Below, one piece after another: positions 1 to 64,000 of a stretch of 64,000 nt of DNA. Under the pieces are notes generated by a model. It searched no databases and had not been told where the DNA came from. It saw nothing but the letters and a program-made list of their open reading frames with translations. The DNA comes from Hyphobacterium sp. CCMP332 (GTDB lineage Bacteria > Bacteroidota > Bacteroidia > Cytophagales > CCMP332), in NCBI GenBank assembly GCA_014323545.1, contig CP058647.1, positions 1,900,001 to 1,964,000 on the forward strand, written 5' to 3'. Each line of letters starts with the position of its first letter. The stretch's first letter is position 1. The position numbers and the translations under genes are program-made.

Positions 1-328
1 CAGTATATTGACCGCCATTGGACTGGCAGAAGAAGTGATTATAATGATCATTGCTGTGGTAATTGCAATGATAATTATGATGGTATTTGCAGGGAAGATC
101 TCAGAAATCATCAATAAACACCCTACGCTACAAATACTCGCACTTTCATTTCTTATCCTGATTGGCTTTATGCTTATTCTGGAAGGATTGCATCAACATA
201 TACCTAAAGGATATATCTATTTTGCAGTATTTTTCTCCCTCATCGTTGAAGTGTTTAATATCAGAATACGCAAAAAGAGAAATCCTTTGGAATTGAATAA
301 ACGCCTTCCGATGGAAGAACAAACATAA
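1..328 (+). CDS. TerC-family integral membrane protein, 3' end only
   Basis: This is the C-terminal part of a gene whose start lies outside the window; the reading frame is open from base 2. The visible 109 residues have three hydrophobic segments and read like the end of TerC/YkoY-type proteins: a Thr-Ala-Ile-Gly stretch, then KHPTLQ, a hydrophobic helix, HIPKGYIYFA and a final membrane helix followed by a basic tail. TerC proteins sit in the inner membrane and are linked to metal-ion (Mn, tellurite) handling; the exact substrate cannot be told from this fragment. An in-frame TTG at position 8 could be mistaken for a start, but the family match continues upstream of it. The next gene starts 25 bases after the stop. 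Confidence 0.75.
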   Translation, partial: SILTAIGLAEEVIIMIIAVVIAMIIMMVFAGKISEIINKHPTLQILALSFLILIGFMLILEGLHQHIPKGYIYFAVFFSLIVEVFNIRIRKKRNPLELNKRLPMEEQT

Positions 329-353
329 ATGCTGCGATTTGGTTAGACTTTAA

Positions 354-791
354 ATGAAGCTAAAAGTAAAAACAATAGTAAAACAGCCAATATTAAAAGT
401 TTGGGAAGGATTCGATGAAACTTTGTTTGTGAAACTGGCACCACCTTTTCCAAGTGTCAAACTCTTGCAATTTGATGGGAGCAAAAAAGGCGACAGGGTA
501 GCTCTTGAGTTAAATTTTCTATTATTTCGACAAAAATGGATTAGTGATATAATTGAGCATAATGAAAATGAAGACCAGATTTTTTTTATTGACAAAGGAG
601 TGATATTACCTTTTTTCCTTAAAACCTGGCAACACAAGCATATTTTAAAAAGGAATGGGAATGGAACTGAAATAATTGATGATATTCGTTACAGTACAGG
701 AACTCTATTAACGGATATGCTTATGTTTCCTGGATTATATTTGCAATTTTTATATCGAAAACCAGTTTATAGGAAGATTTTCTTTAAATGA
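354..791 (+). CDS. SRPBCC-fold ligand-binding protein (CDP-like)
   Basis: A 145-aa soluble protein without a signal peptide. It has the features of small SRPBCC (START/Bet v1-like) proteins found in Bacteroidota: an N-terminal beta strand, a PILKVWEGFDE helix start, alternating strands through residues 60-120, and a long C-terminal helix with YLQFLYRKPVY. Such proteins bind hydrophobic ligands; no catalytic motif is visible and no specific function can be given. It lies 25 bases after the TerC-like gene and 1 base before the DUF2147 gene, so the three are probably co-transcribed. Confidence 0.6.
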   Translation: MKLKVKTIVKQPILKVWEGFDETLFVKLAPPFPSVKLLQFDGSKKGDRVALELNFLLFRQKWISDIIEHNENEDQIFFIDKGVILPFFLKTWQHKHILKRNGNGTEIIDDIRYSTGTLLTDMLMFPGLYLQFLYRKPVYRKIFFK

Positions 792-792
792 T

Positions 793-1275
793 ATGAGACA
801 TATTTTTATACTTTCTCTTTTATTACTCTTTCAGGGAATCATTGGCTTCACTTTTGGGCAATCCATTGAAAATAAAATAGTCGGGGAATGGTTAACAACC
901 GACAAAGATGCCATAGTAAAGATGCACTACGGGAATAAAAAGGGTCAATCTGAAGATAAAATATATGGTCAATTAATTTGGCTTGAAGAACCCAATAATG
1001 AAGATGGTTCACCGAAAAAGGACAAAGAAAATCCAAAAGAAATCTTAAGAAAGAGAACCATACTGGGTCTTACAATTATTAAAGAACTTGAATGGGATGG
1101 AGATGAAGATGAATGGCTATGGGAAGACGGAAGTGCATATGATCCCGAATCAGGGAATACCTATAGTTTTAAAGCATATATAGACCCGGAACGGCCCAAT
1201 ATTCTGAATTGCAGGGGCTATCTTGGGTTTTCCCTTCTTGGACGAACAGAAGTTTGGACAAGGAAAAATAATTGA
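793..1275 (+). CDS. Exported DUF2147 protein
   Basis: A 160-aa protein with an N-terminal signal peptide (about residues 1-22, hydrophobic core followed by FGQ-S). The mature part matches DUF2147: the opening IVGEWLTTD motif, a Y-G-x-L-I-W segment near residue 60, a central P-x-x-I-L-x-x-x-x-LGL region, a GSAYDPESG-NTY segment near residue 118, and a closing LLGRTEVWTR strand. It resembles the lipocalin-like periplasmic proteins of this family, whose role is unknown. The start codon is 1 base past the previous stop, which suggests translational coupling. It is followed by a 100-base gap holding the likely promoter of the polyamine operon. Confidence 0.75.
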   Translation: MRHIFILSLLLLFQGIIGFTFGQSIENKIVGEWLTTDKDAIVKMHYGNKKGQSEDKIYGQLIWLEEPNNEDGSPKKDKENPKEILRKRTILGLTIIKELEWDGDEDEWLWEDGSAYDPESGNTYSFKAYIDPERPNILNCRGYLGFSLLGRTEVWTRKNN

Positions 1276-1308
1276 GCGGATATTAAAATATTAATCTGAT
1301 ATTCTATC

Positions 1309-1316
1309 TAGTTTTG
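1309..1316 (+). promoter_or_regulatory. Bacteroidota -7 box (TAnnTTTG) for the polyamine operon
   Basis: TAGTTTTG matches the Bacteroidota -7 consensus TAnnTTTG and lies 60 bases before the arginine decarboxylase start. No clear -33 TTG stands at the expected distance, so this is a motif-only call. Confidence 0.3.
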
Positions 1317-1376
1317 TATCTCAATTGATGATTTATAAATTAAAGCATATTAATTTATTCACTCATATGATTTTGA

Positions 1377-2768
1377 ATGAAGAATAAGTATATCGACCTC
1401 ATTGACCAGACTTTCAATTTTCCTCAGGAAGAATTTACGCTGGACAAAAATCAATTAGAATTTCACGGCATTGACTTGATGGGCTTGGTGAAAAAGTACG
1501 GTACCCCATTGAAGTTTACTTATTTGCCTAAAATTTCAGATAATATCAAAAGAGCTAAAACCTGGTTTGCAGATGCCATGCAGCGACACCAGTATAAAGC
1601 GGACTATCATTATTGCTATTGTACTAAAAGTTCACATTTTTCATACGTTTTAAATGAGGCTTTAAAAAATGATATTCATATAGAAACCTCTTCGGCCTAT
1701 GATATTAATATTGTTGAAACCCTTATCAACAATGGGAAACTGACCAAAAAGAGTTTTGTGATTTGCAATGGTTATAAACGCGATCAATATGTAGAAAATA
1801 TTGTAAGGCTGATAAAAAAAGGGTTTAACAGAGTTATTCCAATAATCGACAATGTACAAGAGCTCAGTCTCTTAGATGAAAAATTAAACCAGGAATTTGA
1901 AATTGGTATAAGAATAGCTTCTGAGGAAGAACCAAAGTTTGAGTTTTATACATCTCGTCTTGGAATTGGATACAAGGATATTGTACCTTTTTACAAACAT
2001 CAGATACTTGAAAAAGAAAATGTTAAGCTTAAGATGCTTCACTTTTTTATTAATACAGGGATTAGAGACAATGCCTACTATTGGAATGAGTTGACAAAAT
2101 GTTTAAAGGTCTATGCGGATTTAAAAAAGGTTTGCCCGGATCTTGATTCTTTAAATATTGGCGGGGGCTTTCCTATTAAGAATTCCCTGAGTTTTGAGTT
2201 TGATTATGCCTATATGATCAATGAGATCATTGCACAGGTTAAAGCAATATGCGATGAAGAGAACATTCCGGAACCAAACATATTTACTGAATTCGGATCA
2301 TTTACGGTAGGTGAAAGTGGTGGTGCAATTTTTGAGATTTTGGGTCAGAAACAGCAAAATGATCGTGAAAAATGGAACATGATCAACAGTTCATTTATGA
2401 CAACCTTACCGGATACGTGGGCAATTAACCGACGATTTATACTTCTTCCTTTAAATCGTTGGGACAATGAATACGAAAGAGTGCTTTTAGGCGGATTGAC
2501 CTGCGACAGCGATGATTATTATAACTCTGAGCAACATATTAATGCAATATATTTACCCAGATTCAGAAAAGATAAGCCATTGTATATTGGGTTTTTTAAC
2601 ACCGGAGCCTATCAGGAAACCGTAGGAGGATTTGGTGGTTTGCAGCATTGTCTAATCCCAACCCCAAAGCATATTTTGATCGACAGAGACGAAAATGGTA
2701 AATTAATCACAAAAGTTTTTGCCGAATCTCAGAAACCTGAAGACATGTTAAAAATACTGGGATACTGA
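1377..2768 (+). CDS. speA: Biosynthetic arginine decarboxylase (alanine-racemase fold)
   Basis: Converts arginine to agmatine with PLP, the first step of polyamine synthesis in the cytosol. The 463-aa protein is much shorter than E. coli SpeA (about 650 aa) and represents the compact Bacteroidota form. The PLP lysine is probably K84 in YCTKSSHF. Other fold-III signatures are the glycine loop GGGFP at 262-266 and the second-subunit active-site CDSDD at 376-380. The start ATG follows an AT-rich leader. Agmatinase starts one base after the stop, so the product is handed to the next enzyme. The N-terminal 50 residues have no extra domain. A related decarboxylase specificity (for example for another basic amino acid) cannot be excluded by eye, but the adjacent agmatinase argues for arginine. 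Confidence 0.85.
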   Translation: MKNKYIDLIDQTFNFPQEEFTLDKNQLEFHGIDLMGLVKKYGTPLKFTYLPKISDNIKRAKTWFADAMQRHQYKADYHYCYCTKSSHFSYVLNEALKNDIHIETSSAYDINIVETLINNGKLTKKSFVICNGYKRDQYVENIVRLIKKGFNRVIPIIDNVQELSLLDEKLNQEFEIGIRIASEEEPKFEFYTSRLGIGYKDIVPFYKHQILEKENVKLKMLHFFINTGIRDNAYYWNELTKCLKVYADLKKVCPDLDSLNIGGGFPIKNSLSFEFDYAYMINEIIAQVKAICDEENIPEPNIFTEFGSFTVGESGGAIFEILGQKQQNDREKWNMINSSFMTTLPDTWAINRRFILLPLNRWDNEYERVLLGGLTCDSDDYYNSEQHINAIYLPRFRKDKPLYIGFFNTGAYQETVGGFGGLQHCLIPTPKHILIDRDENGKLITKVFAESQKPEDMLKILGY

Positions 2769-2769
2769 A

Positions 2770-3615
2770 ATGAAAACTTTTGCCGGAATACCCAAAGAAT
2801 ACCATCAATTAGACAATGCAGAAATAGTCTTAATTCCAGTGCCCTATGATGGAACAAGCACATGGGGAAAAGGGGCAGACAAAGGTCCTGAAGCTTTTCT
2901 TGAAGCAGCTGAGAACATGGAGCTATTTGATATTCAGACAAGAACAGAAGTTTATAAAAAAGGCATTCACCTGGCCAAAGCTGTTACTGAAAATGACAGT
3001 CCGGATGCAATGGTCAAAGCTGTTCACAATACAGCAAAATCATTTTTGGATAAAGGTAAATTTGTTACACTTTTTGGTGGTGAACATTCCATCAGTATAG
3101 GAAGCATAAGAGCTTTTGATGAAAAATTTGATGATTTGACTGTATTGCAAATCGATGCCCACACCGACTTAAGACCTGAATATCAAGGTACGCCATATAA
3201 CCATGCCTGTGCAGTTTATGAGGCTTCAAAAAGAAATAATTTGATACAGGTTGGAATAAGAAGCATGGATATTGTGGAAATGGAACACCTTGATGAATCA
3301 AAAGTATTCTGGGCTCATGAAATTCACAAAAGTATGGACTGGGTAAACAGAGCCATTGAATTAATGACAGAAAATGTATTTATTACCATTGATCTCGATG
3401 CTTTTGACCCTTCAATCATGCCCAGCACAGGAACACCTGAACCGGGCGGAATGAACTGGTGGCAAATGGATTATTTCTTGAGCAAGGTAATTAATTCCAA
3501 AAGTGTAGTGGGTTTTGATATTGTTGAACTTGCCCCAAATAAAAATAACAGGGGCCCTGATTTTCTTTCGGCAAAACTTTATTATAAATTATTGAGCTAC
3601 ATATATTCTAAATAG
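2770..3615 (+). CDS. speB: Agmatinase (ureohydrolase family)
   Basis: Hydrolyses agmatine to putrescine and urea using two Mn ions. At 281 aa it has normal family length. All three metal motifs are intact: GGEHS with H106, DAHTD with D129, H131 and D133, and DLDAFDP with D208 and D210, followed by the agmatinase-type STGTPEPGG loop. It is the middle gene of a three-gene operon with arginine decarboxylase upstream (1-base gap) and a DHS-like gene 7 bases downstream. It serves as an internal comparison for the second ureohydrolase-fold gene at 51.9 kb, which has lost several of these ligands. Confidence 0.92.
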   Translation: MKTFAGIPKEYHQLDNAEIVLIPVPYDGTSTWGKGADKGPEAFLEAAENMELFDIQTRTEVYKKGIHLAKAVTENDSPDAMVKAVHNTAKSFLDKGKFVTLFGGEHSISIGSIRAFDEKFDDLTVLQIDAHTDLRPEYQGTPYNHACAVYEASKRNNLIQVGIRSMDIVEMEHLDESKVFWAHEIHKSMDWVNRAIELMTENVFITIDLDAFDPSIMPSTGTPEPGGMNWWQMDYFLSKVINSKSVVGFDIVELAPNKNNRGPDFLSAKLYYKLLSYIYSK

Positions 3616-3622
3616 AAAAACC

Positions 3623-4594
3623 ATGTCTAAGCCAATTACAGAGTTTATTGAAAAATATTTCCTTCATTTTAACGCTGCCAGTCTGGTGGATGCAGCCAAA
3701 GGTTATGAAAAACACCTCAATGAAGGTGGCAAAATGATGATCACTCTGGCCGGAGCAATGAGTACAGCAGAACTCGGTAAAATTCTCGCCGAGATGATCC
3801 GGCAGGACAAAGTCAGTATAATATCATGTACAGGTGCAAACCTGGAAGAGGATTTGATGAATTTGGTAGCGCACAGCCATTATAAACGCGTTCCTAACTA
3901 CAGAGATTTAACACCGAAGGAGGAATGGGACCTTTTAGAGAAAGGATTGAACAGGGTAACAGACACCTGTATTCCCGAAGAAGAGGCTTTTCGAAGATTG
4001 CAAAAGCATATTTTTGAGATATGGAAAAATGCGGATGAAACAGGGGAGAGAAAGTTACCGCATGAATACATGTATCAAATGATTCAATCAGGAGTGCTCA
4101 AAGAATATTATGAAATTGATCCCAAAGATTCCTGGATGGTTGCTGCAGCAGAAAAAAACCTGCCAATTATTGTGCCCGGATGGGAAGACAGCACCATGGG
4201 GAATATTTTTGCTTCCTATTGTTATAAAGGGGAATTAAAAGCCTCCACCATGAAAAGTGGAATAGAATACATGACCTATTTATCAAAATGGTATATTGAA
4301 AATTCGGGAGGGAAAGGCGTTGGTTTTTTCCAGATCGGTGGTGGAATTGCGGGTGATTTTCCGATATGCGTGGTGCCAATGCTTTATCAGGATCTGGAAA
4401 TGGAAAACATACCGTTTTGGTCATATTTTTGTCAAATTAGTGATTCTACGACAAGCTATGGTTCCTATTCCGGGGCGGTGCCAAACGAAAAAATCACCTG
4501 GGGCAAACTGGATATTAATACACCTAAATACATCATTGAGTCAGACGCTACAATTGTAGCTCCTTTAATTTTTGCCTATCTCTTAGGGATGTGA
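3623..4594 (+). CDS. Deoxyhypusine-synthase-like aminobutyl transferase (probable homospermidine/polyamine synthase)
   Basis: A 323-aa member of the deoxyhypusine synthase family. The catalytic-lysine motif is clear: ITWGKLD with K295, corresponding to the lysine that carries the aminobutyl imine in eukaryotic DHS, followed by IIESDATIVAPL. The Rossmann-like NAD region is visible as AGAMSTAELG (residues 43-52) and SCTGANLEED. Bacteria lack the eIF5A substrate, and bacterial relatives are known or suspected to transfer aminobutyl groups to small amines, giving sym-homospermidine. Its place directly behind arginine decarboxylase and agmatinase, which supply putrescine, supports a polyamine product. 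The exact product (homospermidine, or another triamine) is inference. No S-adenosylmethionine decarboxylase, spermidine synthase or carboxyspermidine gene is nearby. Confidence 0.8.
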   Translation: MSKPITEFIEKYFLHFNAASLVDAAKGYEKHLNEGGKMMITLAGAMSTAELGKILAEMIRQDKVSIISCTGANLEEDLMNLVAHSHYKRVPNYRDLTPKEEWDLLEKGLNRVTDTCIPEEEAFRRLQKHIFEIWKNADETGERKLPHEYMYQMIQSGVLKEYYEIDPKDSWMVAAAEKNLPIIVPGWEDSTMGNIFASYCYKGELKASTMKSGIEYMTYLSKWYIENSGGKGVGFFQIGGGIAGDFPICVVPMLYQDLEMENIPFWSYFCQISDSTTSYGSYSGAVPNEKITWGKLDINTPKYIIESDATIVAPLIFAYLLGM

Positions 4595-4661
4595 TTGCTT
4601 GAAATGCAAATCTGAAGCATTTTTATTATATTCATAAATCAACTTAATCTAAGAATGAATT

Positions 4662-6617
4662 ATGAAAAGACTACTACTTCTTTTATTGACCTTTAGTTCA
4701 ATTAACCTTTGGGCACAACAAAGGAAATTAGGGGTGACCTATGGTATAGATAAGCAAATCAATAGATCATCACAGGTTGATTTGTATTCCGCCCCTTCAG
4801 GCCCCTTAAATTATTATTTATCAAAAAGGAAAATAATAGGTCAGACCGCTAAATCAGGAGTATCTGTAGAAACCTTAATTGGTCATTCCGCAAATTTATT
4901 TACAAGTTTGGGCGATGTGAGAAACCTGTTAAGCTACAATCCCGATCTTGATTTGATGACATTTGTTCACAGACAAGATCCAGCAGAATACGGTAATGTA
5001 GGAAATTCCGGTTGGATGCGATATGCAGTTTCTTTTAATGCCGGAACAAGTTGGACTGAAAATAACGGATTACTTTGGGATAACATTGGAAGCACTGCTT
5101 CAAACGGAAGGTACCCTCAAGGGTTTATTTTTAATCCTCAAGGCAATACAATAGCCGATAGTGCATATCAGGTTTGGATAGGCCCTACACTTACGGCCAA
5201 TAATGGTGCTTCCTGGGGAGGTATCGGTTTTGGCTCGCATCAGATTGGCGGTCCGGACTCTATATCAATGGATCAGGGAGAATTCTCTAGTAATGCTAAC
5301 ACCAAATATTTTATTCCGGACGGTGGCACATTTGCCAATGGAAAAATTTGGGCACTTGAGGCAGTTACTGATGCTACGAGTGGATCGTCCATTTATCAGG
5401 ATACACTTGCCATTTATGAAGGTATTGTACAAAATGGCATTTTAAATTTCACAAGAAACGCAATGTTCTTTCCTGTAGACATGGGACCTGATTTACCTCA
5501 ATCTTTACAAATAGCTTTTTCACCTGATGGACAAACCGGATATATTGCGGGTTTGGGAAGGTTGGACTCTATTGCATATCCATTAAGAGCAAATAATCTT
5601 ATTTGGATGAAGTCAACTGATGGAGGTGCTACATGGTCTGCGCCTGCAGAAATCTATTTCGCAGATGACACATTAATTACAAATAATATAGGGGATTCGG
5701 CCGCGGCTCTAAACATTGCCTCAGCTCAATTCGAAATGGATTTGGTTGTAGACACATTTGGAAATCCTCATACCCTGTTTAACATTGAATGGAGACCGGA
5801 TAACGATTATGGATTTACATATGTTGGTTTACCCTCTACAATTTGGCATGTTCACTCTTCGGATGGAGGTGCAAATTGGGATTTCAACCGGGTTTTCACC
5901 ACTCAATTGAGATACGGCGGAATAGGCGATGGTGCCAATGACGCCTATCAACAAAATCGACCACAGCTTTCAAGAGATCCAAATGGAAGATATGTGATGA
6001 TGTCCTATTTTGATACTGATACAACGCTTCTTATCAATCAGACACCATGTACCGGATTTAGTTCAGGCTATTGTGGAAACTCCGATAGATATATAACTAC
6101 GGGCGGATACAATGTGGTCAAGGATTATTATGCGCCAATTAAAGTTTGGGATTTCTTCCTACAGGGTTCTTACTTATCAAACTTTGAGTGTATTTCAGAA
6201 ATTGCTCCATTTGACGGGTCTACAATCACTATTCCTTATGAGTACATGAAGATTAGCGATAAGACGAATTATGTGTCACCTGTAGATCATTATTATGAAA
6301 ATGGGGTAAGCTATACAAAAGAGGAGATGGGTGATACAAGTGCTGTAGCATTGAGCGAATTTCAAGAAAACTCAAAGGAGGTTAAAGTATTTCCAAATCC
6401 ATCTAATAGAGAGCTCAATGTTCTTTTAAGAAATGATGCTAATGCTAGCGAAATTGTTGTGTTTAACAGCTTCGGCCAAATGGTTTTGAGAACTACTGAA
6501 TTTGAAGAATCAAAGTCCGGTACAATCTACAGATTGGATGTAAGTCAATTAAATCGGGGCATCTATCTAATTAAAGCTGGTGAATCTGGAACTAGCATCA
6601 AATTCCTGAAGGAATAG
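4662..6617 (+). CDS. Secreted T9SS cargo protein with sialidase-like Asp-box repeats
   Basis: A 651-aa exported protein. A signal peptide covers about residues 1-18 (ends LWAQ-Q). The body has at least three Asp-box (BNR) turns of the type x-D-G-G-x-x-W: NAGTSWTEN near residue 130, STDGGATWSAP near 320 and SSDGGANWDFN near 400, as in beta-propeller sialidase-like domains. The last 75 residues are a type IX secretion type-A sorting domain: KVFPNPSNRELNV, then IVVFNSFGQMV and the terminal LNRGIYLIKAG...KFLKE. The protein should therefore be exported through the outer membrane by T9SS and anchored or released. Sialidase catalytic residues (Arg triad, Tyr) cannot be confirmed, so a structural or adhesin propeller is as likely as an enzyme. 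It is followed by a good terminator. Confidence 0.8.
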   Translation: MKRLLLLLLTFSSINLWAQQRKLGVTYGIDKQINRSSQVDLYSAPSGPLNYYLSKRKIIGQTAKSGVSVETLIGHSANLFTSLGDVRNLLSYNPDLDLMTFVHRQDPAEYGNVGNSGWMRYAVSFNAGTSWTENNGLLWDNIGSTASNGRYPQGFIFNPQGNTIADSAYQVWIGPTLTANNGASWGGIGFGSHQIGGPDSISMDQGEFSSNANTKYFIPDGGTFANGKIWALEAVTDATSGSSIYQDTLAIYEGIVQNGILNFTRNAMFFPVDMGPDLPQSLQIAFSPDGQTGYIAGLGRLDSIAYPLRANNLIWMKSTDGGATWSAPAEIYFADDTLITNNIGDSAAALNIASAQFEMDLVVDTFGNPHTLFNIEWRPDNDYGFTYVGLPSTIWHVHSSDGGANWDFNRVFTTQLRYGGIGDGANDAYQQNRPQLSRDPNGRYVMMSYFDTDTTLLINQTPCTGFSSGYCGNSDRYITTGGYNVVKDYYAPIKVWDFFLQGSYLSNFECISEIAPFDGSTITIPYEYMKISDKTNYVSPVDHYYENGVSYTKEEMGDTSAVALSEFQENSKEVKVFPNPSNRELNVLLRNDANASEIVVFNSFGQMVLRTTEFEESKSGTIYRLDVSQLNRGIYLIKAGESGTSIKFLKE

Positions 6618-6636
6618 AGCAAAATTAATAATAAAG

Positions 6637-6664
6637 AAAGTCACTTAAGAGAGTGGCTTTTTTT
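6637..6664 (+). terminator. Rho-independent terminator after the T9SS protein gene
   Basis: Stem AAAGTCACT / AGTGGCTTT (one G-T pair) with a six-base loop, followed by a run of T. It lies 19 bases after the T9SS gene stop and separates it from the convergent membrane-protein gene. Confidence 0.8.
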
Positions 6665-8012
6665 ATTTCCAGACTCTTAAAATTGCCCATGGCCTGAATT
6701 CTGAAATGTTTCTTTTTCTAACTTCGATAAGGTTTTCTCCCGGCTGAAGTAATTCTGCAGACAACATTGTTACAAGTCCTCTTTGTGAAGTGAGAGGATG
6801 AATTTGAAAACTAAAGTCCTGAGAATCAATAATGGAGTCATTTATTATCAATTGATACATGCTCCTTAAACATTCCAGTTTTTCGGAAGATTGTCTATCC
6901 TCACTGCTTAAGGTGTTCACTTTAATATTAGCATCCCTTGAACCAATTGAAAAGTTTAAATTAAATAGCCCCGAATCTTTAATTTCAATATTCGGACACA
7001 GTTCTTTTAACATCCCATTGTCGTTTGGATCGTATCGTATGAATATTTCGAAATACTTTGCATCAACAATCTTGGAAGGTACTGACACTTTTTCAATAAA
7101 ATCGTATTCAGACTGCCGATATTCATCATAATAATTTGTATTGGAATAAATGCTTTCATTTCCTGATGAAAAGAAATAATCATGATCAAAACTTATGGCA
7201 AAAGAAAGCACCATGAAAAATAGAGCTATCAGATAAGCAATTCGGATTTTCGATTTCTTATATCGACTTATCAAATGATAATAAATACTTCGGCTAATTG
7301 CTGAAGCCGTAATAAATCCATAAAAATTGTAAAAGGGATAATAAATACGACTAATGCGATTAAACTTCTTTATCCAGCCAAGTGAAAAGAAGTCTATCAT
7401 ATAAATCAACGCTGTCAACACATAAAAAATCATCAGGGTATTTGTAGTAATTGTTAGAATTAATCCAACAGTACCACCGATTTTAATAACTAAATATTGG
7501 GAGAATGCAGCAACTGATCCGGCGACTATTATGGTAAGAGCAAATGCCAGAATAATACTTATTAAAAGAAATGTCAGAGAAAAAATAACCGAGCATACTT
7601 CATCGAGGAAAAGAACCAGCTCATCCAGATTGCGTATTCTGGATTTAAGTTTTTGTGTAAAAAAATCACTGTATTTAAAGTCCTCCCAATCCACATGATC
7701 CTGAACAGATCTCAACCCAATGGTCCCAATCCAGAAGCCACGGATTAACAAATGGGAAATAAGGCTAATGATTAAGATTTTAAAACTGAAACCAACCATT
7801 CCTAGAAAAATATAAATCAGTGCGTAACCCGGAGATTGCAAATCGAGAAAGAATGGAATTTTGCTTAGCCATTTATCAAATCCATTTTGTCCGGCTATCA
7901 ATAGAAATATTGTAAAAGCCGAAACAAGCAATTCCAATTGCCAGCTTTCCTGAGCCAGATTCTTCAACCAATCTTTTACAGCGTCGGATTTGTTTTTAGG
8001 ATTTTTATCCAA
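6663..8012 (-). CDS. Multi-pass membrane protein of unknown function
   Basis: 449 aa. I do not recognise a family. About residues 1-20 are charged and cytosolic-looking. Hydrophobic segments follow near 27-45, 63-90, 133-165, 168-205 and 250-270, with a basic loop KSRIRNLDE near residue 125 and KKFNRISRIYYPFYNFYG near 218. From about residue 275 to the end the protein is soluble and rich in strands, with GLFNLNFSIGSRD and PGENLIEVRKR, so the C-terminal 170 residues probably form a beta-rich extracytoplasmic domain. It is the last of three co-directional genes (dusB, EamA transporter, this gene) with a 39-base gap upstream, so it may be co-expressed with them, but there is no functional link that I can see. 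Confidence 0.6.
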   Translation of the reverse strand: MDKNPKNKSDAVKDWLKNLAQESWQLELLVSAFTIFLLIAGQNGFDKWLSKIPFFLDLQSPGYALIYIFLGMVGFSFKILIISLISHLLIRGFWIGTIGLRSVQDHVDWEDFKYSDFFTQKLKSRIRNLDELVLFLDEVCSVIFSLTFLLISIILAFALTIIVAGSVAAFSQYLVIKIGGTVGLILTITTNTLMIFYVLTALIYMIDFFSLGWIKKFNRISRIYYPFYNFYGFITASAISRSIYYHLISRYKKSKIRIAYLIALFFMVLSFAISFDHDYFFSSGNESIYSNTNYYDEYRQSEYDFIEKVSVPSKIVDAKYFEIFIRYDPNDNGMLKELCPNIEIKDSGLFNLNFSIGSRDANIKVNTLSSEDRQSSEKLECLRSMYQLIINDSIIDSQDFSFQIHPLTSQRGLVTMLSAELLQPGENLIEVRKRNISEFRPWAILRVWK

Positions 8013-8051
8013 TTAAATCTCGTTTTAATCCTTAATATATTAAGAAATGAA

Positions 8052-8936
8052 TTATCCTTTGGAACGATTAATTAAATAAACGCCAAAAATGATAATTGCA
8101 AGGCTGATAAAATGCATTAAAAAAAGCTTTTCACCGTCAAAAACACCCCACATTACTGCAATTATTGGAATCAGATAAGTAACAGAGCTTGCCATTAATG
8201 GATTAGAAATCTCGACGAGTTTGTAAAACAACATCACCGCGAAACCCGTACCAAATATTCCAAGTAATAAAATATAAAAGGATGAAATCAGTACATCCTT
8301 GTCTGTAAATACATCTATAAAAAAGCCGTCAAATAAAAGATAAGACAAGCCGAATGGAACTGTGAAAAGTAATGCCGTGCTGGAGGTAAAAGTAGATTTG
8401 ACCCCCTGAAGTTTGGCTTTGATAATATTTATTCCAGTTCCATAACACATTGTAGCCAAAATAACCAATAATGCGTAGGTGTTGAATTGACCTAATTGAC
8501 CTTCGGAACCCACAAAAAGTAGAGCTGAAGAACCTATAAGTCCAATAAGCATTCCCCAAAACTTGCCTTTTGAAATGGTATCGCTAAAAAGCATTGCACC
8601 TATCAACATTGTAAAGAGTGGCGTCAATCCGTTGAGCATTCCTGCCAAAGAACTTTTGATGAATTGCTGGGAATAGGCAAAGAGAAAAGCAGGTATCAAA
8701 TTTCCAATTACACCAACAAGAAAAATGAAACGAAACCTCTCTTTGGGAATTTTCAAAATATTGGGTACTGACCAGGGCAAAAGCACAAGTCCAGCAGAAA
8801 CCACCCGGAGTGAAGCAATTTGAAGAGGGTTTAGCGCAATCAATCCTTTTTTTATAAGAATAAATGAAGAGCCCCAGATCAGGGCGAGAATTATGAGCAT
8901 TAGCCAAATTTTAACCTCGGTGCTGAGTTTTGACAT
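8052..8936 (-). CDS. EamA-family (drug/metabolite superfamily) transporter
   Basis: 294 aa with ten predicted hydrophobic segments in two repeats of five, the normal EamA/RhaT layout. The family signature at the N-terminus is visible as ALIWGSSFILIKKGL (residues 18-32), and the second repeat ends in FGVYLINRSKG. Proteins of this group export or import amino acids, nucleotide sugars or other small metabolites; substrate unknown. The start ATG overlaps the dusB stop by one base (TAATG), so it is translationally coupled to dusB. Confidence 0.85.
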   Translation of the reverse strand: MSKLSTEVKIWLMLIILALIWGSSFILIKKGLIALNPLQIASLRVVSAGLVLLPWSVPNILKIPKERFRFIFLVGVIGNLIPAFLFAYSQQFIKSSLAGMLNGLTPLFTMLIGAMLFSDTISKGKFWGMLIGLIGSSALLFVGSEGQLGQFNTYALLVILATMCYGTGINIIKAKLQGVKSTFTSSTALLFTVPFGLSYLLFDGFFIDVFTDKDVLISSFYILLLGIFGTGFAVMLFYKLVEISNPLMASSVTYLIPIIAVMWGVFDGEKLFLMHFISLAIIIFGVYLINRSKG

Positions 8937-9934
8937 TAGGCTAAAACAGAATATGCATCTGCGAATTCAAATCTTATTGTATTCAAAATCTCAAATAATT
9001 CATCAGGATTGTCAGTTTCTACAAGCTTGGTGCGGAAAGGTTTAAAATTTGGAATACCTCTGAAATAATTGGTATAATGTCTTCTCATTTCAAAGACACC
9101 TTGTTTTTCGCCTTTCCAATCCAGGGAAAATTTCAAGTGTCGGATACAGGTATCAACTCTGCTGTCCATATCCGGTGGTGGAAGATGTTCTCCGCTATTT
9201 AAATAATGCTTTATCTCATTAAAAATCCAGGGATAACCTATGGAAGCTCTTCCAATCATAATGCCATCCACTCCGAATTTCTCTTTATACTCTTTGGCTT
9301 TTTCAGGGCTGTCTATGTCTCCGTTACCAAAAATAGGGATCTTAATGTCCTGATGATTTTTAACATCTGCTATATAGGACCAGTCTGCCTCCCCCTTATA
9401 CATTTGCTTTCTGGTTCTACCGTGGATAGTTAAGGCCTCAATTCCCACATCTTGTAGCCTTTTGGCCACTTCAATTATTTTTATGTTATTCTCGTCCCAT
9501 CCCAGTCTTGTTTTTACAGTAACGGGTTTGTTAACCTGCTTGACAATCTCAGCGGTCATTTTTTGCATTTTGGGAAGGTCCAAAAGTATGCCTGCACCGG
9601 CACCTTTGCATGCGACTTTTTTTACAGGGCAACCATAATTTATATCGATTAAATCCGGATTGGCTTTTTCAGCAATAGCTGCTGCCTGCCGCATTGAGTC
9701 TATTTTATCTCCAAAAATTTGTATGCCAATTGGTCTTTCGTATTCATATATGTCTAGTTTTTGCACACTTTTTTCAGCATCGCGGATCAACCCTTCGGAA
9801 GAAATAAATTCCGTGTACATAAGGTCGGCGCCATTTTCTTTACATACCGCCCTGAAAGGCGGATCGCTCACGTCTTCCATGGGTGCCAAAAGCAAAGGAA
9901 ATTCCCCAATGTCCAAGGATCCTATTTTAATCAT
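8936..9934 (-). CDS. dusB: tRNA-dihydrouridine synthase (DusB type)
   Basis: FMN-dependent reduction of uridine to dihydrouridine in the tRNA D-loop. 332 aa, usual length. Key features: the N-terminal LLLAPMEDVSDPPFR FMN-binding strand (residues 14-28), the catalytic cysteine C102 in NYGCPVKKV, the TVKTRLGW segment near residue 140, the LTIHGRTR motif near 178, and the GNGDIDSPE / GIMIGRASIGYPWIF phosphate-binding end. It heads a minus-strand unit with the EamA gene. The -7 box lies only 4 bases from the ATG, so the message may be leaderless or nearly so. Confidence 0.92.
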   Translation of the reverse strand: MIKIGSLDIGEFPLLLAPMEDVSDPPFRAVCKENGADLMYTEFISSEGLIRDAEKSVQKLDIYEYERPIGIQIFGDKIDSMRQAAAIAEKANPDLIDINYGCPVKKVACKGAGAGILLDLPKMQKMTAEIVKQVNKPVTVKTRLGWDENNIKIIEVAKRLQDVGIEALTIHGRTRKQMYKGEADWSYIADVKNHQDIKIPIFGNGDIDSPEKAKEYKEKFGVDGIMIGRASIGYPWIFNEIKHYLNSGEHLPPPDMDSRVDTCIRHLKFSLDWKGEKQGVFEMRRHYTNYFRGIPNFKPFRTKLVETDNPDELFEILNTIRFEFADAYSVLA

Positions 9935-9938
9935 GCTG

Positions 9939-9972
9939 CAAATTTAGGCATATTAGAATAATGTTAATCAAA
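9939..9972 (-). promoter_or_regulatory. dusB promoter (-33 TTTG, -7 TAAATTTG)
   Basis: On the minus strand TTTG (9972-9969) and TAAATTTG (9946-9939) are 22 bases apart, which fits the Bacteroidota promoter spacing. The -33 element lies inside an inverted repeat shared with the divergent gene. Confidence 0.45.
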
Positions 9973-9988
9973 CTTAATTGTTTGATTA
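9965..9988. promoter_or_regulatory. Perfect 9-bp inverted repeat between divergent genes
   Basis: TAATCAAAC, six-base spacer TTAATT, GTTTGATTA. The arms carry the outward-facing TTTG elements of both the dusB and the CPBP promoters, so a protein bound here could affect both. It has no T-run and is not a terminator. Confidence 0.45.
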
Positions 9989-10009
9989 TGTCAGTCTTTG
10001 TTTAAATGA

Positions 10010-10017
10010 TACTTTTG
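10010..10017 (+). promoter_or_regulatory. -7 box upstream of the CPBP protease gene
   Basis: TACTTTTG matches TAnnTTTG and ends 13 bases before the start codon. The nearest -33 TTTG (9981-9984) is 25 bases upstream, slightly long. Confidence 0.4.
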
Positions 10018-10030
10018 CAGAAATTTTTAA

Positions 10031-10963
10031 ATGGAATACCAAAATTATTCAAACAGGAGTTTTAATCCCTGGTACCATCTATTTTTTCTTTTTGCCTTCG
10101 TAATTGTTGGGCTATTAGTATTTAATTTTTTTGGATTTCTCTTTGCATTCATAGCGGTTAATTTTGATTTTAATGAATTACTGAGAATTATGGAAAATCC
10201 TCTCAGTGGACCTGAAACACGAGTTCCGTTGCTAATTGTTCAAGGAATAACGGGAATTGGAACATTTATTCTAGTTCCCCTGATTTATCGAAAATACGTT
10301 GACAGAAGTGAAAGTTTAAGTCTGGATGTTAACCGCCATGAGAAGCCGGTAAATTTTCTCATCGTCATACTATTTACTTTTGCTATAATGCCATTGACGG
10401 CTCAGTTCATGGAATGGAACCTTGGCCTGAAATTTCCGGAATTTCTTTCTGAATTTGAGAGACAACTAAGACAAACCCATGATTTTGTTGAAGAATCAAC
10501 CAAACATTTGGTTAGCTTGGAAGGCGTATTTGAGCTTACATTGGGAATCGTAGTAATTGCCGTTATTCCCGCAGTAGGCGAAGAATTCTTATTTAGAGGC
10601 TTTTTTCAAAAGTATTTAATTAAGGGGTTTAACAATGTTCATTTGGGAATTTTTGTAACTGCCTTTTTATTCGGGCTTTTTCATTTACAAATTTTTATTA
10701 TTCTTCCAAGGATTGTTCTCGGATTGGTTTATGGTTATTTCTATCATTATTCCAAAAATCTTTTAATTCCGATCATGGGGCATTTTGTAAACAATGCATT
10801 TATGGTGACCATGTTATACTTGTATAACCAGGGCATTATAGAATTCAATATAGAAGATGAATCGCAGATGTCTGCTATTCTGGTATTATCTTCTTTGATA
10901 TTTTCTGCTGTGCTTTTCTTTTATTTGAAGTCAAAATATTCTGCAAACACAAAAACGGAATGA
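10031..10963 (+). CDS. CPBP-family intramembrane metalloprotease
   Basis: A 310-aa membrane protein of the CAAX protease/bacteriocin-processing (CPBP, Abi) family. Predicted membrane segments near residues 17-42, 68-86, 108-125, 166-183, 205-222, 225-240 and 285-303. The three active-site motifs are intact: EExxxR as E184, E185 and R189, FxxxH ending in H218, and HxxxN as H251 and N255. These residues form a glutamate-protease-like or metal-dependent site within the membrane. Substrate unknown; family members process peptides or act in membrane-stress functions. It starts the plus-strand run that continues into DUF2007 (4-base ATGA overlap) and cdsA. Confidence 0.88.
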   Translation: MEYQNYSNRSFNPWYHLFFLFAFVIVGLLVFNFFGFLFAFIAVNFDFNELLRIMENPLSGPETRVPLLIVQGITGIGTFILVPLIYRKYVDRSESLSLDVNRHEKPVNFLIVILFTFAIMPLTAQFMEWNLGLKFPEFLSEFERQLRQTHDFVEESTKHLVSLEGVFELTLGIVVIAVIPAVGEEFLFRGFFQKYLIKGFNNVHLGIFVTAFLFGLFHLQIFIILPRIVLGLVYGYFYHYSKNLLIPIMGHFVNNAFMVTMLYLYNQGIIEFNIEDESQMSAILVLSSLIFSAVLFFYLKSKYSANTKTE

Positions 10964-11166
10964 AGAATTGGCAGGTTGTATTTAAATCAGATAATTCTCA
11001 TAGAGCAGAAATTGTAAGAGCAATTCTTGATGAAAAGGAATTAAATCCGGTATTGATAAATAAAAAAGATTCAAACTATCATTTTGGACTCTTTGAAATT
11101 TGCGTTGCACCGGACAATGTCATTAGGGCGCTCAAGATAATTGACAATGAAATAAAGTTTGAATAA
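10960..11166 (+). CDS. DUF2007-type small signal-transducing-like protein
   Basis: A 68-aa cytosolic protein of the DUF2007 fold (PII-like ferredoxin fold). It shows the family layout: an opening strand WQVVFKSD, a helix with HRAEIVRAILDE, a strand PVLINKKDS, and a final APDNVIRALKIIDN helix. The function is not established; in Bacteroidota it is often found beside lipid or membrane genes. It overlaps the CPBP gene by 4 bases and cdsA by 8 bases, so it is translated in a tight unit. Confidence 0.75.
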   Translation: MKNWQVVFKSDNSHRAEIVRAILDEKELNPVLINKKDSNYHFGLFEICVAPDNVIRALKIIDNEIKFE

Positions 11167-11974
11167 CCTTAACAATCTACAACTGCGAATTCTGGTAGGC
11201 ATTTTTGGTGCCGTACTTGTATTGTTTTGCATTCACTATCACGAGCTCGGTTTTTTTGGATTGTTCCTCATTATAGGTTTGTTAACACAGCTTGAGTTTT
11301 ACAAATTACTTGGCCTGGACGGAATGTTTCCTTTAAAAACCTTCGGTACACTTACCGGAGGATTGCTTTTTGCAATTACATTTTTCATTCAAAAAGGTTG
11401 GGCTCCAACGGATGCCTATTATGTATTGTTTCCACTGTTGTCTTTAAGCTTTATAATTAAACTTTATAAAAAAGAATTGTTCCCTTTTGTAAATGTGGCG
11501 CTGACTTACCTGGGATTAATTTATGTGATGGTGCCTTTTTGCCTGCTGACTGTTGCTGCTTTTCAGGATGGAGTGTATAATCCTGAAATAATCGGTGCTT
11601 CTTTTTTATTGTTATGGGCTTGTGATACAGGGGCTTATTTTTCCGGTAAATATTTTGGCCGACGTAAATTGTTTAAACGTATTTCACCTAAAAAAACGTG
11701 GGAAGGAACACTTGGAGGTGCAATACTTACCTATTTAATGGCATTTGGACTTAGCTTTATTTATGAGAGTTTCCTCCAAATAGATCTCTATTTAATAGCC
11801 TCGGTAATTATTGTATTGGGAAGCTATGGCGATTTAGTTGAATCCCTTTTTAAAAGAAGTATGGATATTAAAGACAGTGGGACATCTCTGCCGGGTCATG
11901 GCGGATTCCTTGATCGATTCGACGGTTTATTGCTCGCGGCGCCTTTCATTCTTTTGATTATTAAATTCTTTTAA
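11159..11974 (+). CDS. cdsA: Phosphatidate cytidylyltransferase
   Basis: Makes CDP-diacylglycerol from phosphatidate and CTP in the inner membrane. 271 aa with about seven or eight membrane segments. The CdsA signature near the C-terminus is complete: SPKKTWEGTLGG at about residues 175-186, and VLGSYGDLVESLFKRSMDIKD leading into the LPGHGGFLDRFD motif near 240-251, whose Asp residues bind metal. The only plausible start is TTG, within the end of the DUF2007 gene; the next in-frame ATG would remove the first two membrane helices. Together with psd downstream it covers two steps of phospholipid synthesis. Confidence 0.93.
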   Translation: MNNLNNLQLRILVGIFGAVLVLFCIHYHELGFFGLFLIIGLLTQLEFYKLLGLDGMFPLKTFGTLTGGLLFAITFFIQKGWAPTDAYYVLFPLLSLSFIIKLYKKELFPFVNVALTYLGLIYVMVPFCLLTVAAFQDGVYNPEIIGASFLLLWACDTGAYFSGKYFGRRKLFKRISPKKTWEGTLGGAILTYLMAFGLSFIYESFLQIDLYLIASVIIVLGSYGDLVESLFKRSMDIKDSGTSLPGHGGFLDRFDGLLLAAPFILLIIKFF

Positions 11975-11982
11975 ATAACAAT

Positions 11983-12011
11983 TTTGCATTGCGCAAAATA
12001 TGCTATTTTTG
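11983..12011 (+). promoter_or_regulatory. Promoter of glutamate dehydrogenase gene
   Basis: TTTG (11983-11986), 17-base spacer, TATTTTTG (12004-12011); the ATG follows 37 bases later. The -33 element sits in a small hairpin, ATTTTGC (11981-11987) with GCAAAAT (11993-11999), which may be an operator. Confidence 0.5.
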
Positions 12012-12048
12012 AATGCATTAGTGTTTATGAACATTTAATCAGACCTAC

Positions 12049-13323
12049 ATGCCCTATCTTGAGCCCGCTCCAATAAAAGATCATGATAATCCATTTGAGT
12101 CAATGATGTCGCGTTTTAATGTTGCGGCAGAAATTCTTGGCCTGGATGAAGAAACCTACAATGTATTAAAAAGCCCTGCCAAACAGGTGACTGTAAATCT
12201 TCCGGTAACTATGGATGATGGCGCCATACGAGTATTCGAAGGACACAGGGTTATTCATTCAAATATTCTCGGTCCTTCGAAAGGTGGAGTGAGATTTGAC
12301 ATGGGTGTTAATATTGATGAAGTAAAAGCACTCGCAGCATGGATGACATGGAAATGTGCTGTAGTAGATATACCCTATGGCGGTGGAAAGGGCGGTGTAA
12401 AATGCAACCCCAGAGAAATGTCCAGAGGAGAAGTGGAAAGACTGGTACGTGCATATACCACAGCGATGATTGATATTTTCGGACCGGATAGAGATATTCC
12501 TGCACCCGATATGGGAACCGGACCCAGAGAAATGGCATGGATGGTGGATCAGTATTCGAGAGCCAGAGGTATGACTGTAAATGCAGTTGTAACAGGAAAA
12601 CCTTTAGTATTAGGAGGTTCACTTGGAAGAGTAGCCGCTACAGGACGTGGTGTAATGGTATCCGCTTTGGCAGCCATGGAAAAGAGAAGTATGAGCCCTA
12701 CTAAGGCTTCCTGTGCAGTTCAGGGATTTGGAAATGTTGGAGCAAACGCCGCATTGCTATTGGCAGAAAGAGGAGTTAAAATTAAGGCAATAAGCGATAT
12801 TTCCGGTGCGTACTGGAACGACAATGGCATAGATATTCTTGAAGCTATAAAATTTAAAGACAATAATAACGGCAGCCTTGAAGGTTATAAAGGAGCTCAA
12901 AAAATTAGCAACGATGAATTATTGACATCTAAAGTAGATGTTCTGGTTCCCGCAGCTTTGGAAGACGTAATAACGAGAAAAAACGCTGATAAAATTCAGG
13001 CTAGTATGATTGTAGAAGGAGCCAACGGCCCAACTTCCGCCGGTGCTGATTCTATAATTCATGATAAAGGCATTATCGTAGTTCCGGATATTCTCGCCAA
13101 CGCAGGTGGCGTTACTGTGTCTTACTTCGAATGGGTTCAAAACAGATTGGGTTACAAATGGTCTGAAGAAAGAGTAAATAGAAGGAGTGACAGAATAATG
13201 AAAGAGGCTTTTGACCGTGTTTATGATGCTGCCATGAAGCACGATGTGTCCTTGAGAATTGCGGCCTATATTGTAGCGATTGATAAAGTTTCGAATACCT
13301 TTAAACTCAGAGGAAGTTTCTAA
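12049..13323 (+). CDS. gdhA: Glutamate (Glu/Leu/Phe/Val family) dehydrogenase
   Basis: Catalyses reversible oxidative deamination of glutamate to 2-oxoglutarate with NAD(P). 424 aa, typical of the short hexameric class. Substrate domain: GPSKGGVRF (75-83) and the catalytic lysine K114 in PYGGGKGGV. Coenzyme domain: the Rossmann loop GFGNVG at 226-231. The conserved GPREMAWM (158-165) carries the second substrate-side motif. The final IVEGANGPTSAGAD and LANAGGVTVSYFEWVQN are also intact. It has its own promoter and is coupled to psd by a one-base stop/start overlap. Glutamate specificity is inferred from length and context; leucine or valine dehydrogenases are shorter (about 360 aa). Confidence 0.9.
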   Translation: MPYLEPAPIKDHDNPFESMMSRFNVAAEILGLDEETYNVLKSPAKQVTVNLPVTMDDGAIRVFEGHRVIHSNILGPSKGGVRFDMGVNIDEVKALAAWMTWKCAVVDIPYGGGKGGVKCNPREMSRGEVERLVRAYTTAMIDIFGPDRDIPAPDMGTGPREMAWMVDQYSRARGMTVNAVVTGKPLVLGGSLGRVAATGRGVMVSALAAMEKRSMSPTKASCAVQGFGNVGANAALLLAERGVKIKAISDISGAYWNDNGIDILEAIKFKDNNNGSLEGYKGAQKISNDELLTSKVDVLVPAALEDVITRKNADKIQASMIVEGANGPTSAGADSIIHDKGIIVVPDILANAGGVTVSYFEWVQNRLGYKWSEERVNRRSDRIMKEAFDRVYDAAMKHDVSLRIAAYIVAIDKVSNTFKLRGSF

Positions 13324-13982
13324 TGATCCACAGGGAAGGAAGAGTTTTTCTTGTTATTATAGCCATCGTTTTTATCGCAATAAATGTATTGGCTTTATAC
13401 TTCTTTCCGGAAGTGATTATTGCCAGCTATATTTTGGGATTACTCAGTTTTGGCGGCTTTCTTTTTTTCCTTCAGTTTTTCAGGAATCCGAAGCGCATTA
13501 CTCCAAAAAATGAAAAAAAGATCATTGCACCTGCAGATGGCAAAGTCGTTGTAATAGAAGAAACTAAAGAATCCGAGTATTTAATTGAACAAAGAATACA
13601 GGTCTCAATTTTCATGTCTCCATTAAATGTACATGTTAATCGAAATCCTGTCACTGGAACAATAAGTTATTTTAAATACCATCCGGGCAAGTACTTAGTG
13701 GCCTGGCATCCGAAAAGTAGTACTGAAAACGAACGTACCAGTATTGTTTTTAAAATGCTAAATGGGACTGAAATAATGCTCCGACAAATTGCCGGTGCTG
13801 CAGCAAGACGTATTAAATGGTATGTGGATAAAGGTTCAGAAGTTGAACAAGGTGGCGAATTTGGTTTTATCAAATTCGGATCTCGTGTAGATCTTTTTTT
13901 GCCATTGGACTATAAAATAAATGTCAAGATAGGAGAGCACATCAAAGGTGGAATTACAACTATCGCCGAAATCCCTGATTGA
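13323..13982 (+). CDS. psd: Phosphatidylserine decarboxylase (short type)
   Basis: Converts phosphatidylserine to phosphatidylethanolamine. 219 aa, the short PSD form of Bacteroidota. Two N-terminal membrane segments (about residues 8-28 and 33-52) are followed by the decarboxylase domain: IIAPADGKVV (67-76), MSPLNVHVNRNPVTG (98-112), and the self-cleavage site GS at 186-187 in KFGSRVDLFLP, which yields the pyruvoyl group on the alpha chain. The start codon overlaps the glutamate dehydrogenase stop (TAATG). The 3' end overlaps the convergent msrC gene by 23 bases. Confidence 0.9.
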   Translation: MIHREGRVFLVIIAIVFIAINVLALYFFPEVIIASYILGLLSFGGFLFFLQFFRNPKRITPKNEKKIIAPADGKVVVIEETKESEYLIEQRIQVSIFMSPLNVHVNRNPVTGTISYFKYHPGKYLVAWHPKSSTENERTSIVFKMLNGTEIMLRQIAGAAARRIKWYVDKGSEVEQGGEFGFIKFGSRVDLFLPLDYKINVKIGEHIKGGITTIAEIPD

Positions 13983-14457
13983 CCAGTAGTTCTACAATTT
14001 TTTCCAGATATCTCTGGTCTTCCTTATGAAACTCATTCAAATTTTTACTATCAATATCCAATACAAAATAGACCTTGTTTTTGAATATGCCTGGAACAAC
14101 AATTTCTGACTTGGAATGCGAAGAACAGGCAATATGACCAGGGAACTTGTCTACGTCTGGAACAATTATAGTTTCTTGATTGGCATATGATTGGCCACAA
14201 ACCCCTTTTCCAAAATCAATTCTCGTACAAGCCAGAGGCCCTTGAAAGGGGCCAAGAACTAAATTTTGATCATTCCGATCTACTATATAAAATCCTACCC
14301 AAAGCCAGCTGAATACTGTTTTTAATACAGCCGCCACATTTGCCATATTGGCTGTGCTGTTTTCTTCGTTTTGAATTAGGGCTTCTATTTGAGGAATAAT
14401 TTCCTCATACACGGTGGATTTATCCGCCCCTTTTGTAAATAGTAATTCTTCAGACAT
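13960..14457 (-). CDS. msrC: Free methionine-(R)-sulfoxide reductase (GAF domain)
   Basis: A 165-aa single GAF-domain protein that reduces free methionine-R-sulfoxide. The three redox cysteines of the fRMsr family are in place: C77 in PLACTRI, C87 in KGVCGQS and C111 in HIACSSHS, each offset by exactly seven from the E. coli numbers (84, 94, 118). The strings LVLGPFQGPLAC and VPDVDKFPGHIAC are characteristic. It acts in the cytosol, probably with thioredoxin. The gene is monocistronic in appearance: a terminator separates it from the upstream lipoprotein gene. Its end overlaps the convergent psd gene. Confidence 0.9.
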   Translation of the reverse strand: MSEELLFTKGADKSTVYEEIIPQIEALIQNEENSTANMANVAAVLKTVFSWLWVGFYIVDRNDQNLVLGPFQGPLACTRIDFGKGVCGQSYANQETIIVPDVDKFPGHIACSSHSKSEIVVPGIFKNKVYFVLDIDSKNLNEFHKEDQRYLEKIVELLVNQGFRR

Positions 14458-14460
14458 AAA

Positions 14461-14490
14461 AAAAGCCCGCTTTTTAGGCGGGCGTTTATT
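14461..14490 (-). terminator. Rho-independent terminator of the lipoprotein gene
   Basis: GC-rich six-base stem GCCCGC (14465-14470) / GCGGGC (14478-14483), seven-base loop, with T-runs on both sides when read on either strand. On the minus strand it ends the lipoprotein message just before the msrC start codon. Confidence 0.85.
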
Positions 14491-14507
14491 TTTTCAATCC
14501 TTAATAC

Positions 14508-15362
14508 TTATATTCTTCTCTGAGCTTCAATGTCTCCCAGATTATAAGTTCCACCCGGCACAAGGTTAAGTGGAGTACCCGGTTGGTTTCTAATTGGATG
14601 AATATTAAATAATACATCACCGCCGGTGTTATTGTCTCTTACGACTACATCTTCCATAAACAATTCGGCTTCCAACACGCCTTCTACTGTTCCGGGGATA
14701 TCGGTAATTCTTATTTCTCCGGTAGACGGACTTCTGAAATTAACCGAAGTTAACTCAACATTCACATCTGTTAATTTACCATTTCCTGAACCCATAGGAT
14801 AATCAAGAATTGTATAAACCACAAAAACACTTGTAGATTTAAAGTTATTTGGATCTTGTAAAGCTGGAGGAACACCTAGTAAATTATAGTCTCCATAAAT
14901 TCTGGCCTGTAATTCAGAATTCTTCTGGAAAACTGTAATCGTAGATGAAACATTTCTAACCTGATTAGAGTCATTGTTTAATGTTTCAGGCAAGATTTCC
15001 GCTGTAAAATTAACTACAGGATCATCTTCTCCTGTTAAAACGGAACCATTAACTGTTCCGGGATTAAGACCTTCGAAGTGTGCAATTCCGCCGGCTACAG
15101 TAGTTTGAACCATTGATTCACCACCCTGTGAAATTGTCACAAATGCACCTTCAATACCACTGACTTTACCATCGATTGTAGCATTTCCAGGAACTACTTG
15201 AACTGAATAGTTGTAACTGGCTACTCCCTGAGGATTTGTGTTGGTTTCTGCCTGTGGAGTCGGTTCTTCATCACCTCCTTCATCATCATTATTACATGCT
15301 GTGAAAAGCAAAGGCAGGATTAGGAATGGTAATAGTGCAAAATAGTTAGTAATTTTATTCAT
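14508..15362 (-). CDS. Lipoprotein of unknown function, possibly surface-exposed
   Basis: 284 aa. The signal peptide ends in a lipobox LLFTAC with C23. The residues just after the cysteine are strongly acidic (NNDDEGGDEE), which resembles the lipoprotein export signal that sends Bacteroidota lipoproteins to the cell surface. The rest is beta-rich with no motif that I recognise: a segment near residues 50-110 reads like a carboxypeptidase-regulatory (prealbumin-like) strand set (NATIDGKVSGIEGAFVTI), followed by SVFVVYTILDYP and INIHP-like strands. It stands alone between ribD and a strong terminator. Confidence 0.65.
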   Translation of the reverse strand: MNKITNYFALLPFLILPLLFTACNNDDEGGDEEPTPQAETNTNPQGVASYNYSVQVVPGNATIDGKVSGIEGAFVTISQGGESMVQTTVAGGIAHFEGLNPGTVNGSVLTGEDDPVVNFTAEILPETLNNDSNQVRNVSSTITVFQKNSELQARIYGDYNLLGVPPALQDPNNFKSTSVFVVYTILDYPMGSGNGKLTDVNVELTSVNFRSPSTGEIRITDIPGTVEGVLEAELFMEDVVVRDNNTGGDVLFNIHPIRNQPGTPLNLVPGGTYNLGDIEAQRRI

Positions 15363-15417
15363 TGTGAGTCACTTTTAATTGAATTCAAGGCTTAAATATA
15401 GTATTTATCTAAAACAT

Positions 15418-16455
15418 TCAATTAATCTTGAAAAAATAATAGCAGTCCTTTTTTAATATTTTCTTAGAACTCGCTTTATCAAGATTAATATCAGGTGCAA
15501 TTATACCCTTTTTAATTCTCAAATCACCCTCAAAGACATGAATTTCATCATAAGTTCCCGATTCAATAAATTTATTTAGAGTTTTTGTCCCGCCTTCAAC
15601 TATGATCGATCCAATATTTAACTCATATAAGTGATTTAAGATTTGCGGAATTAGCTCTTTGCTTGAATCTAAGCGGTGCCAGGTAACATTTTCAGAAACC
15701 TTTTCTATATTATAGTTAAATACAATAGTCTTTGCCTCTTGATTAAAAATCAGACTGTCCGGTGGTATGGAGTTCTCAAAATCAAATGTGACTCTTAGCG
15801 GGTTTTTACCTTTATAATGTCTTGTATTTAGCCTTGGGTTATCATTTATTACTGTTTGTGCACCCACAAGGATAGCATCGTCATGGGCTCTTAATTTATG
15901 AGAATGCACCTGAGATATTTCATTGCTAATTTTTACCGTTCGCCCATTTTCCCCTGCAACAAATCCATCTTTGCTTTGTGCCCATTTTAGAATGATATAT
16001 GGTCTTTGCTTCAATTTATTTGTGAGAAATCGTCGATTAAGCCATTCTCCTTCCTTTTTGAGTATATCACTTTGAATTTCTATACCAGCTTGCTCCATTT
16101 TTTTTATACCATTCCCCGAAACCAATGGATTTGGATCCTTTATAGAAATAAAAACTTTAGGGATTTGCTTAGTGATAATGAGGTCTGCACAAGGCGGGGT
16201 TTTACCATGATGCGAACAAGGTTCCAGACTCACATAAATTTCGCTTTTTTTTAGCAGATCATCACTCAGCTGATTTATAGCATTCACTTCTGCATGAGCC
16301 TCACCGTACTTTTCATGCCAACCTTCAGCAATGATTTTATTATTGTGTACAATTACCGCACCTACCAATGGATTTGGACTTACCATTCCTTCTCCTCTTT
16401 GGGCAATGTCAATGGCACGAGCCATAAATTTTTCTTCTCTGCTAGGATTAGACAT
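15418..16455 (-). CDS. ribD: Bifunctional riboflavin biosynthesis deaminase/reductase
   Basis: Carries out the second and third steps of riboflavin synthesis: deamination of the pyrimidine from GTP cyclohydrolase II and reduction of its ribosyl group. 345 aa when started at the ATG giving MSNPSREEKFM; the frame stays open 69 bases further upstream but that extension is unlike the family. The deaminase domain has the zinc site H54-A-E56 and C80/C89 in PCSHHGKTPPC. The reductase domain begins near residue 150 (RPYIILKWAQSKDGF) and contains DAILVGAQTVINDNPRLN and IIVEGGTKTLNKF. It is divergent from prmC with only 27 bases between start codons. Confidence 0.92.
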   Translation of the reverse strand: MSNPSREEKFMARAIDIAQRGEGMVSPNPLVGAVIVHNNKIIAEGWHEKYGEAHAEVNAINQLSDDLLKKSEIYVSLEPCSHHGKTPPCADLIITKQIPKVFISIKDPNPLVSGNGIKKMEQAGIEIQSDILKKEGEWLNRRFLTNKLKQRPYIILKWAQSKDGFVAGENGRTVKISNEISQVHSHKLRAHDDAILVGAQTVINDNPRLNTRHYKGKNPLRVTFDFENSIPPDSLIFNQEAKTIVFNYNIEKVSENVTWHRLDSSKELIPQILNHLYELNIGSIIVEGGTKTLNKFIESGTYDEIHVFEGDLRIKKGIIAPDINLDKASSKKILKKDCYYFFKIN

Positions 16456-16482
16456 GAACGCAAAATTCATGAATTTTACCCA

Positions 16483-17346
16483 ATGTTTAATAAGCCTTAT
16501 GAAATACGGAACATTTACCTTCAAATCAGGGAAAACTTAAAATCTATATATGAATTAAATGAGGCTGATTCCATTGCAGAATTATTACTCGAAAGCAAGG
16601 TCCCAAAGCCAAGACTTAAGTTGATAAGTGATCCGAATATGTTGATCAATGAAAAAGATGTACAGGATTTGTATAAAAGCTTGCTTGAATTAAAAGCAAA
16701 CAAACCCATACAGTATGTACTGGGAGAGACTGAATTTATGGGTCTCAAATTTAAGGTGAATGAAAATGTTTTGATTCCAAGACCTGAAACTGAAGAATTA
16801 ATCAGCTGGATTTTAAAAGAAGATGTATCTGAAAAAGCAATTCTTGATATTGGGACAGGTAGTGGCTGTATTCCAATTGCCATTGCCATAAAAGGCGCTG
16901 CTTCGGCTAAAGTATTTGGGATGGATATTTCGCAATCGGCATTGGAAGTGGCCATACACAATGCAAAAATGAATAAAGTGGATATAGAATTTATTCAGGA
17001 TGATATATTAAGCCCTTCAGCATCTAATTGGAAATACGATATTATTGTTAGTAATCCGCCTTATGTGAGAGAATCTGAAAAAGAGCTTATGGCTGAAAAC
17101 GTATTAAAATTTGAGCCGGAAATTGCACTTTTTGTTAAAGACAGTGATCCTCTTATTTTCTATAAAGCCATTATGGATTTCTCAAACTTACATTTAAATC
17201 ATTCCGGGCTGCTATTTTTAGAGATCAATGAAAATTTTGGCAGAGAGCTATGGTCTTTGCTCGATAAAAACGGGTTTCGGGAAATTGAATTGAGAAAAGA
17301 TATGAGCGGTAAAGAAAGAATGATCAGAGCGCGAAAAATTCTTTGA
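16483..17346 (+). CDS. prmC: Peptide chain release factor N5-glutamine methyltransferase
   Basis: Methylates the GGQ glutamine of release factors RF1 and RF2 with S-adenosylmethionine. 287 aa from the ATG that gives MFNKPYEIRN; the frame extends 189 bases upstream through ribD, but that part is not family-like. The N-terminal helical domain has KPIQYVLGETEFMGLKF (74-90) and LIPRPETEEL (97-106). The SAM fold shows LDIGTGSGCI (121-130) and the catalytic NPPY at 191-194. The end overlaps the convergent TPK-like gene by 23 bases. The 27-base divergent space with ribD implies that promoter elements lie within the opposite coding region. Confidence 0.93.
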   Translation: MFNKPYEIRNIYLQIRENLKSIYELNEADSIAELLLESKVPKPRLKLISDPNMLINEKDVQDLYKSLLELKANKPIQYVLGETEFMGLKFKVNENVLIPRPETEELISWILKEDVSEKAILDIGTGSGCIPIAIAIKGAASAKVFGMDISQSALEVAIHNAKMNKVDIEFIQDDILSPSASNWKYDIIVSNPPYVRESEKELMAENVLKFEPEIALFVKDSDPLIFYKAIMDFSNLHLNHSGLLFLEINENFGRELWSLLDKNGFREIELRKDMSGKERMIRARKIL

Positions 17347-17881
17347 TAAAAATTGAATTTGAGGATCTGATTTTTACCATTCCACTTTTTGGCACCTTAA
17401 AATATGAATTGCTCTTTTCAAGATTAGTCATTTCCTCGGGCTCACTGCTCAATTCAATTTTATCTCCACGGTTTTTCCATTTTCTCCATTCCCCTTTGAA
17501 AGAGAATTCCTTGAATTCATCGCTGTATCTTATAATCTCACAAGAAGATTTTAAATCTCTTATGTCAATATTTATGTTTGATGCGATGTGGATGGTATGA
17601 TTTGAGATTTTATTTAATATTTCAGTCCAGCTGTTTTTAAAACTATGGTAATCTATTGGAATTTGATATTCCATTTTCTTAAGACTAACAGTTTTCGAGC
17701 TTTCCGGCCCGATTATAACATCAATTTTAAATCCATTGTCTATCACCCAATCTAATAGTTCAAAATGACAGTATACTTTTGGGCTCCATTCGAGTAATTG
17801 ATTAAATATTTCTTCACGAATGGTTGTGAGCATGACCAGAGCAGGTTCCTGATTTTCCCTTATTATATGATGTGAAGACAT
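17324..17881 (-). CDS. Thiamine-pyrophosphokinase-like protein lacking the catalytic motif
   Basis: 185 aa. The N-terminus (MSSHHIIRENQEPALVML, then LLEWSPKV and FKIDVIIG) resembles the Bacteroidota family annotated as thiamine pyrophosphokinase, as far as I recall it. Where that enzyme has the conserved GDFD-type metal/ATP motif, this protein reads GPESS (about residues 58-62), and I see no TDLxK-like motif after it. The C-terminal strands (MVKIRSSNSIFIKEFFAL) still resemble the closing domain. It is also shorter than the usual 210-220 aa. This suggests a divergent copy that has lost catalysis, or a distant relative with another role. The family link is from memory and only moderately sure. 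Confidence 0.4.
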   Translation of the reverse strand: MSSHHIIRENQEPALVMLTTIREEIFNQLLEWSPKVYCHFELLDWVIDNGFKIDVIIGPESSKTVSLKKMEYQIPIDYHSFKNSWTEILNKISNHTIHIASNINIDIRDLKSSCEIIRYSDEFKEFSFKGEWRKWKNRGDKIELSSEPEEMTNLEKSNSYFKVPKSGMVKIRSSNSIFIKEFFAL

Positions 17882-17929
17882 ATTCTGAAATATAAATTAA
17901 AGAAAGATGTGCATTTTGACATCGACTTG

Positions 17930-17937
17930 TAATTTTG
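17930..17937 (+). promoter_or_regulatory. -7 box upstream of glyS
   Basis: TAATTTTG matches TAnnTTTG and ends 37 bases before the start codon, followed by GC as in the extended consensus. No -33 element stands at standard spacing; the nearest TTTTG ends 11 bases upstream. Confidence 0.35.
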
Positions 17938-17974
17938 CAGCCTATTTACTCAATTAATCTCGAATTCTCAAGCT

Positions 17975-19426
17975 ATGAACCAGGAAAGCGAAATCTTTAA
18001 AAAAATTATTGCCCACTCCAAAGAATACGGTTTTGTATTTCCTTCAAGCGAACTCTACGACGGTCTACAGGCCGTTTATGATTATGGCCAAAACGGAGTG
18101 GAAGTTAAAAACCAACTCAAAGACCTGTGGTACAAATCCATGGTTCAAATGAATGAAGACATCGTTGGCCTGGACTCTGCCATTTTCATGCATCCAAAAA
18201 TCTGGCAGGCATCGGGTCATGTCGACAGCTTTAACGATCCCCTGATCGATAATAAGGATTCGAAAAAGAGGTATAGGGCAGATGTGCTTATTGAAGACAA
18301 AGCGGCAGAATACGAAGCCGAAGGTCAAAGTGATAAGGCCCATGCACTGATACAAAAAATGGCAGAGCTACTCGACAATGAAAACCTCGATGGCATAAGA
18401 GAGCTGATAATTGATGAGAATATAAAATGTCCATTATCGGGTTCATCCAACTGGACAGAAGTACGGCAGTTTAATTTGATGTTTTCCACTCAAATGGGTT
18501 CTGTCTCCGATGATTCTAATCAAATTTATTTAAGACCGGAAACGGCACAAGGGATATTTGTTAATTATTTGAACGTACAAAAAACCGGCAGAAAAAAGAT
18601 TCCCTTTGGTATAGCACAAATAGGGAAGGCATTTAGAAATGAAATTGTGGCGAGACAGTTTATTTTCAGAATGCGTGAGTTTGAGCAGATGGAGATGCAG
18701 TTTTTTGTGAGGCCGGGAACAGAAATAGAATGGTACGAAGCCTGGATGGAAAAAAGAATGCGATGGCATAAAGCCCTGGGAATTAATCCCGAAAATCTGC
18801 GAATGCATAAACATGAGAAATTAGCCCACTATGCGAATGCCGCATCGGATATAGAATTTAAATTTCCCTTTGGTTTTAAGGAAATAGAAGGCATCCATTC
18901 AAGGACCGACTTTGACCTGTCAAGGCACATGGAATTTTCCCGTAAAAAAATCAATTATCACGATCCTGAAATCAATCAAAGTTATACGCCATATGTGGTT
19001 GAAACTTCAGCAGGGGCTGACCGGCTTTTTTTGATGCTGATGTGTCATTCATACACAGAAGAGCAATTGGAAGATAAACAAAGAACCTATTTAAACCTTC
19101 CTCCATTTCTTGCTCCAATAAAGGCTGCGGTATTTCCATTGGTTAAAAAAGACGGTTTACCGGAGAAGGCCATGAAAATTGTCAATGATTTAAAGATGGA
19201 TTTCAAGGTAATCTATGAAGAGCAAGGTGCAATTGGTAAAAGATATACAAGGCAGGATTTAATCGGAACGCCTTTTTGCATTACAGTAGATCATGAAAGT
19301 CTGGAAAACGATACCGTGACCGTCCGCGAAAGAAATACCATGCAGCAGGAACGGGTTAAAACAGCTGCACTGGCAGAAATCATAGGCAATAAAGTGAACA
19401 ATAAAGAATTTTTTCAAAAACTATAA
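17975..19426 (+). CDS. glyS: Glycyl-tRNA synthetase (class II, single-chain type)
   Basis: Charges tRNA-Gly. 483 aa, the alpha2 (eukaryote/archaea-like) GlyRS form, not the alpha/beta tetramer. Class II motifs: motif 2 region [25 protein letters not shown] split over residues 212-238, preceded by [13 protein letters not shown] (186-198), and motif 3 near residue 345 ([11 protein letters not shown]). The C-terminal anticodon-binding domain starts with [12 protein letters not shown] near residue 380 and ends with the [13 protein letters not shown] segment. The gene is expressed from its own leader and is followed within 6 bases by a pterin dehydratase gene. Confidence 0.95.
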
Positions 19427-19431
19427 TTAAG

Positions 19432-19671
19432 ATGTGGGAAGAAAAAGACAAACAATTATGTAAAGATTTTGAGTTTAAGGATTTCTCAGAAGCCTTTTCA
19501 TTCATGACTCGCGTAGCTTTGGAAGCAGAGAAAATGCAGCATCATCCCTGGTGGAGCAATGTCTACAACAAAGTGGAAATTAAACTGAGCACGCATGATG
19601 CTGGAGGAATTGTCACCGATAAAGACAGAAGGCTCGCGAAAAAAATTGATCTCTTGCTCGAAGACAAATGA
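19432..19671 (+). CDS. 4a-hydroxytetrahydrobiopterin dehydratase (pterin-4a-carbinolamine dehydratase)
   Basis: A 79-aa PCD/DCoH protein that dehydrates 4a-hydroxytetrahydropterin for recycling. The active-site signature is complete: H37 and H38 in [13 protein letters not shown] and H55 in LSTHDAGG, plus the closing [12 protein letters not shown] helix. It is shorter at the N-terminus than the usual 95-110 aa enzymes. Six bases separate it from glyS, so it is probably co-transcribed. No phenylalanine hydroxylase gene is in the window to supply the substrate. A second, altered copy follows 132 bases downstream. Confidence 0.85.
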
Positions 19672-19803
19672 TCACCTGAAACCACTATTTAAGTACCATT
19701 CAGGGTAGTAGTTTTCCGCCATTTTTACATTTTTACCTGCTTTTTAACATCCTAATACTGAGCACCGACGTAAATTAATAGATCGTTTCTAAATTGATTT
19801 ACT

Positions 19804-20064
19804 ATGTGGAAGGAAAATAAAAAAAGTCTAAGCAGATCATTCGAATTTGCAAATTATGTTGAGGCGTTCGGATTTGTAAATAAGGTGGCAATGCTCGCCT
19901 CAAAACAACAGCATTTCCCTAAAATTTGTATTGAAAAAACCAAAGTTGACATTTCACTTTCGACGGATAAGATTGGTGGATTTGTAACGCAAAAGGATCA
20001 TGAATTGGCCGAGGAAATAGATGAAGTTTACGGGAGGAAAGAAATCCTGAGAAAAAGCGCCTGA
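19804..20064 (+). CDS. Degenerate pterin-4a-carbinolamine dehydratase paralogue
   Basis: 86 aa, alignable without gaps to the upstream PCD protein over its first 79 residues. It keeps the fold residues (FEFxxYxEAFxFVxKVA, GGFVTQKDHELAEEID) and H37, but H38 is F, W40 is K, and H55 in the THD motif is D. Two of the three histidines that define the pterin site are therefore gone. This looks like a tandem duplicate that is either inactive or bent to another role such as protein dimerisation (the family includes the DCoH cofactor). The reading frame is intact, with a short basic C-terminal extension. The intergenic stretch before it holds no obvious promoter. Confidence 0.7.
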   Translation: MWKENKKSLSRSFEFANYVEAFGFVNKVAMLASKQQHFPKICIEKTKVDISLSTDKIGGFVTQKDHELAEEIDEVYGRKEILRKSA

Positions 20065-20101
20065 TTGATTTATATATTTGTGGAAGTATTACATGCTTTA
20101 A

Positions 20102-21220
20102 ATGAAAACTTCCCAATTTTTACTATTCCTCTCTCTATACCTTTGCAGTTCAGGCCTGCTACGTGCACAAAATGATCGGGACAATGAAATATCATTGTTG
20201 TTTATCGGAGACATTATGGGCCACGACGCCCAAATAATTTCAGCTTACGATTCAAGTACCCAATCTTATTATTATGAAGAGGTGTTTTCACCTCTGAAAC
20301 CAATCATTGAAAAGAACGATTTCACAATTGCCAATCTGGAGGTAACCCTTGCCGGTAAACCGCATAAAGGATACCCCCAATTTTCCTCGCCTGATGAGTT
20401 GGCTTTGGCCTGTAAAAAAGTTGGAATGGATGTTCTGGTCACGGCCAATAACCATTCTTGTGACAGAGGTAAAAGTGGGATTTTACGCACTTGCGATGTA
20501 CTTGATTTCTACAATTTAAAACATACGGGCACCTTTAGAAATCAAACGGATAAAGATTCAATGAATTTATTAATTCTTGAAAAGGGAGATTTAAAAGTAG
20601 GATTATTGAATTATACCTATGGCACCAATGGACTTCCCTTTCCAAAACCGAGTCTGGTCAATCTGATCGATATGGATTCAATAAAAAAGGATATTTCACT
20701 GGCAAAAGATCAAAACCCGGATAAACTAATGGTCATGATTCACTGGGGGCTTGAATATCAAACCGAGGCCAATGAATCCCAAAAAAAAATAGCTGAGTTC
20801 CTTTTCAATAATGGTGTGGATATCATCATTGGCTCTCACCCTCATGTTATTCAGCCCATGGAATATTATCCCGAAATGGATAAATCCAGTGAGCGTTTGG
20901 TGGTATATTCTTTGGGTAATTTTGTATCCAATCAGCGAAAATTCAGAACAGATGGTGGAGCCATGGTGGAAATAAAGCTCAAAAAGGACTCGCTTGGCAC
21001 AAAAGTTTCAGAAAAAGGCTATTATTTAACCTGGGTAAACAAAAGCACTGATAATGGTAAATCAAAGTTTGAAATACTTCCCTGTGCACGGATTGAACAA
21101 AATGAATTTGAAGGTCTTGATCAAGAAAGCATTGAAAAAATGAAAGTCTTTATTGAGGATTCCAGATCACGTTTAAATAAGCATAATATTAATTTTCCAG
21201 AGATAAGCCAAGCCGAATAA
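20102..21220 (+). CDS. CapA-family metallophosphatase-like exported protein
   Basis: 372 aa with a signal peptide (about residues 1-22, ending LLRAQ-N). The rest is a CapA (PGA_cap) domain of the calcineurin-like phosphoesterase fold: LLFIGDIMGHDAQI (about 33-46), NLEVTLAG near 80, VTANNHSCDRGKSG near 117-130, MVMIHWGLEYQ near 210, and IIIGSHPHVIQPMEYY near 243-258. CapA proteins are linked to poly-gamma-glutamate capsule production, but family members also occur without capsule genes; no capB or capC is present here. The function is thus a generic exported metal-dependent hydrolase. One-base overlap with rsmI. Confidence 0.85.
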   Translation: MKTSQFLLFLSLYLCSSGLLRAQNDRDNEISLLFIGDIMGHDAQIISAYDSSTQSYYYEEVFSPLKPIIEKNDFTIANLEVTLAGKPHKGYPQFSSPDELALACKKVGMDVLVTANNHSCDRGKSGILRTCDVLDFYNLKHTGTFRNQTDKDSMNLLILEKGDLKVGLLNYTYGTNGLPFPKPSLVNLIDMDSIKKDISLAKDQNPDKLMVMIHWGLEYQTEANESQKKIAEFLFNNGVDIIIGSHPHVIQPMEYYPEMDKSSERLVVYSLGNFVSNQRKFRTDGGAMVEIKLKKDSLGTKVSEKGYYLTWVNKSTDNGKSKFEILPCARIEQNEFEGLDQESIEKMKVFIEDSRSRLNKHNINFPEISQAE

Positions 21221-21897
21221 TGGAAAAGCATTCTCTGTATTTCATCGGGACGCCAATTGGCAATTTAGCCGATATGAGCGAGCGTGCAAAGGAAGTTCTT
21301 TCTTCAGTTGATATCGTCTTGGCCGAGGACACGCGCAATTCAGGACTATTACTAAAACATTTTAGTATATCTGCCAAAATGGAAAGCTTTCATGCCCATA
21401 ATGAGCATAAAGTACTAGAGGGAATAATTGAACGCATTCAAAAGGGAGAAACGTTTGCTTTAATTAGCGATGCCGGTATGCCTGCTATATCAGATCCGGG
21501 TTATTTACTTTTAAGGGCAGCGGTAAGCAAAGCAATAGATTTTACAATTATTCCTGGCCCTGCAGCATTTCTGGCAGCCTTGCTCTTATCCGGATTTCCT
21601 ACGGATAAGTTTATTTATGAAGGATTTATTCCACATAAAAAAGGAAGACAAACTTTTATAGAGGCCTGGAAAGATGAAAAAAGGACGGTGGTTTTTTATG
21701 AAAGCCCACATCGTATCGTCAAATGTTTGGAGCAAATGAAGGAATTTCTTGGTCCCGATCGGGAGGTAGCCGTCGTTCGCGAAATCACAAAGAAATTTGA
21801 AGAAACCATAAGAGGCAGCCTTGAAGAGCTTTGCGAAATATTCAAAACCAAGACCATCAAGGGTGAGTTTGTGGTGGTGCTGAAGGGGGAGGAGTGA
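21220..21897 (+). CDS. rsmI: 16S rRNA 2'-O-ribose methyltransferase (C1402)
   Basis: SAM-dependent methylation of C1402 in 16S rRNA. 225 aa, somewhat short because the C-terminal extra region of E. coli RsmI is absent. The tetrapyrrole-methylase-type motifs are in place: FIGTPIGNLADMSERA (7-22), LAEDTRNSG (31-39), ALISDAGMPAISDPGYLL (85-102), IIPGPAAFLAALLLSGF (110-126) and VFYESPHRI (near 165). The start ATG overlaps the capA stop by one base, and the closing segment is EFVVVLKGEE. Downstream there is a gap of about 160 bases with no evident terminator. Confidence 0.93.
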   Translation: MEKHSLYFIGTPIGNLADMSERAKEVLSSVDIVLAEDTRNSGLLLKHFSISAKMESFHAHNEHKVLEGIIERIQKGETFALISDAGMPAISDPGYLLLRAAVSKAIDFTIIPGPAAFLAALLLSGFPTDKFIYEGFIPHKKGRQTFIEAWKDEKRTVVFYESPHRIVKCLEQMKEFLGPDREVAVVREITKKFEETIRGSLEELCEIFKTKTIKGEFVVVLKGEE

Positions 21898-22058
21898 TCG
21901 CCAATCATTCGTCATACCAGGATTCCCGTTTGCGGAATTCTTGGAATCTCATATACTTGATTGGAGTGCCGGCTATTTTTTAATGTCATTTATTGGTACG
22001 AAACTCTATTCTAAGAAAGCATCTCTTTTTTTACTTATTTTGCCTCAAACAGGAATTT

Positions 22059-23702
22059 ATGCAGGCTACCTTCTTTCAAAACTGGAATTTCCTTGATAAA
22101 AAGTTGAATCGCTGGATTCTGACTGTCTTTTCATCAACATTATTATCTGTTTCCTGGCCCATCCACGGATTTCCGTTTTTAATATTTTTTGCATTTATAC
22201 CTATTCTCATTCTCAACGAAAAATTTGACAGAAGTAGAAACGGGGCTTTTTATTTACACGTTTATACTGCTTTTCTCATTTGGAATGTCCTGACCACCTA
22301 TTGGGTTTACAACTCAACTCCTGTAGCAATACTTGCCTTTACTGCGAATTCACTTTTACAAATGATACCAATCTTTGCTTTCCGAATGACATTTTTTCGG
22401 GCAAACAGAAATTTTTCATTCACCGCGCTTCCGATTTACTGGATCTCCTTTGAATACCTTCATTTAACCTGGCAATTGTCATGGCCTTGGCTAACCCTGG
22501 GAAATGTTTTCTCGGAATATCCTGAAATTGTTCAATGGTATGAATATACCGGAGTACTTGGGGGTTCGCTATGGATTTGGGTGGTAAACATTATGACTTT
22601 CACTTTTATTAATCGGTATAAAGACCAAAATCAAAAATTTCCCAGGCTCTTTCTGGCCTATACATTATTGGTAATCGCAAGTCCGATTGCAGAATCACTG
22701 GGCCAATATAATAGCTATGAAAATCAGGGTGATTTGGCAGAAATTGTGGTAGTGCAACCTAACATTGATCCATACAAAGAAAAATTTGCAGACTCAGAAA
22801 ATTTTATACCCTTTGAAAAACAGGTACAGCGATTTGTAGAACTATCGAAATCTAAAATTACGGATAAAACCAAATTGGTAATTTGGCCGGAAACCGCAAT
22901 CGATAGCCAGTTTGATGAAACCGCACTCGAGGATTACAGCATCCTTGATTCGATAAGGGCATTTAGGAATTCTTATTCGCATATTGCCTTACTAACCGGG
23001 ATCACTACTTTTCAATTTTATCCGGAAGGTACCAAATCCACTTCATCAAGGTATGCCGAGCGATATGATTTGTACTATGATATTTACAATACAGCACTTT
23101 TTATTAATCAAAAAGACCAGCTCCAAACTTATCATAAATCAAAACTTGTTCCAGGCGTAGAAATCATGCCTTATCCGGCAATTTTTGGTTTCCTACAAGA
23201 TCTTTCCATAGATCTGGGCGGCACATCCGGAGGTTTTGGCAGACAAAGCGAAAGAACGGTATTTGAAACATATGATGGTTTAAAAATAGCTCCTGCCATA
23301 TGTTACGAATCCATATACGGTGACTTTATGTCGAATTATATGCGCAATAATGCGAATATGATTGCCATAATCACCAATGACGGTTGGTGGGGGGATACAC
23401 CGGGTTACCATCAACATAATTCTTATGCAAAGCTACGAGCCATAGAATTCAGAAAAAGCATCGCCAGATCAGCCAATACTGGTATTTCAGGGTTTTTCGA
23501 TCAGAAAGGAAATGAAATAATTCAAACCGAGTACTGGAAAGAAGATGTCATCTCTTACAGCATTCAATTGAATAATGAGCATACGGTATATGCGGATTGG
23601 GGTGATTATTTAGGAAGAATTGGTGGTTTTGTGGCTGTGGCCATGTTTTTGTCTGCTTTTGTGAAAGGTAAAACCACCATGATTAAAAAACCGAAGTCAT
23701 AA
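22059..23702 (+). CDS. lnt: Apolipoprotein N-acyltransferase
   Basis: Adds the third acyl chain to lipoproteins in the inner membrane. 547 aa from the ATG preceded by AGGAA at a 4-base distance; the frame is open 66 bases further up but that extension has no support. About seven membrane helices lie in the first 220 residues, including the WPWLTLGNVFSEYP segment. The periplasmic nitrilase domain has the catalytic triad: E278 in VIWPETAID, K360 in YHKSKLVPG and C415 in PAICYESIYGD. A final helix lies near residue 525. The stop precedes the inositol phosphatase start by zero bases. Its lipoprotein substrates include the two lipoproteins in this window. Confidence 0.92.
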   Translation: MQATFFQNWNFLDKKLNRWILTVFSSTLLSVSWPIHGFPFLIFFAFIPILILNEKFDRSRNGAFYLHVYTAFLIWNVLTTYWVYNSTPVAILAFTANSLLQMIPIFAFRMTFFRANRNFSFTALPIYWISFEYLHLTWQLSWPWLTLGNVFSEYPEIVQWYEYTGVLGGSLWIWVVNIMTFTFINRYKDQNQKFPRLFLAYTLLVIASPIAESLGQYNSYENQGDLAEIVVVQPNIDPYKEKFADSENFIPFEKQVQRFVELSKSKITDKTKLVIWPETAIDSQFDETALEDYSILDSIRAFRNSYSHIALLTGITTFQFYPEGTKSTSSRYAERYDLYYDIYNTALFINQKDQLQTYHKSKLVPGVEIMPYPAIFGFLQDLSIDLGGTSGGFGRQSERTVFETYDGLKIAPAICYESIYGDFMSNYMRNNANMIAIITNDGWWGDTPGYHQHNSYAKLRAIEFRKSIARSANTGISGFFDQKGNEIIQTEYWKEDVISYSIQLNNEHTVYADWGDYLGRIGGFVAVAMFLSAFVKGKTTMIKKPKS

Positions 23703-24491
23703 ATGGACCTTAATGATATAAGCAATCAGGTTGCAACAATCGCCAGAAAAACCGGGGAATATATAAAAGCTGAGGCCAAAGGAATAACTTTAAAACGCGC
23801 AGATTATAAAGGCATCAATGATCTGGTTACTTATGTCGATAAGGAAAGTGAAAGAAGGATAGTTGAAGAGTTAAGTCAAATTCTACCTGAAGCAGATATA
23901 TTGGCTGAAGAGGGTAATTATTTAAGCAAAAACTCCAGATTTAAATGGATAATCGATCCATTGGATGGTACTACGAATTTTGTACATGGCATTCCTGCCT
24001 ACTCCATCTCCATCGCATTGGTAGAAAATGACATTCCTATAGTTGCAGTAGTTCAGGATGTGGATAGAGAAGAATGTTTTAAAGCTTATTCGGGAGGAGG
24101 AAGCTATTTAAATAATAATAAAATTGAAGTTTCGAAGAGTCAAAATCTTTCAGATTGTCTGATGGCTACAGGTTTTCCGGTTACTGTTTTTGATAAGTCA
24201 TCGCTATTACTTCAAATCACAGAATCGTTTATTCGTGAAACGCATGGCGTACGCAGAATCGGTTCAGCAGCATTGGATTTGGCCTATGTTTCCTGTGGAA
24301 GATTCGAGGGATTTTTTGAATATAATCTCAACGCCTGGGATGTTGCGGCCGGAGCTTTGCTTGTAAAAGAGGCCGGGGGAATTGTAAGTGATTTTAAGGG
24401 GAAGAATAATTATTTATTTGGCAAAGAAATTCTCGCTGCCAATGCATTGCATCCGAAAATGCTTGAGCTTATTTCCAGGGATTGGGAATGA
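23703..24491 (+). CDS. suhB: Inositol monophosphatase family protein
   Basis: 262 aa of the Mg-dependent, Li-sensitive phosphatase family. Metal motifs: EEGNY near residue 65 and the WIIDPLDGTTNFVHG signature at about 83-97; the second signature WDVAAGALLVKEAGG is near 215-229. Substrates of bacterial members vary (inositol phosphates, fructose bisphosphate, phosphoadenosine), so the exact reaction is not fixed; suhB is given as the nearest symbol. It follows lnt directly, sharing no bases, and precedes recJ by 96 bases. Confidence 0.85.
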   Translation: MDLNDISNQVATIARKTGEYIKAEAKGITLKRADYKGINDLVTYVDKESERRIVEELSQILPEADILAEEGNYLSKNSRFKWIIDPLDGTTNFVHGIPAYSISIALVENDIPIVAVVQDVDREECFKAYSGGGSYLNNNKIEVSKSQNLSDCLMATGFPVTVFDKSSLLLQITESFIRETHGVRRIGSAALDLAYVSCGRFEGFFEYNLNAWDVAAGALLVKEAGGIVSDFKGKNNYLFGKEILAANALHPKMLELISRDWE

Positions 24492-24587
24492 ATTTCTAGC
24501 TCTTCACTTAAATCTTTCATGCCTTTAAACATTTTTCAATTAAAGAATTGAATATACCTTTAATTTAGCGGTAGAACCTGAAGTTTA

Positions 24588-26312
24588 ATGCTAGAAAAAA
24601 GATGGATATTAAAAGCGGTACCCGAGCTATCAAAAGTTCAAAAACTGGCATCTGAGTTAAATGCAGATAGAATTCTTGCCTCACTTTTGATACAAAGAGG
24701 TATTGATAGTTTTGAAGAGGCCAGAGAATTTTTCAGGCCGAAACTTGAGGACCTTCACAACCCATTTTTAATGAAGGGAATGACCAGGGCTGTAGATAGA
24801 ATTCAAACTGCCATGGAATTGGGAGAAAACATAATGATATATGGCGATTATGATGTGGATGGCACCACTTCCGTATCGCTGGTATATGGATTTCTCAAGG
24901 AAAAAAACTATCCCAATCTTCAGCACTATATCCCCGATAGGTATGCTGAAGGTTATGGAATATCCTATTCCGGAATCGACAAAGCAGAGGAGTTTGAAGT
25001 CAGTTTAATAATTGCATTGGACTGCGGAATTAAAGCCGTCGAAAAGGTGGACTATGCCAATCAAAAAGGCATTGATTTTATCATATGCGATCACCATACA
25101 CCAGGAAAGATACTTCCAAATGCGCATGCTATTTTAAATCCAAAACAAAGCAATTGTCCTTATCCATATAAAGAATTATCAGGTTGTGGAATTGGATTTA
25201 AATTAATTCAGGCCTTATGCGATGCCATGTCATATGATGCAAGAGATGCATTTCAATTCATTGACCTGGTCGCAGTTAGTATTGCATCAGATATTGTGCC
25301 TATTACAGGAGAAAATAGGGTGCTCTGTTATTTCGGATTGCAAAAAATAAATAAAAACCCAAGTCCGGGTATTAAGGCACTCATAAATATTGCCGAATAC
25401 CAATCTCAAAAGGAAATGAATGTGCGAGACCTGGTCTTCGGGATCGGCCCAAGAATTAATGCAGCGGGAAGAATGGATAAGGCCATTACAGCGGTAGAAT
25501 TATTGCTTGAAAAAGATACAGAAAAAGCGGCAGAAATGGCGGCTTTAATAAACAGTCAAAATACAAATCGCAGGGACTTTGACAGCAGTATTACAGTAGA
25601 GGCCGTAGACATGATTAAGTCTTCAGAGAACTTAAAGAATGCCAAAACTACCGTACTTTTTAAAGAAGACTGGCACAAAGGGGTTATAGGGATTGTAGCT
25701 TCGAGATGTATCGAACATTATCATCGGCCTACGATTATATTTACGGAATCCAACGGAAAAGCAACCGGCTCTGCGCGTTCTGTACCCGATTACAATATAT
25801 ATGATGCCATTTTGCAATGTGAAGACCTCCTGGATTCTTTTGGCGGACATCAGTTCGCTGCGGGATTGACATTAAAAAAGGAAAACCTTTCAGTGTTTAG
25901 CAAACGATTTGAAGAAGTGGTATCCTCCAATATTTCAGATGAATTACTAATACCACGGATTGATGTCGATTTAGAGATTGATTTATCCGAAATAGATTTT
26001 GCCTTGATAAAGAGATTAGATCAAATGTCACCATTTGGCCCACAAAACATGCAGCCCGTCTTCATAAGCAAAGGCGTAAGATTGTTTTCTAACTTGCGCA
26101 TCTTAAAAGAAAAACATTTAAAATTTCAGGTAATACAGGGAAAATCCTTTCCTTATCAATGCATAGGCTTTAATTTTGTTGATTATAAGGATATAATAGA
26201 CAGTTCAGAGAGCTTCTCAATTTGTTATTCCATTTCAATCAACGAATTTCGCGGAGAGAGAAGCATTCAACTGCAGATCCGTGATATAAAAGCAAATGAA
26301 ACTCAGAGCTGA
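24588..26312 (+). CDS. recJ: Single-stranded-DNA-specific 5'-3' exonuclease
   Basis: DHH-family exonuclease of the RecF recombination and mismatch repair pathways. 574 aa, usual length. DHH motifs: [11 protein letters not shown] (85-95), ALDCGIKAV near 146, the CDHHTPG motif near 167, and [13 protein letters not shown] near 204. The DHHA1 domain follows with [13 protein letters not shown] near 285 and the [10 protein letters not shown] glycine motif near 420, then the C-terminal OB fold. It overlaps lptB by 17 bases, which implies coupled translation. Confidence 0.95.
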
Positions 26313-27027
26313 AAGTCTTGTAAAAAAATACAAATCCCGAAAAGTTGTAAATGATGTAAGTGTTGAGGTAAACCAGGGCGAAATCGTCGGTTTGTTAGGC
26401 CCAAATGGTGCCGGTAAAACAACCACCTTTTACATGATTGTTGGTTTGATTAAGCCCAATGAAGGCAGGATTTATCTCGACAATAAGGAAATCACAGATC
26501 TCCCTATGTACCGCAGAGCCAAACAAGGCGTAGGCTATTTGGCGCAGGAAGCCTCTGTTTTTCGTCAACTATCAGTAGAGGAAAACATTCTTGCTGTTTT
26601 GGAAATGACTTCGATGTCAAAAAAAGAAAGACAGGAAAAATGCGATGCGCTGATAGAAGAGTTCAGCCTTGAGCATGTTAGAAACAATAAGGGGATGGTA
26701 TTATCAGGTGGAGAAAGGAGAAGGACTGAAATTGCCCGTTCTTTAGCCGTTGATCCAAAATTCATTTTGTTAGATGAGCCATTCGCTGGAGTTGATCCCA
26801 TTGCCGTTGAAGAAATTCAAACCATTGTGGCTCAATTGAAAAACAAAAATATAGGTATACTTATAACTGACCACAATGTGAATGAAACGCTATCTATTAC
26901 AGATAGAGCCTATTTATTGTTTGAGGGATCAATCCTCAAATCGGGGACAGCTGAAGAACTAGCTGCTGATGAACAGGTGAGAAGAGTATATTTAGGCAAG
27001 CATTTTGAATTAAAAAGAAAAATCTGA
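26296..27027 (+). CDS. lptB: LPS export ABC transporter ATPase
   Basis: Cytosolic ATPase that drives LPS extraction by LptBFGC. 243 aa. Walker [10 protein letters not shown] near 36-44, Q-loop in [20 protein letters not shown] near 78-97 (LptB-like QEASVFR), signature [13 protein letters not shown] near 135-147, Walker [14 protein letters not shown] near 156-168 and the switch His in [10 protein letters not shown] near 190. The RRRTEIAR and QEASVFR strings separate LptB from other ABC ATPases. It starts inside the end of recJ; the lpt permease genes are not in this window. Confidence 0.95.
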
Positions 27028-27028
27028 A

Positions 27029-28540
27029 TTGGAGCTTTTTAACACACTACTTTCCTGGTTTATGAAAAAGCGGATCTCCCAGATTGAGCTTTTTAAGGAG
27101 CATCCTATTGAGGTTCAGAATGAAGTACTTGCAAATCTTTTAGGAAAATCTCGAAATACAGAATGGGGAAGAAAATACAGTTTTGAAAACATCAAAAGCT
27201 ATCATGATTTTAAATCTGTGGTGCCAATTGTGCGCTACGAAGACATAGCCGATATAATTGAACAAGTCATGAAAGGGGAGGATAACATTCTTTGGCCTTC
27301 TGAAATAAAATGGTTTTCAAAATCATCAGGTACAACGAATGCCAAGAGTAAATTTATACCGGTCAGCAATGAAGCCCTTGAGGATTGTCATTTCAAAGCC
27401 GGAAAAGATTTACTTTCCATGTATTTAAATAATTATCCGGAATCAAAATTATTTACAGGGAAAGGCTTAGTAATAGGAGGCAGCAGCCAGGTTAACCATT
27501 TAAATTCCAAATCTTCCTATGGTGATATTTCAGCGGTAATTATGAAAAATCTTCCGCTATGGGCGCAGTACGTAAGGGTACCGAGCCTGGATATTGCACT
27601 GATGGAAAACTGGGAGGAAAAGATTGAGAAAATGGCTCATGCGGTTAAAGACGAAAATATTACCAGCATTACCGGCGTACCCACCTGGACTATTGTTTTA
27701 CTTCAAAGAATTCTAGAATTAACCGGAAAAAAGAAAATTATTGAAGTTTGGCCTAATCTCGAATTGTTTGCGCATGGTGCTGTTGCATTTGGCCCTTATA
27801 GACATTTGTTTGATGAATTGATCGGTGCAAAAATAAATTACATCGATTCTTATAATGCATCTGAAGGATTTTTTGCAATACAGGACCGAAGTGATCATGA
27901 GGACATGTTGTTAATGCTGGATTATGGAATTTTTTATGAATTTCTGCCGACAGAGTATTTAGATAAGGATCACTCCAAAGTAGTCACCCTGGAAGAGGTG
28001 GAGCTCGATAAAAATTATGCAATGATAATCACGACAAATGCTGGTTTGTGGAGGTATATGATTGGTGATACAATAAAATTTACAACCAAATCACCTTATA
28101 GAATAAAAATCACCGGCAGAACTAAGCATTTTATAAATGCATTTGGTGAAGAGATGGTTATCGAAAACGCAGAAACTGCTATTGCAGAGGCCTGTAAACA
28201 AAGCGGGGCAAGTATCGAGAATTTTACGGCGGCACCAATTTATCTGGAGGTAGGTAAACGAGGAGGTCATGAATGGGTCATTGAGTTTATAACCAAACCG
28301 GACTCAATTGAAACCTTTACAGAAATACTGGATAACAAATTAAAAGCGATCAATTCTGACTATGAAGCTAAAAGACAAAAAGATATAGCTTTGATTAAAC
28401 CAAGAGTACATATTGCACCGGAAAAGACCTTTTATAATTGGATGAAAAAACGAGGCAAACTCGGTGGTCAACACAAAGTGCCTCGCTTAAGTAACAGCCG
28501 CGAATTTATAGACGAAATACTGAAAATTATTTCCACTTAA
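27029..28540 (+). CDS. GH3-family acyl-adenylate (auxin-responsive GH3-like) protein
   Basis: 503 aa. Homologous to plant GH3 acyl-acid amido synthetases, which adenylate a carboxylic acid and couple it to an amino acid. The ATP motif I SSGTT is at 99-103 (SKSSGTTNAKSKFIPVS). The motif II/III region reads YNASEGFFAIQD near 280 and MIITTNAGLWRYMIGDTIKF near 332-351. The start is TTG just after the lptB stop; this start gives the MELFNTLLSWFMKKR opening common in bacterial members. Substrate in bacteria is unknown. The C-terminus overlaps the convergent thioredoxin-fold gene by 14 bases. Confidence 0.8.
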   Translation: MELFNTLLSWFMKKRISQIELFKEHPIEVQNEVLANLLGKSRNTEWGRKYSFENIKSYHDFKSVVPIVRYEDIADIIEQVMKGEDNILWPSEIKWFSKSSGTTNAKSKFIPVSNEALEDCHFKAGKDLLSMYLNNYPESKLFTGKGLVIGGSSQVNHLNSKSSYGDISAVIMKNLPLWAQYVRVPSLDIALMENWEEKIEKMAHAVKDENITSITGVPTWTIVLLQRILELTGKKKIIEVWPNLELFAHGAVAFGPYRHLFDELIGAKINYIDSYNASEGFFAIQDRSDHEDMLLMLDYGIFYEFLPTEYLDKDHSKVVTLEEVELDKNYAMIITTNAGLWRYMIGDTIKFTTKSPYRIKITGRTKHFINAFGEEMVIENAETAIAEACKQSGASIENFTAAPIYLEVGKRGGHEWVIEFITKPDSIETFTEILDNKLKAINSDYEAKRQKDIALIKPRVHIAPEKTFYNWMKKRGKLGGQHKVPRLSNSREFIDEILKIIST

Positions 28541-29138
28541 TAGTACAGCCTATTGCTTTTGTACTGGAAATAGCAACCTTTTTTCCTTTTTTTAAAGCTG
28601 CAATGGCATTTTCAACGTATTTATTTTCAACATCTTCTGCGCTTTGGGGATTATCATCAATTGCACCTATATAGGCCACCTGATATTTATCCTGCACTTT
28701 ATTCAATAGATAAACATGTGGGGTTCTGGTCGCTCCATAAGATTTTGCTGTATTTTGTGTTTCATCAAATAAATACACAAATGGATATGCCTTTTGCTTT
28801 GATCTCTTGATCATATTTTCAAACGAATCATCCGGTTGTTTGACCGGGTCATTTGGATTAATAGCAATAACCGGGTAGCCGTCCACAGCGTATTTCTTGT
28901 GCAGGTCAATAATCCTTTGTTCGTAGAGTTTGGCATAAGGGCAATGGTTGCATGTAAAAACAACGATAAACCCTTTTGCTTCTTTATAGTCACCAAGGGA
29001 CACCATATTTCCGTCGACGTTTTTGAGAGTAAAGCTCTTGGCCATGTCGCCCACATTATAACCTCCGGCAAAGACCGTGGAAAGTGTCATTAGGCCAATA
29101 AATACTGATAAAATTATATTTGGTACTAAATTTTTCAT
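28527..29138 (-). CDS. Exported thioredoxin-fold (peroxiredoxin-like) protein
   Basis: 203 aa with a signal peptide (about 1-24, ending VFAG-G). The mature part is an AhpC/TSA-like thioredoxin fold of the subgroup with FTCNHCPYAK (CNHC at 63-66) in place of the WCxxC active site, followed by AINPNDPVKQPDDSFENM near 95 and a cis-Pro region GATRTPHVYLL near 152. This subgroup is common in Bacteroidota and probably acts as a periplasmic peroxiredoxin or thiol oxidoreductase. It overlaps the upstream TlpA-like gene by 4 bases (ATGA), so the two form a redox operon. Confidence 0.8.
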   Translation of the reverse strand: MKNLVPNIILSVFIGLMTLSTVFAGGYNVGDMAKSFTLKNVDGNMVSLGDYKEAKGFIVVFTCNHCPYAKLYEQRIIDLHKKYAVDGYPVIAINPNDPVKQPDDSFENMIKRSKQKAYPFVYLFDETQNTAKSYGATRTPHVYLLNKVQDKYQVAYIGAIDDNPQSAEDVENKYVENAIAALKKGKKVAISSTKAIGCTIKWK

Positions 29139-29623
29139 AAGAGATTGTTTATTGTGCTTTCAAGTTCTTCAAGTTCTAATTCTTTTTCCATGAATTTAAG
29201 AACTTTTGAATTTTTAACGAAAACCGTTGCCGGTATTGCTCCAGACCATTGAGGGCTAACCTGATCTATCCATTCGTTATATTTTGTGTCGTTCAGCCAT
29301 ATTATTTCACTTTTCAAATTATTTTCTTTGATAAATGGTATTAGTTTGGAGCTGTATTGTTTTTCAAAATCAAGACTGACAAGGATCACCCTTACATTCT
29401 TGTTTGCATATTTTTTATTGACTTCCTCAAAATAAGGCAATTCTTTTATGCAGGGCCCACACCATGTAGCCCAGAAGTTTATAACCATTAAAGTATTGCT
29501 TTCTTTTTTATCAAGTATCTCTGATTTAAACTCTTTAAAATTATAGACTTTTAGGTCGTTCTCAGGATAAGAACCGGATAAAATTATAATAGCAAATACT
29601 AATATGAATGAAGTCTTGAACAT
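29135..29623 (-). CDS. TlpA/ResA-type periplasmic thioredoxin
   Basis: 162 aa from the ATG that gives MFKTSFILVF; an upstream in-frame start would add 11 residues before the signal sequence. N-terminal signal or anchor about residues 1-18. Active site WCGPC at 54-58 in FWATWCGPCIKELPYF, and cis-Pro near 129 in GAIPATVFV. Such proteins reduce or isomerise disulfides outside the cytosol, for example in cytochrome c maturation. It heads the two-gene minus-strand operon and is bordered upstream by the long gene-free AT-rich stretch. Confidence 0.85.
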   Translation of the reverse strand: MFKTSFILVFAIIILSGSYPENDLKVYNFKEFKSEILDKKESNTLMVINFWATWCGPCIKELPYFEEVNKKYANKNVRVILVSLDFEKQYSSKLIPFIKENNLKSEIIWLNDTKYNEWIDQVSPQWSGAIPATVFVKNSKVLKFMEKELELEELESTINNLL

Positions 29624-30002
29624 GTAATGGATTAGCTTATCAATAGTATATAACAAACTTAATTAAAATTAATTTCAAGTTTTAAAATTCAAGTATTAAT
29701 CAAAGCCCGTGAACGCAACTATCTGTAAATGAATTGATATTTCTAGATGTATGATATTATCAGATTAAAATAACCTAAAACTTTTCCACAATTTGAAAAA
29801 TTTATCCACAGCAATTTTTTGATTTATGTTAATTACTTGTAAATCAGCTACTTAATAAAAAATTATTTGATTTGATTTTTGTGGATAAGTCAGCATATTT
29901 TTTTCATAACACAGGCATAATATTGTTTTAATACCTCTGACGTGTAATAATTATAGTAAAAAGGAAATAAAAATCGCTCAATAATTTTACTTAAAAAATT
30001 AA
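29624..30002. other. Gene-free AT-rich stretch with three DnaA-box sequences
   Basis: About 380 bases without a gene, the longest such gap in the window. It contains two exact R1-type DnaA boxes, TTATCCACA (29802-29810) and its reverse complement (29880-29888), and a near match TTTTCCACA (29782-29790). The two exact boxes face each other across about 70 bases that are almost all A or T. This is the architecture of a small origin or a DnaA-binding control site. Against chromosomal oriC, the flanking genes mostly point toward this site rather than away. No tRNA, terminator or other RNA structure is evident here. Confidence 0.45.
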
Positions 30003-31772
30003 TCAGGTTTCCTGGGTTTGTCTGATCTTATTTCTGTAAGTATTGAATATTCTGGACTTGGACAAAAAGCCTTTGTATTTGCCTTTTTCTATAACAGGCA
30101 AATTCCAGGCGCCGGTAATTTCAAATTTCCTCATGACTTTATCCATGCTCTCATTGGGGTACACTTCTCCTGGTGGACTGTGCATTAAATCTTCAACGAA
30201 AGTGTTTTCCTGGGAATCAGTGTCAAACATGATTTGTCTGATATCATCAAGGGTTACAATGCCTCTTAAAACCTCGTCTTCATCAACCACAGGGAAAATA
30301 TTTCTTTTAGAATTACTTACCAGCTTGACCAAATCTTTTAATGTGGAATTGGGTGAAATTGTGAGGAGATCCCTTTCAATTAATTTATCCATTTCGATAA
30401 GGCTGAGAACCTGTCGATCTTTGTTATTTCGGATCAATTCGCCCCTTTGAATTAATCGCTTGGTATAAATTGAATAAGGTTCAAAATAAGAAGCAGTAGA
30501 ATAGGCCATTGCCGATACGATCATTAGCGGTATAAATAACGTATAACCATTGGTTATTTCAGCAATAAGGAATATGGCAGTTAATGGGGCGTATTGTACC
30601 CCGCTCATGATTCCACACATTCCGACCAGAATAAAGTTGTTGACCGATAAAATTTTGTCTGCACCAACCTGATTGACAAATGAAGAATAGGTAAATCCGA
30701 GATAACCTCCGACTACCAAACTTGGGGCAAAGATTCCACCACTACCACCTGCTCCCAGGGTAATGGCAGAGGCAATGGGTTTTAACAATACCAATAAAAG
30801 CGTAAAAATCAATATGAATCCTTCATTTGAAATCTCCGAAAAGAAAAGACTGTCATTTAAAATATTACTCTCAGATTTTGTGAGTGTGATAATACTGTCA
30901 TAACCTTCACCGTACAATGGCGGAAACACAAATATTATGGCGCCGAGCAAAATTCCACCAATCCAGGGCCTCAGGCGATAATTCAACCTTGAAATTTTAT
31001 TCTCAACTATGGGTACGACTCTTGAAAAATACACTGAAAAAAGCCCACATAAAATTCCAAGAATTATATAATAAGGAATTTCTACCGCCTGAATTTCCTC
31101 CACCAATCGAAATGAGAATATTATATCATCGCCGGTCGTGAATTTTGAAACCAGCGAAGCAGTTACAGAGGATATCAATAAGGGAATGAAATTTTGAATT
31201 GTGGCTTGAGCAAGAATGATTTCTATTGCGAATATTACTCCACCAACCGGAGCATCAAAAATCGCTGCAACACCTCCTGCAGCACCACAGCCAATCATCA
31301 GAGTTCTTTTGTTATGATTAAGATGCATTATGCGGCTGATATTTGATCCTATAGCAGAACCGGTAATGGCAATTGGGGCTTCCAATCCGAGCGATCCACC
31401 AAAGCCTACGGTAAAAGTACTTGTGACCATTCTTGAGTACATTTTTATGCGCCCTATTATGCTGGATTTTTTTGATATGCTATAAATAATATCTGTTACA
31501 CCATGTCCGAGGTAGTCTTTAAAAATTAAACGCCCAAAAAATACAGTAATAAGAATTCCTATCAGCGGGTAGAATACATATGAAACGTTGGCATTGGCTA
31601 TTTCAAAACCCGAAGTGAGAAAATTTTGAATATAATGAACGGCTGTTTTTAAGGTTACTGCCGCCAGACCGGATACCAAACCGATCACGCCGGAAAGAAT
31701 AAAAATAAAATTCCTGATAGGAATATGCTTGAGTCTCCAAATAAGAAACTTCGTTAGCAGTTCTTTGAACAT
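30003..31772 (-). CDS. ClC-family chloride channel/antiporter with C-terminal CBS pair
   Basis: 589 aa. About ten to twelve membrane helices in residues 20-430 with ClC signature loops: GSLGLEAPIA (126-135, gating glutamate E131), GAAGGVAAIFDAPVGGVIFAIE near 163-184 (split across two motifs) and GAGGSGGIFAPSLVVGG near 341-357. The end holds two CBS domains (about 455-520 and 525-580), which usually bind adenine nucleotides. Chloride versus proton-coupled transport cannot be settled by eye. It is monocistronic, facing away from the nitronate-monooxygenase-like gene, with only 51 bases between starts. Confidence 0.9.
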   Translation of the reverse strand: MFKELLTKFLIWRLKHIPIRNFIFILSGVIGLVSGLAAVTLKTAVHYIQNFLTSGFEIANANVSYVFYPLIGILITVFFGRLIFKDYLGHGVTDIIYSISKKSSIIGRIKMYSRMVTSTFTVGFGGSLGLEAPIAITGSAIGSNISRIMHLNHNKRTLMIGCGAAGGVAAIFDAPVGGVIFAIEIILAQATIQNFIPLLISSVTASLVSKFTTGDDIIFSFRLVEEIQAVEIPYYIILGILCGLFSVYFSRVVPIVENKISRLNYRLRPWIGGILLGAIIFVFPPLYGEGYDSIITLTKSESNILNDSLFFSEISNEGFILIFTLLLVLLKPIASAITLGAGGSGGIFAPSLVVGGYLGFTYSSFVNQVGADKILSVNNFILVGMCGIMSGVQYAPLTAIFLIAEITNGYTLFIPLMIVSAMAYSTASYFEPYSIYTKRLIQRGELIRNNKDRQVLSLIEMDKLIERDLLTISPNSTLKDLVKLVSNSKRNIFPVVDEDEVLRGIVTLDDIRQIMFDTDSQENTFVEDLMHSPPGEVYPNESMDKVMRKFEITGAWNLPVIEKGKYKGFLSKSRIFNTYRNKIRQTQET

Positions 31773-31823
31773 CAGGCAAAATTATAAATTACAAGCTGAT
31801 TACAGCAGATAAATTAATTGTAG

Positions 31824-32771
31824 ATGAAAAACAGAATAAACGAGCTCTTAAATATTAAATATCCGATCATTCAGGCAGGTATGGTATGGTGCAGTGGCTG
31901 GAAGCTGGCAAGCGCTGTGTCAAATGCCGGTGGACTTGGTTTGATTGGAGCCGGTTCCATGTATCCGGACGTTCTTGAAGAACATTTAATTAAATGCAAA
32001 TCCGCCACAGATAAAAGCTTTGGTGTCAATGTCCCTCTGCTATACCCGGACATTGAAAAATTAATGGAAATAATTGTGGAGCATAAAGTACCAATCGTTT
32101 TTACATCTGCAGGTAACCCTAAAATTTGGACTGAGCATTTAAAATCAAGAGGAATTAGAGTAGTGCATGTAGTTAGCAGTTTAAAATTTGCTCTAAAAAG
32201 TCAGGATGCCGGAGTGGATGCAGTGGTAGGTGAAGGATTCGAAGCCGGTGGCCACAATGGAAAAGATGAAACAACAACAATGTGTTTGATTCCTGAAATG
32301 GCTATGAATTTAAGCATTCCGGTTATTGCGGCCGGAGGTATCGCAAGCGGCAAAGCAATGCTTGCAGCAATGGCATTAGGAGCTGAAGCCGTGCAGGTAG
32401 GAACGCGATTTGCAGTTTCGAAAGAATCGTCGGCACATGAAAATTTTAAAAACAGAATAATTGAAGCCAAAGAAGGAGATACGATCCTAACCCTTAAAGA
32501 AATAACACCAGTCCGATTGATCAAGAACAATTTTTATGAACAAATTCTGAATTACAAAAAAAGGAATGCTTCAATTGAAGAATTGAAAAATCTATTGGGA
32601 AGAGCAAGGGCGAAAAAAGGGATTTTTGAAGGTGACCTCGATGAAGGTGAACTGGAAATTGGCCAGATTTCCTCAAGCATTCAAAAAATAGAGCCCGCCG
32701 CAACTATTTTGAAAAGTATTTGGGAGGAGTTTCTAAAGGAAAAGCAAAGAATTATTGATTTGAAGATATAA
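31824..32771 (+). CDS. Nitronate monooxygenase / FabK-like FMN oxidoreductase
   Basis: 315 aa TIM-barrel FMN enzyme. Family features: YPIIQAGMVWCSGWKLASAVSNAGGLGLIGAG (spread over residues 13-44), the catalytic-region GFEAGGHNG with His near 146-154, and the phosphate-binding VIAAGGIASGKAMLAAMALGAEAVQVGTRF near 169-198. It could be a nitronate monooxygenase or an enoyl-ACP reductase of the FabK type; Bacteroidota have both, and no diagnostic residue is clear to me. The C-terminal 60 residues are an added helical segment. It ends at a strong terminator. Confidence 0.8.
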   Translation: MKNRINELLNIKYPIIQAGMVWCSGWKLASAVSNAGGLGLIGAGSMYPDVLEEHLIKCKSATDKSFGVNVPLLYPDIEKLMEIIVEHKVPIVFTSAGNPKIWTEHLKSRGIRVVHVVSSLKFALKSQDAGVDAVVGEGFEAGGHNGKDETTTMCLIPEMAMNLSIPVIAAGGIASGKAMLAAMALGAEAVQVGTRFAVSKESSAHENFKNRIIEAKEGDTILTLKEITPVRLIKNNFYEQILNYKKRNASIEELKNLLGRARAKKGIFEGDLDEGELEIGQISSSIQKIEPAATILKSIWEEFLKEKQRIIDLKI

Positions 32772-32797
32772 AAAAAGCGGACCGGAGTCCGCTTTTG
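32772..32797 (+). terminator. Rho-independent terminator
   Basis: AGCGGAC (32776-32782), loop CGGA, GTCCGCT (32787-32793), then TTT, with an A-run before. It serves the oxidoreductase gene and can also act for the convergent hypothetical gene. Confidence 0.85.
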
Positions 32798-32816
32798 ATT
32801 TAATCTGTATTAGTAT

Positions 32817-33302
32817 TTATTCAGTTAAATTCTTCGTAAAATAAGTTTCAAAATGATCCTTTGAGATATCCTGAAAATCTTCCGCTTTTCTTTCAAGTGT
32901 CTGATGCTCTGCTTCAATTTCAAGATACTTTATTTTATGTGTTCTCAAATCTTCCATGCCCTCTGCGGGTATATTATAATACATTTCATAATCTGAGTGT
33001 TTTTTGTTGTCTGAAAGCTTACCGCAATATTTTTGTATTGGCTTGAGATCAACGTCCGATCCATTATCAAGGTATAAGATTATATACTCTGATGTATCGA
33101 TACAACCAATATTTAAATGAGTATTGATCCAAACTTTTAAAAACGTATCCCCTTCTTTCTCAAATAGTTGAAAATCAACTTTGGACTCTAAGTCATGAAT
33201 AGCAAATTTTTCTCCGGTGCTCTCGTAATCCATTTGTGCTAATCCCATCAGTGGCAAGAAAAATACCAATGCGCTTGCGTATAATAATTTCTTCATTTTC
33301 AT
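32817..33302 (-). CDS. Exported protein of unknown function
   Basis: 161 aa with a signal peptide (about 1-22, hydrophobic LLYASALVFFLPLMGLAQ). The mature protein is acidic and soluble, with two cysteines (near residues 68 and 94, in IGCID and KYCGK) that could form a disulfide. No family is recognised. A helical end with YLEIEAEHQTLERKAEDF and a terminal ETYFTKNL segment. It is alone, with 92 bases to purE downstream on the same chromosomal side and a terminator on its 3' side. Confidence 0.55.
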   Translation of the reverse strand: MKMKKLLYASALVFFLPLMGLAQMDYESTGEKFAIHDLESKVDFQLFEKEGDTFLKVWINTHLNIGCIDTSEYIILYLDNGSDVDLKPIQKYCGKLSDNKKHSDYEMYYNIPAEGMEDLRTHKIKYLEIEAEHQTLERKAEDFQDISKDHFETYFTKNLTE

Positions 33303-33394
33303 TTTTTTAATATCAGGCTAAATTAATAAATATTTCAGAGAGCAATGAGACAATTCCCGTGCCAGAAAAATTATTTTGCAGAAAATATTGTGGT

Positions 33395-33898
33395 TTAATC
33401 CGAAAATTTTTGCTGAGTTTCCTCCGATCCACGGATCACCTTTTCTTTGAGTCTTAATTTAAAATCATCCAGTTTTTTGGCAATGTTCTGATCAGAAGCG
33501 CCCAATATTTGTGCAGCGAGAATTCCGGCGTTTTTTGCCCCGTCCAAAGCAACTGTAGCCACGGGTACTCCCGAGGGCATCTGTAAAATAGAAAGTAAGG
33601 AATCCCATCCATCTATTGAATTTCTGGATTTTACAGGTACACCAATCACAGGTAAGGAGGTTAAGGATGCGACCATTCCGGGTAAGTGAGCTGCACCGCC
33701 GGCTCCGGCAATGATAACCTGAATACCCCTACTGCGTGCATTTTTGGCAAAATCAAACATTTTATCAGGAGTCCGGTGTGCTGAAACTATATCCACCTCA
33801 TTTTCTATTTTCATTTCATTGAGAAAATCAATTGCATCCTGCATTACATTTAGGTCAGAGGTGCTACCCATGATAATTGCCACTTTTGCCTTGTTCAT
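33395..33898 (-). CDS. purE: N5-carboxyaminoimidazole ribonucleotide mutase
   Basis: Class I PurE; converts N5-CAIR to CAIR in purine synthesis. 167 aa. Motifs: IMGSTSDLNVM (9-19), VSAHRTPDKM (38-47), IAGAGGAAHLPGMVASLT (61-78), and PVKSRNSIDGWDSLLSILQMPSGVPVAT spread over 87-115. The purK gene lies immediately upstream with a 4-base ATGA overlap, the normal pairing for the two-step carboxylation. Confidence 0.95.
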   Translation of the reverse strand: MNKAKVAIIMGSTSDLNVMQDAIDFLNEMKIENEVDIVSAHRTPDKMFDFAKNARSRGIQVIIAGAGGAAHLPGMVASLTSLPVIGVPVKSRNSIDGWDSLLSILQMPSGVPVATVALDGAKNAGILAAQILGASDQNIAKKLDDFKLRLKEKVIRGSEETQQKFSD

Positions 33899-35025
33899 GC
33901 TATTATTCTGAAATTTTCTTTAACAAATTTAATCTTTTCCTTCAATGATCCTGCATCTTCATCAGTGATGGTGATATGTCCCATTTTTCTGAATGGTTTT
34001 GTAATTTTTTTGCCATATAAATGAATGTGAACACCCGAAACCTGCAGAATTTTATCCATTCCTTCATATATGGCCTCTCCGGTATGTCCATCGGCCCCTA
34101 ATAAATTTACCATTGCGGATGGGACCCGAATATCTGTGGATCCCGGTGGCCAGTTTAAAATAGATCTTAGATGTTGTTCAAATTGAGAGCTCTCATTTGA
34201 TTCAATGCTTTGATGACCACTGTTATGGGTTCTTGGTGCCATTTCATTGACCAGGATGTCGCCGGTTTTTGTCAAAAACATTTCAACTGCCAGAATTCCG
34301 ACCATGTCAAGCTTTTCGATAATTTTAATTGCCAGTGATTCGGCTTTATTTTCTATCTCTTGACTCACATTAGCGGGCGACAATAAATAATCGACCAGAT
34401 TGGCTTCCGGATGAAATACCATTTCAACCAAAGGGAAAGATTTTATATCACCATTGGCATTTCTGCTGACTATGCAGGAAATTTCCTTTTCCAGGTCAAC
34501 GGCTTTTTCAATTAAACCCGGTTCGGAAAACGATTTGGAAATATCTCTTTTAGTCGTAATTTTTTGAACACCCCTACCATCATAACCATCTTTTGCCAGC
34601 TTGTGAAAACCGGGAATCATTTCGGGGTGTTTTTTAATTTCTTCATTGCTTTGGACAAGAGCATATTCTGACGTGGGAATTGAATTTTCGATATAAAATT
34701 TCTTTTGCGCTCTTTTATCCTGAATAAGTTGTATGACTCTGGCTTGTGGATACACTAATTTTCCCTGCTTTTCCAAAACGGCTAAAGCTTCTGCATTTAC
34801 TTTTTCTATTTCTATAGTGATTATGTCGAGATCTTTGCCAAAATCAATTACATCTTCAAACTTTTTTAGATCGCCGACCTTGAATCTAGCCGCAAGATTT
34901 TTACAGGGAGCGTTGGGATCGGGATCCATCACATCGAATTCAATATTATAATCAATGGCTTTCTGTATAAGCATTCTTCCGAGTTGGCCACCGCCAAGTA
35001 CACCGATTTTTTTACTAGAATTCAT
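33895..35025 (-). CDS. purK: N5-carboxyaminoimidazole ribonucleotide synthase
   Basis: ATP-dependent carboxylation of AIR. 376 aa from the ATG that gives MNSSKKIGVLGGGQLGRM; the frame continues upstream through the tRNA-His terminator and into the tRNA, which cannot be coding. ATP-grasp features: GVLGGGQLGRM (8-18), KLAKDGYDGRGVQKI near 145-159, EKEISCIVSRNANGDI near 185, and EMAPRTHNSGHQSIE near 265-279. It is transcribed with purE. Confidence 0.95.
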   Translation of the reverse strand: MNSSKKIGVLGGGQLGRMLIQKAIDYNIEFDVMDPDPNAPCKNLAARFKVGDLKKFEDVIDFGKDLDIITIEIEKVNAEALAVLEKQGKLVYPQARVIQLIQDKRAQKKFYIENSIPTSEYALVQSNEEIKKHPEMIPGFHKLAKDGYDGRGVQKITTKRDISKSFSEPGLIEKAVDLEKEISCIVSRNANGDIKSFPLVEMVFHPEANLVDYLLSPANVSQEIENKAESLAIKIIEKLDMVGILAVEMFLTKTGDILVNEMAPRTHNSGHQSIESNESSQFEQHLRSILNWPPGSTDIRVPSAMVNLLGADGHTGEAIYEGMDKILQVSGVHIHLYGKKITKPFRKMGHITITDEDAGSLKEKIKFVKENFRIIA

Positions 35026-35055
35026 CAGAATAGAAGTATTTAGATTTAAAAATAA

Positions 35056-35086
35056 AAAACCCATCGCGAATGAACGATGGGTTAAA
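35056..35086 (-). terminator. Terminator behind tRNA-His
   Basis: AACCCATCG (35058-35066) and CGATGGGTT (35075-35083) form a nine-base stem with an eight-base loop; on the minus strand it is followed by TTTTTTATTTTT. It sits between the tRNA and the purK start. Confidence 0.8.
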
Positions 35087-35093
35087 AACTTTG

Positions 35094-35168
35094 GGTGACT
35101 GATGGGTTTCGAACCCACGACCCTCGGATCCACAAACCGATACTCTAACCAGCTGAGCTACAGTCACC
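35094..35168 (-). tRNA. tRNA-His (anticodon GTG)
   Basis: Minus-strand cloverleaf beginning G(-1)GTGACTG, with D-arm GCTC...GAGT, anticodon loop TTGTGGA (GTG at positions 34-36) and T-arm CGTGGGTTCGAAACCCA. The acceptor stem GTGACTG pairs with CAGTCAC. The extra 5' G opposite C73 is the tRNA-His identity element. The last pair of the anticodon stem is a T-T mismatch (31-39). The CCA end is not encoded. Confidence 0.93.
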
Positions 35169-35251
35169 ATATTTTTTAGAGCTGCAAAGTTATACAAGAA
35201 TCAAAATTTAAAAAAGAGATGATTGTATTTGAAATTAAATACCCCCACAAA

Positions 35252-36220
35252 TTAAAGAGTTTTTAAGTTGTAATGATCCCAAATTAGTGCGCTTGCACCA
35301 AGTACTGCAGCATTTCTATCCATTAGACCTGAAATCTCAAGTTTTGTTTTATTCGCAAATACCGCAAGCATATTTTTATCCATATGTTCTTTAGTGGGGT
35401 TGAGGATCAAATCTCCGGCATTCATTAAACCGCCAAAAAGAAATATGGCTTCGGGACTAAAAAGAGCAACAATATCCGCCAGTTTTTCGCCCAATATTCT
35501 ACCGGTAAATCGAAATGCTTCCTGTGCGATAAAGTCACCTTTGGCCGCTTCCTCTGCAATCATGTTTGAATGGAGGTCTTCATAACTCACAGAACGCAAT
35601 TTGGATTCCTGATGATAGAAAGACAAAAATTCAAAAATAGTCCTTTTAATTCCAGTGGCTGAGACATAGGTTTCAAAACATCCGTTTTTTCCGCATTTAC
35701 ACCGTCTGCCATCAATTTTAACTCTTGTATGGCCTAATTCGCCGGCAAAACCATCGCTTCCATAAATTAGCTGACCATTGCTGACAAAACCGCTTCCCAG
35801 GCCTGTTCCAAGCGTAATAATTGCAAAATCTTTCATGCCTTTTGCCTTGCCAAAATGCATTTCTCCAATGGCTGCAGCATTGGCATCATTGGTTACAATT
35901 ACAGGCACATTAAAATGTTTTTGGATTTCTTTTACAATCTCTATTTTGCCTTTCCAAGGTAGGTTTGGAGCGTGTTCAATAAATCCGGTAAGGTAATTTG
36001 CATTTGGCGCTCCAAGCCCGATTCCCAATAACTGAATATTGTTATTTTGGGATTTTAGAACTGTTTTTAATTCCTGAGCAAGTGTGTTAATAAATATTTT
36101 TGCATCGCTTTGCTCATCTGTTGGCATACGACTTTCTCTGAGAATATTCCCCTTTTCATCCACAAGGCCAATTTTTGTGTATGTTCCTCCTATGTCTATT
36201 CCAAATGCCGCTTTCTTCAT
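35252..36220 (-). CDS. ROK-family sugar kinase (probable glucokinase)
   Basis: 322 aa. ATP-binding GIDIGGTYTKIGLVDEKG (8-25), substrate-binding PNLPWKGKIEI near 89, VTNDANAAAIGE near 108-119 with the catalytic Asp, GTGLGSGFV near 137, and the ROK zinc motif RRCKCGKNGCFETYVS near 172-187 with CxCGxxGCxE. Glucose is the most probable substrate, giving glucose-6-phosphate in the cytosol; N-acetylmannosamine or fructose kinases of the same family cannot be excluded. Stands alone between the tRNA and a membrane-protein gene. Confidence 0.85.
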   Translation of the reverse strand: MKKAAFGIDIGGTYTKIGLVDEKGNILRESRMPTDEQSDAKIFINTLAQELKTVLKSQNNNIQLLGIGLGAPNANYLTGFIEHAPNLPWKGKIEIVKEIQKHFNVPVIVTNDANAAAIGEMHFGKAKGMKDFAIITLGTGLGSGFVSNGQLIYGSDGFAGELGHTRVKIDGRRCKCGKNGCFETYVSATGIKRTIFEFLSFYHQESKLRSVSYEDLHSNMIAEEAAKGDFIAQEAFRFTGRILGEKLADIVALFSPEAIFLFGGLMNAGDLILNPTKEHMDKNMLAVFANKTKLEISGLMDRNAAVLGASALIWDHYNLKTL

Positions 36221-36276
36221 TGAAAGGCAATATATTTATTATCGGTCAAATCTATAAATTAATCGATCAACTAAAA

Positions 36277-36990
36277 TTAATATCCAGGATGGTTTTTGTT
36301 TAATAACTGCATCAAACAAGCAAGATGGAAAAACAGAACGGCCGGAACCAAAAAACTCGGCAACCAGATTATGGGATATTGTAAAACTGCAATATTTGCC
36401 TGCTCAAGTCCATACATTTGAAATGGATAGGGTGTGGAGAAAATTCCGTAAAAAACAACATTGACCAAAAAAGCAATTCCTACAACATTCCATATTTGTA
36501 TCCACCTTTTATGAATGGAGGTGTTTGAGTAAAACAACATGGCCATTACCGGAGCGGATAATCCGATGATTATATCATAATTTCTGCCCGAAAAAGTCAT
36601 GATCTCAGGAATGAGTTTTTCCATGAATAATCCGTAGAGTACTAATTCAATAGGTACACGGAGCACATGAAAGAAAGTCATCCATTTCCCAGGCATTTTA
36701 AGAATCCGGTCTTTCATAAAGATCAAAACAACAACTACAAAAAGAACCGGTGGGACTATTGCAAGCAAAAATCGCGGTGGCATAGACTTTGTATTGCTTA
36801 AATAAAAGTTATTGTTAGCCAGATAGGCTTGCAAACTCAGCCAAACAAATATTATCGCACCAACATAAAGCACAGAAAGAAATGCTTTACTTTTGTTTTG
36901 ATAGGCCTTGTAAATATTAAAAAGCAATCCAAACAAGGCTAAACCTGTTACTACATAAAAAGTAATATAAACTGCATTGAATAGGTCCAT
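36277..36990 (-). CDS. Seven-helix-like membrane protein of unknown function
   Basis: 237 aa from the ATG that gives MDLFNAVYITFYV; a further 17 residues could be read upstream but have a hydrophobic, non-family look. About seven hydrophobic segments (near residues 8-27, 38-55, 72-93, 108-125, 133-155, 165-185 and 200-225). No motif that I recognise. There is a divergent gene 68 bases away, and a promoter must lie between. Confidence 0.5.
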   Translation of the reverse strand: MDLFNAVYITFYVVTGLALFGLLFNIYKAYQNKSKAFLSVLYVGAIIFVWLSLQAYLANNNFYLSNTKSMPPRFLLAIVPPVLFVVVVLIFMKDRILKMPGKWMTFFHVLRVPIELVLYGLFMEKLIPEIMTFSGRNYDIIIGLSAPVMAMLFYSNTSIHKRWIQIWNVVGIAFLVNVVFYGIFSTPYPFQMYGLEQANIAVLQYPIIWLPSFLVPAVLFFHLACLMQLLNKNHPGY

Positions 36991-37058
36991 AGTGTAAGTC
37001 GTAAAGCTAACGACAGTTTGCAAATTAATAATAAATAACATTTACATAAATATATTCT

Positions 37059-37802
37059 ATGAAGCCAATCTTATTCTGTACATTGTTATTGGGCCTAATT
37101 CCCGGCACTAAATTTTCAACTGCGCAAAATATTAAGCCAGAAACTATAATTGCTAAATCAATTGACTTTTACGGAGGCGATAAATTTAATCCTTCAGATA
37201 TCAGCTTTGTATTTAGATCAAAAAAGTACGAAATACATCTAAATGGAGGCTTTTATGAATACAAACGCATTTTTACTGAGGATAATGAGCTAATAGAAGA
37301 TGTATTGAAAAACGATGGCTTTACCCGTTTTGTGGACGGAGATGAATCTTATTTGGCTAAGCTCAGATCCGGTTCCTATTCGAGCAGTGTCAATTCAGTA
37401 GTTTATTTTGCACTGTTACCGTATCGCTTGAAAGATGAAGCCGTAATTTCTCAATATTTGGGAAAGTCATCTGTGAAAGGCAAAAGTTATTACAAGATTA
37501 AAGTTACGTTTTCAGAGAATTCAGGGGGTGAAGATTTTGAGGATGTATTCGTTTATTGGTTTGATATAGTGGATTATTCATTGGATTACTTGGCTTACAG
37601 TTATCTTGAAACCAAAGGACCCGGATTAAGATTTAGAAAGGCCTATAATCTTCAAACAGTCAATGGATTGACTTTCCAGGATTATGAGAATTACAAAGCC
37701 AATCCACTAAAGTATAAAGTAGAAAATTTGGATGGGCTTTTCAATGAAAACAAACTCGAGCTTCTCAGCAAAATTGAGCTAAAACAAATTGAGGTAAAAT
37801 AA
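37059..37802 (+). CDS. Exported DUF6503-like protein
   Basis: 247 aa with a signal peptide (about 1-22, ending FSTAQ-N). The mature protein begins with a helix containing KSIDFYGGDKFN followed by beta strands (ISFVFRSKKYEI, YYKIKVTFSE, DVFVYWFDIVDYSLDYLAYSY), a layout like the LolA/outer-membrane lipoprotein-sorting fold and like Bacteroidota proteins annotated DUF6503. No catalytic residue is seen. It ends at a bidirectional terminator facing the SRPBCC/GyrI gene. Confidence 0.6.
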   Translation: MKPILFCTLLLGLIPGTKFSTAQNIKPETIIAKSIDFYGGDKFNPSDISFVFRSKKYEIHLNGGFYEYKRIFTEDNELIEDVLKNDGFTRFVDGDESYLAKLRSGSYSSSVNSVVYFALLPYRLKDEAVISQYLGKSSVKGKSYYKIKVTFSENSGGEDFEDVFVYWFDIVDYSLDYLAYSYLETKGPGLRFRKAYNLQTVNGLTFQDYENYKANPLKYKVENLDGLFNENKLELLSKIELKQIEVK

Positions 37803-37828
37803 AAAAGCCGGTTCAACCGGCTTTTAAT
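37803..37828. terminator. Bidirectional terminator between convergent genes
   Basis: AAAAGCCGG (37803-37811), loop TTCAA, CCGGCTTTT (37817-37825). The A- and T-runs flank both sides, so it can act in either direction. Confidence 0.85.
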
Positions 37829-38823
37829 TAGGATATGGGATAAATAATGTTTGTCAACCATTTTGCTGTATCGGGTTCATTCATTGGATCAGTAATATAG
37901 AATTCCATTGATTCGCCTTTCAACTCAAGATTGTTGACCTCCATGTATTTTTCGATGTCGTCATAGGCCGTGTTCATTTTTTCATATGCACCGTAATAAT
38001 CTCCTTTGACGCATTCAAATGCTTCCATAGAACCTGTTTTTACCATATCATTACCTTCTCCTGCATCGCCGTCTACCTGCATGGCAAAAGTAAATTCAAA
38101 TTCTTCTCCCATGGAATGCCAGATTGCAAATGGAGCACCCGCATGATTCAATCCATTCTTTTCCATGTATTCCATCATTATGCCGGCCATTTCTCCCATT
38201 TTAGCGCTAATGTTCTCCATTGTCGCAGATCCACGCACACTCACATAGTTCATTGCGGGCATTTCAGCTCTGGAAATATCAATTGAATAAGTAGGCATGG
38301 TTTCGGACAGACTTTTTAATTTGCTCAATCCTTTTTCAAAATCAGGACCTAACATTCCGTCAAAAGCCAAACCGAAGTATCTGCCAATGACCGGAAAATC
38401 ATCCATAGACGAAGTCATAGCCCAGGAAACCTTTACCCCATCACTTACTTTTTCAAATTTCCAGTTGCCATTTCCCGGACTCATACCTTCAAATTCTAAT
38501 AAGGTACTTATAGATGCATTATCTACGTTGTCAACAATAGTAAGACAACCTTTTCCCACCGTTTCAGGATCGCCATCCCAACAGTATTTGGCATCTTTTC
38601 CCATTTCCGGGCCAAAAAACTCAATCTTCATATCAGGATCCATTTCAGCCCAAGGGGACCATTTCTCCCAATTATGCAGATCGTTAACCTGTGAATAGAT
38701 ATTTTCCACCGGTGCTTCCACAACAATCGATCTTTCTACCGTGACCTCAGAGGGTAAAAAGAAAGATATGATAACGATTAAAGCTATCACTACTAATAAT
38801 CCAATTCCAATTTTCTTTAACAT
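37828..38823 (-). CDS. Membrane-anchored SRPBCC plus GyrI-like fusion protein
   Basis: 331 aa. One N-terminal membrane segment (about 4-24), then a SRPBCC (START-like) domain over about residues 28-175 with the opening VERSIVVEAPVENIYSQVNDL and WEKWSPWAEMDP, then a GyrI/SOUL-like effector-binding domain over about 178-331 (MNYVSVRGSATMENI, CVKGDYYGAYEKMNTAYDDIEKYM, FYITDPMNEPDTAKWLTNIIYPI). Both are small-molecule-binding folds, so the protein may bind a lipid or drug-like ligand at the membrane. The fusion is known in Bacteroidota; ligand unknown. It precedes mfd's 3' end by 44 bases, same strand. Confidence 0.75.
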   Translation of the reverse strand: MLKKIGIGLLVVIALIVIISFFLPSEVTVERSIVVEAPVENIYSQVNDLHNWEKWSPWAEMDPDMKIEFFGPEMGKDAKYCWDGDPETVGKGCLTIVDNVDNASISTLLEFEGMSPGNGNWKFEKVSDGVKVSWAMTSSMDDFPVIGRYFGLAFDGMLGPDFEKGLSKLKSLSETMPTYSIDISRAEMPAMNYVSVRGSATMENISAKMGEMAGIMMEYMEKNGLNHAGAPFAIWHSMGEEFEFTFAMQVDGDAGEGNDMVKTGSMEAFECVKGDYYGAYEKMNTAYDDIEKYMEVNNLELKGESMEFYITDPMNEPDTAKWLTNIIYPIS

Positions 38824-38867
38824 ATCTGTTTTATTTAGTGAAGACTAAATTCCTGATTTTAATACTA

Positions 38868-41800
38868 TTATGCAAAAGCGCGCATACCCTTGATTGATGA
38901 AATGATATTGTTTAAAGCTGATTTTGCTTCTGAAATGCCGTGAATATTATTCATATTTAATACCAACATGTCTTTGACCTCTTTTAGCTGACACATTTTG
39001 GGATGCGTTTTTACAAAATTTAAAATTGCTCCAAAAACTTCACCTTGAAAATAGCTTTCATTGGATGTATCAAGTATGTAGCCTTTAAGTTTACCTGATT
39101 TCAGACTTAATTTCCCAAAACCCAATTCTTCCGCCAGCCAACGAAGACGGGCAGTTTCAACCAAATCCCGGACACTTTCAGGCAATTTACCAAATCTGTC
39201 TTTTATGTGCTCAACAAATTCTTCAAGCTCTTTTTCATTTTTTACATTATCGAGTTCGGTATAGAGTCGAAGTCTTTCTGATACATTTGGAATGTATGTC
39301 TCCGGGAATCGAACTTCCAGATCAGTTTCTATATTGCAATCCTTGACAATTTTTTTAATATCTACCTCATTTTTAAATAGAGAGGCAAACTCATTTTCTT
39401 TTAATTCCTGAACTGCTTCATCCAATATTTTATGATACATGTCGAATCCGAGATCGTTAATAAAGCCACTTTGTTCCCTGCCAAGCAAATTCCCCGCACC
39501 TCTTATGTCGAGATCTCTCATCGCCACTTTGAAGCCATCACCTATTTCTGAAAATTCTTCTAATGTCTTAAGCCGTTTTCTGGAATCGGCCGAGAGCCTG
39601 TTGAGAGGAAGGGTTAAGAAATAACAAAATGCTTTTCTGTTTGAACGACCCACCCTTCCCCGCATCTGATGTAAATCCGATAGCCCAAAACTATGGGCCT
39701 GGTTGATTATGATGGTATTTGCATTGGGAATATCCAATCCGGATTCAATAATATTTGTCGAGACCAATACGTCATATTCTTTTTCGACAAACTTAAACAT
39801 GGCTTTTTCCAATATTCTTCCTTCCATTTGCCCATGAGCTATACCTATTCTGGCATCAGGAACTAGTCTTTTAATAATATTGGCGAGTTCTTCAATATTT
39901 TTCACTCTATTGTGAACAAAAAATACCTGGCCTCCTCTTTGTAATTCATAGCGAATTGTATCCCTGATTAATGCTTCATTGAAAACATGAATTTCCGTTG
40001 CAACAGGTTGCCTGTTTGGGGGAGGAGTATTAATTACCGATAAATCGCGTGCGCCCATTAGTGAAAAGTGCAGGGTTCGTGGAATCGGAGTTGCTGTTAA
40101 TGTCAAAACGTCAACATTCACTCTAAATTCTTTGAGTTTTTCTTTGACTTTAACTCCAAATTTCTGTTCCTCATCGATAATTAGCAGCCCTAAATTCTTG
40201 AACTTAACATCTTTTCCTACTAATCGATGAGTCCCGATTATAATATCGATTTTGCCATCTTCAAGGTCTTTCAAAGTGTTTTTTATCTGTTTGTTGGTTC
40301 TAAATCGATTGATATAATCTACCCGAACCGGAAAATCTTCCAAGCGACTCGAAATGGTATGAAAATGTTGTAATGCCAGCACTGTTGTAGGAACCAGAAT
40401 AGCCGTTTGTTTTCCATCTGCCGCAACTTTGAATGCTGCTCTGATGGCGACTTCGGTTTTACCAAAACCCACATCTCCACAAATAAGCCGATCCATAGGA
40501 TATTCTTTTTCCAGATCGGATTTTACAGCTGTGGAAGCTTTGGCTTGATCAGGAGTATCTTCATATATAAATGAGGATTCGAGTTCTGCCTGAAGAAAAG
40601 AATCCTGGCTAAAAGCATAGCCTTTGGTAGCTTTTCTCTTCGCGTAAAGTTCAATGAGGTCTTTTGCAATGTCCTTTACTTTTCGCTTGATTTTCTTCTT
40701 TTTATTATCCCAATCCGGACTACCTAGCTTATTGACATTTGGTGCCTCGCCCTCTTTTCCGGAAAATTTGGAAATTTTATGTAGGGCATGGACATTGACA
40801 AGTAGAATGTCGTCATCCTTGTATATAAGGCGGATGGTTTCCTGAATTTTACCATTCAGCTCTTTTCTTTCCATTCCTGCAAAGCGGCCAACGCCATAGT
40901 CTATATGAGTCACATAATCTCCAGGTTCAAGTGATTGTAACTGCTTTAGGGTTAATGCTTTTGATTTGGAGTATTTCTCTTTGACTTTATACCTGAAAAA
41001 ACGCTCAAAAATTTGATGGTCAGTGTAACAGGCAATTTTTCTTTCATAATCAATGAATCCTTCACGAAGCGATAATAACTCAGGGCTTATATTGAGGTCT
41101 GCATTTAATTCATCAAAGATATTTTCTAACCTTTGAATTTGACCGGGCTGATCAGCAATTATGAAATTTTGTATTCCGCGGTACTGATTTTCCTCCAAAT
41201 GCTTAATAAGGATTTCAAAATTTTTGTTAAAACTCGGTTGACCGCCTGTTTCAAAATTAAATGACAATGCATCATTGTGATATTGAGAAATACCAAATTC
41301 AATATTTACATAGTTATCAAGGCTATTTAATATAGATTCAGAATTTTCATACAGAAACTCTGGTTTCAGGATGATTTTTGTATTAGAACTGTTTTCGAGT
41401 AGTGTTCTATAGGTTTTACTTACTTTATTGAAAACATCGTCTGCAGCCTCAGCAAGGCCTCCAATATCTTTCAGCCATATTTTAGAATTAATGGGAAGAT
41501 AATCAAGAACTGAAACTCTTTCTTCTTCCAGCAGTCGCGTTTGAACGTTTGGAATAATGGCAATCTTGTTGATCTTATCAACTGACAGCTGAGTTCCGGG
41601 ATCAAAAGTTCTGATACTTTCAATTTCGTCGCCAAACAGTTCGATTCTGTAAGGCAAATCATGTGCAAATGAAAATAGATCAATGATACCACCTCTTATC
41701 GAAAATTGACCAGGTTCTGCTACAAAATCTACAAGCTCAAAACCAAATGAAATAAGCTCTGCTCGTTTCACTTCAAGATTAATACACTCACCCAATTTTA

Positions 41801-42239
41801 AATGCATTGTGTTTTTGACAAGCGATTTCTTATTAATAACCTTCTCGGCCAGGGCCTCGGGATAAGTGACAATAAGTTCTCCTTTTGAATATTTGGCATT
41901 AAGTCGGTTTAATACTTCTGCTCTTTGAAGAATATTGGCATTTTCAGTTTCCTCAAATTCATATGCTTTTTTATAGGAGGTGGGGAAAAAAGAAACCCGA
42001 TAATTGGGTAAAAGTTGGCGTAAATCACTTAAAAAATAAGCCGCCTCTTCTTTTTCATTGAGTACAAAAACATGATTTTGTTGATGAATTTTGTATGTGG
42101 ATGCCGCAATAATGGAGTCCAGACTTCCGGAAATACCATTCAATCTAATATGCCTGTTTTCATTTGGTTTAATTAATTCGGCTATAGAATTGATAATGGA
42201 GTCGCGCTTATAAATATTTAATATCTCGCCTTTTAACAA
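38868..42239 (-). CDS. mfd: Transcription-repair coupling factor
   Basis: Removes RNA polymerase stalled at lesions and recruits UvrA. 1123 aa, normal length. The UvrB-homology region spans the first 330 residues; the RNA polymerase-interacting domain follows around 440-520 with LEPGDYVTHIDYGVGRFAGM (near 433-452). The helicase core has Walker A CGDVGFGKTEVA near 589-600, DEEQKFGVKVKEKL near 690, TLTATPIPRTL near 711 and the motif QMRGRVGRSNRKAF near 860. The C-terminal TRCF domain ends the protein. A -7 box lies 18 bases upstream. Confidence 0.97.
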   Translation of the reverse strand: MLKGEILNIYKRDSIINSIAELIKPNENRHIRLNGISGSLDSIIAASTYKIHQQNHVFVLNEKEEAAYFLSDLRQLLPNYRVSFFPTSYKKAYEFEETENANILQRAEVLNRLNAKYSKGELIVTYPEALAEKVINKKSLVKNTMHLKLGECINLEVKRAELISFGFELVDFVAEPGQFSIRGGIIDLFSFAHDLPYRIELFGDEIESIRTFDPGTQLSVDKINKIAIIPNVQTRLLEEERVSVLDYLPINSKIWLKDIGGLAEAADDVFNKVSKTYRTLLENSSNTKIILKPEFLYENSESILNSLDNYVNIEFGISQYHNDALSFNFETGGQPSFNKNFEILIKHLEENQYRGIQNFIIADQPGQIQRLENIFDELNADLNISPELLSLREGFIDYERKIACYTDHQIFERFFRYKVKEKYSKSKALTLKQLQSLEPGDYVTHIDYGVGRFAGMERKELNGKIQETIRLIYKDDDILLVNVHALHKISKFSGKEGEAPNVNKLGSPDWDNKKKKIKRKVKDIAKDLIELYAKRKATKGYAFSQDSFLQAELESSFIYEDTPDQAKASTAVKSDLEKEYPMDRLICGDVGFGKTEVAIRAAFKVAADGKQTAILVPTTVLALQHFHTISSRLEDFPVRVDYINRFRTNKQIKNTLKDLEDGKIDIIIGTHRLVGKDVKFKNLGLLIIDEEQKFGVKVKEKLKEFRVNVDVLTLTATPIPRTLHFSLMGARDLSVINTPPPNRQPVATEIHVFNEALIRDTIRYELQRGGQVFFVHNRVKNIEELANIIKRLVPDARIGIAHGQMEGRILEKAMFKFVEKEYDVLVSTNIIESGLDIPNANTIIINQAHSFGLSDLHQMRGRVGRSNRKAFCYFLTLPLNRLSADSRKRLKTLEEFSEIGDGFKVAMRDLDIRGAGNLLGREQSGFINDLGFDMYHKILDEAVQELKENEFASLFKNEVDIKKIVKDCNIETDLEVRFPETYIPNVSERLRLYTELDNVKNEKELEEFVEHIKDRFGKLPESVRDLVETARLRWLAEELGFGKLSLKSGKLKGYILDTSNESYFQGEVFGAILNFVKTHPKMCQLKEVKDMLVLNMNNIHGISEAKSALNNIISSIKGMRAFA

Positions 42240-42257
42240 TCTTTTACTCTTTGTCTA

Positions 42258-42265
42258 CAAATGTA
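42258..42265 (-). promoter_or_regulatory. -7 box upstream of mfd
   Basis: Minus-strand TACATTTG matches TAnnTTTG, ending 18 bases before the mfd start. No -33 TTG is visible at the expected place. Confidence 0.35.
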
Positions 42266-42303
42266 TCTTATCAAAGTTAATTGAATCCTCTTCGACTAGT
42301 ATT

Positions 42304-42364
42304 AATGCAGTTTTACAAGATACAGTTCGAAATTTTATTAACACATAGATAGAAATGCAGTTTT
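42304..42364. repeat. Direct repeat AATGCAGTTTT, two copies 50 bases apart
   Basis: The 11-base word AATGCAGTTTT occurs at 42304-42314 and again at 42354-42364 in the 232-base gap between the mfd and lipoprotein starts. No gene lies between. Possibly a regulator site, or chance. Confidence 0.35.
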
Positions 42365-42471
42365 GAATTGTATTAAAATGAGAGCGAATCTAAATTTTTC
42401 ACTATTTTTAGAGTTTGTTGGAAAAATATTTTATTATTTTTCGGTCTTATTCGAAAAAATTTTTGATGTAT

Positions 42472-43782
42472 ATGAAAATGAATCTACTGCGATACCTTTC
42501 TGTAATTACCCTCGGACTGTTATTATTTGCTTGTGAAGAAGATGACAAAATCACAGACGAATTACCACCTGAGGATGCCGTGAATTTCACATTTAAGCCA
42601 TTGCAAATAAATCAAACGGTGGATCAAAATGGCAATACCTATTTCGCCAGCGCTACTTTGGTTGTGGATGCTGATGTTTCTTCTTCTGCTCCTGAAGGAT
42701 ATAGCAAACAAGTTTTAATCCAGGTAGTAAAATGGGAAGACGGTGAAGAAATAGAGATCACTAAAGGCGCGCAATTTAATTTAAGTGGCAACGGCGCGGG
42801 TGATGCAAAATCATTCAATTTGAATTTCGACAATATCGTTTCTGAACAAACAGAATTGAATTTGGCTGCTAATATTCTTGAAGCAGGCTCGCTCAGAAAA
42901 ATAAAAGGCCAGGGAATTTTTGTAAATGTTGAAACCGAATCTGAAGACAATACTGTTCCTTATAAGATCAAAAGGATAGAATGGGATACTGCTCTTGACA
43001 AAAATAAAGACGGATTTTTTGCCAACCGAAGTGTTTCATTTACTGTTGCCACAGAGGGTGCGGTTGAAAAAAATCTTACCGGTGTCATTAGGTTGATTAA
43101 CGATAGTAATCTTGATACTGCATTAATTGTAAACGTTCCCCAGTTTTCAGTTAAACGAGAAGGTTTTTCAAACAATGATATAAGCTTCAGCATTGATCAG
43201 TCAATTATCCCTAACCGTTCGGGCTATGAAGTATTGATGCAATTTAGTGAAGTTGCAAACCCCGGCGAGATAGCTTATGAGCAATTATTCAAAGCGGCCG
43301 ATTTGGTGAGAATTGGCTTCGAGCCAACGGTCTATGACGATAGAGTATATTCATTACCAAATGATCCGGTAGTTTCATTAAATAATCTTGATACAGCGAC
43401 TGGTTATTATGATTCGGTATTTGTTACATTTTCAATTGTAGCTAATGCAGATTTAGAATATCGTGAGTTTGATGGAATCGGAGATGACTTTGACCTAAGG
43501 GCACCATATGCACGGATTACATATTTCAAACCTTATGACCCAACCTATGTGAGTTATTTAAATCTATCAGATTCTATGCTTACAGATGATCCGGTTGTTG
43601 CACAACCTTTCGGTTTTTATGTTTCTGAATTAGTGCCTCCAGGAGATACAGCGACCTATGAATTTAAAATTCAGATTGTCGAACCTGCTGAAAATTTCTT
43701 CAATTCTGTTGAAGATGTTGTAGTTAGAGAATATTCAAAGGACGATTATGCTGTTCTAGGTGATGTGAAAATCGACCCCTAA
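42472..43782 (+). CDS. Lipoprotein of unknown function
   Basis: 436 aa from the ATG giving MKMNLLRYLSV (a TTG 57 bases upstream is less likely). Signal peptide ending LLLFAC, lipid Cys at C21, followed by an acidic EEDDKITDE that resembles the surface export signal of Bacteroidota lipoproteins. The mature part is beta-rich, with repeated strands such as FTFKPLQINQTVDQNG, KRIEWDTALDKNKDGFF and YEFKIQIVEPAENFFNS. The DKNKDGFF loop could be a calcium site, and Ig-like domains are possible, but no family is recognised. It ends at a strong terminator. Confidence 0.6.
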   Translation: MKMNLLRYLSVITLGLLLFACEEDDKITDELPPEDAVNFTFKPLQINQTVDQNGNTYFASATLVVDADVSSSAPEGYSKQVLIQVVKWEDGEEIEITKGAQFNLSGNGAGDAKSFNLNFDNIVSEQTELNLAANILEAGSLRKIKGQGIFVNVETESEDNTVPYKIKRIEWDTALDKNKDGFFANRSVSFTVATEGAVEKNLTGVIRLINDSNLDTALIVNVPQFSVKREGFSNNDISFSIDQSIIPNRSGYEVLMQFSEVANPGEIAYEQLFKAADLVRIGFEPTVYDDRVYSLPNDPVVSLNNLDTATGYYDSVFVTFSIVANADLEYREFDGIGDDFDLRAPYARITYFKPYDPTYVSYLNLSDSMLTDDPVVAQPFGFYVSELVPPGDTATYEFKIQIVEPAENFFNSVEDVVVREYSKDDYAVLGDVKIDP

Positions 43783-43802
43783 GAGATTTATATATTTAAA
43801 AC

Positions 43803-43834
43803 AAAAAAAGGACATCCATGGATGTCCTTTTTTT
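43803..43834. terminator. Bidirectional terminator between lipoprotein and sucB
   Basis: GGACATC (43810-43816), loop CATG, GATGTCC (43821-43827), flanked by AAAAAAA and TTTTTTT. It ends both the lipoprotein gene and the minus-strand sucAB unit. Confidence 0.9.
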
Positions 43835-43853
43835 GTTTTAATGCTTCTTATAT

Positions 43854-45425
43854 CTAAACTCCCAAAAGTAATCTTGTAGGATCTTCAAGCAATTCCTTAA
43901 CTCTAACAAGAAAACTTACTGACTCTTTTCCGTCGATGATTCTGTGATCATAGGATAAAGCCACATACATAATCGGAAGAATTTGAACTTCGCCATTGAC
44001 AGCCATTGGTCGCTCCACAATATTGTGCATTCCTAGAATGGCCGATTGAGGTGCATTTATAATGGGGGTTGAAAGCATTGATCCAAAAATTCCACCATTG
44101 GTGATGGTAAATGTACCTCCGGTCATTTCCTCAATACTAAGTTTTCCATCTCTTGCTTTAACTGCGAGATTGTAAATTTCTTTTTCAATTTGGTCAAATG
44201 ACATGTCCTCTGCGTTGCGAATTACTGGCACAACCAAGCCGCGTGGGGTCGAAACTGCAATAGAAACATCGCAATAATCTGAATAAACAATTTCATCACC
44301 ATCGATTTGACCATTTACAGCTGGATACTCCTGAAGCGCCATACAGCAGGCCTTTGTAAAAAATGACATAAAACCTAAGCCTATCTCATACTTTTCCTTA
44401 AATGACTCCTTATATTTTTTTCTGAGTTCCATGATCGGTTTCATATTCACCTCGTTAAAAGTGGTCAGCATTGCTGTGTCATTTTTAACCGAGACCAATC
44501 TTTTTGCAATTGTTTTTCGCAAATTGCTCATCCTTTTTCTTTCCTGATTCCTGGTTCCGGAAGATTTTTCTGATAGCTTAGAAGTACTTTCTTTAGCTTG
44601 TGTTTGCTTGCTGTCAGACTTTTTGGCAGCCTGAGCATCTTCTTTAGTTATGCGACCATCAACACCGGTACCTTTTACATCAGAAGGATTAATGCCTTTT
44701 TCTTTTAAAATTTTTGCAGCTGCCGGAGAAGCATGTCCTGCAGCATAGCCATCTGCATCCGATACCTTAGAACTTGAACTAGTATTGTCATGAGAAGTGC
44801 TTTGAGGCTGGCTTTCTTCTTTTACAGATTCAACTGCATTTGATTCAGCAACTTCGATTTTGCAAATTAAATCACCGATCGCAAGGGTATCACCTTCGCT
44901 TGCGACATGTTTTAAATAACCGGAAGCTTCAGCAGGTAATTCAAAAGTGGCTTTGTCTGACTCAATCTCACAAATAATTTCATCAAGTTCAACAAAATCT
45001 CCATCCTCTTTTAACCATGAGCCCACAGTGACTTCATTGATGGACTCTCCCACAGGACTCACCCGCATTTCTTTTATTTCACCGCTTTTATTAGATGTGT
45101 TAGCAGTAGAACTTTGGGATTTTGTTTCTTCTACGCTCTTAGATTCTTTCTGGGAATCTTCTGAACTTGATTTAGAATCCGAAGCGCTAGCATCTGTATC
45201 TATTTCACATATGGTATCACCTACTGCAAGCGTATCACCTTCCTGGGCAATTATCTTTATTTTTCCTGCAGACTCAGCATTAAGTTCAAAAGTGGCTTTA
45301 TCGGACTCAAGCTCACAAATTATTTGATCCATCTCCACCATATCACCATCTTCAACACTCCATTGTCCAATGGTGACTTCGGTAATTGATTCACCGACTT
45401 GAGGTACTTTGATTATTTCACTCAT
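43854..45425 (-). CDS. sucB: 2-oxoglutarate dehydrogenase E2, dihydrolipoyl succinyltransferase, two lipoyl domains
   Basis: Transfers succinyl from the lipoyl arm to CoA in the TCA cycle. 523 aa, longer than the 400-aa E. coli protein because it has two lipoyl domains: K43 and K157, both in ESDKATFEL, joined by a Ser/Glu-rich linker. A peripheral-subunit-binding domain follows at about 230-265, then a linker and the catalytic domain from about 295, with SYDHRIIDG near 493-501 holding the catalytic His. The succinyl type is inferred from the sucA gene 7 bases upstream. Two lipoyl domains could speed substrate channelling. Confidence 0.93.
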
Positions 45426-45432
45426 AATACTA

Positions 45433-48147
45433 TTATTCCAATGCTTTATTTATAAGATTTTTTTGTTCTTCTGCATGTTTCTTGTGAAAACCGGTCGCGG
45501 GAGATGCGCTTGCCTTTCTGCAAATCACCTCTATATCCCGTTTGCGGTAGTATCTCATTAAATAGTTCCAGGAACCCATATTTTCCGGTTCTTCCTGCAC
45601 AAAGAAACATTTAGCTTTATTGTATTTTTTAAAAATTGCCTCTAATTGTTTTTCGGGTAGTGGATGCAATTGTTCAATTCTAACGATGGCTACATTCTTT
45701 TTCTCTTGTTTATCTCTTTCTTCAGAAATTTCATAATAGATTTTCCCTGAGCATAAGATTAATTTGTCTACTTTTTTAGCATCTGCGGTATCGTCGATCA
45801 CTTCCTGAAAATTGCCTTTTGTAAACTCTGAAATTGGCGATACGCAAGCCGGATTTCTCAACAGGGATTTTGGCGACATATTGATCAAAGGCTTTCTAAA
45901 AGGCCAGGCAAGTTGACGTCTTAAACCGTGAAACAAATTGGCAGGTGTGGTGATGTTGGTCACAATCATATTGTAATTGGCGCTCAACTGTAAAAACCTT
46001 TCAAGTCTTGCGCTTGAGTGCTCCGGTCCCTGACCTTCATAGCCATGCGGGAGAAGCATTACCAAACCGTTCATTCTATCCCATTTTGATTCTGCAGCTG
46101 CAATGAATTGGTCAATCATAACCTGCGCTCCATTGGCAAAATCTCCAAATTGTGCTTCCCAAATTACCAGGGCATGAGGATTCGCCATAGCGTAACCAAA
46201 TTCAAAGCCAAGAACAGCAAATTCGGATAACAGTGAATTATATATTCTCAGTTTTTGCTGATTTTCCTGTATAAAATCCAAATTCGAATAGGGCTCATTG
46301 CTTTCGGCATCAAATAAAATAGAATGTCTGTGTGAAAAAGTTCCTCTGATTACATCCTGACCGGAAATTCGTACAACCTGATTCTCAGCTAATAACGAAC
46401 CGTAGGCAAGCAATTCCCCTGCTGCCCAGTTTAGCATTTTTTCTTCAAAGAACATTTTATTTCGTTCTTTCAAAAGCCTGTCTATCTGCTTTAATGGTTT
46501 AAAATCTTTTGGCACATTGCACAGCGCTTTGCCAATGGCATCTATTTGCGCTTTCTTTATTCCAGTATTTGGAGATTTGTCAAAGTCTTCAGGTTTGGAA
46601 TTTCGAAGCTCTTCCCATCCAAATCCAAGCTCAACGGATGAATAGCTTAATTTTTTCTCCTTGACCATATTCAACCTGTCCTGTAATAAAGACCTGAAAG
46701 CCTTGTCCATTTGCTTAGCAATATTTGCATCACTATCGCCTCTTTCTATTAGGGCTTTATTATATACCTCCCTTGGATTGGGGTGTTTGGCTATGGTGTT
46801 ATATAGTTTGGGCTGAGTGAATTTTGGCTCGTCACTTTCATTATGGCCATGTCTTCTGTAACAGACCATATCGACAAAAATATCTCGGTGAAATTTTTGT
46901 CTGAACTCAACGGCAATTCTCGAAGCAAAAGTAACTGCCTCAGGGTCATCTCCGTTAACATGCAGAACAGGGCTATCAATAATGTCAGCGATATCAGTAG
47001 AATATATACTCGATCTCGCATCCTGAAAATCAGTGGTAAAGCCCAGTTGATTATTAATAACAAAATGTATGGTTCCTCCTGTGTGATAGCCTTTTAATTT
47101 GGACATTTGTGCCACTTCATAGACAATTCCCTGTCCGGCAAGGGCCGCATCGCCGTGGATAAGTATTGGCAATACCTTCGAAACGTTATCATCAAAAATA
47201 TAATCTGATTTTGCTCTAATAAATCCCTCAACGACTGGATTTACAGCCTCAAGGTGAGAAGGATTGGGCGCCAGATTAATTTTAACCATGGTTCCGTTTG
47301 TAGCTTTAATAGAACTGGAAAATCCAAGATGGTATTTTACATCACCATCACCCATGGTAGTACTTGGCGGTGCATTGCCTTCAAATTCATTAAAGATTTC
47401 TTCATAGGTTTTTTTCATAGTATTGGCAAGCACATTCAAACGACCTCTGTGGGCCATTCCAATAACAATACTCTCTATCCCCAAATCAGCACCGGTATTT
47501 ATCATGGCATCAAGTGCGGGAATGGTGCTTTCTCCACCTTCCAGTGAAAATCTTTTTTGTCCTATGTATTTGGTATGGAGAAAGTTTTCGAAAACTACCG
47601 CTTCGTTTAACTTGGAGAGAATATGCATTTTCTCTTCCTTACTTAGGTTTAGGTTTAGATATTCCTTTTCGCTTTTATCCTTAAACCATTGTCGTATTTC
47701 TGGTTCTCTGATTTCGTAATAATCGAATCCTATTGTTTGACCAAAGATACTTTTACACCTTTCAACTATTGATTTTAGAGTGGCTTTACCAAGTCCCAAT
47801 TCATGCCCGGCATGAAATTCCTTTTCTAAGTCGCTTTCGCTAAGGCCAACATCTTTTAATTCTACGCCGGCATTTCTATTTAATCTTTGTCGCACCGGAT
47901 TGGTATTAGATATGAGATGCCCATATTCTCTATAACGTTCTATAAGGTCATATACCTTGACTTCGTCTAATGAAAAATCATCGGATGAAACGGCCTCACC
48001 GTTGTCCCAATTTTTTGAAGCAAATTCAAAACCCTCAAAAAACTTCTGCCAGGATTCATCGACAGATTCGGGTTTAGATTTAAATTCACTGTATAAGTTT
48101 TCGATGTAGTCGCCATGAGCATTGGCGATATAAGAATATTTGTCCAT
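45433..48147 (-). CDS. sucA: 2-oxoglutarate dehydrogenase E1 (thiamine-diphosphate)
   Basis: Decarboxylates 2-oxoglutarate and reductively succinylates lipoyl E2. 904 aa from the ATG giving [19 protein letters not shown]; 8 residues more upstream have no family support. The N-terminal helix for E2/E3 binding is followed by the ThDP domain with [13 protein letters not shown] near 222 and [20 protein letters not shown] near 310, the C-terminal domain with [24 protein letters not shown] near 690-713, and the [15 protein letters not shown] motif near 845. It requires thiamine diphosphate, which ties in with the TPP riboswitch elsewhere in the window. Confidence 0.95.
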
Positions 48148-48168
48148 ATCCCTGAATGTTGATAAAAT

Positions 48169-48176
48169 CAAAGGTA
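48169..48176 (-). promoter_or_regulatory. -7 box upstream of sucA
   Basis: Minus-strand TACCTTTG matches TAnnTTTG and ends 21 bases before the sucA ATG. A TTG lies 14 bases further upstream, closer than the usual 17-23. Confidence 0.35.
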
Positions 48177-48220
48177 TATATTCTGATTATCAATGAAAAA
48201 TTGCCTAACCGATTATACAC

Positions 48221-49435
48221 TTATTTAATTTGTGCGTAATTTGACAGATAATTATATGTATCTGTTAAAGCCCCCTGATCAGTAATTGTGGCTTTCTTTA
48301 AGATGTCGTTTTTATCATTATTCCAGAATTGGGGGAGAACATTTGAAATCAATTCTTTTCCGAAATCCTCTGAAGCATCTCTCGGTAATTCACATGGTAA
48401 ATTATCCACTGCCATCACAGTAATATTTCCTTCATCACTTAAAGCTTTTTCAACGCTGTCATCGCTAGGGTTATAATCGTAAATGGGATCCTCAATAGTA
48501 CTGGGCATTTTTGTAGAAGGTATACTTCCTTCGATATCACAGGTAATGTCTGCTATTATTCGAATCCTGAAATCATGGCCAGCACTCTGTTCTCTCGAAA
48601 ACAAAACCGGACTTCCGGGATCCCAATAGGCGCCTGCTATTAACAGATCTGTTTGATAAGCATATTTTAAAAAATTGCTTTTAAAATGTTCAGGGTGTTT
48701 GTAAAACTCATTCCTGCTGAATGGGATTCCATCTTTGTGATAATGATAATCCCTGGAATTCAATTGAGCAAAAACCGGTTCCCTAAAGCTTTCTTCTAAA
48801 TATTCAGCCGGAGTAACTTTTTGAATATTCATTCCGTGAAGTACTTCCATAGCACCTTTTGATACTCTCCCTCCTCCGGTTAAAGCTATTTTTATAGCCG
48901 GCAACTTCACTTTACCGAATTCTCTTTTGAGATCTTCGAGATCAAAACAACGATGAGCCCTTCGAATATTGAACAAATTGTATCGCTGTCCGAAAGTCCA
49001 AATGCCATTGTATGCGCCTACAATTCCGGCGTATCTTCCAAAGGCAATGATTCGCTTTCCATTGGTATCAGTCAATACCTCATAATCGATCAATCGAATA
49101 TTTTTCTTAATTATCGTTTTGAGCAGATCGCGATTGTAGGGCTGTTCTTTAATAGTGTGAGAAAAGAAGAAATAGGTTTTATCTTCGATCAAATGTTTTT
49201 TAGGAACTTCTTTTACGCCCATTAAAACGTCACAATCACTTACATCCTTTACAACTTTTACCCCGGCTTCAGTATAATCGATATCTTTAAAACAACGGAT
49301 ATTACTGGATTGGACTACAATTTCAAGTTCCGGAAATGCCTCCATGGCATCTGCACATTGCGCCGGAGTCATTGGAACGCGTTTATCGACCGGTATTTTT
49401 TGCTCTTTAATTAATCCAAATTTAATCTTTGTCAT
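48221..49435 (-). CDS. Saccharopine-dehydrogenase/lysine-ketoglutarate-reductase-like NAD(P) oxidoreductase
   Basis: 404 aa of the AlaDH/PNT-N plus Rossmann family. The N-terminal FGLIKEQKIPVDKRVPMTPAQ (about 6-26), YFFFSHTIKEQPYN near 88-101 and the glycine motif IALTGGGRVSKGAMEVL near 183-199 are seen. The C-terminal VDNLPCELPRDASEDFG near 345-361 matches the saccharopine dehydrogenase (Lys1) and AASS LKR region (VDNxPxxLPRxAxxxFG). The likely reaction joins or splits lysine and 2-oxoglutarate via saccharopine; direction and substrate cannot be set by eye, and bacterial members may act on other amino acids. Same strand as sucA, 73 bases upstream. Confidence 0.75.
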   Translation of the reverse strand: MTKIKFGLIKEQKIPVDKRVPMTPAQCADAMEAFPELEIVVQSSNIRCFKDIDYTEAGVKVVKDVSDCDVLMGVKEVPKKHLIEDKTYFFFSHTIKEQPYNRDLLKTIIKKNIRLIDYEVLTDTNGKRIIAFGRYAGIVGAYNGIWTFGQRYNLFNIRRAHRCFDLEDLKREFGKVKLPAIKIALTGGGRVSKGAMEVLHGMNIQKVTPAEYLEESFREPVFAQLNSRDYHYHKDGIPFSRNEFYKHPEHFKSNFLKYAYQTDLLIAGAYWDPGSPVLFSREQSAGHDFRIRIIADITCDIEGSIPSTKMPSTIEDPIYDYNPSDDSVEKALSDEGNITVMAVDNLPCELPRDASEDFGKELISNVLPQFWNNDKNDILKKATITDQGALTDTYNYLSNYAQIK

Positions 49436-49573
49436 ATCTGATTATTCTGATAAATAAGACCGCAATTTAAGCTTCATTAGTTCTTTTTGGAATTTTTCGT
49501 GAATCAATTCAAACTTTTCATCGATAGAGTTAAATAAATCATAAATTTGAACTTCGTTTTGAATGATGATGAT

Positions 49574-50416
49574 ATGGCCTGGTTTAATAGGAAAGCCAAA
49601 GGAATTCAAACACCTACTGATCAGAAAAAAGATGTACCCGATGGTTTGTGGTACAAAACTCCTTCCGGAAATATTAGTCATATGGCAGAGCTCAAGAAAA
49701 ACAGCTATGTTGTACCGGAAGATAACTATCATGTAAGGATTGGTTCCAAAGAGTATTTTGAAATAATTTTTGATAAAAACAAATTTCAGGAGCTGGATGC
49801 AAATATGTCATCAGCCGATCCATTGAATTTTGTAGATACCAAAGCTTATCCCGCAAGAATAACTGCAACCCAGCAAAAAACTGGATTGAAAGATGCTGTT
49901 CGTTCGGCTGTTGGTAAAATGAACGGTAAGGAAATAGTTATTAGCTGTATGGACTTTCAGTTTATTGGTGGAAGTATGGGATCGGTTGTGGGGGAAAAAA
50001 TTGCCAGGGCAATTGATTATTCGAGAAAACATAAAATTCCATTTTTAATGATTTCAAAATCCGGGGGTGCCAGAATGATGGAAGCCGGATTTTCCCTAAT
50101 GCAGCTTGCGAAAACTTCTGCCAAACTTAGATTGCTGGCGGATGAAAAAATTCCTTTTATTTCGTTATTGACAGACCCAACTACAGGGGGCGTTACCGCT
50201 TCGTTCGCCATGTTAGGAGATTTTAATATAGCCGAACCCGGAGCCCTTATTGGTTTCGCCGGGCCTAGAGTAATAAGGGAAACAATCGGTAAAGATTTAC
50301 CTAAAGGATTTCAAAGTGCGGAATTTTTAATGGAACATGGATTTCTCGATTTTATCGTTGACAGACGTGATCTCAAGCGCACACTTACAGATTTATTAAA
50401 AATGCTTGAAAATTAA
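49574..50416 (+). CDS. accD: Acetyl-CoA carboxylase carboxyltransferase beta subunit, without zinc ribbon
   Basis: Carboxyltransferase half of acetyl-CoA carboxylase, for malonyl-CoA in fatty acid synthesis. 280 aa from the ATG giving [15 protein letters not shown], as in the family; a 9-residue upstream extension is unlikely. The normal four-Cys zinc ribbon is present only as an outline: the positions are T29, G32, V47 and D50. The crotonase fold is intact, with [22 protein letters not shown] near 119-140, [19 protein letters not shown] near 157-175 and [16 protein letters not shown] near 200-215. The Cys loss matches what I recall of Bacteroidota AccD. Confidence 0.92.
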
Positions 50417-50429
50417 AGAACCATGAGCC

Positions 50430-50463
50430 CTTTAAAGCGTTGAAATTAGTACAAACTTTAAAG
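50430..50463. promoter_or_regulatory. Two palindromic CTTTAAAG words, 26 bases apart
   Basis: CTTTAAAG (self-complementary) at 50430-50437 and 50456-50463, in the accD-nqrF gap upstream of the nqrF -7 box. Possibly a regulator-binding pair. Confidence 0.3.
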
Positions 50464-50482
50464 TCTATTTAGGCTTATTAAA

Positions 50483-50490
50483 TATATTTG
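50483..50490 (+). promoter_or_regulatory. -7 box upstream of nqrF
   Basis: TATATTTG matches TAnnTTTG and lies 32 bases before the start codon. No -33 TTG at standard spacing. Confidence 0.35.
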
Positions 50491-50522
50491 CAGTTAACAT
50501 TAAATACCAAAATAAAATCTAG

Positions 50523-51821
50523 ATGGTAATCATTGCGTCAATAATAGCTTTTACAATAGTGATTGTTTTGCTGGTATTGATATTACTTTTTGCTCAATCA
50601 AAATTAGTGCAGCAAGGTGATGTCAAAATTGTAATAAACGGAGATGAATCTAACCCGGTTGTCGCATCGGCTGGTGGAACTTTGCTATCTACTTTGTCAT
50701 CGCAGAAATTGTTTCTTCCTTCTGCATGTGGTGGAGGAGGTACTTGTGCCATGTGCAAGTGCGTGATAGAAGAAGGAGGGGGAGATGTACTTCCTACAGA
50801 AGAAGGGCATTTGTCCAGATCTGAGAAAGAAGAAGGTGTAAGACTTTCTTGTCAGGTCAAAGTTAAAAACGATATGAAAATCAGAATTCCGGATGAAATT
50901 TTCGGGATTAAGAAATGGGATTGTGAAGTTGTTTCAAATTATAATGTCGCTTCTTTTATAAAAGAATTTGTTGTAAAACTTCCGGCAGGTGAAAACCTGG
51001 ATTTTAAATCCGGTGGCTATATACAAATTGACGTCCCTCCGATTGAAGTGGACTTTAAAACTATGGAGATTGCTCCTTTGCCCGATGATCCGGCCGGGGA
51101 GGAAAAATTTAAACCAGAATGGGATAAATTCAATCTTTGGGATCTGAAAATGAAAAACGATGAGGAAATTTTCAGAGCATATTCAATGGCCAATCACCCG
51201 GCAGAGGGAGATATTATAATGCTGAACATTAGAATTGCCACTCCGCCATGGGATAGAGCAAAAAATTCTTGGATGGATGTGAATCCCGGTATTTGTTCAT
51301 CCTATGTTTTTTCAAGAAAAAAAGGTGATAAAGTAACCATTTCCGGACCTTACGGAGAGTTTTTTATTAAAGAAACAGAGCGTGAAATGGTTTACATCGG
51401 TGGAGGAGCAGGTATGGCACCACTAAGATCTCATATTTTCCACTTATTCCATACGCTCAAAACCAACAGGAAAGTGAGTTATTGGTACGGGGGGAGATCG
51501 CGCAGGGAATTATTTTATACTGAACATTTCAGAAAAATAGAAAAGGAATTTCCAAATTTTAGCTATCATATTGCATTATCTGAACCACTTGAAGAGGATA
51601 ACTGGAAAGTAAAAAAAGACATCGACGACAAAGAAGGAGAAGGATATGTAGGATTCATTCACCAGGTGTTTATCGATAATTACCTAAGTAAACATCCAGA
51701 TCCGGAAGAAATAGAATTTTACTTCTGCGGACCTCCAATGATGAATGCTTCTGTATTAAAAATGTGTGATGAATATGGCATTCCACCTGAAAATGTCGCA
51801 TTTGACGATTTTGGAGGATAG
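50523..51821 (+). CDS. nqrF: Na+-translocating NADH:quinone reductase subunit F
   Basis: NADH-oxidising subunit of the sodium-pumping Nqr complex in the inner membrane. 432 aa. N-terminal membrane helix (about 3-24), 2Fe-2S domain with C69, C75, C78 and C110 in [14 protein letters not shown] and LSCQV, then a ferredoxin-reductase FAD region (RAYSMANHP near 219) and NADH-binding [17 protein letters not shown] near 296-312, ending with [13 protein letters not shown] and the Nqr-like terminal DDFGG. It is slightly longer than the Vibrio protein (407 aa). The other nqr genes are not beside it: accD is upstream, and a terminator and a ureohydrolase-like gene are downstream. Confidence 0.92.
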
Positions 51822-51828
51822 CAAAAAA

Positions 51829-51856
51829 TAAAAGGAGAATGAATTTCTCCTTTTTT
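51829..51856 (+). terminator. Rho-independent terminator after nqrF
   Basis: AAAGGAGAA (51831-51839), loop TGAAT, TTCTCCTTT (51845-51853), then TTTT and an AT tail. It separates nqrF from the following operon. Confidence 0.85.
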
Positions 51857-51872
51857 TATTTTTATTTGTTTT

Positions 51873-53033
51873 ATGAGCTTAAGCATATTTTTTAATCCTC
51901 TTGAAGATAAATTCTTATCCTTTTCGGGTAACAAGCACAGTTTTGGTCATAAACTGAGTAAGAACGATTCCACACCCGTCAACTGGCAGCAACATGACAT
52001 TGCCATAATTGGCATAGATGAATACAGAGGGTCGCATGCCGGCCAAAAACAAAATGGCGGACCTGATATTATTCGAACCGCACTATACAATCTGTCTGGC
52101 TGGAATAGTGAGAAAAAAATAATCGATCTTGGGAATCTAAGACCTGGAGAAAATTACAAGGAAACGCAAAACCGTTTGCAAAGCGTCCTTGAGTTGCTCT
52201 TTGAGAATGAGATCATCAGTATAATTGTTGGCGGATCCCAGGATCTTGATTTACCACAATATGCAGCTGCAGAAGTGCTCAATAAAATGATCAATTTTGG
52301 AAGTATTGATTCGAGAATAGATTTCGAACCTGATGTTGAGGGCGTTCCGGCAGACCGCAGTCATTTGCATAAAATACTCACACACGAACCAAACTACCTT
52401 TACAATATTTGCAGTATAGCGTATCAATCCTATCTGGTTCAAAAAGATATGATTTCACTTATGGAGAAATTGTATTTTGAAGGAATACGACTTGGCGCAA
52501 TTCACGATGACATCAAAGAGATTGAGCCCTTTTTAAGAAACCTCGATATTTTAAGTTTTGATATTTCTGCATTGCGGGGGCAGGATGCGCCGGGCCAATC
52601 AGAACCACAACCATTTGGGATGAGCCCTGAACAGGCTTGTCAGCTCGCCTGGTATTCAGGGCATGGTGCAGGTGTACAAAGTATTGGTTTTTACGGTTAT
52701 CAGCCAAAGCAAGATAAGGATGCATTAACTGCAAAACTACTGGCTACCATGATATGGTATTTTGTAGAAGGGTTTAACCACAGAAAAATTGAAACTTCAT
52801 TTTCAAGTAATGACTATCAAAAGTTTACGGTAGCCTTTAGCGGTTCACCATCAGAACTGGTTTTTTACAAGAGTCTTAAAACAGATAAATGGTGGATAGA
52901 AATACCTTTGCTTAAGAGTCAGAATAAATACAGACATTTTAAATATATACCCTGCAGTTATCAGGATTATCTTCAGGCAGGCAAGGGAGAAGTACCCGAT
53001 AAATGGATTCTTGCCCAATCGAGAATTGCCTGA
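51873..53033 (+). CDS. Ureohydrolase-fold protein with degraded metal site (formimidoylglutamase-like)
   Basis: 386 aa with the arginase/agmatinase fold and an added C-terminal segment. The metal motifs are partly lost: GGxH reads GGSQ with Q123 for His, DxHxD reads DSRID with R148 for His (D146 and D150 kept), and the DxD motif reads FDIS with S232 for the second Asp (D230 kept). Such proteins are often annotated formimidoylglutamase in Bacteroidota, but with three ligands gone a di-manganese hydrolase is doubtful. It lies in a probable operon with two TonB-CTD proteins (25-base gap), which suggests an envelope or gliding-related role rather than histidine breakdown; no hut genes are seen. 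The role is inference. Confidence 0.7.
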   Translation: MSLSIFFNPLEDKFLSFSGNKHSFGHKLSKNDSTPVNWQQHDIAIIGIDEYRGSHAGQKQNGGPDIIRTALYNLSGWNSEKKIIDLGNLRPGENYKETQNRLQSVLELLFENEIISIIVGGSQDLDLPQYAAAEVLNKMINFGSIDSRIDFEPDVEGVPADRSHLHKILTHEPNYLYNICSIAYQSYLVQKDMISLMEKLYFEGIRLGAIHDDIKEIEPFLRNLDILSFDISALRGQDAPGQSEPQPFGMSPEQACQLAWYSGHGAGVQSIGFYGYQPKQDKDALTAKLLATMIWYFVEGFNHRKIETSFSSNDYQKFTVAFSGSPSELVFYKSLKTDKWWIEIPLLKSQNKYRHFKYIPCSYQDYLQAGKGEVPDKWILAQSRIA

Positions 53034-53058
53034 TATTTCTTAAATTCCATATTGCATT

Positions 53059-53817
53059 ATGGCAAAATGGAAAATATTTACACTAGGCCTTTTATTTTAC
53101 GCATTCACAGCAAAATCTCAATACGATTTTTCTCCGGAAAATGTCGGTGGAAAAGTAGAAGCTAAAAGAATCATCAGCGAAGCATTTTGTCCAGATAAAA
53201 TTAAACCCGAAAACAGACTCCCGGGCAAAATAATACTGACTTTCATAGTAAATAAAGATAAAAGCATTGATTCATTGAATTTTGCTAAAAGTTATAACGA
53301 TGAAGTCGATAAAGAAATAGAAAGCGTATTTCCGGCAATCCAATGGCTGCCTGCACTTATTGAAAATGAACCGGTAAGTTCCTGGCATATGTTTGAGTTT
53401 CGCGTTAATTCTAAATTTTTCCTAAACTCCGATTTATGTGATGCCAAACCATTTGATAAAGTTTATTCATATATAGATTTAGATGAAAAACCCGAGTTTA
53501 TTTGGGGTGATTTCAACAAATGGGTTTACAACAAATTGGAATATCCCGAAGTAGCTTTGAAAAAAGGAATTGAAGGCTCTGTACTGACTCGTTTTGTGAT
53601 TGAAAAGAACGGAAAATTAAGCAACGTTGGTATAGCCAGAAGCGTTGGCGGAGGATGTGATGAAGAAGCTTTAAGAGTTATAAGAATAAGTCAATGGCGG
53701 CCGGGTCGAAAGGAAGGGAAACCGATAAGAACCCAGGTTTACTATCAAATCACATTTAAAACAAGAGGGTCGAGTTTTAAAACGATACATTCGGGAGATA
53801 TGATTAAAGGGCAATGA
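53059..53817 (+). CDS. Exported protein with two TonB C-terminal-like domains (copy 1)
   Basis: 252 aa with a signal peptide (about 1-20, ending TAKS-Q) and no other membrane segment. Two TonB-CTD-like units: one at about 45-125 (LPGKIILTFIVNKDKS, IQWLPALIENEPV) and a clearer one at about 155-245 (YPEVALKKGIEGSVLTRFV, GGGCDEEALRVIRIS, WRPGRKEGKPI). There is no Pro-rich linker and no anchor as in TonB proper. Cysteines near 131 and 200 have matching positions in the next gene. Paralogue of the downstream gene, with which it overlaps by 4 bases. It may be a periplasmic TonB-domain adaptor. Confidence 0.7.
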   Translation: MAKWKIFTLGLLFYAFTAKSQYDFSPENVGGKVEAKRIISEAFCPDKIKPENRLPGKIILTFIVNKDKSIDSLNFAKSYNDEVDKEIESVFPAIQWLPALIENEPVSSWHMFEFRVNSKFFLNSDLCDAKPFDKVYSYIDLDEKPEFIWGDFNKWVYNKLEYPEVALKKGIEGSVLTRFVIEKNGKLSNVGIARSVGGGCDEEALRVIRISQWRPGRKEGKPIRTQVYYQITFKTRGSSFKTIHSGDMIKGQ

Positions 53818-54575
53818 GATATATTATTATCGTAATGTTTTTCTGGCCGAATATTCTTTTTTCACAGGACAAAGCAAGGAATTTTGGAGGTCAAAAAGAG
53901 AAAAAAAGAATGTTTGAACAGGAACTGTATTACGCACCCGGTTCATTAAAAAAGTATTATGGTGGAAAGGTAGAACTTGAATTTGATCTTGATGAGAACG
54001 CCCGGATCAGCAATATTCAAATACTAAAATCTGTAAGTAAGGAATTGAATGAAGAGGCCATAAGATTATTAAAATTAATGCTCTGGATTCCGGCACAGGA
54101 AAATGGGCACCCAATAAATAGCCATGAATCAATTTCCTTCAAGTTTAATCCGAAAAAGTATAAACAGATTTGTAATAAAAGGGGTTACGAACTCGAAAAA
54201 CCCGATTCAGATTTTACTTTTAAAGTATATCATGAAAAGGATCTGAGTTTTAAGCCAAGCTTCCGGGGAAGAGAAAAAAATTTTCAGAATTATGTTAAGG
54301 AAAATCTGGCATATCCCGAAGCAGCCTTAAAGTATAATGCTGAGGGAATAGTTGAAATACAATTTGTAATAGAACCGAGTGGACGTTTAACCAATATTCA
54401 CCTGGCAGAAAAGCTTGAAGCTAATTGCGATATCGTTGCAAAGAATTTAATTCTAAAATCAAATTGGAACCCCGGGAATATTAATGGTCTTCCTGTAAGA
54501 ACCTTAATCAGCAGAAAAATATATTTTTCACCCAAGGGAAATCAGCCATTTATATCAATACCAGAAAAAGAATGA
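53814..54575 (+). CDS. Exported protein with two TonB C-terminal-like domains (copy 2)
   Basis: 253 aa, paralogue of the preceding gene with the same plan: signal peptide (about 1-18, ending LFSQ-D), first TonB-CTD-like unit about 35-110 (GGKVELEFDLDENARI, LWIPAQENGHPI), second about 150-245 (YPEAALKYNAEGIVEIQFV, WNPGNINGLPV). Cysteines in KQICNKRG and EANCDIVA correspond to those in copy 1. The ATGA overlap with copy 1 points to coupled translation. The two probably arose by tandem duplication and then diverged in sequence while keeping the frame. Confidence 0.7.
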   Translation: MRYIIIVMFFWPNILFSQDKARNFGGQKEKKRMFEQELYYAPGSLKKYYGGKVELEFDLDENARISNIQILKSVSKELNEEAIRLLKLMLWIPAQENGHPINSHESISFKFNPKKYKQICNKRGYELEKPDSDFTFKVYHEKDLSFKPSFRGREKNFQNYVKENLAYPEAALKYNAEGIVEIQFVIEPSGRLTNIHLAEKLEANCDIVAKNLILKSNWNPGNINGLPVRTLISRKIYFSPKGNQPFISIPEKE

Positions 54576-54686
54576 ATCTTTTTTAATTTTTAAGTAACCC
54601 ATCTGGCTCTACGCCGTATTAAAAACTAATAACTAACAAAGTGATTTAAAACTCACAAAGTAGTTTCTTGGTTTAGTGCGTAGTTT

Positions 54687-54720
54687 AAGGCTGGCTTGGT
54701 TTCTGAGTCAGCCTTCTTAT
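54687..54720 (+). terminator. Hairpin upstream of pnuC, possible terminator
   Basis: AAGGCTGGCT (54687-54696) and AGTCAGCCTT (54706-54715) pair over ten positions with one G-T, loop of nine, then CTTATTTT. It could end the TonB-CTD operon, or act as a leader structure for pnuC. It overlaps the first possible TTG start of pnuC, which argues for a later start. Confidence 0.55.
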
Positions 54721-54731
54721 TTTCGCCCTCA

Positions 54732-55337
54732 GTGAATCTTATTACCTTTTTTATTAATTCTAACTTTTTAAGCATTGAAAACCTCGCTGTTATCTTCAGT
54801 ATAGGCTTTGTAATTTTTAATGCAAAAGGCAAGATAATTTCCTGGCCTTTAGGCATAATTGGTTCAGCACTTTATATATGGGTTTTCATCAATGCGAGAA
54901 TATACGGTGATGCCCTTCTTCAATTTTTTTACGTCCTCATGGGAATTTATGGTTGGGTGCAATGGCGAAGTGCAATTAAAAACGATGATGTATTACCCAT
55001 CATTAGTGCAAAACTATCTCAAATAATAAAATACCTTTTAGTAGGCCTATTATTGGTGCCAATTTTTGGATTTCTGTTGGATAATAGAACTGATTCGGAT
55101 ATACCATACTTAGATGCATTTACCACAGTTTTTAGTTTTATTGCCACCTTTATGATGGCAAAAAAAGTACTAGAAAACTGGCTATTTTGGATCATCATCG
55201 ATCTGACATGCATTTTTATCTACACTTTTAAAGGATTGAATTCAACTGTTGTGCTATTTATTATTTACACTTTGATGGCTCTATACGGTTTTATTAATTG
55301 GAAATTGATGCTCAATAAACAAAAGCAAAATGCCTAA
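54732..55337 (+). CDS. pnuC: PnuC-family vitamin transporter (nicotinamide riboside or thiamine)
   Basis: About 201 aa with seven membrane segments and the PnuC features WPLGIIGSALYIWVFINARIYGD (about 38-60), FFYVLMGIYGWVQWR (64-78) and a closing YTLMALYGFINWK. PnuC proteins are facilitated transporters for nicotinamide riboside; the PnuT branch carries thiamine. Bacteroidota PnuT genes are found with TPP riboswitches and TonB receptors, as here further downstream, so thiamine is a live option; the NadR-like kinase next door favours nicotinamide riboside. The start is unclear: GTG at 54732 is given because an earlier TTG falls in a hairpin loop. The end overlaps the kinase gene by 8 bases. 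Confidence 0.8.
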   Translation: MNLITFFINSNFLSIENLAVIFSIGFVIFNAKGKIISWPLGIIGSALYIWVFINARIYGDALLQFFYVLMGIYGWVQWRSAIKNDDVLPIISAKLSQIIKYLLVGLLLVPIFGFLLDNRTDSDIPYLDAFTTVFSFIATFMMAKKVLENWLFWIIIDLTCIFIYTFKGLNSTVVLFIIYTLMALYGFINWKLMLNKQKQNA

Positions 55338-55854
55338 TATCGTTTTGATAGGATCTGAGTGTTCTGGGAAGACGAGTTTGGCAGAAGCTCTTGCCGGGTA
55401 TTTTGACATAGATTTTCTCCATGAATATTCCAGACAATATGCAGAAAGTAAAGAAAGTGAACTAAGCTATAAGGATGTAATGCCTATTGCAAAAGGACAG
55501 TTGAAATCTGAAAAGGATTTTATAAAAAATACAAAAAGCCGTTTATTAATTTTTGACACCTGTTTGCTATCAACCTATATATACAGTAAAATCTACTATA
55601 AAAAAGTACCGGAAAAACTTAAATATTGGCTTGATTTAAATTTATACGATCACTTTTATCTGACTTTCCCCGATCCTGAATGGAAAGAGGATGGAATTCG
55701 AAAAATGCCAATGTCAAGATTAAAAATGCATGAGTTTTTTTTAAGTGAATTAGTGCGATTTAAGGTGTCATATTCAGAGTTAAGAGGAGACCTTCAATCC
55801 AGAAAAGAAATTGTTATTGGAGATTTGAAACAATACTATTCAGCTAAGTTTTGA
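55330..55854 (+). CDS. AAA-type ATPase/kinase of the NadR C-terminal (ribosylnicotinamide kinase) type
   Basis: 174 aa, a P-loop kinase. Walker A GSECSGKTS at 8-16, DFLHEYSRQYAESKE near 28-42 (a NadR-like EYxRxY), LLIFDTCLLSTYIYSKIYY near 76-94, and a C-terminal DLKQYYSAKF. In Bacteroidota it is seen either fused to nicotinamide-nucleotide adenylyltransferase or standing alone beside pnuC; it would trap imported nicotinamide riboside by phosphorylation. Thiamine or another vitamin is a possible alternative substrate given the downstream TPP-riboswitch receptor. Translationally coupled to pnuC by overlap. Confidence 0.75.
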   Translation: MPNIVLIGSECSGKTSLAEALAGYFDIDFLHEYSRQYAESKESELSYKDVMPIAKGQLKSEKDFIKNTKSRLLIFDTCLLSTYIYSKIYYKKVPEKLKYWLDLNLYDHFYLTFPDPEWKEDGIRKMPMSRLKMHEFFLSELVRFKVSYSELRGDLQSRKEIVIGDLKQYYSAKF

Positions 55855-55895
55855 AATTCTATCTAATTCCTTAGATTTAATTAACACTTCATATA

Positions 55896-56270
55896 ATGAT
55901 AGACCATAAAAAAGTAGCCAAACACTGGACAAGGAATCATTTCTTACTGTATTTATATCTATGCGCCATAGAGGCAGATGATGTTTTAGAGGAAAGTGAG
56001 GTTGATGATTTATTGGATCAGTACGAGACCATGAATATTGGGGACGAAAATTATGTTAAAACCTTTAATGATGTTTTAATTGAATATAAAGCCCATGATG
56101 AAAAAGAAGTAATTGAGTTTATTCATCAATATATTCCTGAGTTTTTTGCCGATCCGGAAAATGCCAAAAAATTGATCGACACTTTGGATAAACTATCCCT
56201 CTCAGATGGCAATTTAAATCCTGAAGAAAGCGATATTATAAAATTAGTATCAAGACTAGTCGGAAGGTAG
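55896..56270 (+). CDS. TerB-like cytosolic helical protein
   Basis: 124 aa, no signal peptide, all helical by composition. It shows the repeated acidic signature of TerB-like domains: LYLCAIEADDVLEESEVDDLL near residues 20-40 (an AxxAD(x)xxxxxE pattern) and LSLSDGNLNPEESDIIKLVSRLVG near 100-123. TerB domains bind metal ions or act in membrane-linked stress responses. It follows the kinase by 41 bases and precedes the TPP riboswitch, without sharing the riboswitch-controlled transcript. Confidence 0.65.
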   Translation: MIDHKKVAKHWTRNHFLLYLYLCAIEADDVLEESEVDDLLDQYETMNIGDENYVKTFNDVLIEYKAHDEKEVIEFIHQYIPEFFADPENAKKLIDTLDKLSLSDGNLNPEESDIIKLVSRLVGR

Positions 56271-56290
56271 GAGCAATTCCTAAAACTTTA

Positions 56291-56298
56291 TATTTTTG
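56291..56298 (+). promoter_or_regulatory. -7 box for the TPP-riboswitch transcript
   Basis: TATTTTTG matches TAnnTTTG and lies about 10 bases before the riboswitch starts, so transcription would begin just before the aptamer. No -33 TTG stands at standard spacing. Confidence 0.4.
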
Positions 56299-56304
56299 AC
56301 CCGA

Positions 56305-56384
56305 TAAAAAAGGGGTGCCTAAAATTTCAGGCTGAGATCATACCCAAATAACCTGATCCGGATAATGCCGGCGTAGGGAGTATG
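56305..56384 (+). ncRNA. TPP riboswitch (THI element)
   Basis: The conserved core is plain: GGGGTGCC (56312-56319), a GCCT...AGGC stem, CTGAGA (56332-56337), ACCC, ACCTGATCCGGATAATGCC (56351-56369) with the CCGG/CCGG stem, and GCGTAGGGA (56371-56379). It controls the following TonB-dependent receptor in response to thiamine diphosphate. Confidence 0.96.
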
Positions 56385-56395
56385 GTAATTATAAA

Positions 56396-56420
56396 GGGAA
56401 TACCCCGATTCCCGGTTTTA
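56396..56420 (+). terminator. Hairpin in the riboswitch expression platform
   Basis: GGGAAT (56396-56401), loop ACCCCG, ATTCCC (56408-56413), followed by GGTTTTATT. It lies between the aptamer and the receptor start, so it may be the ligand-controlled terminator, though the T-run is short. Confidence 0.5.
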
Positions 56421-56439
56421 TTACTTTAAATTATAATTC

Positions 56440-58500
56440 ATGAAATATGCATTCACAACGGCATTCATAATAATATGGAGCCTATCAATTGCACAGGATT
56501 CATTAAAAAATATTGAGCTTGAAGAGGTCTACATTATAGGTATTAGGGCTAAATCAGAGGCTCCTGTAAGCAAAACAACAATTCGCAAAGCCGAATTACA
56601 AAAAATTGATCTGGGCCAGGATGCCTCCTTGCATTTGGAAAGATTAAGTCCGTCTATAGTGACTTATTCGGACGCCGGGACGAATTTTGGCAATTATATG
56701 AGTTTCCGTCTACGCGGAATGGCGCAAGATCGTATTAATGTAACCTTGAATGGTATTCCATTAAATGATATGCTCGATCAGGGTGTTTATTTTTCAAACT
56801 TTGCCGACTTCAGCAACAGTATAGAATCCGTACAAATTCAAAGAGGTGTTGGAACTTCAAGCAACGGAACTTCTTCCTATGCAGGTTCTATAAATTATGA
56901 AAGTATTAGTCTTTATTCTGAAAAACCAAAAGCTGAACTGCGATTAAGTGGAGGCAGTTTTGGCTCAATGGGATTAGCGGCTGAAGCTTATTCAGGAAAG
57001 AACGAAAAAGGATTTTCGGCATACGCAAGAGCTTCAAGAATGAAGTCTGAAGGTTACAAGGATTATTCTGGAAGTGACGCCCATTCATTTTTCTTTTCCG
57101 GCGGATATATAGGTGAAAAGCACGTAATTAAGATTACAGGTTTTATGGGTAAAACTCAAAATCATCAGAGCTACGAATATGTTTTAAAAGATGTAATAAA
57201 TAAGCGACCAAGAACGAATAACAATAACCCCAATGATATCGATGACTTTGAGCAGGATATGGCCCAGCTTCAGCATACCTTTTTTTTTAGTAAGCGCTTA
57301 TCATTGTCATCAATACTATATTATACAGGAGCAAGAGGATATTTTCCATATGCTTTCCCTCAATCTGTTTCAATTCCTGTCGATACCCTTTCTATTGCAT
57401 ACGATACAACTATATTAACACAATATAATTATGGGATTGTCAATAATCAGTACGGGGCTACCAGCAACCTTCATTACCATACCAATGATCTTGATGTTGA
57501 TGCAGGTATTCACTTATATACTTTCAACCGGCGGAATACTGAGGATGTTTCTCCGAATGCCAAGTTTCCATATTTATCTCAAAACAGTTTTAAAGACGAA
57601 GCTTCCGTTTTCATAAAAGCAAGCAAAAGATTCGATCCCTTAAATATGATTCTATTTGCTGAATCCCAAATGAGATATGTAAAAATGAGTTTTGAACCGG
57701 GTCAGGATGGGATAAATTCAACTTCAAAATCGTACTTTTTTTTAAATCCAAGAATTGGGATCACTTACAATTTAAGAACCGATATGAATTTGTATGCTTC
57801 TTTTGGTCGAACCGGACGGGAACCGACGAGAATCGACTTTTTTAGCAATGACTTTAGTATCAAGGAAGAATTTGTAAATGATATTGAGCTTGGGTACAGA
57901 CTGACTAAAGATAAGCTGAAATTAAATCTCAATGCATTTTATATGGATTTTGAGAATGAGATTACCGAATTGGGGGGAGTGATTCAAAACACTTACTTTG
58001 AAATACGGCAAAATGTAGCCAGCAGTCAGCGCTATGGACTTGAGTTGGAAACCGAATATAGAATTATTAAAAATCTGGATTTTAGATTGATGGCAAGCTA
58101 TTTAAGGACAAATATAGATAATGTCACTTTGGAAGGGAATAGTGAAAATAACGTTGAGCAGGTATTATCACCAGATTTTATTGTTACCCCAGAACTAAGC
58201 TATACTTTTAAAGAAAAATTCAGTATTAATGTCAATGCAAGGTATTTGTCAGAAGCCTTTACTGATATTTTTAACCAGCCTGAATATCAGATTCCTTCCA
58301 GCTTAATTTTTAATTCGGGGATTGACTATAAGGTGTCAGAAAATGTCAGCGCTTCACTTTTTTTCAATAACATCACAGACGAATTGTATTTTACGGATGG
58401 CGCGCCAATTGATACCGACTTCGATGGCGTACTGGATGGACCTGGATTCAGGGTTCAGGCACCAAGGAATATCATGGGTAGACTTACAATTCTATTTTAA
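56440..58500 (+). CDS. TonB-dependent outer membrane receptor, probable thiamine(-phosphate) receptor
   Basis: 686 aa. Signal peptide (about 1-18, ending SIAQ-D), then a TonB box-like LEEVYIIGIRAK (about 25-36), plug domain with LERLSPSIVTYSDAGTNFGNYMSFRLRG region (68-95) and LNGIPLNDMLDQGVYFSNFADF (split, 105-125), then the 22-strand barrel, with GRTGREPTRIDFF near 462-474 and the terminal SASLFFNNITDELYF...MGRLTILF end. Control by a TPP riboswitch predicts uptake of thiamine or a thiamine phosphate, as for the receptor called Omr1 in Bacteroidota. It would work with ExbBD-TonB, possibly with TonB-CTD proteins of the nearby operon. Confidence 0.9.
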   Translation: MKYAFTTAFIIIWSLSIAQDSLKNIELEEVYIIGIRAKSEAPVSKTTIRKAELQKIDLGQDASLHLERLSPSIVTYSDAGTNFGNYMSFRLRGMAQDRINVTLNGIPLNDMLDQGVYFSNFADFSNSIESVQIQRGVGTSSNGTSSYAGSINYESISLYSEKPKAELRLSGGSFGSMGLAAEAYSGKNEKGFSAYARASRMKSEGYKDYSGSDAHSFFFSGGYIGEKHVIKITGFMGKTQNHQSYEYVLKDVINKRPRTNNNNPNDIDDFEQDMAQLQHTFFFSKRLSLSSILYYTGARGYFPYAFPQSVSIPVDTLSIAYDTTILTQYNYGIVNNQYGATSNLHYHTNDLDVDAGIHLYTFNRRNTEDVSPNAKFPYLSQNSFKDEASVFIKASKRFDPLNMILFAESQMRYVKMSFEPGQDGINSTSKSYFFLNPRIGITYNLRTDMNLYASFGRTGREPTRIDFFSNDFSIKEEFVNDIELGYRLTKDKLKLNLNAFYMDFENEITELGGVIQNTYFEIRQNVASSQRYGLELETEYRIIKNLDFRLMASYLRTNIDNVTLEGNSENNVEQVLSPDFIVTPELSYTFKEKFSINVNARYLSEAFTDIFNQPEYQIPSSLIFNSGIDYKVSENVSASLFFNNITDELYFTDGAPIDTDFDGVLDGPGFRVQAPRNIMGRLTILF

Positions 58501-58595
58501 GCCAAGAAAGCCGAAATATGACTATTAAATATTCAAACCTTAAATCGTTTGCAAAATGGATTCATTAAGTTTATTTTCCAATTTCAATTCGGGGA

Positions 58596-59726
58596 ATGGA
58601 TAAAGATCAAATTCAAAAACTTACTTCTGAGACCAAAGCGGTAAAAAAGGTCCTACATATATTTTTAGCCGTATTGATTATAATAATTCTCTATGTTTTA
58701 AAGCAGTTTTTTATTCCTATTGCCCTGGCCTTGTTTTTTGCCATGTTACTGATTCCTCTTCTTTCGAAAATGGTAGAGTGGAAATTACCCGTTGGAATTA
58801 GTGTGGCAACGATTTCAATTTTATTCCTGGGACTGATATTTCTATTCGGATTATTTATATCTAAAATGGCCAGCAAACTGGTTAGCGAATCCGGCGAATT
58901 AAAAGTGCAGATTTCTGAAAAGATCGGTGAAGTACAAAAGTTTCTTGAAAGCTTTGGGGGAGGTTATTTTGAAAAACAAAAAATATCAGAAAGTTTGAGC
59001 AATATCATCAACCCTGATTTTCTTTTTGAGTACACAGGTGATCTGGCCGGATTTGTAGGTGGATTTACGGCAGATTTCTTTTTGATGTTTATCTATCTGG
59101 TAGGATTTCTTAGCGCGATTCAGAATTATAAACATTTTCTTATTTATCTGTTTGGTAACAAGGATGAAGCAAGAAACAGCCAGATTCTGATGATTTTTGA
59201 GCAATTAAAATCATCACTGTCCAGATACATGCTAGTTAAAATTCTCATCAGCCTCGGAACAGGCACGGGTTATGCCCTTACATGTTATATTTTTGGAGTC
59301 AAACATGCCATAATCTGGGGCTTTCTGGCATTTTGTTTAAATTTTATCCCCACCATAGGCTCTATCATAGCAACCATCCCACCCTTATTATTGGGGATAA
59401 TTCAATTGGATTCTTTTGTAACATTGTTTTTGCTTCTGGCGGTGTTGCTGTCTGTACAATTATTTTTTGGTAACATTCTGGAGCCTAAAATTCAGGGCAG
59501 CAGCTTTAATATTAATTTCGTATCTATAATACTAGGGCTTGTACTTTTTGGAGGATTATGGGGAATTATTGGAATGTTATTATCTGTCCCACTTTTAGTG
59601 CTTTTAAAAATTGTATTGTCGGAAATACCCGAAGCGCAATTTATTGTTCGTTTAATGGCCACCAATCGGGAAGTAAGAGAATGGGCCAAGGAGAATCAAT
59701 TTAAGCAAATAAACGAGGAACTATAA
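58596..59726 (+). CDS. AI-2E family (PerM-like) permease
   Basis: 376 aa membrane protein with about eight hydrophobic segments. Family features are VLYVLKQFFIPIALALFFAMLLIPL-type helices at the N-terminus (about 25-55), a long middle cytosolic/periplasmic region (110-150), FIPTIGSIIATIPPLLLGI near 249-267, and GNILEPKIQGSSFNINFVSIILGLVLFGGLWGIIGML spread over 291-326, which holds the ILEPKI-like and GLWGIIGM motifs of the family. Members export signal molecules or act as sodium-proton exchangers; substrate unknown. It overlaps the convergent J-domain gene by 6 bases. Confidence 0.85.
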   Translation: MDKDQIQKLTSETKAVKKVLHIFLAVLIIIILYVLKQFFIPIALALFFAMLLIPLLSKMVEWKLPVGISVATISILFLGLIFLFGLFISKMASKLVSESGELKVQISEKIGEVQKFLESFGGGYFEKQKISESLSNIINPDFLFEYTGDLAGFVGGFTADFFLMFIYLVGFLSAIQNYKHFLIYLFGNKDEARNSQILMIFEQLKSSLSRYMLVKILISLGTGTGYALTCYIFGVKHAIIWGFLAFCLNFIPTIGSIIATIPPLLLGIIQLDSFVTLFLLLAVLLSVQLFFGNILEPKIQGSSFNINFVSIILGLVLFGGLWGIIGMLLSVPLLVLLKIVLSEIPEAQFIVRLMATNREVREWAKENQFKQINEEL

Positions 59727-60503
59727 GAATCCGTCCCTGATATCGCGATCCCTTAATGCCTTTACAGCTTTACCATAGCTTTCAGTTAGCTCACGAAATT
59801 TTTCCACATCGCCGCCTCTGTCCGGATGATGCTGAAGGCTTAATTTTCTAAACCAGTATTTTACATCTTCCATTGTAGCATCCCAGTCCAGGCCGAATAC
59901 ACTTAGATATCCCGGGATTTTTCTGAATTTTTCAAACTCGTACTTTTTCTCGGCTGTACAGAAAATTTGACCCATAGCCCTAACCTCGCCTGTGTCATCC
60001 AATTCTCTTTTGCTCACAGCAAAAGTTGGTGCATTATCATCGGTTGTGAAACCATCTTTATAGGGTTCACTATAAATGATCAATTGCTTGGGTAGTACTT
60101 TCTTGATTTGAAATTTGGCCTTTCCGTATTTTGCATATAGATATTCAACACGGGCAGTTTCCCTGAACTCTGAATTTCCTGATTGTTTCTCTATTTCCTG
60201 CTCCAAATACTCCTGAAGTGCAAAATCTCCATTAATACAAAGTGCTCTTCTATCTTTTAAGACTTTAAGCACATCTTTTTCTGCTTGCTGATAAGAACTT
60301 GATGTGCCTGTGTGCTGAGGTCTGTCGCTATCAAGTGCGATTACCCAGAAAACCTTGTCTTTGTCAATCCTTGCTGCAGATACAACGTTGTTGAATTCCA
60401 GGCCTTTTCCATCCGGATTGACAAGTTTCTCCATTAGCTTTTTACCACTTTTGGTTTCCTTAAAACTTGTTTCAAAAATTGTTCCTTTTGGATTGAGTTC
60501 CAA
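59721..60503 (-). CDS. Protein with C-terminal J domain (DnaJ-like)
   Basis: 260 aa, soluble. The J domain is at the C-terminus, not the N-terminus: DWDATMEDVKYWFRKLSLQHHPDRGGD near 210-236 with the HPD tripeptide, followed by a helix with FRELTESYGKAVKAL. The first 200 residues are an unnamed domain with VFWVIALDSDRPQHTG near 55 and QIKKVLPKQLIIYSEPY near 130; I do not recognise it. It would bind an Hsp70 (DnaK) and bring a specific client to it. The start is a TTG; no in-frame ATG stands upstream. Convergent with the permease gene. Confidence 0.75.
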   Translation of the reverse strand: MELNPKGTIFETSFKETKSGKKLMEKLVNPDGKGLEFNNVVSAARIDKDKVFWVIALDSDRPQHTGTSSSYQQAEKDVLKVLKDRRALCINGDFALQEYLEQEIEKQSGNSEFRETARVEYLYAKYGKAKFQIKKVLPKQLIIYSEPYKDGFTTDDNAPTFAVSKRELDDTGEVRAMGQIFCTAEKKYEFEKFRKIPGYLSVFGLDWDATMEDVKYWFRKLSLQHHPDRGGDVEKFRELTESYGKAVKALRDRDIRDGFL

Positions 60504-60589
60504 TTTTGTGCGCTTTTTGGTGTTTTTGTGAAACTTTAAACTTCGAAATTAGCTTTTAAAGTCATCAGTAAAAAATTAATTTTACATTC

Positions 60590-60763
60590 ATGCTCCAAAA
60601 TATACTCGTATTAACAGCATTTTTAATGGCTCTGTTTTATATGCTGCGACTTGTTTATAAAAACTTTTTCTCGGAAGAAGTGCATTGCCCAGGCTGCAGC
60701 GGATGTTCATCGATTGATTTTGCCAGCATTGAAAGGGAAATGGAAAAAAAGATAGGAAATTAA
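60590..60763 (+). CDS. FeoB-associated Cys-rich membrane protein
   Basis: 57 aa. One membrane helix (about 4-20), a basic stretch RLVYKNFF, then a Cys cluster [14 protein letters not shown] (three Cys, CxxCxxC) and a charged C-terminus. This is the plan of the small FeoB-associated Cys-rich proteins of Bacteroidota, which may bind iron or interact with the Fe(II) transporter FeoB. No feoB is in the window. The last 4 bases overlap the convergent AIM24 gene. Confidence 0.7.
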
Positions 60764-61530
60764 TCTTCCAGAAAACTTCCTAGGATCGAACTGGACTCCT
60801 TACCTCTATTTTGACCATATGGAGCTAAAGCCTGGACTAATTTTCTAATAGGCATTGATTGCAACCAAACTTTGCCCGTACCTTGTAAAGTAGCAAGAAA
60901 CAAACCTTCACCTCCGAATACCATGGATTTTAGTCCGCCCGCCCTGGCCACATTAAAATCCAGTTGTGATTCATAAGCTACAATACAACCCGTATCGACT
61001 CTTAAAAGGTTATTGTTCAATTCCTTTTCTACAATGGTTCCGCCAGCATGAATAAAGGCTTTACCGTCTCCTTGCAACTTTTGCATGATAAATCCTTCTC
61101 CACCAACCAAACCTGATCCAATTCTTTTATTAAATGTAATGGAAATTTTAGTCCCCAATGCTGCGCATAAAAAGCCATCTTTTTGAACGATTAATTCGCT
61201 ATTCGTTCTCTCAGACAAGTCTATTGGAATGACTGTTCCAGGATAAGGAGCTGCAAATGCAACTCTTTGTTTGCCCTGACCGCGATTGGTAAAATGTGTC
61301 ATAAAGACCGATTCACCTGTTAAGAGGCGACTTCCTGCTGAAAGTATTTTTCCCATAAAACCCTGATCGGGATTGGATCCATCTCCCATTTTTGTTTCAA
61401 AAGTAATACCCTCATCCATGTACATCATTGCACCGGCCTCAGCAATAACTGTTTCATTTGGGTCGAGTTCAACTTCAACTAACTGAATGTCATCCCCAAT
61501 AATTTTAAAATCTATTTCATGTGAATTCAT
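60760..61530 (-). CDS. AIM24-family (TIGR00266) protein
   Basis: 256 aa, soluble, beta-rich; homologous to mitochondrial AIM24 and bacterial TIGR00266 proteins. Features: [30 protein letters not shown] (spread over 19-48, with the AGAMMYM motif), [12 protein letters not shown] near 74-85, [15 protein letters not shown] near 92-106, [27 protein letters not shown] near 138-164 and [24 protein letters not shown] near 206-229. It forms trimer-like beta-helix prisms in known structures; the function in bacteria is unknown. It overlaps the upstream 69-aa gene by 4 bases. Confidence 0.88.
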
Positions 61531-61736
61531 TGATCTTCTTTTTTGTCTTCACCCTTATCAATGTCGTCGCGATCCCGCAGTTTTTTATCATCGACATTTT
61601 TATTCAAAAATTTATTGATTTTTTCAATGTCCATATTGCTCTGTATTTCTCCGAAACTATTGATACTAATTTCGAAACCGTCTAAATCCTTATGGACACG
61701 AGGTTTAGTCTTTTGCTTTTTCTTCTTATTGGCCAT
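61527..61736 (-). CDS. Small charged conserved hypothetical protein
   Basis: 69 aa from the ATG giving [16 protein letters not shown]; the frame is open for 13 more residues but they are not part of the typical start. A basic N-terminal stretch (1-17), a middle [28 protein letters not shown] that looks folded, and a strongly acidic tail. The combination is common in Cytophagales next to gltX or AIM24 genes as far as I recall; the function is unknown. It is coupled to the AIM24 gene by an ATGA overlap. Confidence 0.6.
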
Positions 61737-61783
61737 GTCCCTTTTTTGTTTAAAGTTACAAAAAAGGAAATTCAATGATTGGC

Positions 61784-63304
61784 TTAGCCAATTTTCTCAA
61801 TTGCGAGATTTAAACGGGCAATAAGTTCTTTTTTCCCTAATATTTCCAGTAAAATCATCAAATCAGGTCCCATACCTTCACCTGTCACAGCCAATCTCAG
61901 AGCTGGCATTACTTTACCCATTTTAATACCCAATTCCGCCGTTGTATTGTAATACAACTGTTTTATTTTATCAGCTTTAAAATCATTTAGATTTTCAAGG
62001 TTTTCTACAAATTGCTTTATTGCTCTTTTGGCATCCATGTCCCATTTTTTCTCAACAACTTTCGGATCGTAATTTACAGGACGTTCGAAACAAGTGCGAC
62101 TTTCATCAAATAGGTCAGAGGGGAATACCAATCTTTCCTTTACAAGCTCAATAATATCATTGAGTTTTTCTTCATTGTATTCAAGGCCTTCTTTTTTAAG
62201 ATCTTCAATAAGGAATTGCGATAATTCCGAATTTGATTTTTCGCGCAAATAGTGCTGATTGAACCACTTGGCCTTTTCAATGTCAAATTTCGTTCCCGCT
62301 TTTCCAATTCTGGAAATACTGAATTTTTCAATAAGATCATCCATACTGAAAAATTCTTCATTATTTCCCGGACTCCAACCAAGCATTGCGAGAAAGTTAT
62401 TCATCGTTTCAGGAAGAAATCCCCTTTCTCTAAAGCCTGTACTTTTTTCTCCCGTTTCCGGGTCGGTCCAATTCAAAGGAAATACTGGAAAACCCAGCTT
62501 GTCTCCATCTCTTTTACTCAATTTTCCATTTCCATCAGGTTTTAGGATTAGTGGCAAATGAGCGAATTCAGGCATTTCACTTTCCCAACCGAGATACTTG
62601 TATAAAAGGACATGCAAAGGTGCAGAAGGCAGCCATTCTTCACCTCTTATCACATGAGTGATCTTCATAAAGTGGTCATCTACTACATTGGCCAAATGGT
62701 AGGTGGGCATTCCATCGGACTTTAAAATAACCTTGTCGTCGATGGTTTCTGACTCTACCATTACCCATCCACGAACAAGATCATTCAGTCTTACCTCCTC
62801 TTTTCTGGGAACTTTTATACGCACAACATAGGGCTCACCTGAGTTTAAACGCTTTTTTACTTCGTCTTCGGGCAGTGTGAGAGAGTTTTTCATGCTTTCT
62901 CGTGTCACAGAATTGTACTGCGGATTAGGAACCCTTGCCGCTTTAAGCCTTTCACGCATGACATCCAGCTCTTGAGGTGTGTCAAAAGCATAATATGCAT
63001 TTCCGTTTTCGATTAGTCGATCGGCATATTGCTTGTACATATTTTTTCTTTCAGATTGTCTGTAGGGCTCATATTTTCCAGGATTAAGTGGGCTCTCATC
63101 CGGAGAAATGCCCAGCCACTCCAAAGATTCCATTATGTATGCTTCAGCACCCGGAACAAAACGCGTTTGATCAGTGTCTTCAATTCTTAGTACAAAAGTC
63201 CCACCTTGATTTTTTGCAAAAAGAAAATTAAATAATGCTGTTCTTACTCCTCCTATATGCAACGGCCCGGTAGGACTCGGCGCAAATCTTACTCTTACCG
63301 ACAT
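61784..63304 (-). CDS. gltX: Glutamyl-tRNA synthetase
   Basis: Charges tRNA-Glu. 506 aa from the ATG giving MSVRVRFAPSPTGPLHIGG; a TTG two codons upstream is an alternative. Class I motifs: HIGH-like PSPTGPLHIGG near 9-19 and KMSKS-like KLSKRDGDK near 255-263. TALFNFLFAKNQGGTFVLRIEDTD spreads over 22-45. The discriminating-type C-terminal helical domain is present (about 340-506). The unit runs ridA, a 155-aa protein, gltX, then the small charged protein. Confidence 0.96.
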   Translation of the reverse strand: MSVRVRFAPSPTGPLHIGGVRTALFNFLFAKNQGGTFVLRIEDTDQTRFVPGAEAYIMESLEWLGISPDESPLNPGKYEPYRQSERKNMYKQYADRLIENGNAYYAFDTPQELDVMRERLKAARVPNPQYNSVTRESMKNSLTLPEDEVKKRLNSGEPYVVRIKVPRKEEVRLNDLVRGWVMVESETIDDKVILKSDGMPTYHLANVVDDHFMKITHVIRGEEWLPSAPLHVLLYKYLGWESEMPEFAHLPLILKPDGNGKLSKRDGDKLGFPVFPLNWTDPETGEKSTGFRERGFLPETMNNFLAMLGWSPGNNEEFFSMDDLIEKFSISRIGKAGTKFDIEKAKWFNQHYLREKSNSELSQFLIEDLKKEGLEYNEEKLNDIIELVKERLVFPSDLFDESRTCFERPVNYDPKVVEKKWDMDAKRAIKQFVENLENLNDFKADKIKQLYYNTTAELGIKMGKVMPALRLAVTGEGMGPDLMILLEILGKKELIARLNLAIEKIG

Positions 63305-63364
63305 AGTCAAAAATTTTGTGCAAAAGTATAAAAGAAGGGGCGTTTATCTTAGAAAATGCAAGGT

Positions 63365-63832
63365 TCAATTGAATATCTGTAAAAGCAGTTCGCGACTTTT
63401 TTTTGAATGAAGATTAAAATTACCTAGGACTATAGAATAATTGATGAGTAATATAACAATAGCCGCTAATGAATATTCTATTTTGAATGATATTAATAGA
63501 AAGAAAACAGCAGCCAGAATGCAAATTGATGTCCATAAACTCAGGTACAATTTGGAACCTCTAAACAGGTCATACTCCAATTTAAGGAGTGATTCATCTT
63601 CGCCTTCAACAAATTCTCCGCGAATCATCGGAATAAAATATTGAGGATAAGATGTGTTTTGGGAAATGATGAAAGAATTTTCTTTTAACAAGCCGTTGAA
63701 AAAAATATTCTCAGTGTCTTTTGAGTTTTTCCGACTTGGAGATGCGACTTTCTTCTTGAGTTTATCAAGTAAAATGTGTTGAGGTGTAGTAAACAAATGT
63801 GTCTCCCGGATGTAAAGTCCTGGAAAATACAT
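63365..63832 (-). CDS. Small membrane protein of unknown function
   Basis: 155 aa. The first 90 residues are soluble and basic-to-neutral with HLFTTPQHILLDKLKKKVASPSR near 12-34 and a YPQYFIPMIRGEF segment near 62-74. Two hydrophobic helices at about 96-113 and 117-137 are followed by a charged C-terminus (NLHSKKSRELLLQ). I do not recognise a family. Its start codon overlaps the ridA-type stop by one base (TAATG), so the two are co-translated. Confidence 0.5.
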   Translation of the reverse strand: MYFPGLYIRETHLFTTPQHILLDKLKKKVASPSRKNSKDTENIFFNGLLKENSFIISQNTSYPQYFIPMIRGEFVEGEDESLLKLEYDLFRGSKLYLSLWTSICILAAVFFLLISFKIEYSLAAIVILLINYSIVLGNFNLHSKKSRELLLQIFN

Positions 63833-64000
63833 TATTTAACTGCAATGCAGGAAATTTCCACATTTACATCTTTCGGTAAACGAGATACTTCAACTGTTTC
63901 TCTTGCGGGGGGGTCCTCTTTAAAGAAATTGCCATAGACCTGATTTACTTTGATAAAATCATCCAAATTCTTTAAGAAAATACTGCATTTAACTACGTGT
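63832..64000 (-). CDS. RidA (YjgF/UK114) family protein, 3' end only
   Basis: The 55 visible residues are the C-terminal half of a RidA-type protein; the gene continues past the window edge. The family end is clear: VVKCSIFLKNLDDFIKVNQVYGNFF, then DPPARETVEVSRLPKDVNVEISCIAVK. The RidA active-site arginine lies in PPAREtv. The usual enzyme deaminates reactive enamine/imine intermediates from PLP enzymes. The tail keeps the VEISCIA form in place of the more common VEIEAIA. Confidence 0.85.
   Translation of the reverse strand, partial: HVVKCSIFLKNLDDFIKVNQVYGNFFKEDPPARETVEVSRLPKDVNVEISCIAVK

Follow-up and report, generated by a model that had tools for sequence, protein, structure and literature searches.

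The gene at positions 51873..53033 (forward strand) of the window, i.e., of the whole 64,000-nucleotide stretch that was analysed, raises the question of what a protein with the fold of the ureohydrolases does after part of its metal site has been lost. The open reading frame starts with ATG, has no internal stop and encodes 386 residues; the protein and its class-wide family are called ARG* here. Pfam Arginase (PF00491) matched residues 42-296 with 54.2 bits against a curated cut-off of 22, and at E 0.01 it matched 81 of 88 family members. The AlphaFold2 model, calculated from an 88-row alignment, reached a pLDDT of 95 and a pTM of 0.93, and the ureohydrolase fold that had been read from the letters was recovered in this prediction. 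The best match among the PDB folds was the formiminoglutamase of T. cruzi (4mxr, TM 0.83 by target), and metformin hydrolase and the formimidoylglutamase of B. subtilis were also among the best solved folds. With TM values of 0.80-0.83 by target against 4mxr and 3m1r, the model has an arginase-type fold. Inspection of the N-terminus (MSLSIFFNPLEDKFLSF...) by eye revealed no evident signal peptide, and thus ARG* is most likely cytosolic. The identity to the agmatinase of the same window (2770-3615) is 21%, and the motifs still align. This agmatinase is the intact ureohydrolase of the window (206 bits to TIGR01230). It lies in a row with an arginine-decarboxylase-like and a deoxyhypusine-synthase-like gene (3623-4594; both by eye), and the region 1377-4594 is probably a polyamine operon.

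In rat arginase I, the first metal is bound by H101, D124, D128 and D232 and the second metal by H126, D124, D232 and D234, and in arginases the Glu of the AExxP motif binds the guanidinium group. The ligand alignment placed Q123, D146, R148, D150, D230 and S232 of ARG* at the six positions. Q123 (codon 52239..52241) stands at the His of GGxH, which is a first-metal ligand, R148 replaces the His of DxHxD (codons D146-S-R148-I-D150, 52308..52322), and S232 replaces the second Asp of DxD (codons D230-I-S232, 52560..52568); all of these codons are on the forward strand. D146, D150 and D230 are kept. The original prediction had named exactly these replacements at three of the six ligands. We take positions 148 and 232 to be the ligands that belong exclusively to the second metal, and Q123 to be one of the four ligands of the first. 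In addition, comparison with intact homologues revealed G275 (codon 52695..52697, forward strand) at the position of the catalytic Glu. Judged by ligands and Glu, ARG* would fall outside the catalytic di-Mn ureohydrolases (arginase, agmatinase, HutG), and it probably does not catalyze hydrolysis.

The class sample comprised 149 genomes across the class of the host, and an alignment of 89 diverse ARG* members was used. A further 80 loci, from Flavobacterium, a Kordia and loosely named MAGs, were obtained by a Flavobacterium-centred profile scan of named genomes. ARG* was present in 141 of the 149 class genomes, as a rule with one match per genome, and the relatives were mostly 27-42% identical to the protein of the window. 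Beyond the class only weak matches were found, and these were confined to the 300-residue core. Not one of the 169 aligned members (89 plus 80) has all six di-Mn ligands, and the two ligands exclusive to the second metal never occur together in this set. The loss is thus ancient and does not reflect the recent decay of one gene. The notion that the protein is probably not a di-Mn hydrolase therefore extends to the clade, and the original observation was correct and even understated, as the alignment points to a class-wide loss and not to a local oddity. The proposal that the three substituted residues might be fixed held for the loss itself but not for the letters, since Q is found at position 123 in 59/89, K or R at position 148 in 43/89 and S at position 232 in 44/89 class members. 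Among the Flavobacterium-set loci, 72/80 have K or R at position 148. The catalytic Glu is present in 44/89 relatives. The median dN/dS was 0.044 over 61 usable pairs of Flavobacterium orthologues, which reveals strong purifying selection and agrees with the earlier view that the intact frame is under selection.

In a tree with intact formimidoylglutamases, agmatinases and an arginase, ARG* formed one clade with a support of 100/100. The closest sequence family is HutG (TIGR01227; PDB 3m1r, 1xfk, 4mxr), which shares the fold with a TM of up to 0.83 by target. The nearest NCBIfam model is hutG and the nearest folds are formimidoylglutamases, and both would fit an active formimidoylglutamase, or another guanidino hydrolase, that works with unusual ligands. 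We regard this as very improbable. ARG* scored 63.1 bits with TIGR01227, far below the equivalog cut-off of 229.15, and differs from HutG also in its missing second-metal ligands, in the missing Glu of the window protein and in an additional C-terminal tail of about 85 residues. Moreover, the second-metal pair is never complete in the 169 sequences, and intact formimidoylglutamase-like proteins exist separately in the class.

An inactive protein of this fold could also associate with an intact paralogue to form a hetero-oligomeric hydrolase, in which it would be the inactive subunit. A precedent is metformin hydrolase (MfmAB / MetCaCb), in which either subunit alone is inactive and activity is gained only together (PMC11271267); it shares the ureohydrolase fold with ARG* and is among the closest folds. 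In contrast to this enzyme, ARG* occurs without any intact paralogue. It is the single Pfam Arginase match in four genomes (G036, G046, G114 and G124), one of which is 100% complete (G114), and two further genomes (G065 and G101) do not contain any Arginase match of canonical strength. With at least four ARG* genomes devoid of another Pfam Arginase match, obligate pairing is mostly refuted, and among the explanations considered here we give this one the least credence. A closer parallel might be TbARG, an arginase-like protein of Trypanosoma brucei that is devoid of the binuclear Mn cluster (Hai et al. 2015, as cited in PMC5602898). It is reported to have kept the arginase fold and lost the metal cluster, like ARG*, and to be unable to convert arginine to ornithine. 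TbARG is eukaryotic and represents one lineage, whereas ARG* is found class-wide in bacteria. We know of neither an added C-terminal tail nor a conserved gene neighbourhood for TbARG. The loss of the cluster from a relative of the ureohydrolases has its precedent in TbARG.

If the chemistry has been lost, the residues under constraint should point to what has been kept. Nine residues are invariant in 89/89 members (G87, E218, R222, G249, W295, G300, F331, W340 and C361), and eight of these nine are located within the last 170 residues, i.e., in the C-terminal half. They include the E and the R of the EPFLR motif (codons E218 to R222, 52524..52538, forward strand). Three further ones, F331, W340 and C361, lie in the C-terminal extension (residues 302-386, 52776..53030, forward strand), as does W341, which is conserved in 88/89 members of the alignment. 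This tail is missing from intact ureohydrolases, and no relatives of it were found in Pfam, the PDB sequences or the PDB folds; when folded alone, the tail had a pLDDT of only 80. In two loci, L199 (1489-2481, genome G443) and L201 (1468-2334, genome G200), the ligand-bearing N-terminal half has decayed beyond recognition, and the E..R, WW and C361 motifs have been retained in an intact C-terminal half. The position of the invariant residues and the loss of only the ligand half in these two loci argue for a conserved function that resides in the C-terminal half.

The remains of the first metal site have to be weighed against this. The first-metal set, i.e., H, Q or N at position 123 together with the three Asp, is kept in 60/89 class members and in 80/80 Flavobacterium-set loci, which is more than a pure scaffold needs. 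A single-metal site is thus a live rival: Q/H123, D146, D150 and D230 would bind one ion, K/R148 would occupy the place of the second metal, and the protein would sense or convert a substrate. The frequent K or R at position 148 (43/89 and 72/80) would fit such a site, and ten members, same-order relatives among them, have the complete set of His and three Asp. In addition, Asn takes the place of this His in the formiminoglutamase of T. cruzi, the N114H variant of which is PDB 4myn. However, the set is broken in 29/89 members, each of the three retained Asp being present in only 69-77/89, two lineages have lost the whole half, the residues that never change are mostly elsewhere, and the catalytic Glu is gone in half of the family as well as in the protein of the window. 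A single-metal protein is, in our estimation, unlikely. We consider the chances to be about even that ARG* is a class-wide, usually single-copy, cytosolic relative of formimidoylglutamase in which the second metal site, and with it the di-Mn chemistry, is gone and which has been kept for binding. Its working surface would then consist of the helix with E218-R222, the helix with W295-G300 and the tail with F331, WW340-341, C361 and Y366. ARG* would most likely be a regulator or a scaffold, and what it binds may be another protein or a small ligand.

The gene neighbourhood offers candidates for a partner. In the window, an NqrF-like gene with 2Fe-2S, FAD and NAD domains (Pfam; 50523..51821, forward strand) ends 51 bp upstream of ARG*. 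Since this gene is on the same strand, the assumption that ARG* heads an operon is not clearly borne out, and nqrF is found just upstream of ARG* also in three same-order relatives. The first of two genes whose products each contain two TonB C-terminal domains (Pfam; 53059-53817 and 53814-54575, together 53059..54575, forward strand) starts 25 bp downstream. From these two genes an envelope function had been proposed. They are absent beside ARG* in four same-order relatives and in all other loci searched, so that the adjacency is unique to this window, and the linkage was rejected on the criterion that the original prediction had set for itself, a gene order not shared by relatives; the proposal is likewise not favoured by the N-terminus, in which no signal peptide was seen by eye.

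A different gene order recurs in the class, namely topA - ARG* - [PorP/SprF] - GldK - GldL - GldM - GldN, in which the Por and Gld genes, named by NCBIfam models, form the core of type IX secretion and topA was assigned by eye. It was found in about 35 of 81 loci of the class sample, distributed over many families, and in nearly all of the 80 Flavobacterium/Kordia loci, including F. columnare and F. branchiophilum. In the genome of the host, GldL is located about 112 kb from ARG* (G000:C1:2064076-2064837). The median gap is 9 bp between topA and ARG*, with some overlaps, and 143 bp between ARG* and the secretion genes, and therefore a transcript shared with topA is more probable for ARG* than one shared with the secretion operon. 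A second recurrent neighbourhood was observed in about 15 loci (L036, L055, L056, L060, L064, L066 and others), in which ARG* is divergent from a gene similar to NAD-dependent epimerases.

The distribution of ARG* was compared with that of GldL. In the class sample, 139 genomes contain both, two contain ARG* alone, two GldL alone and six neither. The order sample consisted of 247 genomes around G032, and a match was counted as strong at E below 1e-40, a cut of our own. A strong ARG* was found in 170/247, 168 of them with GldL; 61 genomes have only GldL and 16 have neither. The Fisher p values of 6e-8 (class) and 2e-7 (order) are confounded by phylogeny, as the genomes are not independent, and the co-distribution backs a link to secretion only moderately. 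GldD was also considered as a gliding partner that tracks ARG*, and it was rejected because it is present in 211/247 genomes, more than the 170/247 with a strong ARG*, and singles out nothing. Four genomes have ARG* without GldL or GldM (G059, G106, G478 and G443). The completeness of G106 is 81%, and the ARG* gene of G059 lies close to the end of a contig. G443, a single contig with 99% completeness, has retained topA-ARG* without GldL and GldM.

The last genome bears directly on another explanation, namely that ARG* is a housekeeping protein of a topA operon, which lies beside the type IX genes, and is absent together with them, owing to inherited gene order and losses in common and not to function. 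The short median gap to topA would be expected from this, as would the observation that in most families without GldL the sister genomes with GldL are already without ARG*. On the other hand, ARG* is away from topA in 46/81 loci, and its carriers nevertheless nearly always have GldL. On balance, we judge this explanation rather unlikely. Under the preferred reading, a protein kept for binding, the likeliest partner system would be type IX secretion with its inner-membrane motor, the core genes of which adjoin ARG* in much of the class. ARG* and PorP/GldK-L-M-N share a genomic neighbourhood and their distribution, but ARG* is not a described type IX component, and a search of the literature on this gene together with gliding, gldK or type IX secretion yielded nothing relevant. 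The 143-bp gap, the 61 genomes with GldL and without a strong ARG* and the exception of G443 argue against the link, which is of low certainty. It is conceivable, albeit somewhat doubtful, that a former ureohydrolase with a new C-terminal domain now regulates, or helps to assemble, the type IX secretion and gliding motor from the cytosol throughout the class, and has gone unrecognised in this role. Its fold, which suggests a hydrolase, would explain why it was overlooked. If ARG* is tied to type IX secretion, a cytosolic part would be added to a secretion and gliding motor whose membrane and periplasmic components are known best.

ARG* can readily be taken for a hydrolase of histidine or arginine degradation, and metabolic reconstructions based on the fold would err. 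Within a single fold, the family also documents the loss of a metal site in a large number of natural variants, and stages of the decay are visible.

Several other genes of the window deserve mention. A PnuC-type transporter gene and an AAA_28 (NadR-kinase-like) gene follow at 54696-55854, and a gene similar to TonB-dependent receptors (by eye) is located at 56440-58500; together they are likely a cluster for the uptake of a vitamin or an NAD precursor. A carboxyltransferase (AccD-like) gene lies at 49547-50416. The TTG listed as its start probably precedes the true one, as a relative begins at MAWF.
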